Assembly (NCBI GenBank): GCA_016875395.1
Contig: VGRF01000027.1
Span: 1 to 63,494 of the forward strand
Direction: 5' to 3'
Origin: Deltaproteobacteria bacterium
GTDB taxonomy: Bacteria > Myxococcota_A > UBA9160 > UBA6930
DNA length: 63,494 bases
A program made the translations under genes and the position numbers. Below the pieces are notes generated by a model. It searched no databases, was not told the DNA's origin, and saw only the letters and a program-made list of their open reading frames with translations. Below, piece by piece: positions 1 to 63,494 of this stretch (position 1 is its first letter; each line of letters starts with the position of its first letter).

Positions 1-372
1 GCGCTTCGGCGCGCTCGCGGCGGCCGGCGCCGCGGCCGCTCGCGGTGCTGCCGCGGGCGCCGCGGCCGTAACGAGTGCCGGGGCCGCGGGGCCGACGCTC
101 TTTGCGAGCCCCGCGAGGTCCGCGGGAATCGCTTCACCTGGCGCGAAGATGAAGCCGATCAAGTCGCCGGGCGCGCACGTCACGTTCTCCGCGATCCAGT
201 GCTTCACCACGCCGGACGCGTCCGCGTCGACCTCGAGCTCGACCTTCTCGGTCTCGAGCCGATAGAGCAGCTTGCCCTTCTCGACGCTCGCGCCGTCCGC
301 CACGTACCACTGCGCGACGACGCCTTCGGACATCGTCATGCCGACTTTCGTGAGGAAGATTTCTGCGGGCAT
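1..372 (-). CDS. Partial lipoyl-carrier (E2) subunit of a 2-oxo acid dehydrogenase, AcoC-like
   Basis: The first 124 codons of a minus-strand gene that runs off the left edge; ATG at 372. Residues 1 to about 80 form a lipoyl domain, with the lipoylated lysine at Lys43 in the turn ETEKVELEV. From about residue 100 the chain becomes an Ala/Pro-rich flexible linker, as in dihydrolipoamide acyltransferases, whose swinging arm passes acyl groups from E1 to CoA in the cytoplasmic complex. The start lies 11 bases after the AcoX-like stop codon, so this is the fourth gene of an E1alpha-E1beta-AcoX-E2 operon. The acyltransferase core lies outside the window, so acyl specificity cannot be read. Confidence 0.85.
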   Translation of the reverse strand, partial: MPAEIFLTKVGMTMSEGVVAQWYVADGASVEKGKLLYRLETEKVELEVDADASGVVKHWIAENVTCAPGDLIGFIFAPGEAIPADLAGLAKSVGPAAPALVTAAAPAAAPRAAAAPAAASAPKR

Positions 373-383
373 GCAGGCAGTCC

Positions 384-1445
384 TTACTTTGACTTTTCCG
401 CGCGGATCGCCACCGAGGCCAGCGGTGTGCGATCAGAAGCGCGGAGGAAATGAGAGCTCTCGAATCCCTTCGTCAGCCAGCCTTCGCGCGCGGCGCGGCC
501 GAGCACGCGCGGCACGTCGATCACCCACGGGCCATCGCGCTGCACGCGGAGCGTCGCGCGCTGGCCGGGTGCGAGCACGCGCTCACGCTCGCCGTCGAAC
601 GCGAGCGCACCGGCTCCGGTGACTTCGACGGGCTCACCGAACGCGATGCGGCGCACGCTGCGCACGCGCACGTCCTGATAGAAGCCGGGTGCGATCGGCG
701 CGTGCACGATGCCGGCGCCCTCGCCGAACTCGAGCAGCAACGCGGCGTCGTCCTCATCGCCGACCGGCGCGACGAGTCCGCCGATCGAGGTGATGCCGAC
801 GCCCGCGGGATCCGCACGCGTGAGCAGCGCGAGCACGAGGCGATCCGCGTCGAGCAGCGCGCGCGCGCCCACGAAGCGGTCCTGCGTGAGCACCGCGTCG
901 ATCAGCGCGAGATCGGGCTTCTCGCCCGCGATCTCGACGCTCACGGCCTTCGCGCGGCGCGCGGACTCTGCGAGCGGTGCGCGCCCGGTGGCGACGAAAC
1001 CCGCGGCGGCGCCGGCGAGCGTCGCCTCGACGAAGCGCGGGAACACGTTGTTCGTGCCGGTGGAGACGGGCAGCAGCGGCGCATCGCGCCAACCCGTCGC
1101 GAACGCGCGGTTCGTGCCGTCGCCGCCGAGCGTGATCACGGCGCCGCAGCCGGCAGCGCGCAGCGAGATCGCGCCGCGCATGGTGTCGAGCACCGAGCCC
1201 GTGCGCGGCGCGGCGACCTCCTGCGCCTCGATCTGGCCCGCGAACTCCGCGAGCGCGTTCGCCGCGAGATCGTGCGTGTCGGGGATGAAGCGGAAGCTGC
1301 GCGCGCCCGCCGCGATCGCGCCGACGACGGCGCGCCGCACGATCGCCTGCTTCTCCTGGTTGTCGAACACGGAGGCGCGCGCGACGAGGCGTCTCACGTC
1401 CTTGCCGGACGCGGGATTGCAGCAGATGCCGATCGGAGCAGGCAC
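384..1445 (-). CDS. AcoX-like ATP-NAD kinase family protein
   Basis: A 353-residue protein with the NAD-kinase/diacylglycerol-kinase fold signature GGDGTNR near residues 105-111 and the N-terminal start GICCNPASGKD seen in AcoX proteins. AcoX is found in acetoin-dehydrogenase operons; its substrate is not firmly established, though the fold implies ATP-dependent phosphorylation of a nucleotide or cofactor. It starts 30 bases after the E1beta stop and ends 11 bases before the E2 start, inside the operon. Its presence is the main reason to call the complex acetoin-type rather than plain pyruvate dehydrogenase. This is inference from context; the E1 substrate is unproven. Confidence 0.8.
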   Translation of the reverse strand: MPAPIGICCNPASGKDVRRLVARASVFDNQEKQAIVRRAVVGAIAAGARSFRFIPDTHDLAANALAEFAGQIEAQEVAAPRTGSVLDTMRGAISLRAAGCGAVITLGGDGTNRAFATGWRDAPLLPVSTGTNNVFPRFVEATLAGAAAGFVATGRAPLAESARRAKAVSVEIAGEKPDLALIDAVLTQDRFVGARALLDADRLVLALLTRADPAGVGITSIGGLVAPVGDEDDAALLLEFGEGAGIVHAPIAPGFYQDVRVRSVRRIAFGEPVEVTGAGALAFDGERERVLAPGQRATLRVQRDGPWVIDVPRVLGRAAREGWLTKGFESSHFLRASDRTPLASVAIRAEKSK

Positions 1446-1475
1446 GTGTTCGACTCCGTTCGGCGCGCGCGCTCT

Positions 1476-2495
1476 TTAGACCGTCTTCCCGATCACGCGC
1501 TTGACCTCGGCGACGATCTTCCCGGCGTCGGGCAGATAGTGCTTCTCGAGCGCGGGGCTGAACGGAACCGGCGCGAACGGCGCGCCGAGGCGGCCGACCG
1601 GCGCGTCGAGATGATCGAACGCGAGCTCCTGAATCTGCGACGCGATCTCCGCGCCGAAGCCGCCGAAGCGCACGGCCTCGTGCACGACCACCGCGCGGTG
1701 CGTCTTCTTCACCGAGCTCACCACGGTCTCGGTGTCGAAGGGCGAGAGAGTGATCGGGTCGATCACCTCCGCGTCGATGCCTTCCTTCGCGAGCTGCTCG
1801 GCCGCGTTCAGCGCTTCGTGCCGCATGCGACCCGTCGCGACGATCGTGAAGTTCGAGCCCGGGCGCGCGATGGTCGCCTTGCCGATCGGGATCGAGTACG
1901 GCGCCTCGGGCACCTCGCCCATCATCGCGAGCGAGACCTTGTTCATGATCACGATCACGGGGTTGTCGTCGCGCACCGCGGCGATGATCGCGCCCTTCAT
2001 GTCGTAGGGCGTCGCGGGCATCATCACCTTGAGGCCCGGCAGGTGGACGAGCCAGCTCTCGAGGCTCTGGCTGTGCTGCGCCGCAAAGCTCATGCCGGCG
2101 CCGGCGAAGGTGAGCAGCGTGACGGGCAGCTTCGCCTTGCCGCCGAACATGAAGCGCATCTTCGCCATCTGGTTCGCGACTTCGTCCATGCACTCGCCGA
2201 GGAAGTCCATGAACATGATGTCGACGATGGGGCGCAGGCCCGTCGCGGCGGCGCCGACGCCGAGGCCGATGATGCCGCTCTCGCTGATCGGCGTATCGAT
2301 CACGCGCCTCGGCCCGAACTCGGCGAGCAGCCCGCGATAACAACCGAACACCGAGCCCGCGCCCGCGACGTCTTCGCCGGCGATGAACGACTCCGGGAAC
2401 TCCTGCATCGCCTGGCGCACGCCCTCGGTGATGGCGAGGACGTAGGGAAGCTTGCGCGGGCCCGCCGGCGCCGTGCTCGTTGCTGCTGCTGCCAT
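1476..2495 (-). CDS. 2-oxo acid (acetoin/pyruvate) dehydrogenase E1 beta subunit
   Basis: A 339-residue transketolase-like E1 beta chain. The Glu-containing cofactor-activating segment GEDVAGAGSVFG is near residues 40-51, followed by DTPISESGIIGLGVGAA and the C-terminal transketolase domain (AVVVHEAVRFGGFGAEIA). With the alpha chain upstream it forms the thiamine-diphosphate enzyme that decarboxylates or cleaves the substrate and reductively acylates the E2 lipoyl arm. Length and domain order are normal. It starts 163 bases after the alpha gene; that gap holds no gene but carries one copy of the TTGTTA motif (2643-2648). The first 10 or so residues are Ala/Thr-rich, so a later start is possible. 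Confidence 0.9.
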   Translation of the reverse strand: MAAAATSTAPAGPRKLPYVLAITEGVRQAMQEFPESFIAGEDVAGAGSVFGCYRGLLAEFGPRRVIDTPISESGIIGLGVGAAATGLRPIVDIMFMDFLGECMDEVANQMAKMRFMFGGKAKLPVTLLTFAGAGMSFAAQHSQSLESWLVHLPGLKVMMPATPYDMKGAIIAAVRDDNPVIVIMNKVSLAMMGEVPEAPYSIPIGKATIARPGSNFTIVATGRMRHEALNAAEQLAKEGIDAEVIDPITLSPFDTETVVSSVKKTHRAVVVHEAVRFGGFGAEIASQIQELAFDHLDAPVGRLGAPFAPVPFSPALEKHYLPDAGKIVAEVKRVIGKTV

Positions 2496-2658
2496 GGTTT
2501 CGACCTCGATTCGTGAATTCAGATTGCGATGCCTGACGACGGATCAGCGGCGAGGCGCAGCCTCGCCCGCTGCATCCGCCCCCGCCGCCCGCGACCGAGG
2601 GCCGCGAGGCTCCTCGTACACGCGCAGGGAGGACCAAGTCCGTAACAACTCCACGCCC

Positions 2659-3636
2659 CTACCTCACGTAGTAGACGTCTTCCGTCAGCTGATCCGGCGT
2701 CGGAAACGGGCTCGCTTCGGCGAACGCGATGCCCTCGGCGGCGTCGGTCTTCACGCGCTCGTGCACGGCCTTCGCCTCCTCGCGCGACATCACGCCGAGC
2801 GACGCCATGCGCTCCTCGAGCAGCACGATCGGGTCGCGCTTCTTCCAGGCCGCGACCTCTTCGTCCGTGCGATACGCCATGCCCATGCCGCGCACGCCGA
2901 CGTGGTCGTAGAAGCGATAGGTCTTGAACTCGAGCAGCGTCGGCCCGCCGCCGCTCCGCGCGCGCGCGACGGCTTCCGCCGTCGCCTCGTACACCGCGAC
3001 CGCGTCCATGCCGTCGGCGATCACGCCGGGCATGCCGTAGCCCGCGGCGCGATCGGCGACGTCCTTGATCGCCTGGTGATTCGCCTGCGAGGTGTACTCG
3101 CCGTAGCCGTTGTTCTCGCACACGAACAGCACGGGCAGCTTGTAGAGCGCGGCCATGTTCGCGGCTTCGTGAAAGGCGCCCTCGTTCGAGGCGCCGTCGC
3201 CGAAGAACGTGGCCGCGACCTGCTTCGTGCCGCGGTACTTGTTACTGAAGCCTGCACCCACCGCGATCGGCGGACCGGCGCCCACGATGCCGTTCGCGCC
3301 CAGCATCCCGACGTCGAGGTTCGAGATGTGCATCGAGCCGCCCTTGCCCTTGCAGTAGCCGGTCGAGCGGCCGAACAGCTCGGCGTACATCGGCTTGAAC
3401 TCGCCGCCCTTCGCGACGAGGTGCCCGTGCCCGCGGTGCGTGCTCGTGATCTGGTCGTCGTCGTTCAGGTTCACCATCACGCCCGCGGCGACGGCTTCCT
3501 GCCCGACGTAGAGATGGAGCGCGCCGGGCACCTTCCCGTTCTCCATCAGCTTGCCGGCCTCTTCTTCGAAGATCCGGATGCGCACCATGCGCAGGTGCAT
3601 GTCCTTCAGCACTTCGTTCGTGGGCATCTGGGCCAC
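2659..3636 (-). CDS. 2-oxo acid (acetoin/pyruvate) dehydrogenase E1 alpha subunit
   Basis: A 325-residue E1 alpha chain. The thiamine-diphosphate motif is plain: GDGASNEGAFHEAANM near residue 150, ending about 25 residues later in CENN. The N-terminal block EEEAGKLMENGKVPG matches the start of AcoA/PdhA proteins. The frame stays open far upstream of the homology. I chose GTG at 3636 because GAGGAG lies 7 bases ahead; ATG at 3627 is the alternative. First gene of the operon. The 248 bases upstream (3637-3884) hold no gene and no obvious operator. A TTGTTA site falls inside the gene at 3239-3244, in the Asn-Lys frame. Confidence 0.9.
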   Translation of the reverse strand: MAQMPTNEVLKDMHLRMVRIRIFEEEAGKLMENGKVPGALHLYVGQEAVAAGVMVNLNDDDQITSTHRGHGHLVAKGGEFKPMYAELFGRSTGYCKGKGGSMHISNLDVGMLGANGIVGAGPPIAVGAGFSNKYRGTKQVAATFFGDGASNEGAFHEAANMAALYKLPVLFVCENNGYGEYTSQANHQAIKDVADRAAGYGMPGVIADGMDAVAVYEATAEAVARARSGGGPTLLEFKTYRFYDHVGVRGMGMAYRTDEEVAAWKKRDPIVLLEERMASLGVMSREEAKAVHERVKTDAAEGIAFAEASPFPTPDQLTEDVYYVR

Positions 3637-3884
3637 GGGCAGGCTCCTCGGTGTTCGCGGGATTGAACACGTTACACCTGGCCGAAGCGAATTTCGCCCG
3701 CCCCCAGGCCGCAAATCGATCTTGTTGCTCGAGCTCCCGAGTCCCACAAACGGCGCTGGTCTCGCCGCGCCTGCGGCGGAGCTGCCGGTTCCCGCAGGAG
3801 TGAGCCGCGCGGCGCGCGTGGACGTGACGAAGGCCGCGGACGACTCGACGCGGCGCGCAGAGCTCGCGAGATGCGAATCCCGCT

Positions 3885-4523
3885 TCAGGGCACCCCCGCT
3901 GGCGGCAGCGGCGTCTCGTGCTCGCTGACGCGCAGCGCCACCACGCGCGCGGCCTCTCGCTCGCGCGCAACGCACCACGCACCGATCGATGCAGCGGCTT
4001 CGCAGTGCAGGAATGTCACCGTGTGCCACGGCGGCTCGCCGAACGTGGCGAGCGAGTCGTTATGCAGCGACCAGCGCAAACCTGCCACGGCGTCGCGCAG
4101 ATCGGGCAGCGCACGCGACGCGAACTCGTGCTCGCCCTGCCCCGCTGCGCGCCGCGCGAGCACGATGATTGAAACGCGCGCCGGCTCGCCGCGTGCGCCC
4201 GTCTCCTCGACGTCGCGCAGCTCGAAGAAGCGATTGCGCGGCTTGTCCATGAAACGCAGCTCGTCGCGCAGCACCGCATCGCCGGCCGGCGTAGCGAGCT
4301 TCGCGACGACACTGCGCATCGCCGCCGCATCCCGGTACGTGAAGGCGGTCGCGACGTCGAAGCCCGCTGCGCCGTGCAGCTCCTCCGTGACGTGGTGGCG
4401 CACGTAGCGCAGGAGGCCGCTCATCAGCGGCAGCGCGAGTGGCGCGTGCTGCGTCTCGTAGTGCGCGCGGAACTCGTCGCGCGAGAGGCCGGGCTTGCGC
4501 GCGATCAGCGCGAGGGTCTTCAC
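3885..4523 (-). CDS. EthD-domain protein (dimeric alpha/beta barrel)
   Basis: About 212 residues. The N-terminal segment KPGLSRDEFRAHYETQHAPL is the EthD/dimeric alpha-beta barrel signature, and the second half looks like a repeat of the fold. EthD proteins are small accessory proteins, often near degradation enzymes; their chemistry is generally unknown. I place the start at the GTG whose last two bases overlap the stop of the cobalamin-binding subunit (GTGA, 4-base overlap), which indicates translational coupling to it. The frame is open upstream to 4538, but that would overlap the neighbour further. A role with the mutase is inference from this coupling. Confidence 0.7.
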   Translation of the reverse strand: MKTLALIARKPGLSRDEFRAHYETQHAPLALPLMSGLLRYVRHHVTEELHGAAGFDVATAFTYRDAAAMRSVVAKLATPAGDAVLRDELRFMDKPRNRFFELRDVEETGARGEPARVSIIVLARRAAGQGEHEFASRALPDLRDAVAGLRWSLHNDSLATFGEPPWHTVTFLHCEAAASIGAWCVAREREAARVVALRVSEHETPLPPAGVP

Positions 4524-4942
4524 GCGCCCGCGGCCCACCAGGCGCGGATGTAGGCCACGATCTCGTCGGTCTTCGCGCCCATCGTGAAGATCTTAACGAC
4601 GCCCGCCGCCTCGAGCGCGGCCACGTCCTCCGCAGGAATCACGCCGCCCGCGATCACGAGCTTCTCGCCCGCGCCCTGCTCCCGTAACAAGTGCGCGACG
4701 CGCGGCAGGTGCTGCATGTGCGCCGCACTGAGGCTCGAAATGCCGATCACGTCCGCGTCTTCCTGAATGGCGGCGTTCACCACCATTTCGGGCGTCTGCT
4801 TGAGCCCCGTGTAGATCACCTCCATGCCCGCATCGCGCAGCGCCTTCGCGATCACCGTGATGCCGATCGTATGAGCATCCAGTCCGAGCTTGGCGAGGAG
4901 CACGCGGATTGGGCGGTGGGGGCGGTGCATCGGGGGCTTCAT
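4520..4942 (-). CDS. Cobalamin-binding subunit of a B12-dependent acyl-CoA mutase
   Basis: About 140 residues with the B12-binding Rossmann-like fold of methylmalonyl-CoA mutase small domains. The base-off/His-on motif DxHxxG is present as LGLDAHTIG (usual form DGHDRG), followed by the conserved GISSLSAAH and GGVIPAEDV segments. It would hold adenosylcobalamin against the catalytic subunit encoded at 5834-7528 on the same strand. ATG 4942 is preferred; an upstream ATG at 4972 adds ten residues. The gene overlaps the EthD gene by 4 bases. Split catalytic/cobalamin subunits are known in isobutyryl-CoA and 2-hydroxyisobutyryl-CoA mutases, so methylmalonyl-CoA is not the only candidate substrate. 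Confidence 0.88.
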   Translation of the reverse strand: MKPPMHRPHRPIRVLLAKLGLDAHTIGITVIAKALRDAGMEVIYTGLKQTPEMVVNAAIQEDADVIGISSLSAAHMQHLPRVAHLLREQGAGEKLVIAGGVIPAEDVAALEAAGVVKIFTMGAKTDEIVAYIRAWWAAGA

Positions 4943-5208
4943 TCTCTTCTGGGTGATCGGGGCACTCGACACTCGATCTTCGCCGTCGAGTTCACCTGGA
5001 GCTCGGGCTCGGTTGATCGCTCCGGGAGGTCATCGCAAATTCGTAAGGGATCAGCGGGCTCGCTTGCCGTACCCGCGACGAACCCCCGCGATGCCGGCGG
5101 ATGCCGCGTTGGGAGTCGACTCGTGACTTGCTCGCATCCTCGCTTCGCGGGCAGAGAGATCGCCACCTCCAGGCTGCGGTCTAAGAAGTCTAAGAAGAGG
5201 GGTGAGCG

Positions 5209-5798
5209 GTGACGATTTGCAGCAGGGCAACTTCGGCAGTTTTCTCAGCAGCGTTCGCGCTCGTCGCGACCTCCGCGGGCGCCTCACCGATTCAGACCCT
5301 GACGAATCTCACCAGCGTCACGGTCTTCGAGGCCACGAACACTGTCCACACCATCGACTTCGCGCCGAACGCCCCGGAGTTGTTGGCGAGGCTGCCCGAC
5401 CCGATTGGAGACACGAGTCGAGACTTCAGCTTCTTCGCCGGTTGACGATCGAAGGCGTCCTGACGCCCGGAGTCCTCGGTGGCGGGATGAACATCACGGG
5501 CGTGCGGCTGAACTTCAGCAACGGCGCATCTCCACTGGCGGATTTCGTGTCGAGCTTCCAGGCCGTGTGCGACTTCGGCGGTTGTGTCACCGGCTCCGAA
5601 TTGTTGGCGGTTGACGGAGACCTCTCCTTCAGCTCCATCCCGCTGCTCGGCGCCACCCTGAACTATCCGACAGATCCGCGGCGAATGCGGCTTACCGTGG
5701 GCTGGACCGGGATTTCCGTTGCAGAGCCCGCCTCGTTCGTGCTGGCCGGTCTTGGCCTCGCGGGCCTCGCACTGCGCGGGCGGCGCAAGCAGCGCTGA
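5209..5798 (+). pseudogene. Frameshifted PEP-CTERM-type exported protein
   Basis: Two frames together make one exported protein of about 196 residues. The first (GTG at 5209, GAGGGG upstream) gives a signal peptide ending ATSAGAS and then stops at TGA 5443-5445. The -1 frame takes over around 5436-5446 (LTIEGVLTPG) and runs to 5798, ending in AEPASFVLAGLGLAGLALRG plus RRKQR: a Pro-Ala-Ser motif, a membrane helix and basic residues, as in PEP-CTERM signals cut by exosortase. The usual PEP triplet reads AEP here. A one-base loss explains the break; a sequencing error or programmed shift is possible. It sits on the opposite strand between the two mutase subunit genes. The 266 bases before it (4943-5208) show no gene. 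Confidence 0.65.
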
Positions 5799-5833
5799 GC
5801 GCGGTTCCACGTCGCGAGCACGCGCGGACGCTC

Positions 5834-7528
5834 TCACACTCCGCTCGTGAGCGTGTCAGGGGTGTACGTGCCGAACACCTCGCGCAGCGCATCGCAAATC
5901 TCGCCCTGCGTCGCGTAGACCTTCACGGCTTCGAGGATCGGCGGCACGAGGTTGCTGCCGTCGATCGCAGCCTCGCGTACCGCTTCGAGCGTCTCGGCGA
6001 CTTTGCTCGCGTCGCGCTTCGCCTTCACGGCGTGCAGCTTCTCGATCTGGCGGCGCTCCGTCTCTTCGTCGAGGCGGAAGATGTCGATCGCGCGCTTCGC
6101 TTCTTCGCGCACGGCGAAGTTCTGGCCGACGAGGACGCGCTCGCCCGTCTCGAGCGCGCGGTTGCGCTCGACTTGCTCGCGCGCGAGCTCTTTCTGGAAG
6201 TAGCCGCGCTGGATCGCGGCGAGCGCGCCGCCCATCGCGTCGATCTTCGCGATCTCGGCCATCACGGCGTCTTCGATCTTGCGCGTCATCAGCTCGACCG
6301 CGTACGACCCGCCGAGCAGGTCGACCGCGTCGGCCACGCCCGTCTCGTGCGCCACGATGTGCTGGATCGCCGCGCCCACCGCGATCGCGTCCTCGCTCGG
6401 CAGCGCGTGGGCCTCGTCGTAGAGCGGGCTCGTCATCGTGGTGGCGCCGCCGCCGAGCGCGCAGGCGAGCATCTGGATCGCGAGGCGCGCGATGTTGTTG
6501 AGCGGCTGCTGCAGCGTCATCGACATCGTGCCCGGCGAGCTCATCAGCTTGAGCCGCAGCGACTCGGGCTTCTGCGCGCCGTAGCGCTCCTTCATGATGC
6601 GCGCCCAGACCTTTCGGTACGCACGCAGCTTCCCCACGGCCTCCATGAAGTCCATGTCGATGCCGGTAATGAACGAGAAGTACGGCGCGACCTCATCGAC
6701 GTGGAAGCCGCGCTTCAGGACCGCGTTCAGGTACTCCATCGCGATCGAGAAGCCGAAGGCGAGCTCCTGCACCGGGTTCGCGCGCGCGGCGTAGAGCTGC
6801 GCCGAGACGACCGAGATCGGGATCCAGTTCGGGTGATTGCGGATCGTGTACTCGATCACGTCGGTCGAGAGCCGCAGGCCGTGCTCGGGGGGAAAGATGT
6901 AGCGCCCGACGCACGTGTACTCGATCAGGATCATGTTCGGCATCTGCAGCGTGAACCTGCGCGGGTCGACTCCGCGCCGCTCGAGCGCCGCGAGGATCAG
7001 CGCGAGATTCACCGGCTGCGGACCGTTGCAGACACTTGTTAGGTGCTTCAGCTTCTCGAACGGCAGGTCGAGCGCCGCCTCCATGTCGGCGAGCGTGTCG
7101 ATCGCGGTGCCCGCGCGGCCCACTTCGCCCGCCGCGAGGGGATGATCGCTGTCGTAGCCGTTCGTGGTGGGCAGGTCGTACTCGATGATCAGCCCCGACA
7201 AGCCGCGCTCGAGCATGTACCGCCCGCGCTTCGCCCAGTCGCCGCCGGTCCCGAAACCGGTCACCTGCGCCATCGTCCAGAGCTGGCTGCGATAGCCGTT
7301 CGCGTCGGTGCCGCGCGTGAACGGGTACTCGCCGGGGAAGCCGAGATCGCGGGCGTAGTCGAAGCCGATCGCGTCGAGATCGGCGGGCGTCGCGAGGCGG
7401 TCCACGGGCCAGTGCATCGCCTGCGTCGTGAACGCCGGCTTGCGCTCGCCCCGCGCGAGCTCGCGCGCGAGCGTGCCCGCCTCCCACGCCGCGCGCTTCG
7501 CGCGGATGTCGTCGTTCGCGTCGGCCAT
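5834..7528 (-). CDS. Catalytic (large) subunit of a divergent B12-dependent acyl-CoA mutase
   Basis: A 564-residue TIM-barrel mutase chain of the MCM/IcmA/HcmA family (PFTRGTDANGYRSQLWTM near residue 70; YDSDHPLAAGEVGRAG near 125; ETGVADAVDLLGGSY in the C-terminal half). ATG at 7528 has GAAGGAG 5 bases ahead; the frame is open to 7672 without homology. It lacks a cobalamin domain, supplied by 4520-4942. In the stretch where methylmalonyl-CoA mutases have SGYH with the catalytic histidine, this protein reads VSAQ, with Gln244. Other substrate-contact segments also differ. It is therefore probably a mutase for another acyl-CoA, or altered in mechanism. It is divergent to the MFS gene. Confidence 0.85.
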   Translation of the reverse strand: MADANDDIRAKRAAWEAGTLARELARGERKPAFTTQAMHWPVDRLATPADLDAIGFDYARDLGFPGEYPFTRGTDANGYRSQLWTMAQVTGFGTGGDWAKRGRYMLERGLSGLIIEYDLPTTNGYDSDHPLAAGEVGRAGTAIDTLADMEAALDLPFEKLKHLTSVCNGPQPVNLALILAALERRGVDPRRFTLQMPNMILIEYTCVGRYIFPPEHGLRLSTDVIEYTIRNHPNWIPISVVSAQLYAARANPVQELAFGFSIAMEYLNAVLKRGFHVDEVAPYFSFITGIDMDFMEAVGKLRAYRKVWARIMKERYGAQKPESLRLKLMSSPGTMSMTLQQPLNNIARLAIQMLACALGGGATTMTSPLYDEAHALPSEDAIAVGAAIQHIVAHETGVADAVDLLGGSYAVELMTRKIEDAVMAEIAKIDAMGGALAAIQRGYFQKELAREQVERNRALETGERVLVGQNFAVREEAKRAIDIFRLDEETERRQIEKLHAVKAKRDASKVAETLEAVREAAIDGSNLVPPILEAVKVYATQGEICDALREVFGTYTPDTLTSGV

Positions 7529-7618
7529 GCGCACTCCTTCGCGCGAGCAAGATGCAGCACGCGCGCCCAGATCGCAGCACGCCTCGACTCGCGCGCAGTG
7601 CGTGTGCAACATGCCCGC

Positions 7619-8845
7619 GTGGAAGCACGAGGTGCGGACGCGGACTCGCTCGCGCGGCTGTCGCCGTACCACAAGCGCCTGCTCGCGCTGCTCACCCTCG
7701 CGACGGCGATCGAGGGCTTCGACGCCGCGCTGATGATGGTGACGATGCGCGGCGTCGAGCAGACGTTCGGCGCGAGCACGATCGAGGTGTACGACGCGAT
7801 CTCGTGGCTGAGCTGGGGCGCGATCGCGTCCGGCGTCGTGATCTGGTGGGCGGATCGCGTGGGACGCAAGCCCGCGCTCTTGCTCTCGCTCGCGGCGTAC
7901 GGCGCGTTCTCGCTCGCGACGGCGCGTGCGGATTCGCTCGCGGCGTTCGCCTGGCTCCAGTGCGGCGGTCGCCTCTTCATGGTCGCGCAGCTCTCACTCG
8001 CCTACGTGATGCTGTCCGAGGAGATGCCGCCCGCGCTGCGCGGACGTGCGAACGGACTGCTCGGCACGGCGGCCGGCGTGGGCGCCGCGGTGCCGTTGTT
8101 GTTCGCTGGCGTCGACTGGCGCACGACCTACACGATCGGCGCGTTGCCACTGCTGCTCGCGCCGATCTACGCGTTGGCGCTGCGCGAGACCGCGCTGTTC
8201 GAGGCGGGCCGGGCGGCGCAAACGCACGCGCGCGACGCGCTGCGCGATCTGCGCGCGTTCACGCGCGGCGGCCTCCTCCCGCGGCTCGCCGCGGTCACTG
8301 CGCTCTGGTTCACGCTCAGCTTCTGGTCCGGGGGCGTGCTCGTGGGATTCATCCGCTTCGTCGGCGCCGAACGCGGTTGGGGCGCGGAGATGATCGGCCG
8401 CCTGCCGTGGGGAACGATCCCGGCAGGCATCGCGGGCTATCTGCTCGCGGGCTACGCGATGGACCGCCTCGGACGGCGCGCGACGGCGATGCTCTACTTC
8501 GCCCTCTCGAGCGCCGCGACGATCCTGTGTTATCAGGCAGAAGGCGCGCTGCCGGTCGCGGCCGCCTACTGCGCGGTGACCGCGCTCGGCGGCGCGTGGA
8601 CGGTGACGAACACGCTCACCGCCGAGCTGTTCCCGACCGCGCTGCGCGCGACCGCCTCCGGCATCGCGGGCAGCTTGTTAGGGCGCCTCGGCTTCGTGGT
8701 GGGCCCGCTCGTCGCCGGCCGCGCGATCGCCGCGTTCGGCGACACCGCGAGCGCAATGTCCGCGCTCGCGCTCGCGAACCTCGCGTGCGTCGCGATCGTC
8801 GCGAAGTGGATCCCCGAAACCCGCGGCGCGCGCCTCGCCGACTGA
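7619..8845 (+). CDS. MFS transporter
   Basis: About 408 residues with 12 predicted membrane helices and the MFS signature loop WADRVGRKPALLL after helix 2; a second copy, AMDRLGRRATAML, follows helix 8. The layout resembles the sugar/organic-acid:proton symporter branch. The start is uncertain: GTG codons at 7598, 7604 and 7619 all lie upstream of the first helix (LLALLTLATAIEGFDAA), none with a strong ribosome-binding site; I chose the nearest. It is divergently transcribed from the mutase, so it may import that pathway's substrate, but this is only positional. A repeat with a strong stem-loop follows its stop. Confidence 0.8.
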   Translation: MEARGADADSLARLSPYHKRLLALLTLATAIEGFDAALMMVTMRGVEQTFGASTIEVYDAISWLSWGAIASGVVIWWADRVGRKPALLLSLAAYGAFSLATARADSLAAFAWLQCGGRLFMVAQLSLAYVMLSEEMPPALRGRANGLLGTAAGVGAAVPLLFAGVDWRTTYTIGALPLLLAPIYALALRETALFEAGRAAQTHARDALRDLRAFTRGGLLPRLAAVTALWFTLSFWSGGVLVGFIRFVGAERGWGAEMIGRLPWGTIPAGIAGYLLAGYAMDRLGRRATAMLYFALSSAATILCYQAEGALPVAAAYCAVTALGGAWTVTNTLTAELFPTALRATASGIAGSLLGRLGFVVGPLVAGRAIAAFGDTASAMSALALANLACVAIVAKWIPETRGARLAD

Positions 8846-8902
8846 CGAGCCCCCTCGCACCCCTCAGCCCATCCCCGCCCCACCCACCCACGCCAGAACG
8901 AC

Positions 8903-9000
8903 CTGGAAGTCGAACGCTACTCCCAAGCACGTCGGCCGAGGCCGCAAGCGAAGCGCGCAGCAACGGCGGAGTCTTCGACGCCGTTGCGGAGTCAACGTGG
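8903..9000 (+). repeat. Dispersed stem-loop repeat, copy A
   Basis: Member of a repeat family also found near 15.07, 16.32, 18.62, 19.75, 27.55, 51.98 and 57.63 kb. It has the block GCAAGCGAAGCGCGCAGC followed by a perfect 9-bp stem (8960-8968 with 8979-8987) around the 10-base loop GAGTCTTCGA. It lies between the MFS stop and the lon stop, so it could end transcription from either side, but there is no T-tract. Confidence 0.8.
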
Positions 9001-9049
9001 AGGAAGGCGGCGTCCTCGCTGTCCGGGACGCCTCTCGACCCGCGCGCAG

Positions 9050-11521
9050 CTAGTTGATCCGCGGCGCCTCGGTCGCGGCAGCGGGAGCCGCCGCCGCGCC
9101 CGCGAAGATCGCCTCCACCACGTGCTCGCCGGCGCGCAGGAAGCCGCGCACGTCGGCGTGCGCGAGCGCTGCGACCAGCACCTCGTCCATGTGCTCCACG
9201 GGGACCAGCTTCAGGCCGCGCGTGATGAGAGCGGGGATCTCCTTGAGGTCCTTCTCGTTCTCTTTCGGAATCACGACGGTCTTGATCCCGCCGCGCAGCG
9301 CCGCGATCAGCTTCTCCTTGAGCCCGCCGATCGGCAGCACGCGCCCGCGCAGCGTGATCTCGCCGGTCATCGCGACGCTCGCCTTCACCGGCACGCGCGT
9401 CAGCGCCGACGTGATCGCCGTCGCGATCGTGATGCCCGCACTCGGGCCGTCCTTCGGAGTCGCGCCCTCGGGCACGTGGATGTGGATGTCCACCTTCGAG
9501 TAGAAGTCCGGCACGAGGCCGAGCTGCTTCCCGCGCGAGCGCACGTACGACATCGCCGCGTTCGCCGACTCCTGCATCACCTCGCCGAGGCGGCCCGTAA
9601 CGACCAGCTTGCCCGAGCCCGGCGTCACGGAGACTTCGGTCTGCAGCAGCTCTCCGCCCACTTCGGTGTACGCGAGGCCCGTGCACAGGCCCACGCGATC
9701 CTCGGTCTCCACCTCGCCGTGGCGGTGCTTGCGCACGCCGAGCAGCTTGCGCACCTGCACGGGCGAGATCTTCTGCTTCTTCGCCTTGTCCTTGCCTTCC
9801 TTCGCGACGGCGAGGGCGACCTTGCGGCACAGCGAGGCGAGCTCGCGCTCGAGGCTGCGCACGCCAGACTCGCGCGTGTAGTACCGGATGATCTCGAGAA
9901 TCGCGGCGTCGTTGATGTCGATGTGCCGCTGTTCGAGGCCGTTCTGCTCGCGCACCTTCGGCACGAGGTAGTCGCGCGCGATCGCGAGCTTCTCGCTCTC
10001 GATGTACCCGGGCAGCTGGATGATCTCCATGCGGTCCTGCAGCGGCCGCGGGATCTGGTGCAGCACGTTCGCGGTGCAGATGAACATCACGCGCGAGAGG
10101 TCGTAGTCGATGTCGAGGTAGTGGTCGTTGAAGGTGTGATTCTGCTCGGGGTCGAGCACTTCGAGCAGCGCCGACGACGGGTCGCCGCGGAAGTCCATCG
10201 ACATCTTGTCCACTTCGTCGAGCAGCACGACGGGATTGCCCGAGCCCGCCTTCTTGAGCGACTGGATGATCTTGCCGGGCAGCGCGCCGATGTACGTGCG
10301 CCGGTGCCCGCGGATCTCCGCCTCGTCGCGCACGCCGCCGAGGCTGATCCGCACGAAGTCGCGGCCGGTGGCTCGCGCAATCGACTTGCCGAGGGAGGTC
10401 TTGCCGACACCGGGCGGGCCCACGAGGCAGAGGATCGGGCCCTTCATCTTCTCGACCAGCGCCCTCACGGCGAGGTACTCGACGATGCGCTCCTTCGGCT
10501 TCTCGAGCCCGAAGTGGTCCTCGTCGAGCACGCGCTCCGCATCGCCGATCGAGTGGTTCTCGTCCTTGTACTCGTTCCACGGCAGCGAGAGCATCCAGTC
10601 GACGTAGTTGCGGACGACCGTCGCTTCCGCCGCCATCGGCGACATCATCTTCAGCTTCCGGATCTCCTTCTCGGTCCGGTCGCGCGCGTCGTCGGGTATC
10701 TTCTTCGCTTTGAGCTGCTCCTCCAGCTCCTGGATCTCGTTCTTGAGGTCGTCCTTCTCGCCGAGCTCCTTCTGGATCGCTCGCATCTGCTCGTTGAGGT
10801 AGTACTCCTTCTGCGAGCGCTCCATCTGCTTCTTCACGCGGCCGCGGATGCGCTTCTCGACTTCGAGCACCTCGATCTCGGCCTGCATCAGCGCGAACAC
10901 TTCTTCGATGCGCTTGCCGGGGTCCGCGAGCTCGAGCAGGCGCTGGCGGTCTTCGAGCTTCGTGTTGAGGTGCGTCGCGATCGTGTCCGCGAGCTTGCCC
11001 GGTGCCTGGATCTGGCTGACCGACTGCAGCACCTCCGCGGGGACCTTCTTGTTCAGCTTCACGTAGTTGTCTAAGGTCTGGTGCACGCTGCGCACCAGCG
11101 CCTCGATCTCGGGCGTGCGCGGCTCGGTCTCTTCGAGCGCCTCGACGTCGGCCGTGAAGAACGGCTCCTGCTGCACGAAGCGCTTCACGCGCGCGCGCGC
11201 GCGGCCCTCGACCAGCACCTTCACGGTTTGGTCGGGCAGCCGTAACAACTGGATGATCGAGCCGAGCGTGCCGACGCGATAGATGTCCTCTTCGCCCGGC
11301 TCGTCCTTGCCGGCGGCGCGCTGCGCGGCGAGGAACAGCTCGCGTCCGTTGGCGGCGGCCTCCTCGAGCGCCTTGATCGACTTGGGCCGGCCCACGAACA
11401 GCGGCACCACCATCGTCGGGAACACGACGATGTCGCGCAGCGGGAGCAGCGGCATCACGCGCTCGGCCTTCACGGGCGCCGGGGGCGTGCCCTTCGGATC
11501 GTCGCTCTTGAAGAAGGACAT
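9050..11521 (-). CDS. lon: ATP-dependent protease Lon
   Basis: An 823-residue LonA protease of normal length. In order: the N-terminal substrate domain ([20 protein letters not shown]), a coiled-coil linker, the AAA+ module with Walker A GPPGVGKT near residue 370 and Walker [11 protein letters not shown], and the protease domain with catalytic Ser in PKDGPSAG near residue 692 and catalytic Lys in GGLKEKL near 735. It degrades misfolded and regulatory proteins in the cytoplasm. ATG 11521 follows GGGGGAG. The gene is 25 bases downstream of clpX, completing the conserved order tig-clpP-clpX-lon. The C-terminal tail is a short Ala-rich extension. Confidence 0.98.
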
Positions 11522-11546
11522 GCGCTCTCCCCCGCAGCCGCGCTGC

Positions 11547-12790
<1,244 letters not shown>

Positions 12791-12794
<4 letters not shown>

Positions 12795-13429
12795 GTCTTC
12801 GCCGCCCCCCGAATGCCGCGCTGCGCAGGGGTCGCGGCCACGGGCCGCGGCCGATGTGCCGCTACTTGGTCGACGATCCCGTACGTCCGGGCCTCGTCTC
12901 CATTCATATAGTAGTCGCGCTCGGTATCGCGGGCGATCTGCTCCACCGCCTGTCCCGTGTGGCTCGAGAGCACTTCGTTCAGGCGATCGCGCAGCTTGAG
13001 GATCTCTTTGGCCTGGATGTTGATGTCCGAGGCCTGACCGCGCGCGCCGCCCCACGGCTGGTGAATCATCACGCGCGAGTTCGGCAGCGCGCTGCGCTTG
13101 CCATTCGCGCCGGCTGCGAGCAGCACCGCCGCCATCGACGCCGCCTGCCCCACGCAGAACGTCGACACGTCGGGGCGGATGTATTGCATCGTGTCGTAGA
13201 TCGCGAGACCCGCGCTGATCGCGCCGCCGGGCGAATTCACGTAGAGGTGGATGTCCGCGCTCGGATCCTCGGCTTCGAGGAACAGCAGCTGCGCGATGAT
13301 CAGGTTCGCGTACTCGTCGTGAATCTGGCCGCTCAGGAAGATGATGCGGTCGCGCAGCAGCCGCGAGTAGATGTCGTACGAGCGCTCACCGCGGTGATCT
13401 TGCTCGACGACCATGGGGATCAGCGGCAT
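12791..13429 (-). CDS. clpP: ATP-dependent Clp protease proteolytic subunit ClpP
   Basis: A 212-residue serine protease with the full catalytic triad: Ser98 in GQAASMAA, His123 in MIHQPWGG, and Asp172 in RDTERDYYM. The N-terminal [20 protein letters not shown] is typical of housekeeping ClpP1. It forms the tetradecameric chamber used by ClpX. The C-terminal 20 residues ([13 protein letters not shown]...) are longer and more basic than usual and overlap the clpX start. The gap to tig is 135 bases and contains one small inverted repeat and one TTGTTA site. Confidence 0.98.
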
Positions 13430-13536
13430 GCGCGTCGCGGCTCCGGCTCTCGAATGCGCCCGGCTTCACGCGCGAGCGAGACTTGTTAGGAACCGCGCGA
13501 CCGATCACCCCCGTTCGGCCCCGCTGCGCGGCTTTC

Positions 13537-13553
13537 GCGCGCAATTTGCGCGC
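13537..13553. repeat. Small perfect inverted repeat between tig and clpP
   Basis: GCGCGCAA, one base, then TTGCGCGC: an 8-bp perfect stem in the tig-clpP gap. There is no T-tract, so it is more likely a processing, attenuation or protein-binding site than a classic terminator. Function is unknown. Confidence 0.4.
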
Positions 13554-13564
13554 TAAGCGAGCGG

Positions 13565-14845
13565 CTAGGCCACAGTAGCCAGCGAGAGCACTCGGTCAAG
13601 CGCGGCATCGATGCGCAGTCGCCCGCGCAGGTTCTCCAGCATGTCGCGCTCGTCGTACTGCTTGCGCAGGCGATCGGCAGCGAGGCCCTGATCGCGCGCC
13701 ATCTGCGCGATGCGCTCGTCGAGCTGCGCGTCCGCGATCTCGATCTTCTCGGCGTCGGCGATGGCTTCGAGCAAGAGGCTCTCGCGCACCTCCTTCTCCG
13801 CCTCGGGCCGCCACTCCTCGCGCCACTGATCCATGCGCTGGTGCAGCTCCTCGTGCGGCATGAATTGCCCGAGCTGCTGATACGCCATCTCGAGGCGCTG
13901 CGAGACGCGGCGCGTCACGAGGCCCGGCGGCACGTCGAACGAGGCGCGCGCGACGAGCGCCTCCATCACGCTGCGCCGCAGCTCTTCCTTCGCGCTGCGC
14001 TCCTTGCGCGTCTCGAGGTCGCTGCGCACGCGCGCGCGCAGCGCATCCACCGTGGTCACGCCCTCGTCGCCGAGCGACTTCGCGAACTCGTCCGTGAGCG
14101 CCGGCGTCTCGCGCTTCTGGACCTTCTTCACCTGCGCCGCGAACACGGCGCTCTTGCCGGCGAGCTCCTTCGCGCCGTAGTCGGCGGGGAAGGTCACGCG
14201 CAGCTCGCGCGCGTCGCCGGCGCGCGCGCCCTTCAGCTGGTCCTCGAAGCCCGGGATGTAGCCGCCGGAGCCGATCTCGATGAACGAGTTCTCGGCGCTG
14301 CCGCCCTCGAACGCGACGCCGTCGATCGTTCCCTGATAATCGAGCGTGAGCGTGTGGCCCGTATCCGCGGGGCCGTCGACGTCCGCCAGCGGCGCACGCC
14401 GATTGCGCAGCGCCTCGAGCTCTTGCTCCACCTCCGCGTCCTGCACCTCCACGCGCGGCTTCGTGCCCGGGAGCCCGCGCCACTCCGGCAGCTCGATCTT
14501 CGGCAGCACCTCGATCGTGGCGGTGTACTTGAACGCGCGATCCTGCGCGGGCGGCTCCGTCTCGATCTCCGGCTCGGCGATCGGCGCGACGCCCGCCTGC
14601 GCAATCGCCTCCGGGAACGTCTGATTCACGAGCGTGCGCTCGATCTCTTCGCGCAGCGACGCGCCGTACAGGCTCTCGAGCACCCCGCGCGGCGCCTTGC
14701 CCGGGCGGAAGCCCTTCACCGTGACGCTGCGCCCGAGGTCGCGATACGCGTCGTTGAAGGCCTTGCGCACGCGCTCGGCGTCGACCTCGACGGTCAGGAT
14801 GCGCACGACGGGGCTGGATTCGACCGCGGAGACGGAGACGCTCAT
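13565..14845 (-). CDS. tig: Trigger factor (ribosome-associated chaperone and peptidyl-prolyl isomerase)
   Basis: A 426-residue trigger factor. The ribosome-docking signature GFRPGKAPR is at about residues 45-53. The FKBP-like domain spans about 150-240 (TLDYQGTIDGVAFEGGSAEN), and the helical C-terminal cradle follows. It binds nascent chains at the exit tunnel. ATG 14845 lies just downstream of tRNA-Leu on the same strand. It is the first protein gene of the tig-clpP-clpX-lon block, and length and domain order are normal. Confidence 0.96.
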   Translation of the reverse strand: MSVSVSAVESSPVVRILTVEVDAERVRKAFNDAYRDLGRSVTVKGFRPGKAPRGVLESLYGASLREEIERTLVNQTFPEAIAQAGVAPIAEPEIETEPPAQDRAFKYTATIEVLPKIELPEWRGLPGTKPRVEVQDAEVEQELEALRNRRAPLADVDGPADTGHTLTLDYQGTIDGVAFEGGSAENSFIEIGSGGYIPGFEDQLKGARAGDARELRVTFPADYGAKELAGKSAVFAAQVKKVQKRETPALTDEFAKSLGDEGVTTVDALRARVRSDLETRKERSAKEELRRSVMEALVARASFDVPPGLVTRRVSQRLEMAYQQLGQFMPHEELHQRMDQWREEWRPEAEKEVRESLLLEAIADAEKIEIADAQLDERIAQMARDQGLAADRLRKQYDERDMLENLRGRLRIDAALDRVLSLATVA

Positions 14846-14865
14846 GGATCCTCTCGAGAGATTGC

Positions 14866-14951
14866 TGGTGCCGGGGACAGGACTCGAACCTGCACGTCCA
14901 ATGGACAGAGGCTTCTAAGACCTCTGCGTCTGCCAGTTCCGCCACCCCGGC
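14866..14951 (-). tRNA. tRNA-Leu (anticodon TAG)
   Basis: An 86-nt cloverleaf read on the minus strand, starting GCCGGGG and ending CCCCGGC-ACCA with the CCA encoded. The anticodon stem GAGGT/GCCTC encloses the loop CTTAGAA, giving TAG at 14915-14917. A variable arm of class II length is present, as expected for leucine. The T-arm GGTTCGAGTCC is intact. It lies 20 bases upstream of tig on the same strand, so they may be co-transcribed. Confidence 0.96.
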
Positions 14952-15011
14952 GCGGGGAGGCGAGCGAAGGTAACCGCTTCTCCGGGATTTCGAGCCGTGC
15001 GCTTTTGTCTT

Positions 15012-15124
15012 GTTTGCGTCGCAAAGCGCTCCGAAGACTTCGCGCTTTGCTGCGCGCTTCGCTTGCGGCCTCGGCCGACACGCTTGGGAGGAGCGTTCGA
15101 CTTCGAGGTCGCTCTGCCATCGCG
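15012..15124 (-). repeat. Dispersed stem-loop repeat, copy B
   Basis: Inverted copy of the family represented at 8903-9000. The stem is a perfect 9 bp (15021-15029 with 15042-15050) but with different bases from copy A (GCAAAGCGC instead of GCAACGGCG), while the loop again contains AGTCTTCG. It fills most of the 288-base gap between tRNA-Leu and the LLM gene, where I see no protein gene. Confidence 0.8.
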
Positions 15125-15239
15125 GCCGTACGTCAATGCACCGAGGTCTGCAGATTGCTCCAAGAGTTCGGGGCGCGGCGCTTGAAGGCGCATGCGCGGG
15201 GCGCTCTCGCCCTATCTCTAGATGGGGCATGATCGCGGC

Positions 15240-16223
15240 ATGAAGGTCGGGGTTTTGCAGTTCTTTTCTTGGCCGGATCGGAAGGTGCCGCTGCCGGCGG
15301 TGTATCAGCGGGCGCTGGCGCGCGTGGATGTCATGGAGCGCGGCGGGTACGACGCGATCTGGCTCGCGGAGCACCACTTCACGGGGTACAGCGTGTGCCC
15401 CTCGGTGCACGTGATGGCGACGCACATCGCGGCGCGCACGCAGCGGCTGCGCATCGGCACCGCGGTCACGCTCGCGGCGCTCTATCACCCGCTGCGCATC
15501 GCGGAGGAAGTCGCGCTGCTCGACGTGCTCTCGGGTGGGCGCGTGAATTGGGGCGCGGGGCGCGGCTTCGACGCGACGGAGTTCGCGAACTTCGGCGTCG
15601 CGACGGAAGAGAGCGGCCCGCGCTTTCGCGAGGCCGTCGAGGTCGTGCTCGCGGCGTGGAAGAGCGAGCGGCTCACGTTCTCAGGGAAGTACCACCAGTT
15701 CGCGAACCTCGAGGTGCTGCCGAAGCCGCTGCAGCAGCCGCTGCCCGCGTGGATCGGCGCGACTTCGGCGGATCCGATCCTCTGGGCCGCGAGCCGCGGG
15801 CTCTCGATCCTGATGGATCCGCACTCGACGCACGGGCAGATCGCGCGCAAGCGAGAGCTCTACCGCGAGAAGCTCGAAGCCAGCGGCTTCTCGATCGCGG
15901 GGCGCGATCTCCCGATGGCGCGCCTCGTCGCGATCGCCGACAGCGACGCGGAAGCCGAAGCCGTCGCACGCCGCGGAGCCGCCTGGACCACGGGCTCCTA
16001 CGTCAAGGCGAAGACGATGAACGCCTTCCGCAGCGACGGCGCCGAGCTCGATCCCACCGAGCACTACCTGAACGACGTCATCGTCCACGGCAGCCCCGAC
16101 AAAGTCGTCGACCAGCTGCAACGGCTACAGAGCGAGATGTTCCTCGACTACCTGATGCTCGCCCCACTCAGCGAGCGCACCTTCCAGCTCTTCACCGACA
16201 AGGTGCTGCCCCGAATCCAATAA
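15240..16223 (+). CDS. LLM-class (bacterial luciferase-like) flavin-dependent oxidoreductase
   Basis: A 327-residue TIM-barrel protein of the luciferase-like monooxygenase superfamily: MKVGVLQFFSWPD at the N-terminus, GYDAIWLAEHHF near residue 40, then GTAVTLAALYHPLRIAEE, LDVLSGGRVNWGAGRG and PLPAWIGATSADPILWAA. Members use reduced FMN or F420 to oxidise diverse organics. ATG 15240 starts the homology; an ATG at 15222 would add six residues and neither has a good ribosome-binding site. The stop codon lies in a TTGTTA-motif site (16221-16226). It is flanked on both sides by copies of the stem-loop repeat. The substrate cannot be read. Confidence 0.85.
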   Translation: MKVGVLQFFSWPDRKVPLPAVYQRALARVDVMERGGYDAIWLAEHHFTGYSVCPSVHVMATHIAARTQRLRIGTAVTLAALYHPLRIAEEVALLDVLSGGRVNWGAGRGFDATEFANFGVATEESGPRFREAVEVVLAAWKSERLTFSGKYHQFANLEVLPKPLQQPLPAWIGATSADPILWAASRGLSILMDPHSTHGQIARKRELYREKLEASGFSIAGRDLPMARLVAIADSDAEAEAVARRGAAWTTGSYVKAKTMNAFRSDGAELDPTEHYLNDVIVHGSPDKVVDQLQRLQSEMFLDYLMLAPLSERTFQLFTDKVLPRIQ

Positions 16224-16267
16224 CAAGCACCGCACGCCCGAGTGCATCGACGCGCCGAGGCCACGCA

Positions 16268-16370
16268 GGAGCGACCTCGAAGTCGAGCCAACGCTCGAGC
16301 AGGTCGGCCGAGGCCGCAAGCGAAGCGCGCAGCAGCGGCCGAGTCTTCGAGGCCGATGCGAAGTCAACCA
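16268..16370 (+). repeat. Dispersed stem-loop repeat, copy C
   Basis: Third long copy of the family at 8903-9000. Stem 16332-16340 with 16351-16359 pairs 8 of 9 bases using a third set of bases (GCAGCGGCC / GGCCGATGC) around the identical loop GAGTCTTCGA. It sits just downstream of the LLM stop. With the hairpin and gene remnant that follow, it accounts for the roughly 405 bases before the thioredoxin gene. Confidence 0.8.
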
Positions 16371-16378
16371 GGAAAGAT

Positions 16379-16419
16379 CGATTCGTCCTACGCCGCCTAC
16401 GGCGGCGTGGGACGAATCG
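16379..16419. repeat. Long hairpin (19-bp stem, 3-base loop)
   Basis: CGATTCGTCCTACGCCGCC, then TAC, then a right arm pairing 18 of 19 bases with one G-T wobble. It has no T-tract. It covers the end of a truncated minus-strand frame and marks the left border of the thioredoxin/ApbE island. It may be a terminator or the scar of a palindromic mobile element. Confidence 0.6.
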
Positions 16420-16628
16420 GCGCGAAGCCAATCAGGGCATCCAACTGCGCCCCGGTCCCCAGCCCATGCATCGGCAGAGCCGATGCGAAGCGGCCCACGT
16501 CGTCGTGCAGCGCCATGTAGTTGAGCACGATCGACTCGGCGAGCAGCTGCACGTTGTTGCTGATGCGCGACGCGTTCGTCTCGACGTCGCCGCTCGGGCG
16601 ATAGTGGCCGATCTGGCGGCCGGGCCGC
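16397..16628 (-). pseudogene. 3' remnant of an unidentified gene
   Basis: On the minus strand a frame with normal coding character ends at a TAG at 16397. The last 75 or so residues include VETNASRISNNVQLLAESIV and LHDDVGRFASALPMHGLG, with a codon pattern (G/C in third positions) like the real genes around it. No plausible start codon exists before the frame enters the thioredoxin gene on the opposite strand, so only the 3' end of a gene is left. I do not recognise the family. The break coincides with the start of the redox island, suggesting the island's arrival cut this gene. Confidence 0.4.
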
Positions 16629-17114
16629 GTGAGCGCATCGCTCGCGCTCGAGGAAGGAGATCGCGCGCCCGACTTCGAAGCGCGCAGCGTCGTCGGCGAC
16701 GCCGAGGTCGCGCTCCACGCAATGCGCGGCAAGGTCGTCCTCGTCGACTTCTGGGCCTCGTGGTGCACGCCGTGCCAGGCCGCGATGCCGCAGCTCGAGA
16801 AGATCTCGAAGGAGTTCCCCGCCGACCGCTTCGTCGTGCTCGGCGTGAACGTGGACAAGAAGCTCGAGGACGCGCGCAAGGCGCTCGCCAAGCGCCCGGT
16901 CTCTTACCTGAACGCGAGCGACCCGACGGGGATGCTCCCGAAGCGCTTCGGCCTCGAGACGATGCCGACGACGTACCTGATCGACGAGACGGGCGTCGTC
17001 CGGCTCGTGCACCGCGGCTACCGCAACGGAGACATGGACGAGATCCGCAAGCACGTCCAGAAACTCCTCGACAAGAAGAAGAGCTTAACATGCACGGCAA
17101 GCTCGTGTTGTTAG
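16629..17114 (+). CDS. TlpA/ResA-like thioredoxin-fold protein
   Basis: A 161-residue thioredoxin-like protein with active site WCTPC (Cys46, Cys49) in VVLVDFWASWCTPC, the cis-proline segment MPTTYLIDETG, and the APDFEARSV start typical of TlpA/AhpC-like proteins. GTG 16629 is the only usable start: an in-frame stop lies at 16602-16604. Members are usually exported, yet no signal peptide is visible, so its 5' end may be lost at the island border. The C-terminus LTCTASSCC runs 25 bases into the DUF4266 gene and ends at a TAG inside a TTGTTAG motif. In this island it probably handles cysteines of the Cys-rich DUF4266 lipoprotein (inference). Confidence 0.82.
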   Translation: MSASLALEEGDRAPDFEARSVVGDAEVALHAMRGKVVLVDFWASWCTPCQAAMPQLEKISKEFPADRFVVLGVNVDKKLEDARKALAKRPVSYLNASDPTGMLPKRFGLETMPTTYLIDETGVVRLVHRGYRNGDMDEIRKHVQKLLDKKKSLTCTASSCC

Positions 17115-17302
17115 GGATCCTCGCGATGCTCGCGAGCGCGTGCACGCACGTCGACCCGTGGGAGCGAAATCTCCTCGCGCGGCCCGACATGGCGTGGGAA
17201 GTGGACGACGTGACCGCGACGCAAGAGAACCACACCTACTTCGCCAAGGAGGCCGCGATGCCCGGCGGCGGCGTGGGTGGCGGCGGCTGCGGCTGCAACT
17301 GA
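17090..17302 (+). CDS. DUF4266 lipoprotein with a Gly-rich CGC tail
   Basis: A 70-residue protein. The signal peptide ends in LASAC, a lipobox with Cys18 as the lipidation site. It continues with the family core THVDPWERNLLARPDM and ends in a Gly-rich tail, GGGVGGGGCGCN. DUF4266 proteins are small and typically sit next to DUF3570 genes, as here. Their function is not established. The tail resembles metal- or cofactor-binding, or peptide-modification substrates, but that is speculation. The gene overlaps the thioredoxin gene by 25 bases and precedes DUF3570 by 21 bases, so the three are surely one transcript. Confidence 0.88.
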   Translation: MHGKLVLLGILAMLASACTHVDPWERNLLARPDMAWEVDDVTATQENHTYFAKEAAMPGGGVGGGGCGCN

Positions 17303-17323
17303 GCGCGAGCGGAGGGGAACGCG

Positions 17324-18565
17324 ATGCGCGAGAGGACGAAGCGACGTGCCCGCACGGTGAGGCGCGCTGAAGAGCGGCGCGCGCTCGGCACGCTGGCGGC
17401 GCTCACGAGCAGCGCGCTCGCGCTGCTGCCGGGGCTCGCGGGTGCCCAGACCGACAACGGCTGGGAGCTCGACTACGGCTACTCGATGTACTCGGAGGGC
17501 CGCATCGGGGCGAGCAAGATCAGCGCCGGCAGCCGCGACCGCTACGACATCGACACGCACCAAGCGAAGCTCGCCGTGCCGATCGGCTCGCACATCTCGC
17601 TCGGCCTCGACGTGATGTACGAGAAGATGACGGGCGCCTCGCCGTGGTTCATCGAGCCGAACCTCGCGGGCGATCCGGTCGTCGTGATGACCGGCGCGAG
17701 CATTCAGGACACGCGCACCGACATCCTCGGTTCGGTGAAGTTCATCGGCGAGAAGTCGCGCACGACGCTCGCCGGCGGCACTTCGTTCGAGGACGACTAC
17801 TCGTCGATCAACTTCAGCTTCGGCCGCGAGAAGGACTTCAACGAAAAGCTCACCACCTTCTCGTGGGGCATCGGCTTCTCGACGGATGACATCGATCCGA
17901 CCGCGACCTCGTTCGATCCGAACCCGAGGAAGCGCACCAAGAAGACCGGCACGTTCTCGCTCGGCCTCTCGCAGGTGATCGACCGCGCGTCCGTCGCGCA
18001 GACTTCGCTCACGCTGCAGTACGCCGACGGCTTCCTCAGCGACCCGTACAAGCTCGTGCACGCGAGCGGCACGAACCTCGCCGACCACCGCCCCGGCACG
18101 CGCACGCAGCTCTCGTGGCTCACGCGCTACCGGCGCCACTTCGAGCGCGCGCGCGGCTCGCTCCACGCCGACTACCAGCTGGCGTGGGACACCTTTGGAG
18201 TCGTCGGCAACACCCTCGAGCTCGGGTGGTATCAGGACGTGTTCGGCCTGGTCACCGTCGCGCCGTCGGTCCGTTACTACACGCAAAGCGCCGCCGACTT
18301 CTATGCGCCCTATTTCGCCGCGGGCTTGCTGCCGAGCGAGAACGCATCGAGCGACTACCGGCTCTCTCCCTACGGCGCGATCTCGTACAAGCTGCGAGCG
18401 GATCTGCGTCTCGGCGATCTGCTCAAGGTTGCGAATGCGACGCTCGGCGTGCAGTACGAGCACTATCAGAGCGGCGGCAACTTCCGACTCGGCGGCGTGG
18501 GCACCGAGAACCCGGGGCTGGTCGACTTCGACGTTCTTCTCGTGACTTTGCGGACCGGGTTCTAG
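17324..18565 (+). CDS. DUF3570 outer-membrane beta-barrel protein
   Basis: A 413-residue DUF3570 protein. A basic, hydrophobic export signal ends LPGLAGAQ near residue 42, followed by alternating beta-strand sequence and a C-terminal Phe (VTLRTGF), as in outer-membrane barrels. GGAGGGGAACGCG precedes ATG 17324. Two TGAS tetrads lie at residues 103-106 and 123-126 (KMTGASPWF and VMTGASIQD), resembling the Ser/Thr-Gly-Ala-Ser/Thr site where ApbE enzymes attach FMN; an ApbE gene follows. The barrel assignment is firm, flavinylation is a hypothesis. It probably works with DUF4266 in an envelope redox chain. Confidence 0.88.
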   Translation: MRERTKRRARTVRRAEERRALGTLAALTSSALALLPGLAGAQTDNGWELDYGYSMYSEGRIGASKISAGSRDRYDIDTHQAKLAVPIGSHISLGLDVMYEKMTGASPWFIEPNLAGDPVVVMTGASIQDTRTDILGSVKFIGEKSRTTLAGGTSFEDDYSSINFSFGREKDFNEKLTTFSWGIGFSTDDIDPTATSFDPNPRKRTKKTGTFSLGLSQVIDRASVAQTSLTLQYADGFLSDPYKLVHASGTNLADHRPGTRTQLSWLTRYRRHFERARGSLHADYQLAWDTFGVVGNTLELGWYQDVFGLVTVAPSVRYYTQSAADFYAPYFAAGLLPSENASSDYRLSPYGAISYKLRADLRLGDLLKVANATLGVQYEHYQSGGNFRLGGVGTENPGLVDFDVLLVTLRTGF

Positions 18566-18600
18566 GTCAGGTGTATTCGAGGCGCCGCGTTTCTCCTCGT

Positions 18601-18645
18601 GCTTCGCTCGGCTCCGAAGACTCCGCCTCGCTGCGCGCCGCGGCA
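18601..18645 (-). repeat. Dispersed stem-loop repeat, copy E (short)
   Basis: Short inverted member of the stem-loop family: on the minus strand GCGCGCAGCGAG, then GGC, the conserved loop GGAGTCTTCGGA, then GCC and GAGCGAAG. The GGC/GCC pair is swapped relative to GCC/GGC in the copy at 51962-52010, keeping pairing. It lies in the 222-base gap between DUF3570 and ApbE, where no gene is seen. Confidence 0.65.
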
Positions 18646-18787
18646 CGCACCGCGCACGTCCCGGCTTGGGCGCTCGCGGCTTGCGGTATCCAGCGAGCCC
18701 GCGTTTCGTCGTCAGGAATCAGCTGCTTTTGTCGTGAGGTGCCGCTTCGCTCCTCGACTCCTCTTCGCTTCGTGATCCGGTGATCGG

Positions 18788-19720
18788 ATGCGCGTCTTCT
18801 CGTTCAAAGCGATGGGCAGCCCGTGCGAGATTCGCATCTACGGCGACGAGCGCGCGGACGCGATCGCGGCGGCGGCGCAGGCGGAAGTGGTGCGGCTCGA
18901 GGCGAAGTACTCGCGCTATCGCGAGGACAGCTTGGCTTCGCGCATCAATCGCAGCGCGGGCGATGCGCGCGGCGTCGAGGTCGATGGCGAAACGGCGCGC
19001 CTGCTCGACTATGCGGCGACGGCGTGGCGCGAGAGCGAGGGCCGCTTCGACGTGACGTCGGGGATCCTGCGGCGCGCGTGGAACTTCAAGTCGGGGCGCG
19101 TGCCCGAGCAGCGCGAGATCGACGCGCTGCTTCCGCTGATCGGCTGGGATCAGGTCGTATGGCATGCGCCGCGCATCGTGCTCCCGCGCGCGGGCATGGA
19201 GATCGACTTCGGCGGCTACGTGAAGGAGTACGCGGCGGACCTCGCGGCTGCGAAGTGCCGCGAGCTCGGCGCTCGCCACGGGCTCGTCGATCTCGGCGGT
19301 GACCTCGCCGTGATCGGGCCGCATCCGAGCGGTGTGCCGTGGCGCATCGGAGTGCGCGATCCGCGCGCACCCGAGCGCGCCCTCGCGTTCGTCGCGCTGA
19401 GCGGCGGCGGCCTCGCGACGAGCGGCGACTACGAGCGCTGCATCGTCGCGAACGGCACGCGCTACGGGCACGTCCTCGATCCGCGCACCGGCTGGCCCAC
19501 GCGCGGGCTCGCGTCCGTAACGACTGCGGCGCCTGCGTGCCTCGTCGCCGGCACGCTCACGACGAGCGCGATGCTGCGCGGCGAACGCGGCGGCGCCTGG
19601 CTCGACGCGCTCGGCGCGAGCTCGCTCTGGGTGCGCGACGACGGACAACTGGGCGGACGCCTCGCCCCGCGCGCGAGCTCGGCCCCGACGCATTCGCACG
19701 CAACGCCCGCGCGCATCTGA
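18788..19720 (+). CDS. apbE: FAD:protein FMN transferase (ApbE family)
   Basis: A 310-residue ApbE. The FAD-binding signature appears as GGYVKEYAAD (residues 142-151; usual form GGxxKGxxxD, so Glu replaces Gly at 147), the metal/FAD motif as DPRTG (231-235), and FDVTSGIL near 88. ApbE covalently attaches FMN to Ser/Thr of exported redox proteins. Most are periplasmic lipoproteins; this one starts MRVFSFKAMGSPC with no signal peptide, so it would act in the cytoplasm unless the start is misplaced. It is the last gene of the island, and its likely target is the DUF3570 protein or a substrate elsewhere. The 222-base gap to DUF3570 holds a repeat. Confidence 0.9.
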   Translation: MRVFSFKAMGSPCEIRIYGDERADAIAAAAQAEVVRLEAKYSRYREDSLASRINRSAGDARGVEVDGETARLLDYAATAWRESEGRFDVTSGILRRAWNFKSGRVPEQREIDALLPLIGWDQVVWHAPRIVLPRAGMEIDFGGYVKEYAADLAAAKCRELGARHGLVDLGGDLAVIGPHPSGVPWRIGVRDPRAPERALAFVALSGGGLATSGDYERCIVANGTRYGHVLDPRTGWPTRGLASVTTAAPACLVAGTLTTSAMLRGERGGAWLDALGASSLWVRDDGQLGGRLAPRASSAPTHSHATPARI

Positions 19721-19721
19721 G

Positions 19722-19828
19722 CGCAAGCGAAGCGCGCAGCGAGCCGCAGGCGAGCGAAGTTAAGTGCGGTAGCAGCCGAGCGAAGTTAAGTGCGGTAGCA
19801 GCCGAGCGAAGTCACTGCGGCAGCGGTG
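19722..19828 (+). repeat. Stem-loop repeat copy F running into a 26-bp tandem repeat
   Basis: The block GCAAGCGAAGCGCGCAGC is followed by GCC-GCA-GGC and GAGCGAAG, then by three copies of a 26-bp unit starting at 19751, 19777 and 19803 (unit begins CGAGCGAAGTTAAGTGCGGT). Units 1 and 2 are identical; unit 3 is diverged and reaches into the last codons of the secretin gene on the other strand. It looks like local duplication of the repeat's right end. With no spacers between units it is not a CRISPR. Confidence 0.75.
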
Positions 19829-22262
19829 CGATCAGCTCGGGCGACCAACCACGCTGCTCGATCTCGGGCAACGCGTCGATCGCGTCGATCGCATGTGGAA
19901 AGCCCGCGACGACGACATCAAAGCGCTGCGCGCCGTCCCACGTCCAGGCGACGACGCGCGCTCGCGTGCCGGCGATGTCGCCGACCTCTGCGGCGAGCGC
20001 CTGCGCGTCCGCCTCGCGCGTGCGCGTCGCGACGAGCAGCGCCCACGTCGCGCGTTTCCCGCGCAGCGCGCCGTGGCGAGCGAGTGCACGCTCGTGAGCC
20101 GTGCGCATGCGGATCGAGTCCGCGAGGCGCTCGTCGGCGCTGCGCTCGATTCGCGCTTCGAGCGCCATCACGATGCGGCGCTCGCTCTCCTGCGACTGCC
20201 GCTGAGTGAGCAAATGCCCGAGCACCGGCGTGTCCATCAGATACGGCGGCCCCGTCGCGATCTCGGAGCCGCCGCGCTGAAGCAGCATGCCGAGCACCGC
20301 CATGCCGCCATCGTCCACGCGTGTGTGCGCCTGCAGCGTGCGCTTCACGAGCGTGGGCCCGACGGCCGCATTCCCGAGGCTCGGCGCGACGCCCGTGACC
20401 TCCAGCTCGACGGCGATGAGAACGTCGCCCGCTTGGCCCGCAACGGGCTTGAGGCGCAGGCGCACGCCCACGTCTTGGCGCTCGATGTTCACGCGAGTCG
20501 TCAACGGATCGTCCGTGCTTCCCCCGGCGGAGTCGCTTGCCGCAGTCGGAATCGGCACGTTGAAGCCCGCCGAGAGCTCGTGCTCTTCGCCGCTCGTCGT
20601 GAGCAGCTGCGGCTGCATCAGCGAGCGCACGCGCACCTCGCCCGCCCGCGCGCGAATCTGCGCGGCTTCGCGCACGTTGACGTTGACGACCCGCCCGTCC
20701 GGAGTCGTGACCGGGATCGTGAACAGGCTGCGACGCCGATATCCACCGAAGAACGTCGGGTCGACTCCACCAGGCGGCGCGAGGCCGAAGGGATCACCGA
20801 TGCCGACACCGAAGACCGTGCGCCTCGGGTTCGACGGATCGGTGGAGGGGAGGAATGCGTCGACCCCGAGCGCGAGGTCGCCCGTCGTCGTCACTTCGGA
20901 GATGTGCGCGCGCACGGAGATCGTCGGCGGTGAGACGTCGAGCTGCTCGAGCAAGCGCCGCACCTCGCGCTGCGCCTCGGCGCCTCCGCTCACGAGCAGC
21001 GATCGGCTCGGCGCGTCGGCCACGACGGCGGCGCGGCCGAGCTGAAGCGCGGGAGCGCGGCCCGGCGCGCCCGCAGCGGAGCCGCCGCTCGCGATTCCCG
21101 TGAGCAGCGTCGCGACCTTCTCGGGGTCCGCGAAGCGCATGCGAAACACCGCGACGTCGCCATCGATTTCGGGTGCGACATCGAGCTCGTCGATGCGCGC
21201 GCGCAGCGCGGCGAGCGCCTCGGGCTCCGCGCGCGCGATCAGCGCGTTGGTGCGCTCGTCGAGAAAGAGCTCGGCGCGCGCGCGGCCGGTGAACGGGTCG
21301 ACGAGTGAGTCCGCGAGCAGCGCCTGCAGCTCCGCGGCACTGCGCCAGCGCGGGCGAAGCACGGCCAGCTCGCGCCGCGACGTCTCGTCGAGGGCGCGCG
21401 CGAGCGCGTGCCAGCGCTGCACTGCGGACTCGGGCCCGATCAGGACGACGCCGTTGGTCGGCGCGTGCGCGACCGCCGTGACCGTCGCGCCGGAGAACGT
21501 CTGCATCGCGTTCACGATCTGCTCCGCGGTGGCGTCGCGGAAGTGCACGAGCGCCGTGACGAGGCGCGCGCGGTCGCGCGAGAGCGTGCGACCTGCGCGC
21601 GGCGCACGGCTGCGCGCGTCGTCGAGCGGCAGCACGAGCCACTCGCCCTGAGCCGCAGGCACCGCCGCGAAGCCTTTGCCCTCGAGCGTCGCGTGCAGAA
21701 TCTCGAGCGCTTCACTCTTCGTGACGGGCGCCGTGACGATGACGGTCGCCGTGCCCTGGAGGCGGTCGTCGTAGATGAACGTCTCGCCCGTGATGCGCTG
21801 TACCTCGTTCACGAGCTGCGCGAGCGGCGCGCCCCGGAGGCGCAGCGTCACGCGCGATTCCTCTCGCGCGAGCCGTGCGAACTCGATCGAAATCAGCGGG
21901 CCTTGGCGGGAGAGCTGCGCGGCGGCGCCGGGCGCGCGCTCGATCCGAACCGTGACTGCGCCCGATTCCTCGCTCGCGCTCACACCGCGAATCGCGGTGC
22001 CCGCGGCGGGAGGCAGCGCACGCGCCGCTCGCGGCCCGAGCACGGCGCCGGGCAGCTCGAGCACGACGCGACCGGGTGCTTCGACCACGAGCCGCGGCGC
22101 CACCGCGCCGTCCACCTGTACGAGTACGTGATCGCCGCGCGGCCCGCGGTCCACCTCGATGGAGCGCACGCGCGCGGGCTCCTCGTCCTGCGCGCGCCCG
22201 AGCTGCGGCGCGCCTAACAACAGCGCCGTGAGACCGATGCGCAGCGCACGCGAGCGGATCAT
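19812..22262 (-). CDS. Secretin (GspD/PilQ type) with a SPOR-like C-terminal domain
   Basis: A protein of about 816 residues. It starts with a signal peptide (LTALLLGAPQLGRAQ), then an AMIN-like beta domain (residues ~30-135), an STN/secretin N0 domain (APLAQLVNEVQRITGETFIY), N1-N2-like repeats, and a secretin core containing SLMQPQLLTTSGEEHEL and MAVLGMLLQRGGS. The last 80 residues (ATWALLVATRTREADAQALA) look like a SPOR peptidoglycan-binding domain, unusual after a secretin. ATG 22262 starts the signal peptide; a TTG at 22301 is the alternative. No type II or IV pilus genes are nearby. It may be the outer-membrane gate for the ExbB/ExbD system transcribed away from it (inference). Confidence 0.8.
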   Translation of the reverse strand: MIRSRALRIGLTALLLGAPQLGRAQDEEPARVRSIEVDRGPRGDHVLVQVDGAVAPRLVVEAPGRVVLELPGAVLGPRAARALPPAAGTAIRGVSASEESGAVTVRIERAPGAAAQLSRQGPLISIEFARLAREESRVTLRLRGAPLAQLVNEVQRITGETFIYDDRLQGTATVIVTAPVTKSEALEILHATLEGKGFAAVPAAQGEWLVLPLDDARSRAPRAGRTLSRDRARLVTALVHFRDATAEQIVNAMQTFSGATVTAVAHAPTNGVVLIGPESAVQRWHALARALDETSRRELAVLRPRWRSAAELQALLADSLVDPFTGRARAELFLDERTNALIARAEPEALAALRARIDELDVAPEIDGDVAVFRMRFADPEKVATLLTGIASGGSAAGAPGRAPALQLGRAAVVADAPSRSLLVSGGAEAQREVRRLLEQLDVSPPTISVRAHISEVTTTGDLALGVDAFLPSTDPSNPRRTVFGVGIGDPFGLAPPGGVDPTFFGGYRRRSLFTIPVTTPDGRVVNVNVREAAQIRARAGEVRVRSLMQPQLLTTSGEEHELSAGFNVPIPTAASDSAGGSTDDPLTTRVNIERQDVGVRLRLKPVAGQAGDVLIAVELEVTGVAPSLGNAAVGPTLVKRTLQAHTRVDDGGMAVLGMLLQRGGSEIATGPPYLMDTPVLGHLLTQRQSQESERRIVMALEARIERSADERLADSIRMRTAHERALARHGALRGKRATWALLVATRTREADAQALAAEVGDIAGTRARVVAWTWDGAQRFDVVVAGFPHAIDAIDALPEIEQRGWSPELIAPLPQ

Positions 22263-22334
22263 GCCCGCAACGTAGCCGCGTGCTCGGTCCGAGAATCGCA
22301 ACGCGCGGCCAGCCCCCCGGCTTGCGGCCGCGAC

Positions 22335-22928
22335 CTACGGCCCCCGGCGTCCGCCGAGCCAGCTCGGCAGCCACTTCCGCTTCTTCTTCGGCTTCTGCGG
22401 CTTCGCGCGCTTCGGGGCGTCCTTCTCGCCGTCGCCGCCGAGCCAGCGCGGCCACGAGTCGGGCCACGGAAACTCCATCTCCGCGAGCGGCTTCTGGTGG
22501 AACGCGTAGCGCGCCGAGAGCACGAACTCGTGCGCGCGCAGGTCGAGATCGAGCTCGCCGACCTGGACCGGCGGAACCGGAGTGGACGCGCCGGTGGCGG
22601 TGTCACGCGTGTCGCTGACGAAGTCCCACTGCCGTCCGTAGATGAACTCGCTCTCGACTCGGAACGCGGTGCCCCACGAGTCCCACTTCTGCGGGAGCAC
22701 TTCTTCGAACTCGAAGCCGAAGCCGATCGTCACGCCGTATCCGAGCGAGGAGTCGCCATCGCTCCCGACGACGCGGCGCTGGTTCGCGATGATCTCGCCG
22801 GTCGAGTTGTCGCGGCCGAGCGACTGCAGGAAGGTGCCTCCGGCGTAGAACTCCGCTGCATGCGCGGCGGGCGCGAGGCTCGCGGCCGCTAGCAAAGCGC
22901 CCGCAAAAGTGGCGAGTCGACGACGCAT
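22335..22928 (-). CDS. Exported beta-barrel-like envelope protein
   Basis: A 197-residue protein with a clear signal peptide (LLAAASLAPAAHAAEF). About 115 residues of amphipathic beta-strand pattern follow (YGVTIGFGFEFEEVLP, FVLSARYAFHQKPL), then a Trp-rich segment (FPWPDSWPRWLGG) and a very basic Lys/Pro tail (KPQKPKKKRKW). I do not recognise the family. It looks like a small outer-membrane barrel with a basic tail that could touch lipid A or nucleic acid. It is divergent (66-base gap) from the ExbD-like gene and upstream of the secretin on the same strand, so it belongs to the same envelope region. Confidence 0.6.
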   Translation of the reverse strand: MRRRLATFAGALLAAASLAPAAHAAEFYAGGTFLQSLGRDNSTGEIIANQRRVVGSDGDSSLGYGVTIGFGFEFEEVLPQKWDSWGTAFRVESEFIYGRQWDFVSDTRDTATGASTPVPPVQVGELDLDLRAHEFVLSARYAFHQKPLAEMEFPWPDSWPRWLGGDGEKDAPKRAKPQKPKKKRKWLPSWLGGRRGP

Positions 22929-22994
22929 TCGAGCCCTCCAGCAACACGTGCTCTTCGCTTCGACCGAACGCCGCCTTTGTGAGAGCCGTCACTC

Positions 22995-23495
22995 ATGTCG
23001 GCGCGCGGATTTCCGCTGTTATGCGCCATGGCTGCCAGCGATCAATCCGTACACGGCGCTCCGGTGTGGCTCTTCTCCTTCGTCGATCTGGCGTTCCTGC
23101 TGCTGATCGCGATGACCCAGTTCCAATCTGGGAAGGAGCTCGCCGTCGAGCTCGGCGAGATCGTGGTTCCGAAGATCAACACCGAGGCCGAGGGCATGCC
23201 CTCGTCCGCGAGCATCGCCTGGCAGCTGCGCGTACATCCGACGGGCGACGGCACAGCGAGCCCGTTCGAGCTGATGCATCCGAGCGATCCCGCGTCGACG
23301 GCGCGCATCTCCGAGAGCACGCTGCGCGCGAAGCTTGGCGAGCTCGCGAAGCGCGGCGGCGCGCGCCCCGTGCTCGCGCCCGATGCCGATTCGCGCAGCC
23401 AAGACTTGCTCACGGCGGTGAGCGCAATCGAGGAGGCATGGCCGCAGCGCCGTCGCGTCACGGTGACGCCGCTCGCGGGCGGCCCGGCGCAGTAG
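22995..23495 (+). CDS. ExbD/TolR-like proton-channel subunit
   Basis: A 166-residue protein (155 if ATG 23028 is used; neither start has a good ribosome-binding site). It has a short cytoplasmic N-terminus and one membrane helix, LFSFVDLAFLLLIAMTQF, with the essential channel Asp at residue 31 of this start. A periplasmic domain follows that ends like ExbD/TolR (TLRAKLGELAKRGGARPVLA, then VSAIEEAW). ExbD-type subunits use the proton-motive force to drive work across the periplasm. It is the first gene of the five-gene operon; its ExbB partner is the last, an unusual order. Confidence 0.78.
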   Translation: MSARGFPLLCAMAASDQSVHGAPVWLFSFVDLAFLLLIAMTQFQSGKELAVELGEIVVPKINTEAEGMPSSASIAWQLRVHPTGDGTASPFELMHPSDPASTARISESTLRAKLGELAKRGGARPVLAPDADSRSQDLLTAVSAIEEAWPQRRRVTVTPLAGGPAQ

Positions 23496-23502
23496 GCGCG
23501 CG

Positions 23503-24774
23503 ATGGGCCACCGCCTCCGCCACACCTACGGCCACGGCGCCGCGAAGATCACGCTCGCACCCGCGTTCACGCCGAGCCCTTACGCGCGCGCGCTAACGGC
23601 GCGCGGCGACCTCGCCGGCGGCCTCGAGGAGCTGCGCAAGGCGGGCGCCGGCCGCATCGCGGCGCGCCTCGCCCTAGCTGGTGGCGGCGGGCTCGTCGCG
23701 GCGCTCGCGCTCGCGTTCGTGCTCTCGCCGTTCTTCGCGCGCCCGCCCGACAGCGGCGAGACGCAGATCGTGATGGCGATGCCGAAGCTCGAGGAGGAAG
23801 AGCTGCTGCCGGAGCCCGAGCCGGAACCGGTGGTGCCCGAACCCGAGCCGGAGCCCGAGGTGATCGCGCAGGAAGAGCCCGTGCCGCTGCCGGAGCCCGA
23901 GCAGGTCATGCCAGAGCCGGAGCCCGAGCCGGTGAAGGTGGTGAAGAAGCAGCCGCCGCCTCCGCCGCCGATGCCTGCAATGCCCGCGCCCGCTGAGCCG
24001 CCCAGGGAGTTCGTGCCGACGCCCGCTCCGGTGCGCGTCGCGCGCGAGCCGGTGAAGCAGCCGCCGAAGGTGGTGAGCATCGACCCGCTCTCGCCCGTGC
24101 CCGCGGTTCCGTCCGAGGAGCCCGCGCCGCTGCCGCAGACCACGCGCGTCGCGAAGAACGCGCCGGCCGCGAACCGCCCCGCCCTGCCCGCGCTCGCGGA
24201 CTTCGCGCCGATCGGCGACCCCGCGCCCACGGGCGCTCCCGCCGCGGTCGCCTCACGCGCGGTGCGCACGAACGTGGTCGCACGCAACAACACGCCCTCG
24301 AATCGCCCGGTCGCGTTCGCCGCGGCCGCCAGCGCGGCGCCCCCCGCCGCGTTCGACGAGAGCGCGGTGGCGCCCGCGCTCGCGACGCGCAACGCCGTGA
24401 AGCGCCCCACGAGCGCGCCCACGGCGTCGAGCCGCCCGCAGAGCCTCGGCTTCAACGCGGGGACGCCGAGCGCCTCCGCCGCCGACGTGACGCCCCAGGC
24501 CGTGGGCCGCACCGAGCGCGCGCTGCCGCAGCGCAGCACGGGCGGCGCGCAGGGCGAGAACCTCGCTGCGGTGCCCCTCGGCTCGCTGGCTGCGTGCGCC
24601 ACGGACCGCGAGGAGGACGAGCGCAAGATGGCGGTGCTCGGCGCGGTGCGAGGACGCACTGAATGTTCGAGCGCCGCCGGCCGATACCGCTTCGTGGAGA
24701 CGAAGAATCTCAACGCATTCCTGATGTGGATCGAGCGCGCGCCGAACCGGCCCGCGGTCGACCGCTGCGTCTAG
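23503..24774 (+). CDS. TonB-like Pro/Glu-rich membrane-anchored energy-transducer candidate
   Basis: A 423-residue protein. It has a cytoplasmic N-terminus of about 50 residues, one membrane helix (residues ~52-76) and a long periplasmic stretch with repeated PEPEPEP, KKQPPPPPPMP and Ala/Pro-rich segments, as in the TonB spacer that crosses the periplasm. The C-terminal 65 residues (TKNLNAFLMWIERAPNRPAV) do not resemble the TonB C-terminal fold and contain three Cys, in AAC, TEC and DRC. So the partner at the outer membrane is probably not a TonB-dependent receptor. It starts 7 bases after the ExbD-like stop. TonB-like by architecture only. Confidence 0.65.
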   Translation: MGHRLRHTYGHGAAKITLAPAFTPSPYARALTARGDLAGGLEELRKAGAGRIAARLALAGGGGLVAALALAFVLSPFFARPPDSGETQIVMAMPKLEEEELLPEPEPEPVVPEPEPEPEVIAQEEPVPLPEPEQVMPEPEPEPVKVVKKQPPPPPPMPAMPAPAEPPREFVPTPAPVRVAREPVKQPPKVVSIDPLSPVPAVPSEEPAPLPQTTRVAKNAPAANRPALPALADFAPIGDPAPTGAPAAVASRAVRTNVVARNNTPSNRPVAFAAAASAAPPAAFDESAVAPALATRNAVKRPTSAPTASSRPQSLGFNAGTPSASAADVTPQAVGRTERALPQRSTGGAQGENLAAVPLGSLAACATDREEDERKMAVLGAVRGRTECSSAAGRYRFVETKNLNAFLMWIERAPNRPAVDRCV

Positions 24775-24809
24775 CTTCGCCTCGCACTCGAATGCTTAGG
24801 GGGTTGAGC

Positions 24810-26906
24810 ATGTTGTTAGGACGTGTCCGCATCGCCGTCGTTGGCGCGGCTCTTGCCGCGCTCTCGTTCGCGCAGATCGCCAGCGCAGAAGGCAACGCGT
24901 GGGACGGCTACCTCGATTACGCCTACGTGTACTCGTCGGCGGACTCTGCGGCGCTGAAGGCGCGGATCGAGCAGTACGGCAAGGAAGCCGGCGTGCCGCT
25001 CGACCGGTACATCACCGAGCAGTTCGAGTCGGTCGCGGCCAGCGACGAGCAGGGCCCCGACGACGAGCTGCGCATCCGCCGCCAGGCGATCGGCTACCTG
25101 CTGCTCTATCTCGCGAACGCCGATGCCGACCAGCTCGAGAAGAGCGTCGACGCGATCGACGAGCTCAGCGAGCAGCTCGGCCGCAGCGAGAATCACTACT
25201 GGTATCACTACATCCACGCGCACGAGGCGCTCGAGCTCGGGCGCGAGCACGACTTCGTCGGCTACGTGCTCGACCTCTGGCAGAAGGTCGTGGTGCCGCT
25301 CGAAGAGCCGTATCAGACGATGCAGGCGCTCTCGCTGCACGACTCGCCGGCCGCGGGCTTCGCTGCGTCGCTCCCGTATCTCTACGAGAACGTCGCGCGC
25401 CTGATCTTGTTACGCAGCCAGGAGCTCGGCATCGACAGCGGCCTCGACCCGCTCGGCTCGGTGATCCGCATGCTGGCGGACGGCCGCGTCGGCGGTCACC
25501 CCGACGTGATCCCGGCGAGCGCATCGTCGAAGGAGTACCTGAGCCGCATTCTCGATCGCCTCGACGGCGCCGAGAGCGACGCCGGCTCGCTCACCTTCAC
25601 GCTCGCGCTGTTCGAAGCCGCGAAGCACCACGACACCGCGCGCGGCAAGCTCGCGAGCGAGGGCCTCGGCGACGCCACCGTGAAGGCGCTGCAGGTCGCG
25701 AGCGCGAGCTATCAGGTCGCGCTCGACCGCGCCGACACGGTGCAGGGCGAGGCGGCGGTGCACACGCGCACGCTGCGCCTGCTCGGCGAGATCTACGCCG
25801 CGAAGCAGCGCCTCGGCGTCGACCCCGAGATCAACACCACGTTCACCATCGAAGACGCGATCGACGTCTACAACCGCATGGCCGAGGCGGGCAGCGAGGG
25901 CTGGGGCGAGCTCGGCTACACGCAGAAGCCCGAGTACGTGCTCGCGATGCGCACGCTCTGGGAAGAGATCCAGGAGTCGTCGCTCAACATCGCCGACTAC
26001 TACCTCGCGAAGAGCCAGGAGCTGCCGCACAAGGCCGACGAGCACGCGCGCAACGCCGCGCGCCTCTACACGCGCTACCTGCAGCTGTTCCTCTACTACG
26101 CCACGAACGAGGGCAAGGAAGGCGTGCCGGACTCGGCGTACTTCGCCGCGCACGAAGCCGCGCGCGGCGTCGGCGACTCCTACCTCGTGTACGCGAAGCG
26201 CCCGACGATCGAGGAGGTCGACCTCGCGATCCGCCAGTACCGCGCGGCGTTGAAGATCTTCCCCTTCGATCGGCAGATCTGGCCGGGCATCACCGCAGCG
26301 CTGCAGCGGCAGGGCCGCGAGAGCGAGTACCTGAGCCTCGTGCGCCCCGCGGCGGAAGGCGCGGTGCGCTCGCGCGCGCTCGCGCGCTGGATCGGCAGCA
26401 ACGAGCCGGAGAGCACGCGCTTGAAGACGCTCGTCGGCGCGTTCTCCGACAGCCTCGTGCTCGTGTACCTCGGCTACGCCGAGGGCAAAGGCATCGACGA
26501 GCTGGAGGCCGGCCTCGCGAAGCTCAAGGTGCAGCGCGACGAGGTGAAGTCGCGGCTCATGGGCCTGCAGTCGCAGCTCGCGGGCGGCTCGCAAACCGCG
26601 CCCCCGGCGTCGATGGGCGACGATGGCGAAGTCGTGGGCAAGGTCGGCTCGGGCGAGAAGCTCGACGCCGCTCAGCTCGCGCAGCTGAATCGCGAGATCA
26701 TGGAGACGAGCGCGCTGCTCGAGCGGCTCGACACGCAGATCGAAGCGCGCCGCCGCACGCTGCCGCTCTACAAGTCCACGCTCGAGACCGACGGACTCTC
26801 GGGCGACCTGCGCACGCGCCGCGATCACCCGATCCACGCGCTCTTGCGACGCATGTACCACGAGCACGCCGACGTCGACGTGACCGAAGCGGCGTACGAG
26901 GAGTAG
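24810..26906 (+). CDS. Large periplasmic alpha-helical (TPR-like) protein of the ExbB/ExbD operon
   Basis: A 698-residue exported protein. AGGGGG lies 6 bases before ATG 24810, and a signal peptide follows (VGAALAALSFAQIASAEG). The body is almost all helical with TPR-like pairs (SDAGSLTFTLALFEAAKHH; VDLAIRQYRAALKIFPFD), then a C-terminal coiled coil (about residues 620-670: LNREIMETSALLERLDTQIE). I recognise no named family. Position and architecture suggest a periplasmic scaffold linking the TonB-like rod to the outer-membrane lipoprotein encoded 4 bases downstream. A TTGTTA motif overlaps codons 2-3. The frame is open upstream to 24663, but that overlaps the previous gene. Confidence 0.7.
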   Translation: MLLGRVRIAVVGAALAALSFAQIASAEGNAWDGYLDYAYVYSSADSAALKARIEQYGKEAGVPLDRYITEQFESVAASDEQGPDDELRIRRQAIGYLLLYLANADADQLEKSVDAIDELSEQLGRSENHYWYHYIHAHEALELGREHDFVGYVLDLWQKVVVPLEEPYQTMQALSLHDSPAAGFAASLPYLYENVARLILLRSQELGIDSGLDPLGSVIRMLADGRVGGHPDVIPASASSKEYLSRILDRLDGAESDAGSLTFTLALFEAAKHHDTARGKLASEGLGDATVKALQVASASYQVALDRADTVQGEAAVHTRTLRLLGEIYAAKQRLGVDPEINTTFTIEDAIDVYNRMAEAGSEGWGELGYTQKPEYVLAMRTLWEEIQESSLNIADYYLAKSQELPHKADEHARNAARLYTRYLQLFLYYATNEGKEGVPDSAYFAAHEAARGVGDSYLVYAKRPTIEEVDLAIRQYRAALKIFPFDRQIWPGITAALQRQGRESEYLSLVRPAAEGAVRSRALARWIGSNEPESTRLKTLVGAFSDSLVLVYLGYAEGKGIDELEAGLAKLKVQRDEVKSRLMGLQSQLAGGSQTAPPASMGDDGEVVGKVGSGEKLDAAQLAQLNREIMETSALLERLDTQIEARRRTLPLYKSTLETDGLSGDLRTRRDHPIHALLRRMYHEHADVDVTEAAYEE

Positions 26907-26910
26907 GCGC

Positions 26911-27477
26911 ATGACGAGCACGCGACATTTCCTCGCGCTCGCGTTCGCGGGCGCCCTCGCCGGCTGCGCCAGCTACGAGCCCGTGCCGCTCGAGGACATC
27001 GAGCTCGCGCGCGTGCACAAGCCGCTCGGCGGCGAGACGCTCGCGGAGAAGCACCGCGAGATGCAGCGCACGCGCGACGACATCGTGCGCCACCTGCGCA
27101 CGCTCGACTCGATGGTCCGGCGCGATGACGACGACGGCATCGTGGTCTTCAAGTCGTTCTTCTACGGCTACATGGACGACCACGTCGAGAAGCTGCTCGC
27201 GAAGGACTGGACGAGCCACCACCCCGAGCTCGCCGGCCTCGACGCGAGCATTCGCTTCAATGCGATCGAGGTGCTCGCGAAGCTCGACTCCCCGCACCGT
27301 GCGGAGGCGCTGATCGACGACGTGAAGCTCCGCTACCGCGGGCGCGGAAACCTGATGGTCGACTACCCGGCCGGCCGCCGCGTGAACCTGACCAAGGCGC
27401 TCGAGCTCGTCGAGGAAGAGTATTGGCGCGACGACGACCCGAACGAGCGCCTCAACGCGGACATGCCGGAAGAGTGA
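26911..27477 (+). CDS. Lipoprotein of the ExbB/ExbD operon
   Basis: A 188-residue protein with a lipobox LAGC (Cys19) after the hydrophobic stretch FLALAFAGALAGC. The mature part is helical and charged (EKHREMQRTRDDIVRHLRTL; ALELVEEEYWRDDDPN). I do not recognise a family. The residue after Cys is Ala, so outer-membrane sorting is likely. GAGGAG, 8 bases ahead of ATG 26911, lies in the final codons of the preceding gene; the genes are 4 bases apart and coupled. Probable role: outer-membrane anchor of the complex (inference). Confidence 0.7.
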   Translation: MTSTRHFLALAFAGALAGCASYEPVPLEDIELARVHKPLGGETLAEKHREMQRTRDDIVRHLRTLDSMVRRDDDDGIVVFKSFFYGYMDDHVEKLLAKDWTSHHPELAGLDASIRFNAIEVLAKLDSPHRAEALIDDVKLRYRGRGNLMVDYPAGRRVNLTKALELVEEEYWRDDDPNERLNADMPEE

Positions 27478-27528
27478 GCGAGCGGCGCTTCGCCGCGCCC
27501 AGCGCGGCGAAGTCGAGCGGAGATCGAA

Positions 27529-27575
27529 CCGCAAGCGAAGCGCGCAGCGCGCCAACGGCGAGCGGAGAAACAAAG
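27529..27575 (+). repeat. Dispersed stem-loop repeat, copy H (short)
   Basis: CGCAAGCGAAGCGCGCAGCG followed by GCC-AAC-GGC and GAGCGGAG: a short member of the stem-loop family. It lies in the 133-base gap between the lipoprotein and the ExbB-like gene, the only sizeable gap in the operon, so it could tune expression of ExbB relative to the upstream genes. Confidence 0.65.
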
Positions 27576-27610
27576 CTGGCCTCGATGCCACGAGATGAGG
27601 AGTGACCCCC

Positions 27611-28222
27611 ATGGCCCCCGAAGCAACCTGGAACGCCGGCTCGATCGCGGCGCTGATCGTCACCGTCATGGCGCTGATCGCCGTTTGGTTCCCGTTCTGG
27701 TGGGGGCTGCGCGCCTGCATGCGCGGCTTCGCCGTGACGCGCAAGGTCTCGGCGGGCGAGATCCAGAAGGCCCTCGAGCGCGAGACGCCCGGCGTGAACG
27801 AGCCGATCGCGATTCAGGTGCTGCGCGTGCTGCGGGCGTCGCAGAAGGACAATCCCGAGAAGATGCCCATGGCGTTCTTGATCGACGCCTCGCGGCAGTA
27901 CGTGTCGAACGAATACGAGGCGAACTACGCCAAGCCGGTGACGCTGTACTCGAACATCCTGCCGCCGATCGGGTTCATCGGGACGTTGTTAGGGCTCGTG
28001 GTGCTGGTGCTCGCGAAGGACGGCGGCGACGCGATGCTCGAGCTGGTCGGCCTCGCCGGCGCGGTCTCGAAGTCGATCTGCGCGCTGTTCGGGTTCATCG
28101 TGCTGGAGTCGCTGAAGATTCGGCTGTACGGGCGGATGCTCGCGGGGCTGGACGAGGCGACGGGCATCGTGTCGCGATCGGCGCAGGCGCCGGCGCGGAA
28201 GGCGGAGGCGGCGCTGGCGTAG
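27611..28222 (+). CDS. MotA/TolQ/ExbB-family proton-channel protein
   Basis: A 203-residue protein with three membrane helices in ExbB/TolQ arrangement: helix 1 at about 11-35, then a cytoplasmic helical loop. Helix 2 is ILPPIGFIGTLLGLVVLVLA (cf. the family's GLLGTVxG motif), and helix 3 is VSKSICALFGFIVLESLKI with polar residues facing the channel. It would assemble around the ExbD-like subunit. GAGGAG stands 8 bases before ATG 27611; a GTG at 27602 overlaps that site and is less likely. It is the last gene of the operon. Confidence 0.82.
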   Translation: MAPEATWNAGSIAALIVTVMALIAVWFPFWWGLRACMRGFAVTRKVSAGEIQKALERETPGVNEPIAIQVLRVLRASQKDNPEKMPMAFLIDASRQYVSNEYEANYAKPVTLYSNILPPIGFIGTLLGLVVLVLAKDGGDAMLELVGLAGAVSKSICALFGFIVLESLKIRLYGRMLAGLDEATGIVSRSAQAPARKAEAALA

Positions 28223-28309
28223 GTGCTGCATCGGGCGGCGCTTCGCGCGCCCGTTCGCTGCTTGGGTGCGCGGCTCTCGCTTCGCTCGAGCGCGCCCTTC
28301 GTGGGTGCT

Positions 28310-28600
28310 TGGGTGCCGGCGCGCCCGTTCGTAGCGCCGCCGCGCGGTCCGGCGGGGGCTCGGCTGCGCTCGACCGCGTGGGCGCGTCTGGGCGAAGCCG
28401 TGCGCTGACCGAGGGTTCTGGTGCGATGCCGATTGCCGTGAGCGCGCCCACGCCCGGGCACTCGCTCCGCGACCCCCGCCTCCCCGCGCGGCTCCTTGCC
28501 GTGCGTTTGCTCGGCGCGTGTGGGGGTGGAGAGCGGCGCGGATCGGCGCGCCGTTGAGGCGCGCCTCCCGCGACGCTGCGCGCTTTTCGCGGCGTGGTTT
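28310..28600 (+). repeat. Roughly 290-bp element, copy 1 (inverted copy at 58765-59050)
   Basis: The 422-base gap between the ExbB-like gene and the methyltransferase has no convincing gene but matches, in inverted orientation, the gap at 58.8-59.05 kb. The two share an exact 38-bp block (28535-28572), an exact 24-bp block ending near 28479, and a diverged block around GGGGGCTCGGCT. It ends just before a gene start in both places. It may be a non-autonomous mobile element or a structured RNA leader. Confidence 0.7.
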
Positions 28601-28644
28601 GCGTGCGCGGAACTGGGCGTTTCGTGGGCCATGTTGTGTGCGTG

Positions 28645-29403
28645 ATGGTGCGGAGACTCAGCGCGCGGCTTTGGTGGTGGCTCGATTCGGTCGGGCGTCA
28701 TCCGCGGTTTTGGTGGCGGCTCGTCAGGAGGCCGTCGCGTGTGCGGCTGCATGGGGTGTGGCTCGAGGTGCCGGCGGATGCGTCGGCGGCGCATCGGCGG
28801 GAGGTCTATGCGGAGCGGTACGAGCGCGGGGAAGCGCGCTGTGTGTTGTTGCGGCTGGATGCGGATGACGTGGTGATGGAGGTCGGCGCGGGGGTTGGCT
28901 TCGTTTCGACGCTGTGCGCTTTGCGCGTCGGGAGTGAGCGCGTGACTTGTTACGAGGCGAATCCGGCGCTGTTGCCGCGGATTCGGGAGACGTTCGCGGC
29001 GAATGGCGTGTCGCCGGCGCTCGTGCATGGCGTGCTCGCGCGGGAGGCGGGGGAAGCGGAGCTGTTCGTGGAGCGCGAGTTCGTGTCGTCGTCGCTGCGC
29101 GAGCGAAGCGGCGAGGCTCGCGCGGTGCGCGTGCCGCGGCTCGCGGTGAACGAGGAGCTGCGGCGCGTGCGGCCGACGTGTCTCGTGATCGACATCGAGG
29201 GGGGCGAGAGCGAGCTGTTGCCGGCGATCGACTGGACGGGTGTGCGCAAGCTCGTGCTCGAGGTGCATCCGCACGTGATCGGCGAGGCGCGCGTGCGCGA
29301 GCTCATCGCGCTGATCGAGGCGGAGGGGTTTCGCGAGGAGCGCGGCGTGTCGAGTACGAGGAAGAAGTTCTTTGCGCGCGCGAGTGTGAGCGCGCGGCGT
29401 TAG
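28645..29403 (+). CDS. FkbM-family SAM-dependent methyltransferase
   Basis: About 252 residues. The SAM-binding motif VMEVGAGVGFVSTL is near residue 77, followed by TCYEANPALLPRIRETF and the FkbM-type segment CLVIDIEGGESELLPAI. FkbM enzymes O-methylate sugars or small molecules, often in polysaccharide or natural-product pathways. ATG 28645 is preferred because homology starts shortly after; the frame is open to 28594. The N-terminal RLWWWLDSVGRHPRFWWRL is Trp/Arg-rich and may bind a membrane surface. Codons here contain more G/T in third positions than in neighbouring genes, a mild hint of different origin. The substrate is unknown. Confidence 0.8.
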   Translation: MVRRLSARLWWWLDSVGRHPRFWWRLVRRPSRVRLHGVWLEVPADASAAHRREVYAERYERGEARCVLLRLDADDVVMEVGAGVGFVSTLCALRVGSERVTCYEANPALLPRIRETFAANGVSPALVHGVLAREAGEAELFVEREFVSSSLRERSGEARAVRVPRLAVNEELRRVRPTCLVIDIEGGESELLPAIDWTGVRKLVLEVHPHVIGEARVRELIALIEAEGFREERGVSSTRKKFFARASVSARR

Positions 29404-29413
29404 GTTTCGCGCG

Positions 29414-29815
29414 ATGAGTCTCGACGGCCCGATCCTGCTCTTCGACGGCGTGTGCAACCTCTGCAACGGCACGGTGCAGTGGGTGATCGCGCACGACCCC
29501 GAGGCGCGGATTCGCTTCGCGTCGCTGCAGTCGGAGGCGGGGCGCGCGCTCGTCGCGAAGCACGGGCTTCCGCCCGATGCGATGGACACCGTGGTGCTGG
29601 TCGATGGCGAGCGGCACTGGGTGAAGAGCAGCGCCGCGCTCGAGGTGTTGGGGCGTGTGGGCGGCGCGTGGAGACTTGCCGCGCTGCTGCGCTTCGTGCC
29701 GCGCCCGCTGCGCGACGCCGTGTACGACGTTGTCGCTCGCAACCGTTACGGCTGGTGGGGCAAGCGCGAGGAGTGCTGGGTGCCGACGCCGGAGCTGCGC
29801 GCGCGCTTTCTGTGA
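29414..29815 (+). CDS. DCC-family (DUF393) thiol-disulfide oxidoreductase-like protein
   Basis: A 133-residue protein with the DCC signature FDGVCNLCN near residues 10-18, the middle segment IRFASLQSEAGRALV and the C-terminal RNRYGWWGKREECWVP. Length and motif order match the DUF393/DCC family. These are predicted thioredoxin-like proteins, though the catalytic role is only inferred from the CxxC. It starts 10 bases after the methyltransferase stop on the same strand and is probably co-transcribed. Confidence 0.88.
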   Translation: MSLDGPILLFDGVCNLCNGTVQWVIAHDPEARIRFASLQSEAGRALVAKHGLPPDAMDTVVLVDGERHWVKSSAALEVLGRVGGAWRLAALLRFVPRPLRDAVYDVVARNRYGWWGKREECWVPTPELRARFL

Positions 29816-29868
29816 GCCGTTACCTCGCCTCGCTCACGGCCTCCAAGGGGGCGGGGAGGCACGACGCC

Positions 29869-30039
29869 ATGCGTATCCAGATCGTCGCCGGGAAGTCTCT
29901 GCTCGAGACCACGCTCCATCAGCTGTTCGAGGCCCTGCGCTCCGTCGCGGACTCGGAGGCCGAGGCCGAAGCGGTGTTCGAGGAGATGGTGGACGAGGGT
30001 CGTGTGCGCGTGGTGTGGGAGCTGCCGAGGGCGGCGTAA
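29869..30039 (+). CDS. Small acidic protein, unknown function
   Basis: A 56-residue protein starting at ATG 29869, with GGGGAGG about 9 bases ahead. It begins MRIQIVAGKSLLETTLHQLF, then a strongly acidic helix (SEAEAEAVFEEMVDEG) and a short beta strand ending VVWELPRAA. I do not recognise it. Codon usage matches the genome and the ribosome-binding site is good, so it is probably real. It follows the DCC gene by 53 bases and converges with the MDR gene (stop at 30050). Confidence 0.55.
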   Translation: MRIQIVAGKSLLETTLHQLFEALRSVADSEAEAEAVFEEMVDEGRVRVVWELPRAA

Positions 30040-30049
30040 GCGATGCCGC

Positions 30050-31189
30050 TCACGCCTTCTGTGGCGTGATCAGCACCTTCTCCCCCGTCGCCTGCTTCGC
30101 GTACACGCCGATCGCTTCGCGCGTGAGCGCTTCCGCGAGCGACACCTCCTTCGTGTAGTGGCTCGCGAACGTGGTCTTCACTTCGCGCGCCACGCGCTCG
30201 CGCAGCGCCTGTGCGGCCGCCGGGCCGACGCGCTGCAGGAACGGCATCAGCAGCCAGCCGCCCACGCTCCAGGCCATGCCGAAGCTGCGAACGAGCTCGG
30301 TCGGGCCGCGATCGAGGCCGCCGTAGATGTAGAGCTGCTTGTGCACGGTCGAGCCGTAGCGGTTGAACTCCTTCGCCGTGCGCAGCGCCGCGACCTCCAT
30401 GCAGGAGAGGATCACGCTGCCTTGCTTGCCGCCGCCGATCGCGTCGAAGGCGATCGTGGCGCCGGTCTCGGCGAGCGCGTTGGTGAGGTCGTCGCGGAAG
30501 CTCGGCGCGCTCGTGTTGCACACGTACTTCGCGCCGAGTCCCCGTAACAACTGCTCCTGCTCGGGCTTGCGCACGACGTTCACGAGCGCGACGCCGTCGG
30601 CGAGGCACAGCTTCACGAGCATCTGCCCGAGATTCGAGGCGGCGGCGGTGTGCACGAGCGCCTTGTGTCCCTCGAGGCGCATCGTCTCGACCATGCCGAG
30701 CGCGGTGAGCGGATTCACGAAGCACGAGGCGCCGTCGCGCGCGCTCGTGCCGGGCGGCATCACGAGGCACAGTGCCGCCTTCGCGACGCGGACCTGCGCG
30801 TACATCGCGCCGCCGATCAGCGCGACGGTCTTGCCGAGCAGCGCCTGCGCTTCCGGCGCGCTGCCCGCCGCGATCACGATGCCAGCGCCCTCGTTTCCCA
30901 CCGGCATCGGGTGACCCAGCCGCGCCGCCATCGCGCGCAGCATCTCGTGGCCCACCTGCGCCGTGACCACCGGACGCGCGGGCGTGCCCGCGTACTTCGC
31001 ACCGCTCATGTCTGCGCCCGCGAGCAGCATGCCGAGGTCCGAGGGGTTGATCGGCGTCGCCTCGACGCGCACCACGACCTCGTCCGCCTTCGGCGCCGGC
31101 ACCGGCGACTCCGCGAGCGAGAGCTCGAGCGTGCCGTCCTTCCTGAGGTTCGAGAAGAGCTGAAGGCTGGTCGTGGGGACGCTGCTCAT
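30050..31189 (-). CDS. MDR-family NAD(P)-dependent alcohol dehydrogenase/quinone oxidoreductase-like protein
   Basis: A 379-residue medium-chain dehydrogenase. It has a GroES-like N-terminal domain (INPSDLGMLLAGADMSG; GNEGAGIVIAAG) and a Rossmann domain (ALVHTAAASNLGQMLVKLC). No zinc-ligand cluster is evident, which points to the quinone oxidoreductase/enoyl reductase-like branch. ATG 31189 follows GGAG by 8 bases; an open extension to 31237 lacks support. Downstream of the acyl-CoA carboxylase on the same strand, separated by a long hairpin (31219-31279), it may have its own promoter. The substrate is unknown. Confidence 0.82.
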   Translation of the reverse strand: MSSVPTTSLQLFSNLRKDGTLELSLAESPVPAPKADEVVVRVEATPINPSDLGMLLAGADMSGAKYAGTPARPVVTAQVGHEMLRAMAARLGHPMPVGNEGAGIVIAAGSAPEAQALLGKTVALIGGAMYAQVRVAKAALCLVMPPGTSARDGASCFVNPLTALGMVETMRLEGHKALVHTAAASNLGQMLVKLCLADGVALVNVVRKPEQEQLLRGLGAKYVCNTSAPSFRDDLTNALAETGATIAFDAIGGGKQGSVILSCMEVAALRTAKEFNRYGSTVHKQLYIYGGLDRGPTELVRSFGMAWSVGGWLLMPFLQRVGPAAAQALRERVAREVKTTFASHYTKEVSLAEALTREAIGVYAKQATGEKVLITPQKA

Positions 31190-31218
31190 CGAGTTTTCTC
31201 CGGATTGAGTTGGGGACC

Positions 31219-31279
31219 GCCACTTGGGGTCTGGCACGGATTCGCGCTCCCGGCCGTTTCGTGCCAGACCCTAAGTGGC
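31219..31279. repeat. Long palindrome (20-bp stem) of REP type
   Basis: The left arm GCCACTTGGGGTCTGGCACG pairs with 31260-31279, all positions but one G-T wobble, around a 21-base loop. It sits between the carboxylase stop (31284) and the MDR start. Such GGGTCTGGCAC palindromes are reminiscent of REP elements linked to RAYT transposases, from memory. It could also act as terminator for the carboxylase gene. Confidence 0.7.
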
Positions 31280-31283
31280 CGTG

Positions 31284-34200
31284 TCACGGACGGAATCCGA
31301 GTTGACGTGGCTGGAGGCTCGCGGGCTCACTCGCGACGCGATGGGCGATCTCGGCCCACTCGCACACGAGCCTGCGCGTGTCGCGCGGGTCGATCATCTC
31401 TTCGAGCTGGAACTTCGAGAGCGGGCCGAGCGGGCCGCGCACGCTCTCGATGCGCGCCTCGATCTCGGCGCGCAGCGCGGCGGGATTCGCGGCTTCGGCG
31501 AGCTGGCGCTTGTAGGCAGCCTCGATGCCGCCTTCGGGCGGGATGCCGCCCACGTCCGCCGCGGGCCACGCGACGCGCACGCAGGCGCGCGAGACCGGCG
31601 TCGCGAGGTTGTTGCCCGCGACGCCGAAGCTGCGGCGCATCAGCACGGTGAAGATCGGCACGCTCACCTGTGCGAACGCGACCATCCAGGTCCCGCCGCG
31701 GCGAATCGTCGCCGCGATCTCGTGCTCTTTGCCGACCGCGAAGCCGGGGTTGTCGACGAGGTTCAGCACGGGAATGTGGAAGAGATCGCACAGGTCGAGG
31801 TGGCGCGTGAGCTTCTCGCAGCCCTGCGCGGTGAGCGCGCCGCCGTTCACGTGACGCGAGTCGGACGCGATCACGCCGAGCACGCGCCCACCGAAACGCA
31901 CGAAGCCGGTGATCTGGTCCGTGCCCCACAGCGATCCGATCTCGAAGAACGAGTCGCGATCGGCGAGCAGCCGGATCGCGCGGCGCATGTCGAACGTGGT
32001 GGTGCGCTTGCGCGGCACGAGCGTGAGCAGCTCTTCGTCGCGGCGCTCCGCCGGATCGCTCGCGCTCGTCAGGGGCGGCGCTTCGTACACGCTGCTCGGC
32101 AGGTAGGAGAGAAAGCGCTTCGCCTGCGCGATCGCGTCTTCCTCGGTCTCCGCGAGGTTGTCGACCGCGCCGTTCGCGCAGTGGATCTGCCAGCCGCCGA
32201 GCTCCTCCTTCGTGATCTCGTAGCCCACCGCGTGGCTCACGACCGGCGGGCCTGCGACGAACAGCTGCGAGATGCCGCGCACCATCACCGAGAAGTGCCC
32301 GAGCACGGCCTTCGCCGCGCCGAGCCCGACCACGCTCCCGAGCAACAAGTTCACCACGGGCACGGTCGCGAGCTGCCGCGCGTAGAGGTCGCTGCCGAGG
32401 TGCCCGGGCAGGAACGAGCCGCCGCCACCCGCGACGCGCGGGCGGCCCGCCTTGATCGCGCCGCTGCTCTCCGCGGCGGCGCTCTCTCCCTCGCGCTTCT
32501 GCTGCGGGACCATCGCGGCCACGCTGCCGCCGCCCGAGGAGCCGTCGAGCAGCCGCAGCGACGGCGCGCGCAGCTCCATCGCCAGGCGATCGAGATGCGT
32601 GCTCTTCGCCGCGATTGCGCCGTCCGCGTGGCCGCCGCGCGACGTGAAGTCGTCCGCGCACACGATCGCGGTGCGGCCCGCGATCTTGCCGTAACCGCCG
32701 ACCTGGTTCGCCGGCGTGAACTCGATGGGCTGGCCGTCGTCGCCGTAGCTCGCGAAGCCCGCAACGCTGCCGACCTCGCGGAAGCTGCCCGCATCGAGCA
32801 CGAGCGCGATGCGCTCGCGGCAGGTGAGCTTGCCGCGCGCGCGCTGGCGCACGACGCCCGGGTCGCGCGAGCCGGGGGCCAGCCGCGCGTTCGCGAGCGT
32901 GCGCAGCGCGTCGACCTGGTCGAGCACCTCCTGCCAGCCCGCCTCGCTGCGCTTCCCCACCACCGCGCCGGCTGCGGGCGCGATCGTGGCGACGATCTGC
33001 CCTGGATCGAGCGCGTCGCCCGCGCTCAGCGCGAGCACGCTCGCGACGGTGCCGGCGCACGGCGCCGTGATCAGCGTCTCCATCTTCATCGCGGTCACCA
33101 CGAGCAGCGCATCGCCCGCGGCGACCGCTTCTCCCGCGCGAACGCGAACCTCGACGACGGCGCCCGCGACCGGGCACTCCACCGCTGCGTGCCCCTCGGC
33201 CACGTCGAGCGCCGGCAACGTCGACGCGCGCGCGCGCGGCGCACTGGCCGCCGCACCTGCTGCGCGCGCGCCAGCGCCCTCTTGCGCGAGCAGCGCGACC
33301 GCGGCGCTCGCGGGCGCCTCCGCCCGTAACAACTCCGGCGCCTCGTCCAGCAGCGAGGTGCGCGCGTCGCCGGCACGGAACGTGGGGTGGGAGAGGATCG
33401 CGCGCAGCGAGGCGAGGTTCGTCGCGATGCCGTCGACGTGGAACTCGGCGAGCGCGCGCAGCGCGCGATCGACCGCCGCGGCAAAGGTGCCCGCCGAGCC
33501 CGAGCCGGCGATCAGCTTCGCGAACAGCGGATCGAACTGCGGCGGCGGCGCGTAGCCCGCGTAGCCGCATGCGTCGACGCGCACGTGGGGGCCGCTCGGT
33601 TCTTTGTAGGCGCGCATCACGCCCGCCCCCTGCGCCACGACGCGCGCCTGCAGAGCGAAGCCGCGCGGCGCGCCGATCGCCGCCTGGCTCGCGAGGCCGA
33701 GCTGCGCGAGCGAGGCGCCGCACGCGATCTGGAGCTGCGCCTCGACGAGATCGACCCCCGTGACGAGCTCGCTGACGGTGTGCTCCACCTGAATGCGCGG
33801 ATTGCACTCGATGAAGAAATGCTCGCCCGTCTCGGGCGTGACGAGAAACTCCACCGTGCCCGCGTTCGCGAACTCCGCAGCGCGCGCGAGCGCCAGCGCG
33901 TCTCGCAACAACTTCTCGCGCAGCGCAGCATCGAGATTCGGCGCGGGCGCCACCTCGATCACCTTCTGGTTGCGCAGCTGCACCGAGCAGTCGCGCTCGT
34001 GGAGGTGCACCAGCCCACCCTGCCCGTCGCCGAGAATCTGCACCTCGATGTGGCGCGGCCGCAGCGCGAGCTTCTCGACGAACAGCGCGCCGTCGCCGAA
34101 CGCCGCGAGCGCCTCGCTGTGCGCGCGCTCGAACGCCTCCGCCAGCTCGCCCGCGCTGCGCACCGCGCGCATCCCGCGCCCACCGCCGCCCGCCGCCGCC

Positions 34201-34685
34201 TTCAGCATCACGGGGAAGCCGATCTCGCCCGCGAGCTTCGCCGCCTGCGCCACGCTTGTTAGGGCCGCCGCGCTCCCGCGGACGACCGGAATCGCGAGCG
34301 ACTGCGCGAGCCCGCGCGCGCGCAGCTTGTCGCCGAAGAGCGCGATCGTCTCGGCGCGCGGTCCGACGAAGACGAGCCCCGCGGCGGCGCACGCCTCCGC
34401 GAAGCGCGCGTTCTCGGCGAGAAAGCCGTAGCCGGGGTGCACGCAGTCGCAGCCGGTCTCGCGCGCGACGCGCACGAGCGCGTCGATCGCGAGATAGGCG
34501 CGCACGGGATCCGCGCCCGCGCTCGGGAGCTCCACGGCGCGCGTCGCGAGCCGCGTGTGCAGCGAGGCGGCGTCCGCCCCCGCATACACCGCGACCGACT
34601 CCATGCCGAGCGCCGAGGCCGCCTTCGCGATGCGAATCGCGATCTCGCCGCGGTTGGCGATCAGCACGCGCTTCAGCTGCGGCAC
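31284..34685 (-). CDS. Single-chain acyl-CoA carboxylase (biotin carboxylase, biotin carrier and carboxyltransferase)
   Basis: A 1133-residue protein. The N-terminal biotin carboxylase begins LKRVLIANRGEIAIRIAKAA, with the ATP-grasp loop GGGGRGMR near 170 and FIECNPRIQVEHTVSE near 295. The biotin-carrier motif AMKM is near residue 532, and the carboxyltransferase spans about 560-1133 (LLDGSSGGGSVAAM; NLVDNPGFAVGKEHE). All activities of an acyl-CoA carboxylase are on one chain, as in the long-chain acyl-CoA carboxylases known from mycobacteria, so medium/long or branched acyl-CoA substrates are plausible. GTG 34685 follows AGGAGG by 7 bases. It is divergent to an SDR gene. Confidence 0.9.
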   Translation of the reverse strand: MPQLKRVLIANRGEIAIRIAKAASALGMESVAVYAGADAASLHTRLATRAVELPSAGADPVRAYLAIDALVRVARETGCDCVHPGYGFLAENARFAEACAAAGLVFVGPRAETIALFGDKLRARGLAQSLAIPVVRGSAAALTSVAQAAKLAGEIGFPVMLKAAAGGGGRGMRAVRSAGELAEAFERAHSEALAAFGDGALFVEKLALRPRHIEVQILGDGQGGLVHLHERDCSVQLRNQKVIEVAPAPNLDAALREKLLRDALALARAAEFANAGTVEFLVTPETGEHFFIECNPRIQVEHTVSELVTGVDLVEAQLQIACGASLAQLGLASQAAIGAPRGFALQARVVAQGAGVMRAYKEPSGPHVRVDACGYAGYAPPPQFDPLFAKLIAGSGSAGTFAAAVDRALRALAEFHVDGIATNLASLRAILSHPTFRAGDARTSLLDEAPELLRAEAPASAAVALLAQEGAGARAAGAAASAPRARASTLPALDVAEGHAAVECPVAGAVVEVRVRAGEAVAAGDALLVVTAMKMETLITAPCAGTVASVLALSAGDALDPGQIVATIAPAAGAVVGKRSEAGWQEVLDQVDALRTLANARLAPGSRDPGVVRQRARGKLTCRERIALVLDAGSFREVGSVAGFASYGDDGQPIEFTPANQVGGYGKIAGRTAIVCADDFTSRGGHADGAIAAKSTHLDRLAMELRAPSLRLLDGSSGGGSVAAMVPQQKREGESAAAESSGAIKAGRPRVAGGGGSFLPGHLGSDLYARQLATVPVVNLLLGSVVGLGAAKAVLGHFSVMVRGISQLFVAGPPVVSHAVGYEITKEELGGWQIHCANGAVDNLAETEEDAIAQAKRFLSYLPSSVYEAPPLTSASDPAERRDEELLTLVPRKRTTTFDMRRAIRLLADRDSFFEIGSLWGTDQITGFVRFGGRVLGVIASDSRHVNGGALTAQGCEKLTRHLDLCDLFHIPVLNLVDNPGFAVGKEHEIAATIRRGGTWMVAFAQVSVPIFTVLMRRSFGVAGNNLATPVSRACVRVAWPAADVGGIPPEGGIEAAYKRQLAEAANPAALRAEIEARIESVRGPLGPLSKFQLEEMIDPRDTRRLVCEWAEIAHRVASEPASLQPRQLGFRP

Positions 34686-34749
34686 GCAGGTTCCTCCTCG
34701 TGGAACGCGCGAGGTTGGCACAGCATGTCCCCCATCTCAGGAGGAGCAG

Positions 34750-35589
34750 ATGAGCGACTGGCGCGGCGTGGCGGTGATCGTGGGCGCCACCTCGAAGTGG
34801 CAGGCGGACGGGCGCAACACACGCCTCGCGCATGGGCGTGCGCTCGACGCGAGCGCGCTGCCGCTCGGCGCGCGCTTCGGCATCGGCGGCGCGCTGGCGC
34901 TGAAGTTCGCGCGCGAGGGCTACTTCGTGGCGCTGACGACGCGCGCCGCGGCGAATGCGCACGGGCTCGCCGAGGCGGTGCGCGCGCAAGGCGCGCAGTG
35001 CGGCGTGTTCGAGCTGGACCTCGTCTCGCCCGACTCGGTCGCGAGCGCGTTCGCGGCGATCCGCCGCGAGGCGGGCGAGCCCGACGTCGTGATCTACAAC
35101 GCGGGCTATCTCGAAGGCCGCGATCTCCCGCCCGGCAAGGAGCTGCTCGAGCACATCCCGGTCGAGCTGTTCGACACCGCGCAGCACATCGCGAGCCGCG
35201 GCCCCTACCTCGTCGCGAAGGAGGCACTGCCGGCGATGCGCGCGCGCGGCGCGGGCACGTTCCTCATCACCAACAACCCCGCCGCGTTGCGCGGGCGCAA
35301 GCGCCTAACGGGCCAGTCGCTCTACTACCCGCGCGTGATGTCGCGCGCGCTCGCGCAGGTGCTGACCGAGGAGTACTCGGAGCACGGCGTCCACGTCGCG
35401 AACGTGATCGTCGACGGCCTGATTGACTCGCCAGGCACGCGCGCGCTCGCGATCGCGCAGAAGCGCCCGGAGCTCGTGATGAATCCGGAGAAGATCGCGG
35501 AGGCCTACTGGTACCTGCACTCGCAGGACCGCTCGTGCTGGACGCACGAGCTGCAGCTCACACCGGCGGCGGGGACCGTGAGCCATTAG
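34750..35589 (+). CDS. Atypical short-chain dehydrogenase/reductase with a split glycine-rich loop
   Basis: A 279-residue Rossmann protein starting at ATG 34750 after AGGAGGAGCAG. The usual TGxxxGxG loop is interrupted: VAVIVGATSKWQADGR, a roughly 27-residue insertion, then GARFGIGGALALKFA. The rest is SDR-like (DVVIYNAGYLEGRDL; GTFLITNNPAALRG). The catalytic YxxxK is not found; the candidate region reads QSLYYPRVMSRAL with no Lys at the +4 position. It may bind a nucleotide without classical SDR catalysis, or use a shifted active site. Divergent to the carboxylase gene with a 64-base shared promoter region. Confidence 0.75.
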   Translation: MSDWRGVAVIVGATSKWQADGRNTRLAHGRALDASALPLGARFGIGGALALKFAREGYFVALTTRAAANAHGLAEAVRAQGAQCGVFELDLVSPDSVASAFAAIRREAGEPDVVIYNAGYLEGRDLPPGKELLEHIPVELFDTAQHIASRGPYLVAKEALPAMRARGAGTFLITNNPAALRGRKRLTGQSLYYPRVMSRALAQVLTEEYSEHGVHVANVIVDGLIDSPGTRALAIAQKRPELVMNPEKIAEAYWYLHSQDRSCWTHELQLTPAAGTVSH

Positions 35590-35597
35590 GGGACGCG

Positions 35598-38500
35598 TCA
35601 ATCCGCGAGCCGGCGCAGCTTCACGTTCCGGTACCACACCGCGTCGCCGTGGTCCTGCAGCAGGATGTGGCCCTCGCGCGCGGCGCCGAAGCCGGGCGTG
35701 TCCGCGAACTTGCTCGCGGCGAGCGCGCGCTGCCACGCGGGTGAATCGCGCTCGATCGCGAGCACGCGCACGCCGTTGAGCCAGTGCTCGACGTGCGCGC
35801 CGCGCACGACGATGCGCGCCGTATTCCACTCGCCGGCGGCGCGCACGACGCGCTGCTCGCTCGCGACGAGGTCGTAGAGATCGCCCGCGCGCCGCTTCTC
35901 GAGCTGGCCGTCGGCATGGCGCGCGTCGTCGAGCACCTGCATCTCGAGCGCGCGCGTCCAGGCGAGCCGGTCGGTCTCGTCGGGCACGGCGTAGAAGATC
36001 CCGCTGTTGCCGCCCGGCTCGGTCCGCCAGTCGATCGACAGCTCGAAGTTGCGGAAGCGCTGCTTCGTCATCAGGTCGAGCGCGGGCGTGCCCCACGGAT
36101 TCAGGTGATTCCACACCAGCCCGGCGAACGAGAGGTTGCGCGTGAACTCGAGCGCGCCCCCGCGCACGACCCAGCCCGAGATCGCGTCGCCGTTCTCGCC
36201 GTAGATCTTCCAGCCCGCGAACGAGTGGCCGTCGAACAGCAGCTGCCAGCCCTCGGCGCGCTCGGCAGCGCTCAGCTTGTTATGGGCGTCTGGGTTGGCT
36301 GCGGCATCAGCGCCATCGCTCGGCAGCGCGTTGAGCGTGTACCACGCCTCGTTCACCCACAGCGACTCGCCGCGCTCGCTGCGCAGCCCGCGATCGAGGC
36401 GCAGGTAGACGACGCGGCCCGCCTCGAGGCCCGCGACGTCGAGCGAGAGCGTGCGCCGATCCGCGGAGGCGCGCACCGCGCTCAGCGTGAGCGTGCGCGG
36501 GTCGTGCTTCGGGCCGCCGTAGCTCGCAGTCGGCACGTAGCGCCAATCCTGCACGCGGAAGCGACTCGGCTCGAGCGCGCTGCCTTCAGCGAGCGGGCGC
36601 GTGAGCACGACATCGAAGCCGCCGCGACGCGCGTGAACGCGCAGCGGCTCGAACGCGGGCTCGTCGGCAAAGCGCAGCAGCTCGAGCCCGTGCCACGCCT
36701 TGTCCTGCTCACCCCAATTGCCGCGGCTCCCGATCTCGCCCGCGACGAGGCTGCCGTCCGGCGCGGCGAGGAGGCGATTCACCGGACCGCGCAGGCCGCC
36801 GGAGAAGTGGAAGGCCTCGCCCTGCGCGCGCCCGCCGACCTCTTCGAGCGCACCGCGCTTGAGCCCGCCGTTGTAGACGTCCCCCCATAACAACTGCCCC
36901 GCGTACGGACCGCGCGTCAGCACGAGCGGCTGCGTGGGCGAGTTGCCGATCTCGTTCTGCGGCAGCCAGAGCGTCGGCGGCGTGACGCCCTCCGCGGCGG
37001 CGACGCCGGGCGCGCGCCAGCCGTAGTCGGCGCCCGGCTCGATCCGAACCAGCTTGCTCGCGGGCAGCCAGTCGCCCTGGTTGTCGGTGACGTAGAGCGC
37101 GCCGTCGGGCCCCGCCGCGACTCCGTTCGGCGTGCGTAAGCCGACCGCGACGACCTCGCTCGCGCCCGTAGCAAGCGAGACGCGCAGCAACTCGCCGCGA
37201 TCCGGCGCCTGCTCCGCGCAGCTCTTGCCGCCGTTCAGCACGCACACCGAGAGCGCGGCGTAGAGCGAGTCGCCGACCTGCGGGAGCCCGAAGCCGAACT
37301 CGTGGAAGTTCGACGTCGCGCTCCAGCCGTTCGCGAGGGCGCGATACTCGTCGACCCAGCCGTCGCCGTCGTGGTCGACGAGGCGCGTGATCTCTTGCTT
37401 CTGGATCACGTGCAGCGCGCCGTCCGCGAACGCGAGGCCGAGCGGCTCGTGCAGGCCTTCCGCGATGCGCGTGACGCGCACGCCCTCGCCCGCGCCGTCC
37501 CAGCCCGCGATCGCGAACACAGCGCCGTCGCGATCCCAGGTCGCCACTGCGAGCCGCCCGTCCGGCAGCCACGCGAGGCCGCCTACGCGCGGCGTGAATC
37601 CCGGCGCGGCGATCGGCGTGGCCCGCAGCGCGGGATGCAGAGTCGTCAGGCGCGGCTCGGTGTCGCTCTCGTAGGTGATCGCGCCGCTCGCTGCCTCGCT
37701 CTCGGGGGCGAGCAGCGCGTCGTGCTCCGTCTCCAGCACGAGCAGCGCGAGCGCGCGAGCCTCCGCGTCGGAGAGCGCGGGGTGCGCGGGCATCGCTGCC
37801 GGACCCCAGCGCGAGGCGCTGCCCTCGCGAATGCTGCGCGCGAGCGCCGCAGCCGTCGCCTCGGGGTTCGCACCCGCGTTTCGTGCCGCGATCTCGCGCC
37901 ACGCCGGGCCGCTGATGCGATCAGTCGCGTGATGACACGTGAGGCAGTCGTGCTGCGCGAACGCGCCCTCTTGCACCTGCGCCGCCCTCGCGATCGGCTC
38001 ACGAGGCCCGGCGAACGACTGCACGATGCGCGAGCGCCCCGGCGCGAGCAGTAACAACTCGCCCTCGAGCCGTGCGGCTTCGATCTCCGTGGACTCCGCG
38101 CCGGCTCCGAGCGAGAGCGCCACCTCGGCGCCTGCTCCCTCCGCGACCTCGAACACACGCTCCAATCTGAGCGGCGCGGCGGCCGAGCCCGCGCGGGCGT
38201 CTCGGCCTAACAGCTCGGGGCGCTCTGTCACCACGCGAGTGTTGCCCGCGCCATCGCTGACCTCGAAGCGCAGCCAGGCGGCCCCGCGCCCCGCGTCGTC
38301 CACGCCGTAAGCGCGCCAGCGCACGCGCGCCGGCTCCCAGCCGCCGGCGCCGCGTACGCGCCATGCCGTCGCGGCCTCGCCGCGAAGCCATGCCGAGCCG
38401 CGGCTCAATGGCTCACCGCCGTGCTGCTCGTCGAACGCGGGGCCCGTGAAGTCGATCTCGCCGCGCCAGAGCAGATGAATCGACGCCGTCTCGGTGCTGT

Positions 38501-38807
38501 AGGCGAGCCACACGCCCGGCGCGAGCGCGAGCGACAGCATGCGCGGCCGCCCATCGAGGCTCGAGCGCAGCACCCACGGCGAGTGCCCGCGGCCCGCGTA
38601 CTCGCGCCGCCCGAACGCCGCGAAGTCCTGCGCCGGCGGCGGCGACACCGTGTCCCGAATCGCGACGAACAGCTCGCGCAGCGTGAAGGCCTCGACCGCA
38701 CTGCGCGTCTGCGGCGGCTGCTGAGCGAGCCAGATGCGGAAGACGAGGACGACCGCGAGTGCGAGCGAGACCACGGCGATCGCGAGGATGCGGAGCGCGC
38801 GGAGCAT
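35598..38807 (-). CDS. Membrane-anchored cytochrome c / NHL-repeat / DUF1080 fusion protein
   Basis: A 1069-residue fusion. An N-terminal membrane anchor (about residues 5-27) is followed by a domain of about 230 residues resembling the heme/substrate-binding module of ethylbenzene-dehydrogenase-like proteins. A class I cytochrome c domain follows with the heme motif CLTCHH (Cys288, Cys291, His292). Next comes a six-bladed NHL/PQQ-sugar-dehydrogenase-like propeller (about 390-740; LVDHDGDGWVDEYRALANGW), and at about 860-1065 a DUF1080 (3-keto-glycoside hydrolase-like) jelly roll (WQLLFDGHSFAGWKIYGENG). It is periplasmic and probably oxidises and cleaves a glycoside. Such fusions occur in Planctomycetes and relatives. 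Assignment of the first domain is weak. Confidence 0.78.
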   Translation of the reverse strand: MLRALRILAIAVVSLALAVVLVFRIWLAQQPPQTRSAVEAFTLRELFVAIRDTVSPPPAQDFAAFGRREYAGRGHSPWVLRSSLDGRPRMLSLALAPGVWLAYSTETASIHLLWRGEIDFTGPAFDEQHGGEPLSRGSAWLRGEAATAWRVRGAGGWEPARVRWRAYGVDDAGRGAAWLRFEVSDGAGNTRVVTERPELLGRDARAGSAAAPLRLERVFEVAEGAGAEVALSLGAGAESTEIEAARLEGELLLLAPGRSRIVQSFAGPREPIARAAQVQEGAFAQHDCLTCHHATDRISGPAWREIAARNAGANPEATAAALARSIREGSASRWGPAAMPAHPALSDAEARALALLVLETEHDALLAPESEAASGAITYESDTEPRLTTLHPALRATPIAAPGFTPRVGGLAWLPDGRLAVATWDRDGAVFAIAGWDGAGEGVRVTRIAEGLHEPLGLAFADGALHVIQKQEITRLVDHDGDGWVDEYRALANGWSATSNFHEFGFGLPQVGDSLYAALSVCVLNGGKSCAEQAPDRGELLRVSLATGASEVVAVGLRTPNGVAAGPDGALYVTDNQGDWLPASKLVRIEPGADYGWRAPGVAAAEGVTPPTLWLPQNEIGNSPTQPLVLTRGPYAGQLLWGDVYNGGLKRGALEEVGGRAQGEAFHFSGGLRGPVNRLLAAPDGSLVAGEIGSRGNWGEQDKAWHGLELLRFADEPAFEPLRVHARRGGFDVVLTRPLAEGSALEPSRFRVQDWRYVPTASYGGPKHDPRTLTLSAVRASADRRTLSLDVAGLEAGRVVYLRLDRGLRSERGESLWVNEAWYTLNALPSDGADAAANPDAHNKLSAAERAEGWQLLFDGHSFAGWKIYGENGDAISGWVVRGGALEFTRNLSFAGLVWNHLNPWGTPALDLMTKQRFRNFELSIDWRTEPGGNSGIFYAVPDETDRLAWTRALEMQVLDDARHADGQLEKRRAGDLYDLVASEQRVVRAAGEWNTARIVVRGAHVEHWLNGVRVLAIERDSPAWQRALAASKFADTPGFGAAREGHILLQDHGDAVWYRNVKLRRLAD

Positions 38808-38853
38808 GAGAGCGAGTTTGTCGCGGATTCGGGTGCGCAGCCCAGCCGTGGCG

Positions 38854-39711
38854 CTACGCGCTCGCCGCGCGCTCCACGATCACGCGCGTCCCGAACAAGC
38901 TGCGCGCGTCCACCTCGATCGCGCCCGCCTGCCGCGTGTCGACGATCAGCCCGCGTGCGAGCAGCGCCGCACCCACGGCCTCCGGATCCCGCGCGCAGAG
39001 CACGAGCGCAGCCATGCCCTCGCCCGAGGTGCTGAGCCGCTGCGCGAGCGCAGCCGCGAACGGGCGCGACACATCGAGCGGCTGCGCGAGCTCGATCACG
39101 CCGCCGCTCGGCGCGCGCACGAGCACGCGCTCGACGCCGCGCTCCGCAGCGATCCCGGCATCGAGCACGCGGAGCCCGAGCGCGCGCTCGTAGGTGTCGC
39201 GCGCGCGCTTCGCGTCGCTCACTGCGATCACCACGCGCGCGATGCCGGAGAGGCCGAGCGCACGAGCTTCGTTGCGCGTGATCTGCTCGGGCTGCGCTTG
39301 GAACGAGGCGGTGGGGTAGACGCGGATCAGCACGCCGTGCGTGCTGCGCGGGTGCACGTCGCGCCCGCCGGCGCCGGCCATCAGCGGCAGCACGCCCAGC
39401 CCGCGCGCCCGTAACAACTCGGCCTCGGCGTTCGGGTCGGGCGCTTCGAGCATGAGCGCGAACAGGCCGTCGCCGCGCCGAGCGAGGAAGCGCGTGAGGC
39501 TCTCGCTCAGCGGCGCCGCGGGATCGTGCGGGCTCATCAGCTCGATGTTCGAGCCACCGGGCGGCACGCACATCGCGAGCTTCGCGCCGAGGTTCGGCGC
39601 GCTGTAGGCGGAGAGATCGACGACGGGCATGCCCAGCACGTCGCGAAAGGCGGCGACGATGCCGGCGAAGTCCCGCGCTGCAATCGCGATGCGCGGCATG
39701 GCGGTGATCAC
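38854..39711 (-). CDS. VOC-superfamily (glyoxalase/dioxygenase-like) protein
   Basis: About 285 residues with two VOC modules: PRIAIAARDFAGIVAAFRDV at the N-terminus, and GIARVVIAVSDAKRARDTYE starting the second half, each with the beta-alpha-beta-beta-beta pattern. The duplicated fold could bind a metal ion, but the ligand residues are not certain by eye. GTG 39711 is preferred (AAGGAG 7 bases ahead); ATG 39699 is the alternative. It is divergent to the nitroreductase gene with a 69-base gap. The substrate is unknown. Confidence 0.75.
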   Translation of the reverse strand: MITAMPRIAIAARDFAGIVAAFRDVLGMPVVDLSAYSAPNLGAKLAMCVPPGGSNIELMSPHDPAAPLSESLTRFLARRGDGLFALMLEAPDPNAEAELLRARGLGVLPLMAGAGGRDVHPRSTHGVLIRVYPTASFQAQPEQITRNEARALGLSGIARVVIAVSDAKRARDTYERALGLRVLDAGIAAERGVERVLVRAPSGGVIELAQPLDVSRPFAAALAQRLSTSGEGMAALVLCARDPEAVGAALLARGLIVDTRQAGAIEVDARSLFGTRVIVERAASA

Positions 39712-39780
39712 GGCGCTTCTCCTTCGGGCCGCGCGCGACGGTATCGCGCGTGGCATGCTCGCCTCTCACCAGGAGAACTC

Positions 39781-40425
39781 ATGCGCTTCGACCTCGCCCA
39801 AACCGACGATCTGCTCGCCACCACGCGCGCCGTGCGCAAACGCCTCGATCTCGCGAAGCCGGTGCCGCGCCAGGTCGTGCTCGACTGCATCGCGCTCTCG
39901 CAGCAAGCCCCCACCGGCTCGAACAGCCAGGGCTGGCGCTGGGTCGTCGTCGAAGACGCCGCCAAGCGCCGCGCGCTCGCCGACATCTACCGCAAAGGGG
40001 CCGAGGCCTACCTCGTTCAGGCCGAGAAGAACGCGACCGACGCCCAATCGAAGCGCGTGTTCGGCAGCGCGCTCTACCTGATGGACCACCTCGCCGAAGT
40101 GCCCGTGCACGTGATCCCGTGCGTGCAGGGCCGCCCACCCGAAGGCACGCCCGGCGTCGGCTGGTCCGGCTTTTTCGGCTCGATCTACCCCGCCGTGTGG
40201 AGCTTCCAGCTCGCGCTGCGCTCGCGCGGGCTCGGATCGGCCCTAACAACCCTGCACCTCTTCCAAGAGAAGGCCGCGGCCGAGCTGCTCGGCATCCCCG
40301 AGAACGTGATGCAGGTCGCCCTCTTGCCCGTCGCCTACACGCAGGGCACCGACTTCAAGCGCGCCGAGCGCCCGAAGCCGGAGACGATCACGCACTGGAA
40401 TGAGTGGGGGGACCAGAAGTCCTAG
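39781..40425 (+). CDS. Nitroreductase-family flavoprotein
   Basis: A 214-residue protein. The FMN-binding start TTRAVRKRLDLAKPVP and the segment QQAPTGSNSQGWRWVVVED are nitroreductase-family hallmarks. LALRSRGLGSALTTLHLF and the C-terminal LGIPENVMQVALLPVAYTQG also fit. CAGGAG precedes ATG 39781. These homodimers transfer electrons from NAD(P)H via FMN to nitro-, quinone or enone-type acceptors. A TTGTTA site lies at 40244-40249 in the Leu-Thr-Thr frame (antisense orientation). Confidence 0.88.
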   Translation: MRFDLAQTDDLLATTRAVRKRLDLAKPVPRQVVLDCIALSQQAPTGSNSQGWRWVVVEDAAKRRALADIYRKGAEAYLVQAEKNATDAQSKRVFGSALYLMDHLAEVPVHVIPCVQGRPPEGTPGVGWSGFFGSIYPAVWSFQLALRSRGLGSALTTLHLFQEKAAAELLGIPENVMQVALLPVAYTQGTDFKRAERPKPETITHWNEWGDQKS

Positions 40426-40479
40426 ACGCGGCGCAGCGAGCGCGCAGTCGATGAACCGGCCCGCGCTAGGGCGCCGTCC

Positions 40480-41703
40480 CTAATAGATCGCCCCGCTCGC
40501 CTTCAGCTCGAGCAGCTGCTCGATCGTGAGGCCGAGCTTCTCGCGCAGCACTTCGTCGGTGTGCTCGCCCATCTCGGGGCCGCGCTTGAGCGCGGCGCGC
40601 TGGCCGTCGAACTGCACGGGGCTGCGCACGAGCGTGAAGCGCCCGCGCTTGCCGCCCTCCACTTCCTGCGTGTAGCCGTTCTCGATCGCCTGGCGGTCCT
40701 CGTGCAGCTCGCGCGCCGTCTGCGTCGGCGCCCACGGGCCCTCCATGCCGTCGAGCGCGACGCGCCACTCGGCGAGCGTGCGCTGCGCGAAGGTGCGGTC
40801 GAGCTCCGTGATGCACGCCTCGCGATTCTCGAAGCGCACCTTCGCGTCCTTGAAGCGCGGGTCCGTCGCCATGTCGGGACGCCCGATGCGGCGGCACAGA
40901 TCCGGCCAGTAACGATCGGGCTGGAGGTGCACGAGGATCAGCCAGCGCCCGTCCTTGGTCTTGTAGTTGTTGACCACGGGATTGAAGCGCGCGGTGCGCG
41001 GCGCCCACGGCAGCTGCGACATCTCGGGCGGCAGCAGCTTGCTCGCGACGATGTCGGGCGAGAGCACCCACATCGCGGTCGAGAGCAGCGAGACGTCGAC
41101 CACCTTCGCCTCGCCCGTTCGCTCGCGGTGGAAGAGCGCCGCAGCGATGCCGCCCGCGATCGTCATGCCACCGATCCCGTCGCCGAAAGCGGCGCGCTGA
41201 AACAGCGGCTCGCTCATCTCTGGCGTCGTGAACGCAGCCGCCATGCCGCCGCGATGCCAGAACGCGGTGGCGTCGTAGCCGCCCATCTCGCGCTCGGGCC
41301 CGAGATCGCCCTGCCCGTGGCCGCGCACGTAGATCGCGCGCGGGTTCACGGCGCGGATGTGGTCGACGTCGATGCGCAGCTTGCGGCGCGCCTCAGGGAG
41401 GAAGTTGGTGAGGAACACGTCGCACTGCGCGGCGAGCTCGTAGAGCAGCGCGCGCCCGGCCTCGCTCGCGATGTCGATGCCGACGCTGCGCTTGCCGCGA
41501 TTCGGCTGCTGCACGAGGAAGTCGACGCCGCCGACGTCCGTGGAGACGCCGCTCGACGCGAGGCCGCGCTGCCCGTCTCCGCGCACGGGATGCTCGACCT
41601 TGAGCACGTCCGCGCCCCAGTCCGCCAGCACCGCGCCCGCCGATGGCACGAACCAGAACTGCGCGACCTCGAGCACGCGCACGCCTTTCATCACGTCGAG
41701 CAT
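40480..41703 (-). CDS. CaiB/BaiF (family III) CoA-transferase
   Basis: A 407-residue family III CoA-transferase. It shows the N-terminal GVRVLEVAQFWFVPSAGAVL and ADWGADVLKVEHP, and the catalytic aspartate in FGDGIGGMTIAGGIAAAL (Asp175), which forms the acyl/CoA-thioester intermediate. Length is normal. AGGAG lies 6 bases before ATG 41703. Its place next to acyl-CoA dehydrogenase and LLM genes suggests it activates a carboxylic acid for degradation; the acid is unknown. It is downstream of the EthD-like/LLM pair on the same strand. Confidence 0.92.
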   Translation of the reverse strand: MLDVMKGVRVLEVAQFWFVPSAGAVLADWGADVLKVEHPVRGDGQRGLASSGVSTDVGGVDFLVQQPNRGKRSVGIDIASEAGRALLYELAAQCDVFLTNFLPEARRKLRIDVDHIRAVNPRAIYVRGHGQGDLGPEREMGGYDATAFWHRGGMAAAFTTPEMSEPLFQRAAFGDGIGGMTIAGGIAAALFHRERTGEAKVVDVSLLSTAMWVLSPDIVASKLLPPEMSQLPWAPRTARFNPVVNNYKTKDGRWLILVHLQPDRYWPDLCRRIGRPDMATDPRFKDAKVRFENREACITELDRTFAQRTLAEWRVALDGMEGPWAPTQTARELHEDRQAIENGYTQEVEGGKRGRFTLVRSPVQFDGQRAALKRGPEMGEHTDEVLREKLGLTIEQLLELKASGAIY

Positions 41704-41777
41704 CGGAAACTCCTCGCTTCCGGCTGACGCTGGCGCGCGCCGCAGTTGTTATGCCACCCGCACGCTGCGACGCGGCG

Positions 41778-42113
41778 TCACTCCGCGCGCGGCTTCACCA
41801 CGGGCGTGATCGCGCGCCACAGGCTGGTAGACGCCTTCGGATCCATCGCCGGCGAGATCACCATCGCGTCGGTGCCCGCGCGCTTCATCAGCCCCGCGAG
41901 CGTCGCCTGCGGGTCGTCCGACTCGATGTCGTAGATCGCGAGGAACTTGTAGCCCGAAAAATCTGAGGCGTTCGCGATCTCGAAGCGCTGCGCGGAGACG
42001 AAGCCGGGCACGCCCAGCACGTCGCCGAGGTGCACCCCGTCGTACCAGCGGTGATACGCCGCGTCCTCGCCCGGCTTCGCGTTCGTGAGCACGACGAACT
42101 TGTAGGTGGCCAT
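41778..42113 (-). CDS. Small dimeric alpha/beta-barrel (EthD-like) protein
   Basis: A 111-residue protein, beginning MATYKFVVLTNAKPGEDAAY, then HRWYDGVHLGDVLGVPGF. This is the ferredoxin-like repeat with a conserved Trp-Tyr and His typical of EthD/antibiotic-monooxygenase-like barrels. The ATG overlaps the stop of the upstream LLM gene (TGATG), so the two are translationally coupled. Members of this superfamily often assist oxygenases or degrade small aromatics. Whether it is catalytic cannot be told. Confidence 0.72.
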   Translation of the reverse strand: MATYKFVVLTNAKPGEDAAYHRWYDGVHLGDVLGVPGFVSAQRFEIANASDFSGYKFLAIYDIESDDPQATLAGLMKRAGTDAMVISPAMDPKASTSLWRAITPVVKPRAE

Positions 42114-43102
42114 CAGCGCACCAGCGCTTCGAGCTGCTGCGCGAACTCGCGGCCCTCGGCGCGCGGCGCGTAGATCAGCTGCAAGTCGGCGCCGAGCGCG
42201 GCGCGCTCGCGCAGCTGCTCCTTCACTTCGTCGATGCGCCCGATCACCTGCAGATCGCGCACCATGCGGTCCGACATCGCGGCGATCGCCTCGTCGTAGC
42301 GCTTCTCCGCAAACGCTTTGCGCGACGCGCTCACCTCGGCCTCGTAGCCGCTGCGCACGAGCATCTGCCAATAGAACACGCCCATCTGGTTCACGTAGAA
42401 CGAGATCTGCTGGCGGGCGGCGTGCCACTTCTTCTCGTCCTCGTGGCCGTCGAGCACGGTCACGTTCGTGAAGGGCATGATCGTGAAGCTCGCCTCGCGG
42501 CCGGCGCGCTTCGCCGCGTCGTTCAGCTGCTGGCGCAGCTCGGGGAAGCGTGGCTTCGCCCAGTGGATCGGGATCACGCCTTCCGCGATTTCCCCGGTCT
42601 GCTCGATCGACTTCGGTGTGATCGCGGCGATCGCGACGGGGATCTTGGTGCGCGGCCGCGCGTAGTCGAGCTGGAAGCCGCGCTTCAGCTGAAAGATCTC
42701 GCCGGCGTGGTGGAGCTTCTCGCCCGCGATCAGCTTGTTGAAAATCTCCACCGTCTCGCGCATGCGCTGGAGCGGACGATCGAACTTCACGCCGTTGAAG
42801 TGCTCGATCACGAACTGCCCCGAGCTGCCGAGGCCGAGCATCGCGCGCCCGCCGGAGATCTGGTCGAGCATCGAGAACTCTTGGGCCATCACGGCGGGCG
42901 TGCGCGAGAAGCAGTTGAGAATCGCGGTGCCGAACGTCACGCGCGACGTGTTCGCTGCCACCAGCGTGAGCCACGGCAGGATCGACGGCCCCCACGCCTC
43001 GCCACTCGCGATGTGCGCGTAGCCGAGATCCTCGGCGATGCGGACTTGCTCGACCGAGGCCCGCCAATCCTTGCCCATTCCTAACAACAGACCGAGGCGC
43101 AT
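42113..43102 (-). CDS. LLM-class flavin-dependent oxidoreductase
   Basis: A 329-residue luciferase-like protein: MRLGLLLGMGKDW at the start, then AEDLGYAHIASGEAWGPSIL, LDQISGGRAMLGLGSSGQFV and KIPVAIAAITPKSIEQTGEI. It resembles F420-type LLM enzymes from actinobacteria and uncultured bacteria, so F420 or FMN is the likely cofactor. GGAG precedes ATG 43102 by 7 bases. It is divergent to the tandem acyl-CoA dehydrogenase (95-base gap) and coupled to the EthD-like gene. A TTGTTA site falls at codons 5-7 (Leu-Leu). Confidence 0.88.
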   Translation of the reverse strand: MRLGLLLGMGKDWRASVEQVRIAEDLGYAHIASGEAWGPSILPWLTLVAANTSRVTFGTAILNCFSRTPAVMAQEFSMLDQISGGRAMLGLGSSGQFVIEHFNGVKFDRPLQRMRETVEIFNKLIAGEKLHHAGEIFQLKRGFQLDYARPRTKIPVAIAAITPKSIEQTGEIAEGVIPIHWAKPRFPELRQQLNDAAKRAGREASFTIMPFTNVTVLDGHEDEKKWHAARQQISFYVNQMGVFYWQMLVRSGYEAEVSASRKAFAEKRYDEAIAAMSDRMVRDLQVIGRIDEVKEQLRERAALGADLQLIYAPRAEGREFAQQLEALVR

Positions 43103-43197
43103 CGCTCTCTCCTCACCCCGAGCGGGGCTCTCGCGTTGCGAGGTACGGTATCGCGATCGATTCGAGCCTCGTTCTCGAACCACGCGAAGGAGCCCCC

Positions 43198-45435
43198 ATG
43201 CCGATCGCCATCTCCGAAGAACATCTCGAGCTCGCGCGCGTCGCGCGCACGTTCCTCGCCGACAACGGCGCGCGCGCCGCGAATCGCGCGCAGCTGGAAG
43301 CGAAGCAGGAATCGCTGCCGCCGTTCTGGAAGCCCCTCGCGGAGCTCGGCTGGACCGGGCTCCACCTCTCGGAGAGCTACGGCGGCAGCGGCTTCGGCCT
43401 GCAAGAGCTCGCGGTCGTGCTCGAGGAGATGGGATACGCCGTCGCGCCCGGGCCGTTCCTGCCGACCGTGTGGGCCGCAGCCGTGATTGACGCGTGCGGC
43501 AGCGACGCGCTGAAGCGCGCGGTGCTGCCCGGCCTCGCGTCGGGCGAGGAGATCGGCGCCGTCGGCCTCGATGGCGCGCTCGCGCGCGGTGCGAACGCGG
43601 CGACGGGCGCGAGCGGCGCGCTCGCTCCCTTCGAGCGCGATGCGAAGGCGCCCGCGCTCGACGACGCGCTGCGTGGCGACGCGGGGCTGGTGTTGGGGGC
43701 GGGCCTCGCGAAGTGGCTCGTGCTGGCGGTGGGCGACGATCTCGTCGTGGTGGATCGCGACCAAGAAGGCGTCGCGATTCGTCCGCGCCTCTCGCTCGAT
43801 CCGAGCCGGCGCGTTGCGGAAGTCGTGTGCTCGGGCGTCGCGGTGGACGACTCGCGCGTGATGCGCGGCGCGCGCGCCACCGCACTGCGGCTCGGGCGCA
43901 CGCTCGCGGCGGCGGAGGCGTCGGGCGCGGCGCACGCATGCAGCGAGATGGCCGCGGAGTACGCGAAGGTGCGCGTCCAGTTCGGGCGCACCATCGGCAC
44001 GTTCCAAGCGGTGAAGCACCACTGCACGAACATCCGCGTCGACGCCGAGTGCGCGACGGCCGCCGCGTGGGACGCCGCGCGCGCGGAGCTCGAAAACTCA
44101 CAGGCCGAGATGGCGAGCGCCGTCGCCGCGGCCGTCGCGCTGCCCGCGCTCGCGCGCGCGTGCCAGCTCAACATTCAGGTGCACGGCGGCATCGGGTACA
44201 CGTGGGAGCAGGACGCGCATCTCTACGTGCGCCGCTCCGGCGCGCTCAGCGCGATCTTCAAGCCCGACCAAGCGCAAGCAGACGTGACGCGACTCGCCGC
44301 CGCGGGCGTGAAGCGCGCCTACTCGATCGACCTGCCGCCAGAGGCCGAGGTGTTCCGCGCCGAGGTGCGCGAGTTCGTGGCGAAGTACAAGGCGCTGCCG
44401 GAGGCGGAGAAGCGCAAGACCGTGGCGCGCAGCGGCTACCTCGTGCCGCACTGGCCGAAACCCTACGGCCGCAACTCCAGCGCGATCGAGCAGCTCGTGA
44501 TCGACCAGGAGTTCGCGAAGGGCGGGCGCGAGGCGCAGCGGCCCGAGCTCGGCATCAGCGGCTGGAACACCCTGACAATCCTCCAGCACGGGAACGCGGA
44601 ACAAGTCGCGCGCTGGGTGTGGCCCTCGCTCGAAGGCGAGCTCGAGTTCTGTCAGCTGTTCAGCGAGCCGAATGCGGGCTCCGACGCCGCGGGCGTGCAG
44701 ACGCGCGCAGTCAAAGTGGACGGCGGCTGGCGCGTCACGGGCCAAAAGGTCTGGACGAGCGGCGCACATCTCTGCAACCGCGGCTTCGCGACCGTGCGCA
44801 CCGACACCAACGCGGCGAAGCATCAGGGCATCACCATGATGGTGATCGACATGCACGCGCCGGGGATGACGGTGCGCCCGCTGAAGCAGATCACCGGCCA
44901 CTCCCACTTCAACGAGGTGTTCTTCGACAACGTGTTCGTGCCGGACAGCGACGTGGTCGGCCCCGTCAACCAAGGCTGGACCGTGGCGCGCGCGACGCTC
45001 GGCAACGAGCGCGTCTCGATCGGCGGCGGCGTGCGCGGCAGCGGCCCCGGCGGCCCGTCGCCGCTCTCGCTGTGGCAGAAGCACGCGCCGAACGACACCG
45101 GCGTGCAGCGCGAAGTGGGCACGTTGATCGCCGCGCAAGCCGTCGCGCGCCTGCTCAACCTGCGCTCCGCAGCGCGCGCCGTCGCCGGGGGCGAGCGCGG
45201 CGCCGAAGGCAACATCACGAAGCTATTGGGCTCGGAGACCGCGCAACAAGTCGCCGCGCTCTGCACGCGCCTCGTCGGCGAGCAAGGCGCCGCGTTCGAC
45301 GGCGAAGGCGGCATGGCCGCGATGCTGCTGCTCGCCTCGCGCGGCGGCTCGATCGCCGGCGGCACCTCGGAGATCGTGAGGAATCAGATCGCGGAGCGGA
45401 TCTTGGGGCTGCCGCGGGATCCGTTGTTGAAGTGA
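43198..45435 (+). CDS. Tandem (two-domain) acyl-CoA dehydrogenase, FadE34-like
   Basis: A 745-residue protein made of two acyl-CoA dehydrogenase units. Unit 1 (about 1-375) has the FAD-type C-terminal helices (QVHGGIGYTWEQDAHLYVRR). Unit 2 (about 385-745) has FCQLFSEPNAGSDAAGVQTR, VTGQKVWTSGAH and the C-terminal GGTSEIVRNQIAERILGLPR. Such fused dehydrogenases are known from FadE34-type enzymes acting on steroid side chains, whose relatives are otherwise alpha2beta2 heteromers. A polycyclic or branched substrate is therefore plausible. AAGGAG precedes ATG 43198. Unit 1 appears to lack the usual SEPxAGSD loop, so it may be the non-catalytic half (inference). Confidence 0.9.
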   Translation: MPIAISEEHLELARVARTFLADNGARAANRAQLEAKQESLPPFWKPLAELGWTGLHLSESYGGSGFGLQELAVVLEEMGYAVAPGPFLPTVWAAAVIDACGSDALKRAVLPGLASGEEIGAVGLDGALARGANAATGASGALAPFERDAKAPALDDALRGDAGLVLGAGLAKWLVLAVGDDLVVVDRDQEGVAIRPRLSLDPSRRVAEVVCSGVAVDDSRVMRGARATALRLGRTLAAAEASGAAHACSEMAAEYAKVRVQFGRTIGTFQAVKHHCTNIRVDAECATAAAWDAARAELENSQAEMASAVAAAVALPALARACQLNIQVHGGIGYTWEQDAHLYVRRSGALSAIFKPDQAQADVTRLAAAGVKRAYSIDLPPEAEVFRAEVREFVAKYKALPEAEKRKTVARSGYLVPHWPKPYGRNSSAIEQLVIDQEFAKGGREAQRPELGISGWNTLTILQHGNAEQVARWVWPSLEGELEFCQLFSEPNAGSDAAGVQTRAVKVDGGWRVTGQKVWTSGAHLCNRGFATVRTDTNAAKHQGITMMVIDMHAPGMTVRPLKQITGHSHFNEVFFDNVFVPDSDVVGPVNQGWTVARATLGNERVSIGGGVRGSGPGGPSPLSLWQKHAPNDTGVQREVGTLIAAQAVARLLNLRSAARAVAGGERGAEGNITKLLGSETAQQVAALCTRLVGEQGAAFDGEGGMAAMLLLASRGGSIAGGTSEIVRNQIAERILGLPRDPLLK

Positions 45436-45456
45436 GTGGCGACGAGCGGGGATCCT

Positions 45457-45532
45457 TGGTGAGCGCGGAAGGGATCGAACCTTCGACCTAGGGATTAAGA
45501 GTCCCTTGCTCTACCAGCTGAGCTACGCGCCC
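45457..45532 (-). tRNA. tRNA-Lys (anticodon CTT)
   Basis: A 76-nt cloverleaf on the minus strand. The acceptor GGGCGCG pairs with CGCGCTC (one G-T pair), followed by discriminator A and an encoded CCA. The anticodon loop CTCTTAA gives CTT at 45497-45499. D-arm TAGCTCAGCTGGTAGAGC and T-arm GGTTCGATCC are standard. The 177-base stretch from 45533 to 45709, upstream of it and downstream of the PQQ dehydrogenase, shows no gene and a small hairpin around GGGCTCGCTCGGGGCGAGC. Confidence 0.96.
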
Positions 45533-45709
45533 GAAAAAGGCGACGCACAGTAAGGGGCTCGCTCGGGGCGAGCAAGGGCCGCGCGGCCGTCGGAGACGCA
45601 CTGGACCGACGCCGCCGCGCCGTTACGTCGCCCGCCGCCCCGTGCACCTCACCCCCGCTGCCAGATCAGCGCGCAGCTCAGTGTGCTTCGCCGCACCTCG
45701 CGCCGTCGA

Positions 45710-47677
45710 TCACGGCAGCGTGTACGCGATCACGTGGTCGCCGAGCGGCGAGTCGACGCCGATGTGGCCGCCAGGTGCGACGACGAGGAACTGCTTCGCG
45801 TTCGCGCGCAGCTTGTACGTGATTGGGCCGGCGTGGAGGCCTGCGGGCAAGTCGAAGGTCGCGATGCGCTCGCCGCTGGCCGCGTCGTGCACGCGCAGCA
45901 GCGGCTGCTTCGTGCCGCCGTGGAAGACGAGGCCGCTCGCAGTCGCGAGCGCGGGGCCGAAGCTCGCGCGCGCGGCGTCGACTGCGCCGACGGCGGTGGG
46001 CGCGCGCCACGCGATGTCGCCGCGCGCGAGGTCGACCGCGACGACTTCGCTCCACGGGGGCTTGTTGCACGGCACGCCGTCGTTCAGCAGCAGCGTGCGG
46101 CCGTTGATCTGGCTCAGCTGGTAGCGCTCGCCGACGCCGCGGCCGGTCAGCAGCCACCACGCGTTGCGCAGCGTCACGCCCCGCAGCGGCTTCACGTCGG
46201 CGCCTCCGCCCGTCGCGCGCTCTGCCACTTCGTCGAGGCGAATCACGTGCACGAGGTTGTTCACGGGCACGAACAAGCGCTGGCGCACGGGATCCCACGT
46301 CGCGCCCGACCAGTTCGCGCCGCCGGCGGTGAAGGGGTAGAGGATCGAGCCGCGCGTACTCGGGGGCGTGAAGAGGCCGTCGTTGCGCAGCTCCGCGAGG
46401 CGCTCGCGGCACGCCTTCGCGTGCGCCGGCGTGGGCGCGTACACGTCGCTCGACCGTAACGACTGCGGCACGAGCGCCGGCGGCGCGCTCGGAATCGGCT
46501 GCGTCTTCGACGCGCGCTCACCCGGGAGATCGCTCGCGGGCGCGGGGCGCTCGTGCACGGGAAAGAGCGGCGCACCCGTTTCGCGATCGAGCACGAACAC
46601 GAACCCGTGCTTCGTGGCCTGCGCGACGGCGTCGATGCGCTTGCCCTCCCGCTCGATCGTCACCAGCACGGGCGGCGCAGCGAGGTCGTAGTCCCAGAGG
46701 TCGTGGTGCACGGTCTGGAAGTGCCAGCGGCGCGCACCGGTCGCGGCGTCGAGCGCGACCACCGAGTCGCTGTAGAGGTTGTCGCCGAGGCGGTCGCCGC
46801 CGTAGAAGTCGGGGCTCGGCGTGCTCACGGGCAGGAACACGAGGCCGCGCGCGAGGTCGGCGGTGATCGTGGACCACACGTTCACCGCACCTGTTAGGCG
46901 CGTGCCGTTCTCCCAGGTCTCGCGGCCGGGCTCGCCCGCGCGCGGGACGGTGTGGAACGTCCAGCGCACGGCGCCGGTGCGCGTGTCGAACGCGCGCACG
47001 TGCCCCGGAGGCGCGTCGGGCCGCAGCGTGTCGGCGATCGAGCTGCCGACCACAATGAGATCCCCAACGACCGTGCCCGGCGAGGTGACGTTGTACTCCC
47101 ACTCGTCGTACACGGGCGCAACCCCGTCGAGCAGGTTGACCTCGCCGCGCCTTCCGAAGTCCGCGCACGGCTTCCCGGTCGCGGCGTCGAGCGCGATCAA
47201 GCGCGCGTCGAGCGTCGCCACGAACACGCGCGCTGCGCACTCGCCGCTCGCGCGCGCGTCGCGCCAGTAGGCGACGCCGCGGTTGATCCACATGTTCGCG
47301 TAGGCGCGCCCGCGCTCGAGCTCGGGATCGAACGTCCACAGCTCGCGGCCGGTCTCGGGATCGAGCGCGATCACGCGGTTGCGCGGCGTCGTGAAGAACA
47401 TCCGCCCGTCGACCACGATCGGAGTCGACTCGAACGCGCTGCCGCGATTCACGCGCAGCGGAAACGCGCCCTCGAAGAAGTCGCCATGCCGGTAGCTCCA
47501 TGCCACGCGCAGCTCGCCCACGTTGTCGCGCGTGATGTCCGCGAGCGGCGAGTAGCGCCCGCCGCCCGGCGCGCCCTCCGTGTAGGGCCAGTCGGCTATA
47601 GGCGGTGGCTCCGCGACGGCATCGCCACGGAGCAGCGCGAAGGTGATTAGGGTCGCGACGAGCAGCCGGTGCTTCAC
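45710..47677 (-). CDS. PQQ-dependent (quinoprotein) dehydrogenase, glucose-dehydrogenase-like
   Basis: A 655-residue exported enzyme. A signal peptide ends LLRGDAVAEP, followed by an eight-bladed propeller with tryptophan-docking repeats (VIALDPETGRELWTFDPE; RAFDTRTGAVRWTFHTVP) and the family block HHDLWDYDLAAPPVLV. It would oxidise an alcohol or sugar in the periplasm with pyrroloquinoline quinone, passing electrons to the respiratory chain. No heme motif or membrane domain is present. GTG 47677 overlaps the TetR stop by 4 bases (GTGA), so the repressor controls it directly. Homology begins at this start; the frame is open upstream only as a shadow of TetR. Confidence 0.88.
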   Translation of the reverse strand: MKHRLLVATLITFALLRGDAVAEPPPIADWPYTEGAPGGGRYSPLADITRDNVGELRVAWSYRHGDFFEGAFPLRVNRGSAFESTPIVVDGRMFFTTPRNRVIALDPETGRELWTFDPELERGRAYANMWINRGVAYWRDARASGECAARVFVATLDARLIALDAATGKPCADFGRRGEVNLLDGVAPVYDEWEYNVTSPGTVVGDLIVVGSSIADTLRPDAPPGHVRAFDTRTGAVRWTFHTVPRAGEPGRETWENGTRLTGAVNVWSTITADLARGLVFLPVSTPSPDFYGGDRLGDNLYSDSVVALDAATGARRWHFQTVHHDLWDYDLAAPPVLVTIEREGKRIDAVAQATKHGFVFVLDRETGAPLFPVHERPAPASDLPGERASKTQPIPSAPPALVPQSLRSSDVYAPTPAHAKACRERLAELRNDGLFTPPSTRGSILYPFTAGGANWSGATWDPVRQRLFVPVNNLVHVIRLDEVAERATGGGADVKPLRGVTLRNAWWLLTGRGVGERYQLSQINGRTLLLNDGVPCNKPPWSEVVAVDLARGDIAWRAPTAVGAVDAARASFGPALATASGLVFHGGTKQPLLRVHDAASGERIATFDLPAGLHAGPITYKLRANAKQFLVVAPGGHIGVDSPLGDHVIAYTLP

Positions 47678-48381
47678 GGCAGGTCTCCATGCAGGGCGCG
47701 GCTGACGAACAGGGCGACGCCGTCCTCGATCAGCGCCTCGTCGGCGAAGCGCGGATCCGGAATCGGGTCCCAGTGGCGGTGGATCGCCCACTGCGCGGCG
47801 ATCTCGAGCGTGATGCGCGCGCTGATCGTGGGGTCTGCGATCGGCGCGAGCTGCTTCGCGGCGACGCGCGCACGGATGTAGCGCTCGAGCAGCGCCATGA
47901 TGCCGCCGCGCCCGCCGGTGGAGTAGAGCGCGGCGAGCTCGGGGAAGTCGGGCGAGCAGCGATCGAGCAGCTTGATCCCGATGCGGTGCGCGGCGAGCAG
48001 GCGGAACAGCTCGCGCACGATGGTGTCGATCTCCACCCGCGTGTCGCGCGCGCGCTTCTTCGCGAGTGCGGCTGCGAGCGCGGGCAGTTGCACCTCGCGC
48101 GCGAGGCGAGCCCGCACCTTGCGCAGCGTCGCGCCTGCGCGTGGCGTCGGGACCGGCAGCTCGCGCGGCAGCGGAATCGCGGCGCTGCGATCGGCGTGAA
48201 GCAGCGCCTGCTCGAACAGCGCCTCCTTGCTCTCGAAGTAGAGGTAGAGCGTGCCCTTGGCGACGCCGAGCTCGTCCGCGATGTCGGCCATCTGCGTGCG
48301 GCGATAGCCCTGGCGCAAGAACACGCGGGTCGCTGCGCGAATCGCAGCGTCGAAGCGATCGGTCGGAATCGGTCGCGGCAT
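47674..48381 (-). CDS. TetR-family transcriptional repressor
   Basis: A 235-residue regulator. The N-terminal helix-turn-helix DIADELGVAKGTLYLYFESK (residues ~34-53) is typical TetR, followed by a ligand-binding helical domain that I cannot assign. A perfect 19-bp palindrome 14 bases upstream of its ATG is its probable operator, so it likely represses itself and the coupled PQQ dehydrogenase. The effector is unknown and could be the dehydrogenase's substrate or a lipophilic compound. Confidence 0.9.
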   Translation of the reverse strand: MPRPIPTDRFDAAIRAATRVFLRQGYRRTQMADIADELGVAKGTLYLYFESKEALFEQALLHADRSAAIPLPRELPVPTPRAGATLRKVRARLAREVQLPALAAALAKKRARDTRVEIDTIVRELFRLLAAHRIGIKLLDRCSPDFPELAALYSTGGRGGIMALLERYIRARVAAKQLAPIADPTISARITLEIAAQWAIHRHWDPIPDPRFADEALIEDGVALFVSRALHGDLP

Positions 48382-48394
48382 GGAGCGACCCTAA

Positions 48395-48412
48395 ACTGAC
48401 CGACTCGGTCAG

Positions 48413-48413
<1 letters not shown>
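48395..48413. promoter_or_regulatory. Probable TetR operator (perfect 19-bp palindrome)
   Basis: ACTGACCGACTCGGTCAGT is perfectly symmetric about its central C and lies 14 bases upstream of the TetR ATG. It matches the TGACCGA-n-TCGGTCA style common for self-regulating TetR repressors. Its last base is the first base of the oxoprolinase stop codon, so the operator is built into the end of the neighbouring gene. Confidence 0.8.
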
Positions 48414-52068
<3,655 letters not shown>

Positions 52069-52072
<4 letters not shown>

Positions 52073-54021
52073 GCGCGCGCCTTCGCTCCGTACAGAACGT
52101 CCCGCAGATCGAGCGCGAGGCGCGTGCCGTCCAGTAACAAGTGGCGCGGGTTGAGGCCGGGCGCGCGCACGCTCACGGCGATCCGCGTCGAGTCGACGTC
52201 GCTCGGCGTCGCAAAACCGAAGATGCCTCCCGCGTCGGTCGTGCCATGCGCGATCACGCGCGGCGCCGCGCCCGCGCGGTGCGCTTCCACGAGCACCTCG
52301 GCGCCCGCGAGCGCGGGCTGCTCGCCGCTCGCGTCTGCGTCGTTGTCGGCGACGAGCACGCGCGCGGTGCGCCCATCGGGCGCGCGCTCCACGCGGACCG
52401 CGAGATCGCGCAGCCAGATCATCGGCTCCGCCACGACGCCGGAGAGGCCTGCGTCGATCACGTGCCAGCTCGGATTCGCGCGCAGCGAGACATCCTGCGG
52501 CGCCATGCCGTGGTCGGCGGTGACGACGAAGAGCGTCTCGTCGAACAGGCCGAGCTGATCCAGCAGTGCGAGCACGCGACCGATGCGCTTGTCGCTCTCG
52601 GCGAGTGCGTCGCGTAGACCGTCGGCGTGTGGGCCGTAGTCGTGGCCAGCGCCGTCCGTGAGCACGAGCTCGTGGTAGACGAAGTCCGGCGGCGGCAGAT
52701 CCTCGCGCGTGAACAGCTCGATCACCTGCGCGACGCCGCGCGTGTCGACCACCGCTTCGTCGGCGACGCCCTTGAACTCACGCGCCCAGCGCGGGTGCTG
52801 GTCGACCGAGAGCTGCGCGGTGAGCTCCTTCACGCGCCCGCGGTCGCAGAGGTTGCGGCCCTCGAGCACGGCGTGTTTCGCGCTGCGACCGAACGGCGCG
52901 TAAATCGCGGCCGTCATGCACTGCGATCCGCGCACGCGATGAAACGCCTCGTACAAGCTCTCGATCGCGCCCGCTGCATAGCCTTCGGTGCCCGCCTGCT
53001 TGCCTTGCGGCGACACCGTCTCGCGCGAGGCGCGCAAGTAATAAGTCGGGTTCACCACGTCGTGATGCCCGCACCAGGCGCCGCTGCCGATCGCGGTGTG
53101 GCTGGGCCACGTGATCGAGGGGAAGTTAACGATCGAGCCGCCGCGCAGCACGCCCGCGCGCTCGCGTAGGCGCCGCAGATTCGGCAGGGCCTCGGGGTCG
53201 CGGGCGAGGCGATCCTCCAGCTCGGTCTGGTGCAAGCCATCGAGCAGGAAGACGTAGAGGCGCCGCGGTTTGTCGGGGGCGTCCGCGTCGAGCAGCTCGC
53301 GCAGCACGCGCCCGTCTTGGCGCGCGAGATACACGTCGGGCGCGACGCCGCGCTCGCTCGCCGTTCGCGCCGTGGCGTCGCAGCCGTCGATGCGCGGAAA
53401 ACCGAGCGCGGCGAGGCAGGTCGGCGCGATGTCGACCGCGCGCGCGGCGAGCGCGTGCACGCCGCGCCTAACACCTTTGCCCGAGAGCCACAGCGGCGCG
53501 CGCGCCTGACGCACGTGCAGCGCCCCGTGCGTGCCGGGCTGCGTGCCCTGGCACCAGTCGCGCGGCGAGACGGCGAGATCGGGCGCGTTCGGCGAGTCGA
53601 ACAGCTGGGCCACGCGCTCGTATGCGAACGGGTAGCTCTGCTGCGCCGGTGCGATGAAGCGGCGCGCGGCGTCCTCCGCATCGAACCCACTCGCTGCCGC
53701 AGCGCGCTTTTCCTCGTCGAGCGTCGCGAGCGCGAGTGGGTCCTGATTCGCGACGGGGTTCTCCCCAACGACTTCGAGCACCTCGAAGCCGAGCGCGCCG
53801 CCGTCGCGAATCACGCGCTGGAACCGCACGAGCCCGCGCGCCGACCAAATCTCGTACGCGCCCGGCGCGCCGTTCTCTCCGGCGCGACACGTGAGCACGA
53901 GATCCACCTGCGCGCCGATCTTCGGGTCCGCGAGCAGCGCGTGAATCGCGCGGTTGCCCGACTCCTCCTGCTCGGGATCGAGCCCCTGCCCCGCCAGCCG
54001 CTCCGGTCCGTGAATGCGCAT
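52069..54021 (-). CDS. Alkaline-phosphatase-superfamily phosphodiesterase/nucleotide pyrophosphatase-like protein
   Basis: About 650 residues. Residues 240-530 carry the type I phosphodiesterase core: YVFLLDGLHQTEL (metal Asp), the nucleophile in FPSITWPSHTAIGSG, ELVLTDGAGHDYGPHADG and VVTADHGMAPQDV (metal Asp/His). The N-terminal ~220 residues resemble a second, degenerate phosphatase-fold copy (QGTQPGTHGALHV) without the catalytic set. The C-terminal ~120 residues are a beta-sandwich-like tail. No signal peptide is seen. ATG 54021 is used; the frame is open to 54075 inside the palindrome. It is coupled to the oxoprolinase by a 4-base overlap. The substrate is unknown. Confidence 0.78.
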
Positions 54022-54060
54022 GCGCCGCAGCGTATCGCGCACACCGCGACTCCCCGGAGG

Positions 54061-54125
54061 GGGGACGTTCCGCAAGAAAGTAAAGAAAAGGGCCTGGTTT
54101 CTTTACTTGCTTGCGGAACGTCCCC
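54061..54125. repeat. Long palindrome (28-bp stem) with an AT-rich heart, REP type
   Basis: The left arm (54061-54088) begins GGGGACGTTCCGCAAG and continues AAAGTAAAGAAA. The right arm (54098-54125) pairs at all but one position, around a 9-base loop AGGGCCTGG. The A/T-rich centre is unlike its GC-rich surroundings. Palindromes starting GGGGACGTTCC are, from memory, common in many bacteria and linked to RAYT (Y1) transposases. It separates the SDR stop from the phosphodiesterase start. Confidence 0.8.
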
Positions 54126-54169
54126 GAAGCCTCACTGGACGGGCCGATTCGTCCGCGTCGCCGCGCGCC

Positions 54170-54952
54170 CTACATCACGTAGTTCAGCCCGAGCCGCCCG
54201 CCGTCGGGGTAGATCGTCGTGCCCGTGAGGTACGACGCGTCGTCGCTCGCGAGGAACACCGCGATGCGCGCGATCTCCTCGGGCTCGCCGAGGCGCCCGA
54301 GCGGCGTGCGCGAGAGGATGCGAGCGCGCGCGGCGTCGTCCGTGAGCACGACGTCGCGCAGCATCTCGGTGGCGATCGAGCCGGGCCCGATGCCCATCAC
54401 GCGAATGCCGCTGCGCGCGAGGCCGAGCGCCATCGTCTTGGTGAGCTGATTGATCGCGCCCTTGCTCACCGTGTACGGGACTTGGTTCTCGATCGCGAGC
54501 ACGGCGTTCACGCTGGACATGTTCACGATCACGCCGCGCGCGCCGTTCTCGCGCGCGGGCTGCGCGAGCATCTGCCGCGCCGCCGCTTGCCCGCACAAGA
54601 GCGCGCCCTTCAGGTTGACGCGCAGCACGCGATCGAAGTCCTCCTCGCGCAAGTCGAGGAAGCTCGCGGCGTGCACGATGCCCGCGTTGTTCACGAGCAC
54701 GTCGAGGCGCCCATGATGACTCGCCGCGCTCGCGACGAGCGCATCCGCATCGGCTTTCTCGCCGACGTCGGCGTGGACGAAGCGCGCCTCGCCGCCGGCG
54801 CCGCGAATCTCGGCTGCGACCGCTTCGCCGCGCGCATCGTTCACGTCCGACACGACGACGCGTGCGCCCTCACGCGCGAATTCGCGCGCACACGCGGCGC
54901 CGATTCCCTGCGCGGCGCCCGTCACGATCGCGACGCGATCTCGCAGCTTCAT
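54170..54952 (-). CDS. Short-chain dehydrogenase/reductase (classical)
   Basis: A 260-residue classical SDR: VAIVTGAAQGIGAACA (NAD(P) loop), VLVNNAGIV, catalytic Ser in VNMSSVNAV and YxxxK as YTVSK, then the C-terminal EEIARIAVFLASDDASYLTG. Length is normal. The ATG overlaps the MurJ stop by 4 bases (ATGA), so it belongs to the ATP-grasp/KamA/MurJ operon and is its last gene. The reaction is unknown; similar proteins include 3-oxoacyl-ACP reductases and steroid or sugar dehydrogenases. Confidence 0.9.
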   Translation of the reverse strand: MKLRDRVAIVTGAAQGIGAACAREFAREGARVVVSDVNDARGEAVAAEIRGAGGEARFVHADVGEKADADALVASAASHHGRLDVLVNNAGIVHAASFLDLREEDFDRVLRVNLKGALLCGQAAARQMLAQPARENGARGVIVNMSSVNAVLAIENQVPYTVSKGAINQLTKTMALGLARSGIRVMGIGPGSIATEMLRDVVLTDDAARARILSRTPLGRLGEPEEIARIAVFLASDDASYLTGTTIYPDGGRLGLNYVM

Positions 54953-56517
54953 CCCTTCCTCCGAATGCGCGCACGAACGCGGGCGAACACGTCGCGCGTG
55001 GGCTCGTCGCCGAGCGCGTGAAGCAGCGGCAGTGCGAGTGCGGCGTAGACGACGCCGCCGACTGCCAGCTCGAGGAGCGCGCGCGGCGTCGTGCCGAGGC
55101 CGCTGCGCGTGCCCGCGATGTCGGCCACGAGCCACGCGAGCGCCGCGGTCGGGAGCGAAGCCGCGATCGCGCGCACGAGCGTGCCGAGCAGCGGAAGCAG
55201 GCGCGGCGCGCCGTGCAGGCGACGCGCGACGACGAGCGTCGCGACGGCGTTCGCCGTGATCGCGAGGGCTCCCGCGAGCGCGAGGCCTGCGGCGCCCTGC
55301 TCGCGCCCGAGCCACGCGTAGAGCGGAAACGCCACCACGACGAATGCGGTCCCGAGCAGCATCGGCCGCCACATGTCCGCGCGCGCGTAGAACGGACGAA
55401 CCGCCACGGTCTGCACCACCCACGCCGGCACGCCGAGGCAGAACAGCTGCAGCGCCGTCGCCACCGGCGCGGCGTCGCCGAGCGCGAACTCGCCGCGCAC
55501 GTAGACCGCGCGCACCAGCGCGTCCGACAGCGCCGCCGTGCCGACGCCCAACAACACGGCGATCGCGGTCGAGGCTTGGAGCGTGCGCAGCACGAGCCGG
55601 TCGAGCTCGTCCTTGCGCCCGTCCTCGAGCAGCTTCGAGAAGGTCGGGAGCGCCGCGGTCGCAACGGCTTGGCCCACGAGGCCGACGGGCAGCTGCATCA
55701 AGCGCCGCGCGAACGCGAGTGTCGCGATCGAGCCGACCGCGAGCAGGCCGCCGAAGTAGCGGTCGTACCACTCGTCGACCGTGATCAATGTGACGCCGAG
55801 CATGAGCGGCAGTGCCACCACGAGGTAGCGGCGGAACTCGGGATCGAGCGGCGCGAAGCGGAAGCCGAGCGCGATGCGGCCGCGCGCTTCGTAGAGCGCG
55901 GTGCCGAGCGAGCCGGCTGCCGCGCCGAACAGCGCGCCCCACGCGAAGCCCTCGATGCCGAGCTCGCGGGCGCCGACCGCGCCGCACGCGATGATGCCGA
56001 GGTTGTAGACGATGGGCGCCGCGGCCTGGGAGCCGAAGCGCCCCTCCGCCATCAGCGCGCCGCGCACGATGCCGCCCGCGATGAAGAAGATCTGCGCCGG
56101 CAGCACGATGCGCGTGAGCCGCACCGTGAGCGCCTGCGCCTCGGGCTCGAAGCGCGGGAACTGCAGCGCCACGAACGCGTCGGCGAACGTCCATAACAAC
56201 ACGCTCGCCGCGAGCGCGAGCGCCGTCATCGTGCCGAGCACGGTCGCGAGAAAGCGCTGCGCCGCCGCATCGCCCTGCTCGGACTTCGCGCGCGAGTAGA
56301 GCGGGATGAACGCGATCGAGAGCGCGCCGCCGGCGAGGAAGTAGAAGAGCAAGTCCGGGATCTGGAACGCGGCGTTGTAGGCGTCCGTCGCGCGGCCGCG
56401 GCCCACGAGCGCCGCGATCACCGACTCGCGCACGAAGCCGAGCACGCGCGAGAGCAGTTGGCTCGCGACGAGCAGCAGCGCTGCGAAGCCGACGCGGCGG
56501 GCGGTGGTTTCGGTCAC
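54949..56517 (-). CDS. murJ: Lipid II flippase MurJ (MviN family)
   Basis: A 522-residue MOP-superfamily membrane protein with about 14 helices. It contains the MurJ segments SQLLSRVLGFVRESVIAALV, DAYNAAFQIPDLLFYFLAGG and LPVGLVGQAVATAALPTFSK. It moves lipid II across the inner membrane for peptidoglycan synthesis. GTG 56517 overlaps the KamA stop by 4 bases (GTGA); the next gene overlaps by ATGA. Its place in an operon with an aminomutase and an ATP-grasp ligase is unusual and may mean the flipped precursor carries an altered amino acid (inference). Confidence 0.92.
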   Translation of the reverse strand: MTETTARRVGFAALLLVASQLLSRVLGFVRESVIAALVGRGRATDAYNAAFQIPDLLFYFLAGGALSIAFIPLYSRAKSEQGDAAAQRFLATVLGTMTALALAASVLLWTFADAFVALQFPRFEPEAQALTVRLTRIVLPAQIFFIAGGIVRGALMAEGRFGSQAAAPIVYNLGIIACGAVGARELGIEGFAWGALFGAAAGSLGTALYEARGRIALGFRFAPLDPEFRRYLVVALPLMLGVTLITVDEWYDRYFGGLLAVGSIATLAFARRLMQLPVGLVGQAVATAALPTFSKLLEDGRKDELDRLVLRTLQASTAIAVLLGVGTAALSDALVRAVYVRGEFALGDAAPVATALQLFCLGVPAWVVQTVAVRPFYARADMWRPMLLGTAFVVVAFPLYAWLGREQGAAGLALAGALAITANAVATLVVARRLHGAPRLLPLLGTLVRAIAASLPTAALAWLVADIAGTRSGLGTTPRALLELAVGGVVYAALALPLLHALGDEPTRDVFARVRARIRRKG

Positions 56518-57680
56518 GCCGGATTCAGCTCGCGCCACACGCGCCCGTCGAAGCTCTCCATCACGACGTAGTCGCCTTCGCGGCCCTTCAGGAACGGGTA
56601 GTCGAGGGGCACCTTTCCGTACGGCGTGTCGAGCACGTACTGCGGAATCGCGAAGCCGCTCGTGCGCCCGCGCAGCGCGCGGAACAGCTCGACGCCGCGT
56701 TCGATCGGCACGCGGAAGTGGCCCGTGCCTTCGAGCAGCTGCGCCTGATACACGTAGTAGGGCCGCACGCGCATGCGCACGAGGCCCTCGCAGAGCGCCT
56801 TCATCGTCGCGATGTCGTCGTTCACGCCGGCGAGCAGCACGCTCTGGTTGCCGACGGGGATGCCCGCACGCGTCAGCAGATCGCACGCGCGCGCGGCCTC
56901 GGGCGTCAGCTCCTTCGGGTGGTTGAAGTGCGTGTTCACCCAGATCGGGTGGTAGCGCTGGAGCATCTCGCACAGCTCCGGCGTGACGCGCATCGGAAGC
57001 GTGACCGGGAAGCGCGTGCCGAGCCGCACGATCTCGACGTGCGGGATCGCGCGCAGCTCGCGGATCAGCCACTCGAGGCGCTCATCGCTGAACACGAGCG
57101 GGTCGCCGCCCGTCAGCAGCACGTCGCGAATCGCCGGAGTCGCGCGAATCCAGTCGAGCGCGACCTGCAGCTCGGCGCGCTTCATCGTCCACTCTTCGTC
57201 GCCCACCATGCGCTTGCGCAGGCAGTAGCGGCAGTAGAGCGCGCACTCGTTGTTCACGCAAAACGCGATGCGGTCCTCGTACACGCGCACGACGTTCTTG
57301 ACCGGCGAGTGCGCCACTTCGTCCAGGGGATCCGCGAGGCCGTGCGGATCGCCGAGCTCCGCGAGCCGCGGCACGACCTGCTTGCGCACGGGGCACTCGG
57401 GATCCGCGGGATCCATCAGCGAGGCGTAGTAGGGCGTGATCACGAAGCGGAAGCGCTCGGACAGCGCTGCGATCGCGCGCGCCTCGTCGTCCGTGGGCGT
57501 GACGAATCGCGCGAGCTCCGCCGCGCCGCGAATGCGGTGCTGCATCTGCCACGTCCAGCTCGCCCAGTGCGGCGAGCCGATGTCTTCGCGCGAAGCGGTG
57601 GTCTTGTTGACTTCGCTCGCCTGCGGCTCGCTGCGCGCGCCGCCGTGCGGCGCTTGCCGTTTCTCGGTTCGATCGTTCAA
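56514..57680 (-). CDS. KamA-family lysine 2,3-aminomutase-like radical SAM enzyme
   Basis: A 388-residue radical-SAM protein. The iron-sulfur cluster motif is CALYCRYC (Cys146, Cys150, Cys153), GTRFPVTLPMRVTPEL is typical, and the PLP lysine is in DTPYGKVPLDYPF near residue 350. Such enzymes move an alpha-amino group to the beta position. The start is a TTG at 57680 overlapping the ligase stop by 4 bases (TTGA), the only start with coupling. The first ~30 residues are encoded by a stem-loop repeat, and the family homology begins about residue 38 (HWASWTWQMQHRIR). Lysine as substrate is likely but not certain; it could be EF-P-type (EpmB-like) or another amino acid. Confidence 0.85.
   Translation of the reverse strand: MNDRTEKRQAPHGGARSEPQASEVNKTTASREDIGSPHWASWTWQMQHRIRGAAELARFVTPTDDEARAIAALSERFRFVITPYYASLMDPADPECPVRKQVVPRLAELGDPHGLADPLDEVAHSPVKNVVRVYEDRIAFCVNNECALYCRYCLRKRMVGDEEWTMKRAELQVALDWIRATPAIRDVLLTGGDPLVFSDERLEWLIRELRAIPHVEIVRLGTRFPVTLPMRVTPELCEMLQRYHPIWVNTHFNHPKELTPEAARACDLLTRAGIPVGNQSVLLAGVNDDIATMKALCEGLVRMRVRPYYVYQAQLLEGTGHFRVPIERGVELFRALRGRTSGFAIPQYVLDTPYGKVPLDYPFLKGREGDYVVMESFDGRVWRELNPA
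57609..57658 (-). repeat. Dispersed stem-loop repeat, copy G, inside a coding sequence
   Basis: On the minus strand GCGCGCAGCGAGCCGCAGGC followed by GAGCGAAG, matching copy F (19722-19762) over about 29 bases and including the GCC-GCA-GGC mini-hairpin. It encodes the KamA segment ARSEPQASEV in frame near the N-terminus, before the conserved part of the protein. Confidence 0.75.
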
Positions 57681-58675
57681 GCGAGCCTCAGTCGTTTCAG
57701 GCCACCCGCGAGAACTTCAGCGAGCAGGTCCGCGAGCGAGCGGCCCATCAGCTCGGCCAAGATGCCGAACGAGCCATCCGGGGCAAACGTCGGCAGCGTG
57801 TTGAGCTCGAGGAAGTAGGGGCGGCCCGCGGCATCCAGCTTGAAGTCCGCGCGCGCGAAGTCGCGGCAACGCAGCGCCGCGAAGGCGCGCTGCGCCTGCT
57901 CCGCGAGCGCAGCCTCGAGCGCGGGTGTGAGCGCGCCGGGCGTCACGTGCGCGAGCGGCGCCGCCGCGCCCCGCTCCACCGCGTGCACGCCAATACCCGT
58001 TCTGGCCTCGAGCGCGCGCTGCAGCACGGGCAACACGCGCGGCGGATCTTTCCCGATCAGCGTCACGGTGTACTCCGCCCCCGGCAGAAACGGCTCGATC
58101 AGCGCGGGCTGCTCATAGGAGTGGGTGACGCGCTCCACCGCCTCCGCGAGCTCGCGCTCGTTCTCGACACGCGAGCGCAGCGAGATCCCCTTCGCCGTGC
58201 CCTCCCAGCGAGGTTTCACGAAGAGCGGAAATCGCCCCGGCAACGAAGCCGCAGACAACTCGGCGGACGAACCCACGCTGAGGTGCCCCGCCGTAACAAC
58301 TCCCGCCGCGCGCACGACGTCGAGCGTCCACGCCTTGTCGAGCGAGAGCGACAGCGTGAGCGCATCGGACCCGAGCGCGGGCACACCCGCGAGCTCGAGC
58401 AACACCGGCGCCCAAGCCTCGCGATTCCGCGATCCAAACCCCTCCGCGATGTTCCACACCGCATCGAGCTTCGGCAGCGAGCCCGCGCCGATCGCCGCCA
58501 GCAGCGCGCGCGGACTCCCCACGCGCAAAGGCTCATGCCCCGCGAACCGAATCGCCGCCTCCAGCGCCTCGACCGTCGCCTCGGGCTCGTACTCCACATC
58601 CGCATCCGGCGGCCCACCCGGCGGCGCCGTCCCCAACAAGTCGTAAGCAATCCCAATGCGAAGCCGCGCGCCCAT
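57677..58675 (-). CDS. D-alanine-D-alanine ligase-like ATP-grasp enzyme
   Basis: A 332-residue ATP-grasp ligase. It shows DAVWNIAEGFGSRNREAW, GSDALTLSLSLDKAWTLDVV (ATP-binding loop), PLFVKPRWEGTAKGI, ALIEPFLPGAEYTVTLIG and the metal-binding end FLELNTLPTFAP. These match Ddl-like ligases, but with DFARADFKLD instead of the usual Ddl core, so it may join other amino acids. It is the first gene of a four-gene, fully coupled operon with KamA, MurJ and an SDR. The 460 bases upstream (58676-59135) hold no gene, only copy 2 of the ~290-bp element. Confidence 0.85.
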   Translation of the reverse strand: MGARLRIGIAYDLLGTAPPGGPPDADVEYEPEATVEALEAAIRFAGHEPLRVGSPRALLAAIGAGSLPKLDAVWNIAEGFGSRNREAWAPVLLELAGVPALGSDALTLSLSLDKAWTLDVVRAAGVVTAGHLSVGSSAELSAASLPGRFPLFVKPRWEGTAKGISLRSRVENERELAEAVERVTHSYEQPALIEPFLPGAEYTVTLIGKDPPRVLPVLQRALEARTGIGVHAVERGAAAPLAHVTPGALTPALEAALAEQAQRAFAALRCRDFARADFKLDAAGRPYFLELNTLPTFAPDGSFGILAELMGRSLADLLAEVLAGGLKRLRLA

Positions 58676-58764
58676 AAGAACGAGCGACCCTAGCAGCGTG
58701 CCCCCACCGAACTCCGAACCTCTGAGCCTGTGAGCAACAAGACGGCTCGAATGGCGAACTCCCC

Positions 58765-59050
58765 CAACTCCGCCTGACCACGCGAAAGCGCGCGGGAGGC
58801 GCGCCTCAACGGCGCGCCGATCCGCGCCCTCCCCCAGTTAGTGGGCGTGAGCAGCGCACACCTCGAGCAGCCGGCGCGGGCCGCAGCGGGGGTCGCGGAG
58901 CGAGTGCCCAGGCGCGAGGCGCGCGCACACTCCGTTGCATCGCGAAACACCGCAATACGCGCACGCCTACGCCTGACGCGCCCGCGCGGCCGAGCGAAGC
59001 CGAGCCCCCGCGGAGGCCCGCGCCGGCTGCGAAGCCACGAGTGAGCGGGC
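58765..59050 (-). repeat. Roughly 290-bp element, copy 2 (inverted relative to copy 1)
   Basis: In reverse complement this stretch aligns with 28310-28600. It shares an exact 38-bp block (58791-58828) including GGATCGGCGCGCCGTTGAGG, an exact 24-bp block, and a diverged GGGGGCTCGGCTTCGCTCGG block. It fills the divergent gap between the ATP-grasp ligase and the AbgT-type transporter. No open frame in it looks like a gene. Confidence 0.7.
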
Positions 59051-59135
59051 CACGCACAAGCACAAGCGCGAGTCATCGACGCGCGCCCCACACAACCGCG
59101 AGTCGACAACCCCCGCCGTAGTAGTGTGCGCCCCC

Positions 59136-60755
59136 ATGTCCGCACTCGACACGATCGAACGCCTCGGCAACAAGCTCCCCGACCCCGCGACGCTCTTTCT
59201 GGTCGGCGCTCTCGGCGTGATCGCGCTCTCCGAGATCGCCGTGCGCCTCGACTGGAGCGTCGAGAAGCGCGGCACGCGCGAAGTGCGCGAGCAGGTGTTA
59301 GGCGCGGACGGCGCCCCGCTGATCGACGCCGCAACCCAACAGCCCGTGACGCGCGCCGTGCTCGATCCCGCGACGGGGCAAGTCGCGCGCGAGGCGTTCT
59401 CGCAGCCGCTCGCGCCGCGCAGCCTGCTCTCGTCCGAGGGCGCGCACTTCGCGCTCGCGAGCCTCGTCGACAACTTCAAAGCGTTCCCGCCGCTCGCCGT
59501 CGTGCTCGTCGGCATGCTCGGCATCGGCCTGGCCGAGCGCGTCGGCTTGATCGGCGTGTTGTTACGGGCCGCGCTCGGCTCTGCCCCGCCGGCGCTGCTC
59601 ACGCCCGTCGTCGTGTTCCTCGGGGTGAGCTCTTCGCTCGCCACCGACGCCGGCTACGTCGTGCTTCCCCCCGTCGCCGCCGCGCTCTACGCCGCCGCGG
59701 GCCGCTCGCCGCTCGCGGGCATCGCGGCCTCGATCGCAGGCGTCGCCGCGGGCTTCAGCGCGAACCTGCTGCCGAGCGGCATCGACACGATCATGATGGG
59801 CTTCTCGACCGCCGCCGCGCGGCTCGTGGCGCCGCAGTACGAAGTCACCGCCACCGCGAACCTCTACTTCATGCAGGCCTCGACGATCCTGCTCACCGCA
59901 GTCGGCTGGTTCGTCACGGCGCGCTGGGTGGAGCCGCGCCTCGCAGCGCAGGGCGTCGCGGCGCCGGAGGCGAGCGCGAACGCCACGCTGAGTGCGAGCG
60001 AGAAGCGCGGACTCGGCGCGGCGAGCGTCGCGTTCGCCGTGCTCGCGGCGCTGCTCGTCGCGGCGGTCGCGATCGAGGGCGCGCCGCTGCACGGCGCCGC
60101 AGGGAACAATCCGAAGTGGGTCGCGGCGATCGTGCCGCTGATGTTTGTGATGTTTTTCGTGCCCGGCCTCGCCTACGGATTTCGCGCGGGCACGCTGAAG
60201 AACGACCGCGACGCCGCGCGCCTGCTCGGCGAATCGATGGCGGCGATGGGCCCGTACATCGTGCTCGCGTTCTTCGCGGCGCAGTTCATCGAGTACTTCC
60301 GCTGGTCCGGCCTCGGCGAGATGCTCGCGATCGCGGGCGGCGCCGTGCTCACGCGCGCCGACCTCCCGGCGCCGCTTTTGCTCGCCTGCTTCATCGTGCT
60401 CGTCACCGCCGCAAACCTCTCGATCTCGTCGATGTCCGCGAAGTACGCGTTCTTCGCGCCGGTCTTCGTGCCGATGTTCATGCAGGTCGGCATCAGCCCC
60501 GAGCTCACGCAGGCGGCCTATCGCGTGGGCGATTCCATCACGAACTGCATCACGCCGCTGAATCCCTACCTCGTGATTTCGCTCGTGCTGATGCAGCGCT
60601 ACGCGCCTAAGAGCGGCCTCGGCACGCTCGTCGCGATGATGCTGCCGTACTCACTCGCGTTCCTCGCGACGTGGACGCTGCTGCTCGTGGCGTGGGTCGT
60701 GCTCGGGATTCCGCTCGGGCCGGGCGCGCCGCTGTGGTTCGCGCCTGGGCAGTGA
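59136..60755 (+). CDS. AbgT-family transporter (p-aminobenzoyl-glutamate type)
   Basis: A 539-residue membrane protein with about 12 helices and two re-entrant hairpins. It shows FLGVSSSLATDAGYVVLPPV, ANLLPSGIDTIMMGFST and the C-terminal AYRVGDSITNCITPLNPYLV, all AbgT hallmarks. AbgT proteins import p-aminobenzoyl-glutamate or export antifolate drugs. A ~60-residue periplasmic insert after helix 1 (EKRGTREVREQVLGADGAPL) is typical of the family. ATG 59136 lacks a clear ribosome-binding site. It is followed by an SDR and a hydrolase on the same strand. Confidence 0.9.
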   Translation: MSALDTIERLGNKLPDPATLFLVGALGVIALSEIAVRLDWSVEKRGTREVREQVLGADGAPLIDAATQQPVTRAVLDPATGQVAREAFSQPLAPRSLLSSEGAHFALASLVDNFKAFPPLAVVLVGMLGIGLAERVGLIGVLLRAALGSAPPALLTPVVVFLGVSSSLATDAGYVVLPPVAAALYAAAGRSPLAGIAASIAGVAAGFSANLLPSGIDTIMMGFSTAAARLVAPQYEVTATANLYFMQASTILLTAVGWFVTARWVEPRLAAQGVAAPEASANATLSASEKRGLGAASVAFAVLAALLVAAVAIEGAPLHGAAGNNPKWVAAIVPLMFVMFFVPGLAYGFRAGTLKNDRDAARLLGESMAAMGPYIVLAFFAAQFIEYFRWSGLGEMLAIAGGAVLTRADLPAPLLLACFIVLVTAANLSISSMSAKYAFFAPVFVPMFMQVGISPELTQAAYRVGDSITNCITPLNPYLVISLVLMQRYAPKSGLGTLVAMMLPYSLAFLATWTLLLVAWVVLGIPLGPGAPLWFAPGQ

Positions 60756-60771
60756 ATCTGGAGTCGTCGCG

Positions 60772-61614
60772 ATGGACGTGAGGTCGCTCGCGGTCAAGGT
60801 CGCGGTCGTTACGGGCGCGGGCAGCGGGATCGGGCGAGAGACGGCGCTCGAGTGCGCGCGCCGCGGCGCCTCGCTCGCGATTTGCGATCTGAACGAAGCG
60901 GGCCTCGCCGAGACCGAGCGCCTCGTCGCCGAGCTCGAGAAGCAGACACCCGTGCTGGCGCGGCGCGTCGACGTCGCACGCGCGGAGGAGATGCGCGCCT
61001 TCGCGGACGCCGTCTTCGGCGAGCTCGGCGGCGTCGACCTGCTCGTGAACAACGCGGGCGTCGGCCTCGGCGGCGGGTTTCTCGACACCTCGCTCGAAGA
61101 CTGGAGCTGGATCGTCGAGATCAACCTGCTCGGCGTCGTGAACGGCTGTCACTTCTTCGTGCCGCGCATGGTGGAGCGCGGCGCGGGCGGCCACGTCGTC
61201 AACGTCGCTTCCGCGGCGGGCTTCCTGCCTGCGGAGCCGCTCTCGGCGTACTGCGCGACGAAGTACGGCGTGCTCGGTCTCAGCGAGTGCCTGCACATCG
61301 AGCTCGCGCGGCGTGGCATCGGCGTGACCGCGATCTGCCCGGGCATCATCAACACGCCGATCACGCGCAGCGCGCGCATGCGCGGCGCGGACGCGACGCC
61401 GGAGCTGCGCGAGAAGGTGGTCGCGTCGTATCAGCGCAGGAACTACGGCCCCGAGCGCGTCGCGCGGGCGATCCTGCGCGCGGTGCAGAAGAACCGCGTC
61501 GTCGCGCCGGTCGCGCCCGAAGCCTGGCTCGCGTACTGGGCGAAACGCATCGCGCCGTGGGCGGTGCTCGCGCTCTCGCGCTGGCAGGCGCGCACCGGAT
61601 TCGGGATGCGATGA
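60772..61614 (+). CDS. Short-chain dehydrogenase/reductase
   Basis: A 280-residue SDR: VAVVTGAGSGIGRETALECA, LLVNNAGVGLGGG, VASAAGFLPAEPL and the catalytic YCATK. The C-terminus adds a membrane-associating stretch (WLAYWAKRIAPWAVLALSRW). The C-terminal helix and length are like those of SDRs acting on lipophilic substrates such as retinoids or steroids. GGAG precedes ATG 60772 by 9 bases. The ATGA overlap couples it to the next gene. Confidence 0.9.
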   Translation: MDVRSLAVKVAVVTGAGSGIGRETALECARRGASLAICDLNEAGLAETERLVAELEKQTPVLARRVDVARAEEMRAFADAVFGELGGVDLLVNNAGVGLGGGFLDTSLEDWSWIVEINLLGVVNGCHFFVPRMVERGAGGHVVNVASAAGFLPAEPLSAYCATKYGVLGLSECLHIELARRGIGVTAICPGIINTPITRSARMRGADATPELREKVVASYQRRNYGPERVARAILRAVQKNRVVAPVAPEAWLAYWAKRIAPWAVLALSRWQARTGFGMR

Positions 61615-63380
61615 GCGAGCTGTTGTTACTGCCGCGGCCGCGGCGGCTCGAGCGCCTCGCGGGCGCCGGCCCAGCGCGCGGCGCGGAGCCCGTTTCGCAC
61701 GAGAACCGCGCGCTCGGCGCTGAAGCATTCACGCTCACGCTGGACTCGCGCGGCATCGCGATCGAGCACGGCGGTGCGGCGGGCGAGCGCTACGCGCGCG
61801 CGGCGCTCGCCCAGATCGCGCAGCAAAGCGGCGACGCGCTCCCGGCGCTTCGCATCGAGGACGCGCCCGACTTCGCCGTGCGGGGCTACCTGCTCGACAT
61901 CTCGCGCGACCGCGTACCCACGCGCGAGACGCTCGCGCGCATCGTCGAGTTGATGGCGCTGCTGCGCCTCAATCACCTCCAGCTCTATACCGAGCACACC
62001 TTCGCCTACGCCGCGCACGAGCGCGTCTGGCGCGATGCCTCGCCGATGACGCCCGAGGACACACGCTGGCTGGATGCGCTCTGCCGCACGCACGGCATCG
62101 AGCTGTGCGCGAACCAAAACACGTTCGGCCACATGGGGCGCTGGCTCGCGCACCGCGAGTACCGCGCGCGTGCGGAGCGCCCCGACGGCTTCGCCACGCG
62201 CTTCGGCATGAAGCTGCCGGCAGGCTGTCTCGCGCCCACGCAAGACAACGCCGACTTCGCGCTCGCGCTCTGCCGCGAGCTGCTCTCTCACCACGCGAGC
62301 TCGCGCATCCACGTCAACTGCGACGAGACCTTCGAGCTCGGCCGCGGCGCGAGCGCCGCGGATGCCGCAGCGCGCGGCAAGGCGCGCGTGTACCTGGAGC
62401 ACTTGTTACGGATCGCGCAGCCCCTGATCGCGGAAGGTCGCGAGGTGCTGTTCTGGGGCGACACGCTGCGCGAGCACCCGGAGCTCGTGCGCGAGCTGCC
62501 GCGCGCGGGGCTCACCGCGTGCGTGTGGCACTACGAGCGCCCACTCGAGGCGCTCCCGTTTCCGCCCGCGCTGCTGCCGATCCTCGCCGAGTTCGGCATC
62601 GGCGAGCGCGCGCTGCGCGGCTTCGGCGCGCAGTGCGAGGCGTTCGCGGACTCGGGCTTTCCGTTCTGGGTGTGCCCCGGCACCTCGACTTGGAACTCGC
62701 TGCTCGGCCGCTGGAGCAACGCGCGCGAGAACCTGCGCGATGCGGCGGAGGTGGGGCGCTCCCGCGGCGCGCGCGGCTTCCTCGTCACCGACTGGGGGGA
62801 CAACGGGCACCTGCAGCCGCCGAGCGCGAGCTGGCTGCCGCTCGCGTATGGCGCGGCGCTCGCCTGGTGCGCGGACGCGAACCGCGAGCTCGCGATGGCG
62901 CCGCTGCTCGACGCGTTCGTGTTTCGCGACGCGAGTCGCACGCTCGGAGCGCTCGCCGTCGACCTCGCCGAGACCTATCAGGGCACGGGCAAGCACGCCC
63001 TCAACAGCAGCCCACTCTTCGCGGAGATCGTGCAGGGCGCGCTGCTCGGCAGCTTCGGCGAGATCGACGCGGCGCGCCTCGAAGCCACGATCGCGCAGCT
63101 CGGCCGAGCGATCGCGGCGCTCGCGCAAACGCGCAGCGAAGCGGCAGACGGTGCGCAGACAGCGCGCGAGCTTGCCGTCGCGGCGCGTCTCGCCCGCCAC
63201 GGCGCGTGGCGCCTCGCGCGCGGCGCAAGGCTGCCGTGCCCGAGCGACGCGGAGCTGAGCCGCGATCTTGGCGAGGCGATCGCCGAGCAGCGCAGCGCGT
63301 GGCTCGCGCGCAGCCGGCCCGGCGGGCTCGCCGACAGCCTCGCGCGGCTCGAGCGCACGCGGGCCACATACCAACATTGA
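61611..63380 (+). CDS. Glycoside hydrolase family 20-like protein (hexosaminidase-like)
   Basis: A 589-residue TIM-barrel hydrolase. The N-terminal zincin-like domain (about 20-100) leads to DFAVRGYLLDISRDRVPTRE, then LLRLNHLQLYTEHTFAY. The catalytic Asp-Glu pair is Asp238-Glu239 in HVNCDETFELG, where GH20 enzymes usually have HxGGDE. GH20 members release N-acetylhexosamines by substrate-assisted catalysis. There is no signal peptide, so it is cytoplasmic. ATG 61611 overlaps the SDR stop (ATGA). A TTGTTA motif is at codons 5-6. Confidence 0.82.
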   Translation: MSELLLLPRPRRLERLAGAGPARGAEPVSHENRALGAEAFTLTLDSRGIAIEHGGAAGERYARAALAQIAQQSGDALPALRIEDAPDFAVRGYLLDISRDRVPTRETLARIVELMALLRLNHLQLYTEHTFAYAAHERVWRDASPMTPEDTRWLDALCRTHGIELCANQNTFGHMGRWLAHREYRARAERPDGFATRFGMKLPAGCLAPTQDNADFALALCRELLSHHASSRIHVNCDETFELGRGASAADAAARGKARVYLEHLLRIAQPLIAEGREVLFWGDTLREHPELVRELPRAGLTACVWHYERPLEALPFPPALLPILAEFGIGERALRGFGAQCEAFADSGFPFWVCPGTSTWNSLLGRWSNARENLRDAAEVGRSRGARGFLVTDWGDNGHLQPPSASWLPLAYGAALAWCADANRELAMAPLLDAFVFRDASRTLGALAVDLAETYQGTGKHALNSSPLFAEIVQGALLGSFGEIDAARLEATIAQLGRAIAALAQTRSEAADGAQTARELAVAARLARHGAWRLARGARLPCPSDAELSRDLGEAIAEQRSAWLARSRPGGLADSLARLERTRATYQH

Positions 63381-63408
63381 GTGCCGACCAAATTGGGTCA
63401 ATCAGCCC

Positions 63409-63494
63409 TCAAGGGTTGGGCGTAACCTCTCGATAAACGCGCATCGCCTCGGGGGGGGGGGGGGGGGGCGTGGTTCGTTGCCCCATCCCGCACC
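63409..63494 (-). CDS. Possible 3' end of a gene entering from the right edge
   Basis: A minus-strand frame ends at TGA 63409-63411 with MRVYREVTPNP just before the stop. Upstream it crosses the G-run, which would read as six prolines, and runs off the edge. Only 27 or so codons are visible and the run is suspect, so this is a weak call. It would converge with the GH20-like gene. Confidence 0.2.
   Translation of the reverse strand, partial: CGMGQRTTPPPPPPEAMRVYREVTPNP
63451..63468. other. Homopolymer of 18 G
   Basis: A run of 18 G residues 26 bases from the window end. It may be a sequencing or assembly artefact near a contig end, or a true slippage-prone tract. Nothing else in the window comes close in length. 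Confidence 0.6.

Follow-up and report, generated by a model that had tools for sequence, protein, structure and literature searches.

Few routes are known by which ion-motive force at the inner membrane reaches the outer membrane (OM). The TonB2 system of Vibrio includes a TPR protein, TtpD2, which is encoded after tonB2 and is essential for TonB2 uptake (PMC6957404), while the Agl-Glt machinery has OM barrels as well as TPR proteins alongside ExbB/ExbD and a TonB-like rod (PMC3169522). ExbBD/TonB-powered export has also been described in myxobacteria for PopC/Oar (PMC6434023). A further relevant assembly is the recognised flavinylated electron-transfer cluster of DsbD, thioredoxin, DUF4266, DUF3570 and ApbE, in which ApbE flavinylates DUF3570 at [S/T]GA[S/T] and DUF4266 features a CxC motif (Meheust et al. 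2021, PMC8238504). Here we analyzed a five-gene operon, A-E, in a 63,494-nucleotide stretch of contig VGRF01000027.1 from a Deltaproteobacteria bacterium, hereafter referred to as the window. A description of this operon was not found in our literature search. Its most interesting aspect is a redox linkage: the main A-E lineage is physically tied to an extracytoplasmic redox cluster, a new association seen through several gene orders.

Operon layout and the ExbB/ExbD-like pair

The initial annotation, made from the sequence of the operon, had proposed an envelope-spanning energy-transduction system of five co-directional genes, with a proton-channel pair at its two ends, and this reading is partly supported by our results. 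The ORF list placed all five genes on the + strand in the order A-B-C-D-E, as did synteny in relatives (Table 1). The ORFs are tightly packed, except for a gap of ~130 bp upstream of E. Hydropathy analysis predicted a single transmembrane (TM) helix each for A and B, three for E, and a signal peptide for C. Pfam and NCBIfam scans of the five proteins and their family alignments returned only weak ExbB/ExbD matches, and no model covered the C-terminal domain of B (B-CTD), C or D.

Table 1. Features of the A-E operon and its flank in the window
Feature	Position	Strand	Details
A: ExbD-like	23028..23495	+	alternative start 22995; one N-terminal TM helix, motif FSFVDLAFLLLIAM
B: TonB-like transducer	23503..24774	+	cytoplasmic N-terminus, TM residues 56-74, Pro/Glu-rich rod, Cys-containing C-terminal domain
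Leftover B 3' end	24775..24806	+	LRLALECLGG then TGA 24804-24806; fits the family's last helix
C: exported TPR-like alpha-solenoid, 698 aa	24810..26906	+	coiled-coil hairpin residues ~559-658
D: lipoprotein, helical	26911..27477	+	lipid-attachment Cys19 (LAGC-A)
E: ExbB/TolQ-like	27611..28222	+	alternative start 27602; three TM helices
Small OM beta-barrel protein adjoining A	22335..22928	-	Pfam OMP_b-brl in relatives E=1.6e-11
Diverged GspD-like secretin	19812..22262	-	AMIN, N0, repeated Secretin_N, secretin domains
ApbE (FMN transferase) homologue, presumed family	18788..19720	+	relatives' homologues 55-65% identical, beside DUF3570
DUF3570 protein	17324..18565	+	Pfam E=6.7e-62
DUF4266-like small lipoprotein	17090..17302	+	C-terminus GGGGCGCN (CxC); homologues in relatives
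TlpA-like thioredoxin	16629..17114	+	alignment with seven relatives
cl15 (Tat-exported partner) remnant	16418..16642	-	last ~75 residues; 51% identity to residues 380-455, E=8.9e-16

A scored below threshold against Pfam ExbD (E = 0.004-0.005), as did the family members tested, and it gave no meaningful match among PDB sequence profiles. Despite these sub-threshold Pfam scores, A shows the ExbD-type feature of a conserved Asp in a single TM helix: the motif FSFVDLAFLLLIA is kept throughout the family alignments with its Asp invariant, and this residue pairs with FIDVMLVLLIIFM of E. coli ExbD in hhalign. For E, PF01618 (MotA_ExbB) was matched by 17 of 19 family members (best 1.4e-6), the window's own copy falling below the cut-off. 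Moreover, hhalign aligned E with TolQ over the GFIGTxxG region (E = 0.0012), and PDB sequence profiles gave weak TolQ/PomA matches, the solved TolQ structure being reached at E = 0.035. With its retained ExbB/TolQ core (GxxGTxxG) and three TM helices, E has the characteristics of an ExbB-type subunit. The two proteins thus belong to the MotA/TolQ/ExbB-ExbD/TolR superfamily, in keeping with the channel pair first proposed. Gene content, motifs, predicted folds and conservation together make a motor function of A-E quite likely, in which E and A, the latter with its channel aspartate, would form the ion channel or motor of the inner membrane.

The rod protein, the periplasmic scaffold and the lipoprotein

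B had been described as a TonB-like rod whose C-terminus is not TonB-like, and its topology fits this description. A conserved YGxGA-type motif lies in the cytoplasmic N-terminus, the rod is composed of 29% Pro and 14% Glu, and the family alignment revealed four conserved cysteines in a C-terminal domain of ~85 residues. The AlphaFold model of this domain from an intact relative (pLDDT 89.6) has a helix-three strands-helix fold. PF03544 (TonB_C) was matched by 0 of 20 B family members at E <= 1, and B had no NCBIfam match, including the GltG/AgmX-type tail NF033768. B-CTD likewise matched no Pfam family, nothing meaningful among PDB sequence profiles, and neither E. coli TonB nor TolA by profile. 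Structural searches with Foldseek/VIA yielded nothing above background (best PDB match E = 0.39); TonB/TolA chains were absent among the matches listed, and the model is still compatible with a TonB/TolA-type fold.

The 698-residue protein C, which had been annotated as exported and helical, carries a signal peptide and is all-helical in its AlphaFold model (pLDDT 88, pTM 0.81), its helices forming a TPR-like solenoid and a long coiled-coil hairpin. TPR consensus proteins matched C by both sequence and fold, and we are confident in the modelled solenoid; the best structural matches were generic TPR and designed helical repeats, and thus no specific relative is claimed. Relatives of C are 40-61% identical. 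The lipoprotein assignment of D was borne out by its LAGC lipobox, whose Cys is invariant across 21 members. No Pfam family was found for D, nor did it show a profile match to Pal past the signal peptide; short designed-repeat matches among PDB sequence profiles were judged to be chance. The initial view that the periplasmic partners are unlike known families holds with respect to Pfam and NCBIfam models, but not wholly for C, a TPR-like solenoid, since TPR proteins already occur in the TonB2 (TtpD2; PMC6957404) and Agl-Glt (PMC3169522) systems. We suggest that B would be anchored in the inner membrane by its one helix and span the periplasm via the Pro/Glu-rich rod, and that its cysteine-bridged C-terminal domain would engage the TPR/coiled-coil scaffold C and the OM lipoprotein D.

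The window's contig encodes no plug domain of TonB-dependent receptors, no TonB_C domain and no OmpA/Pal domain, and A also has no OmpA match, in agreement with the initial statement that no receptor or Tol/Pal gene is near. These observations bear on a TonB2-like energiser of nutrient uptake, in which A-E would drive TonB-dependent receptors whose genes lie elsewhere and C would act as TtpD2 does. Such a function would suit the 31 plug-domain receptors found elsewhere in the genome and the requirement for a TPR protein in TonB2 uptake (PMC6957404), but it is unlikely given that B lacks TonB_C, that nine TonB_C proteins, none of them B, are already present at other loci, that the contig lacks a receptor, and that the operon lacks both a second ExbB (TtpC) and TtpB. 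Outside the window, the same genome carries two ExbB-like domains near a TonB_C protein (G000:C52:1268-3599), resembling the TonB2/TtpC arrangement.

Conservation, redox linkage and state of the window's copy

The A-E operon recurs across genera, mostly in the same order, in more than 20 genomes of one class, all MAGs labelled Myxococcota/Deltaproteobacteria, with one to three copies per genome. Of 60 other genomes at the order level, 10 contained strong relatives of C; across the phylum, searches with C detected them in 22 of 379 sampled genomes (the window's own counted), all from one class, with 4 more marginal. A pattern scan of genomes from 84,980 species, which could miss distant relatives, returned 22 loci; every one lay in a MAG carrying the label Myxococcota, Deltaproteobacteria, 'Proteobacteria' or 'bacterium'. 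In tblastn searches with A, B, D and E, the A-B-C-D-E order around C was retained in most contigs at ~25-60% identity, which excludes chance or mis-annotation. Synteny is therefore not lost in relatives, and profile searches did not place A-E in Ton, Tol-Pal, Mot or Agl-Glt.

The spread of the operon is patchy, covering about a quarter of the class, which is unlike a general envelope system. This counts against a Tol-Pal- or Agl-Glt-type machine for envelope maintenance or motility with B as the GltG/TolA counterpart, as do the single ExbD where Agl has two, the absence of the NF033768 tail and of TonB_C from B, and the absence of TolB/Pal from the contig. Even with the shared cast of ExbB/ExbD, rod, exported TPR protein, OM lipoprotein and small OM barrel (PMC3169522), we consider this assignment very unlikely.

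In relatives, A-E is accompanied by DsbD-TlpA-DUF4266-DUF3570-ApbE and by three exported partners (cl15, cl16 and cl17); a small OM barrel and a diverged GspD-like secretin are usually present as well. The initial picture of the operon missed the flanking DsbD/DUF4266/DUF3570/ApbE genes that relatives keep, which lie outside the interval it considered. Among the three partners, cl15 has a twin-arginine signal and no Pfam match, cl16 is secreted with a LamG domain and CxxCH, and cl17 is secreted with CxxCH and a PSD2-like match (E = 0.14); they also form a conserved trio, cl17-cl16-cl15 (L110 8081-12949 and homologues). The flank in the window has the DsbD-type composition, with a thioredoxin-like protein, the DUF4266 CxC, a gene which we take to be of the ApbE family, and a DUF3570 protein in which two TGAS motifs (about 17630-17641 and 17690-17701) are predicted to be flavinylated; DsbD is present in relatives but not at this locus.

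The arrangement of these modules varies among genomes. The cl15-16-17 genes are divergent from DsbD...ApbE in G007, followed by secretin-barrel and then A-E (G037 is the mirror image), while in G035, G055, G229, G343 and G261 cl17-16-15 directly precede A-E and the flavin cluster is on the other side. Other orders are A-E, then secretin, then cl15-16 (G129); D-E, secretin, cl15-17 and flavin cluster (G166); and A-E facing cl15 (G305). Proximity retained despite such rearrangement argues for a functional linkage between A-E and the redox modules. In a set of 91 genomes from the class, DUF3570 was found in 18 of 22 genomes with C and 6 of 69 without (Fisher p = 1.5e-10), and cl15 in 18/22 versus 7/69 (p = 5e-10), both p values ignoring shared ancestry. 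These counts are conservative, because G166 was scored as operon-negative, yet D and E stand beside the redox cluster at the end of one of its contigs (L134). Where contigs were long enough to show it, DUF3570 lay within about 12 kb of A-E in 10 genomes; redox clusters without C were found in G017, G049 and G053. Taken together, we regard a functional link between A-E and the redox cluster as fairly probable.

The link to the secretin is weaker. Its subfamily lies within 17 kb of A-E in 7 of 10 genomes but also occurs alone in many C-negative genomes, and the idea of the secretin as an exclusive A-E partner was dropped. Members without adjoining operon or redox genes include L123, L124, L125, L126 and L127.

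In the C tree, redox-linked operons occupy one part and a separate lineage (7 rows) has no redox flank, suggesting that the A-E core can work without the redox cluster. This second lineage includes L023, L024, L082, L084 and L089, and no shared partner was found in its flanks beyond genus-level blocks.

The window's own copy differs from its relatives in several respects. B stops at an in-frame TAG (24772-24774), whereas intact relatives run ~11 codons further, so that the last helix and a conserved Cys are removed; the next in-frame stop, a TGA, lies just 5' of the ATG of C. We rejected codon reassignment of TAG, since A, C and E also end in TAG. Compared with relatives, the OM barrel has lost about 80 internal residues in frame, and alignment indicates that TlpA has lost the N-terminal signal region present in seven relatives. 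Moreover, the locus lacks DsbD and the three exported partners apart from the cl15 remnant, cl17 was not found in the 96%-complete genome, and E is changed at 7 of 34 near-invariant positions, the highest number among 19 members. The cl15 remnant abuts the signal-less TlpA, in a configuration that looks like a deletion also removing cl16, cl17 and DsbD. While the ORFs of the initial annotation stand, it had overlooked that B ends 11 codons before the family-consistent end, as well as the signs of decay in the barrel and TlpA. To judge from its sequence, this copy appears to be degenerating and is probably failing. That it is a decaying relic that does nothing, a reading compatible with the family-level explanation, is slightly favoured by these lesions; set against it are the intact and normally conserved A, C and D, and the draft state of the genome (96 contigs), in which an assembly or base error could account for any single lesion.

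Proposed role and comparison with known systems

We tentatively favour, with confidence just short of even, a reading of A-E as a motive-force-driven trans-envelope transducer of the Ton/Tol/Agl kind, which in the main lineage would serve the OM or surface redox apparatus encoded alongside. Besides DsbD and TlpA, this apparatus would comprise DUF4266 with its CxC motif, flavinylated DUF3570 together with ApbE, a pair of proteins bearing c-type-haem motifs and one protein exported by the Tat route; the secretin and small OM barrel usually accompany them. A-E probably serves surface redox or export, with a putative client. Its precise job may be to energise loading, opening or export at that OM site, although we hold this assignment with low confidence. 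A bolder and similarly doubtful proposal is a further machine beside Ton, Tol and Agl/Mot, in which an ExbBD motor with a cysteine-bridged rod end would power a surface electron-transfer complex, possibly via the secretin; the TPR scaffold and lipoprotein would then possibly act as a relay to flavinylated DUF3570 and the c-haem-motif proteins, for their placement or operation.

Such a system would lengthen the short list of routes to the OM, adding one with a transducer end domain, a scaffold and a lipoprotein of its own. The tie to DUF3570 may offer a lead on what orphan electron-transfer proteins need for OM assembly or operation. Moreover, three protein families outside Pfam/NCBIfam profiles gain concrete, testable partners.

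The flank of A-E resembles the DsbD-type flavinylated cluster (Meheust et al. 2021) in its DsbD, thioredoxin-like, DUF4266, DUF3570 and ApbE genes, whereas by term counts the main text of PMC8238504 mentions neither ExbB nor secretin. The operon itself departs from Ton, Tol-Pal, TonB2, Agl-Glt and MotAB in at least one tested feature each, mainly because of its transducer C-terminal domain and missing partners. Compared with the MotAB stator, A lacks the peptidoglycan-binding OmpA-like domain of MotB. Vibrio TonB2 (ttpB2-ttpC2-exbB2-exbD2-tonB2-ttpD2) shares the ExbB/ExbD/TonB-type genes and a TPR gene after the rod gene, but A-E has a single ExbB, no TtpB/TtpC, an additional lipoprotein and a rod without a match to the TonB C-terminal domain. 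Tol-Pal (TolQ-R-A-B-Pal-CpoB) has in common a TolQ-like protein, an ExbD/TolR-like protein, a rod, an OM lipoprotein and a coiled-coil/TPR periplasmic protein, in contrast to which A-E has no TolA/TonB domain match and no TolB, D is not Pal-like, and the distribution is patchy. Similarly, the Agl-Glt system of Myxococcus has an ExbB/ExbD motor, a bitopic TonB-like rod (GltG), exported TPR proteins, lipoproteins and small OM barrels; A-E, however, has one ExbD-type protein where Agl has two (AglQ and AglS), B has no match to the AgmX/PglI-type tail, and the operon is linked to redox genes instead.
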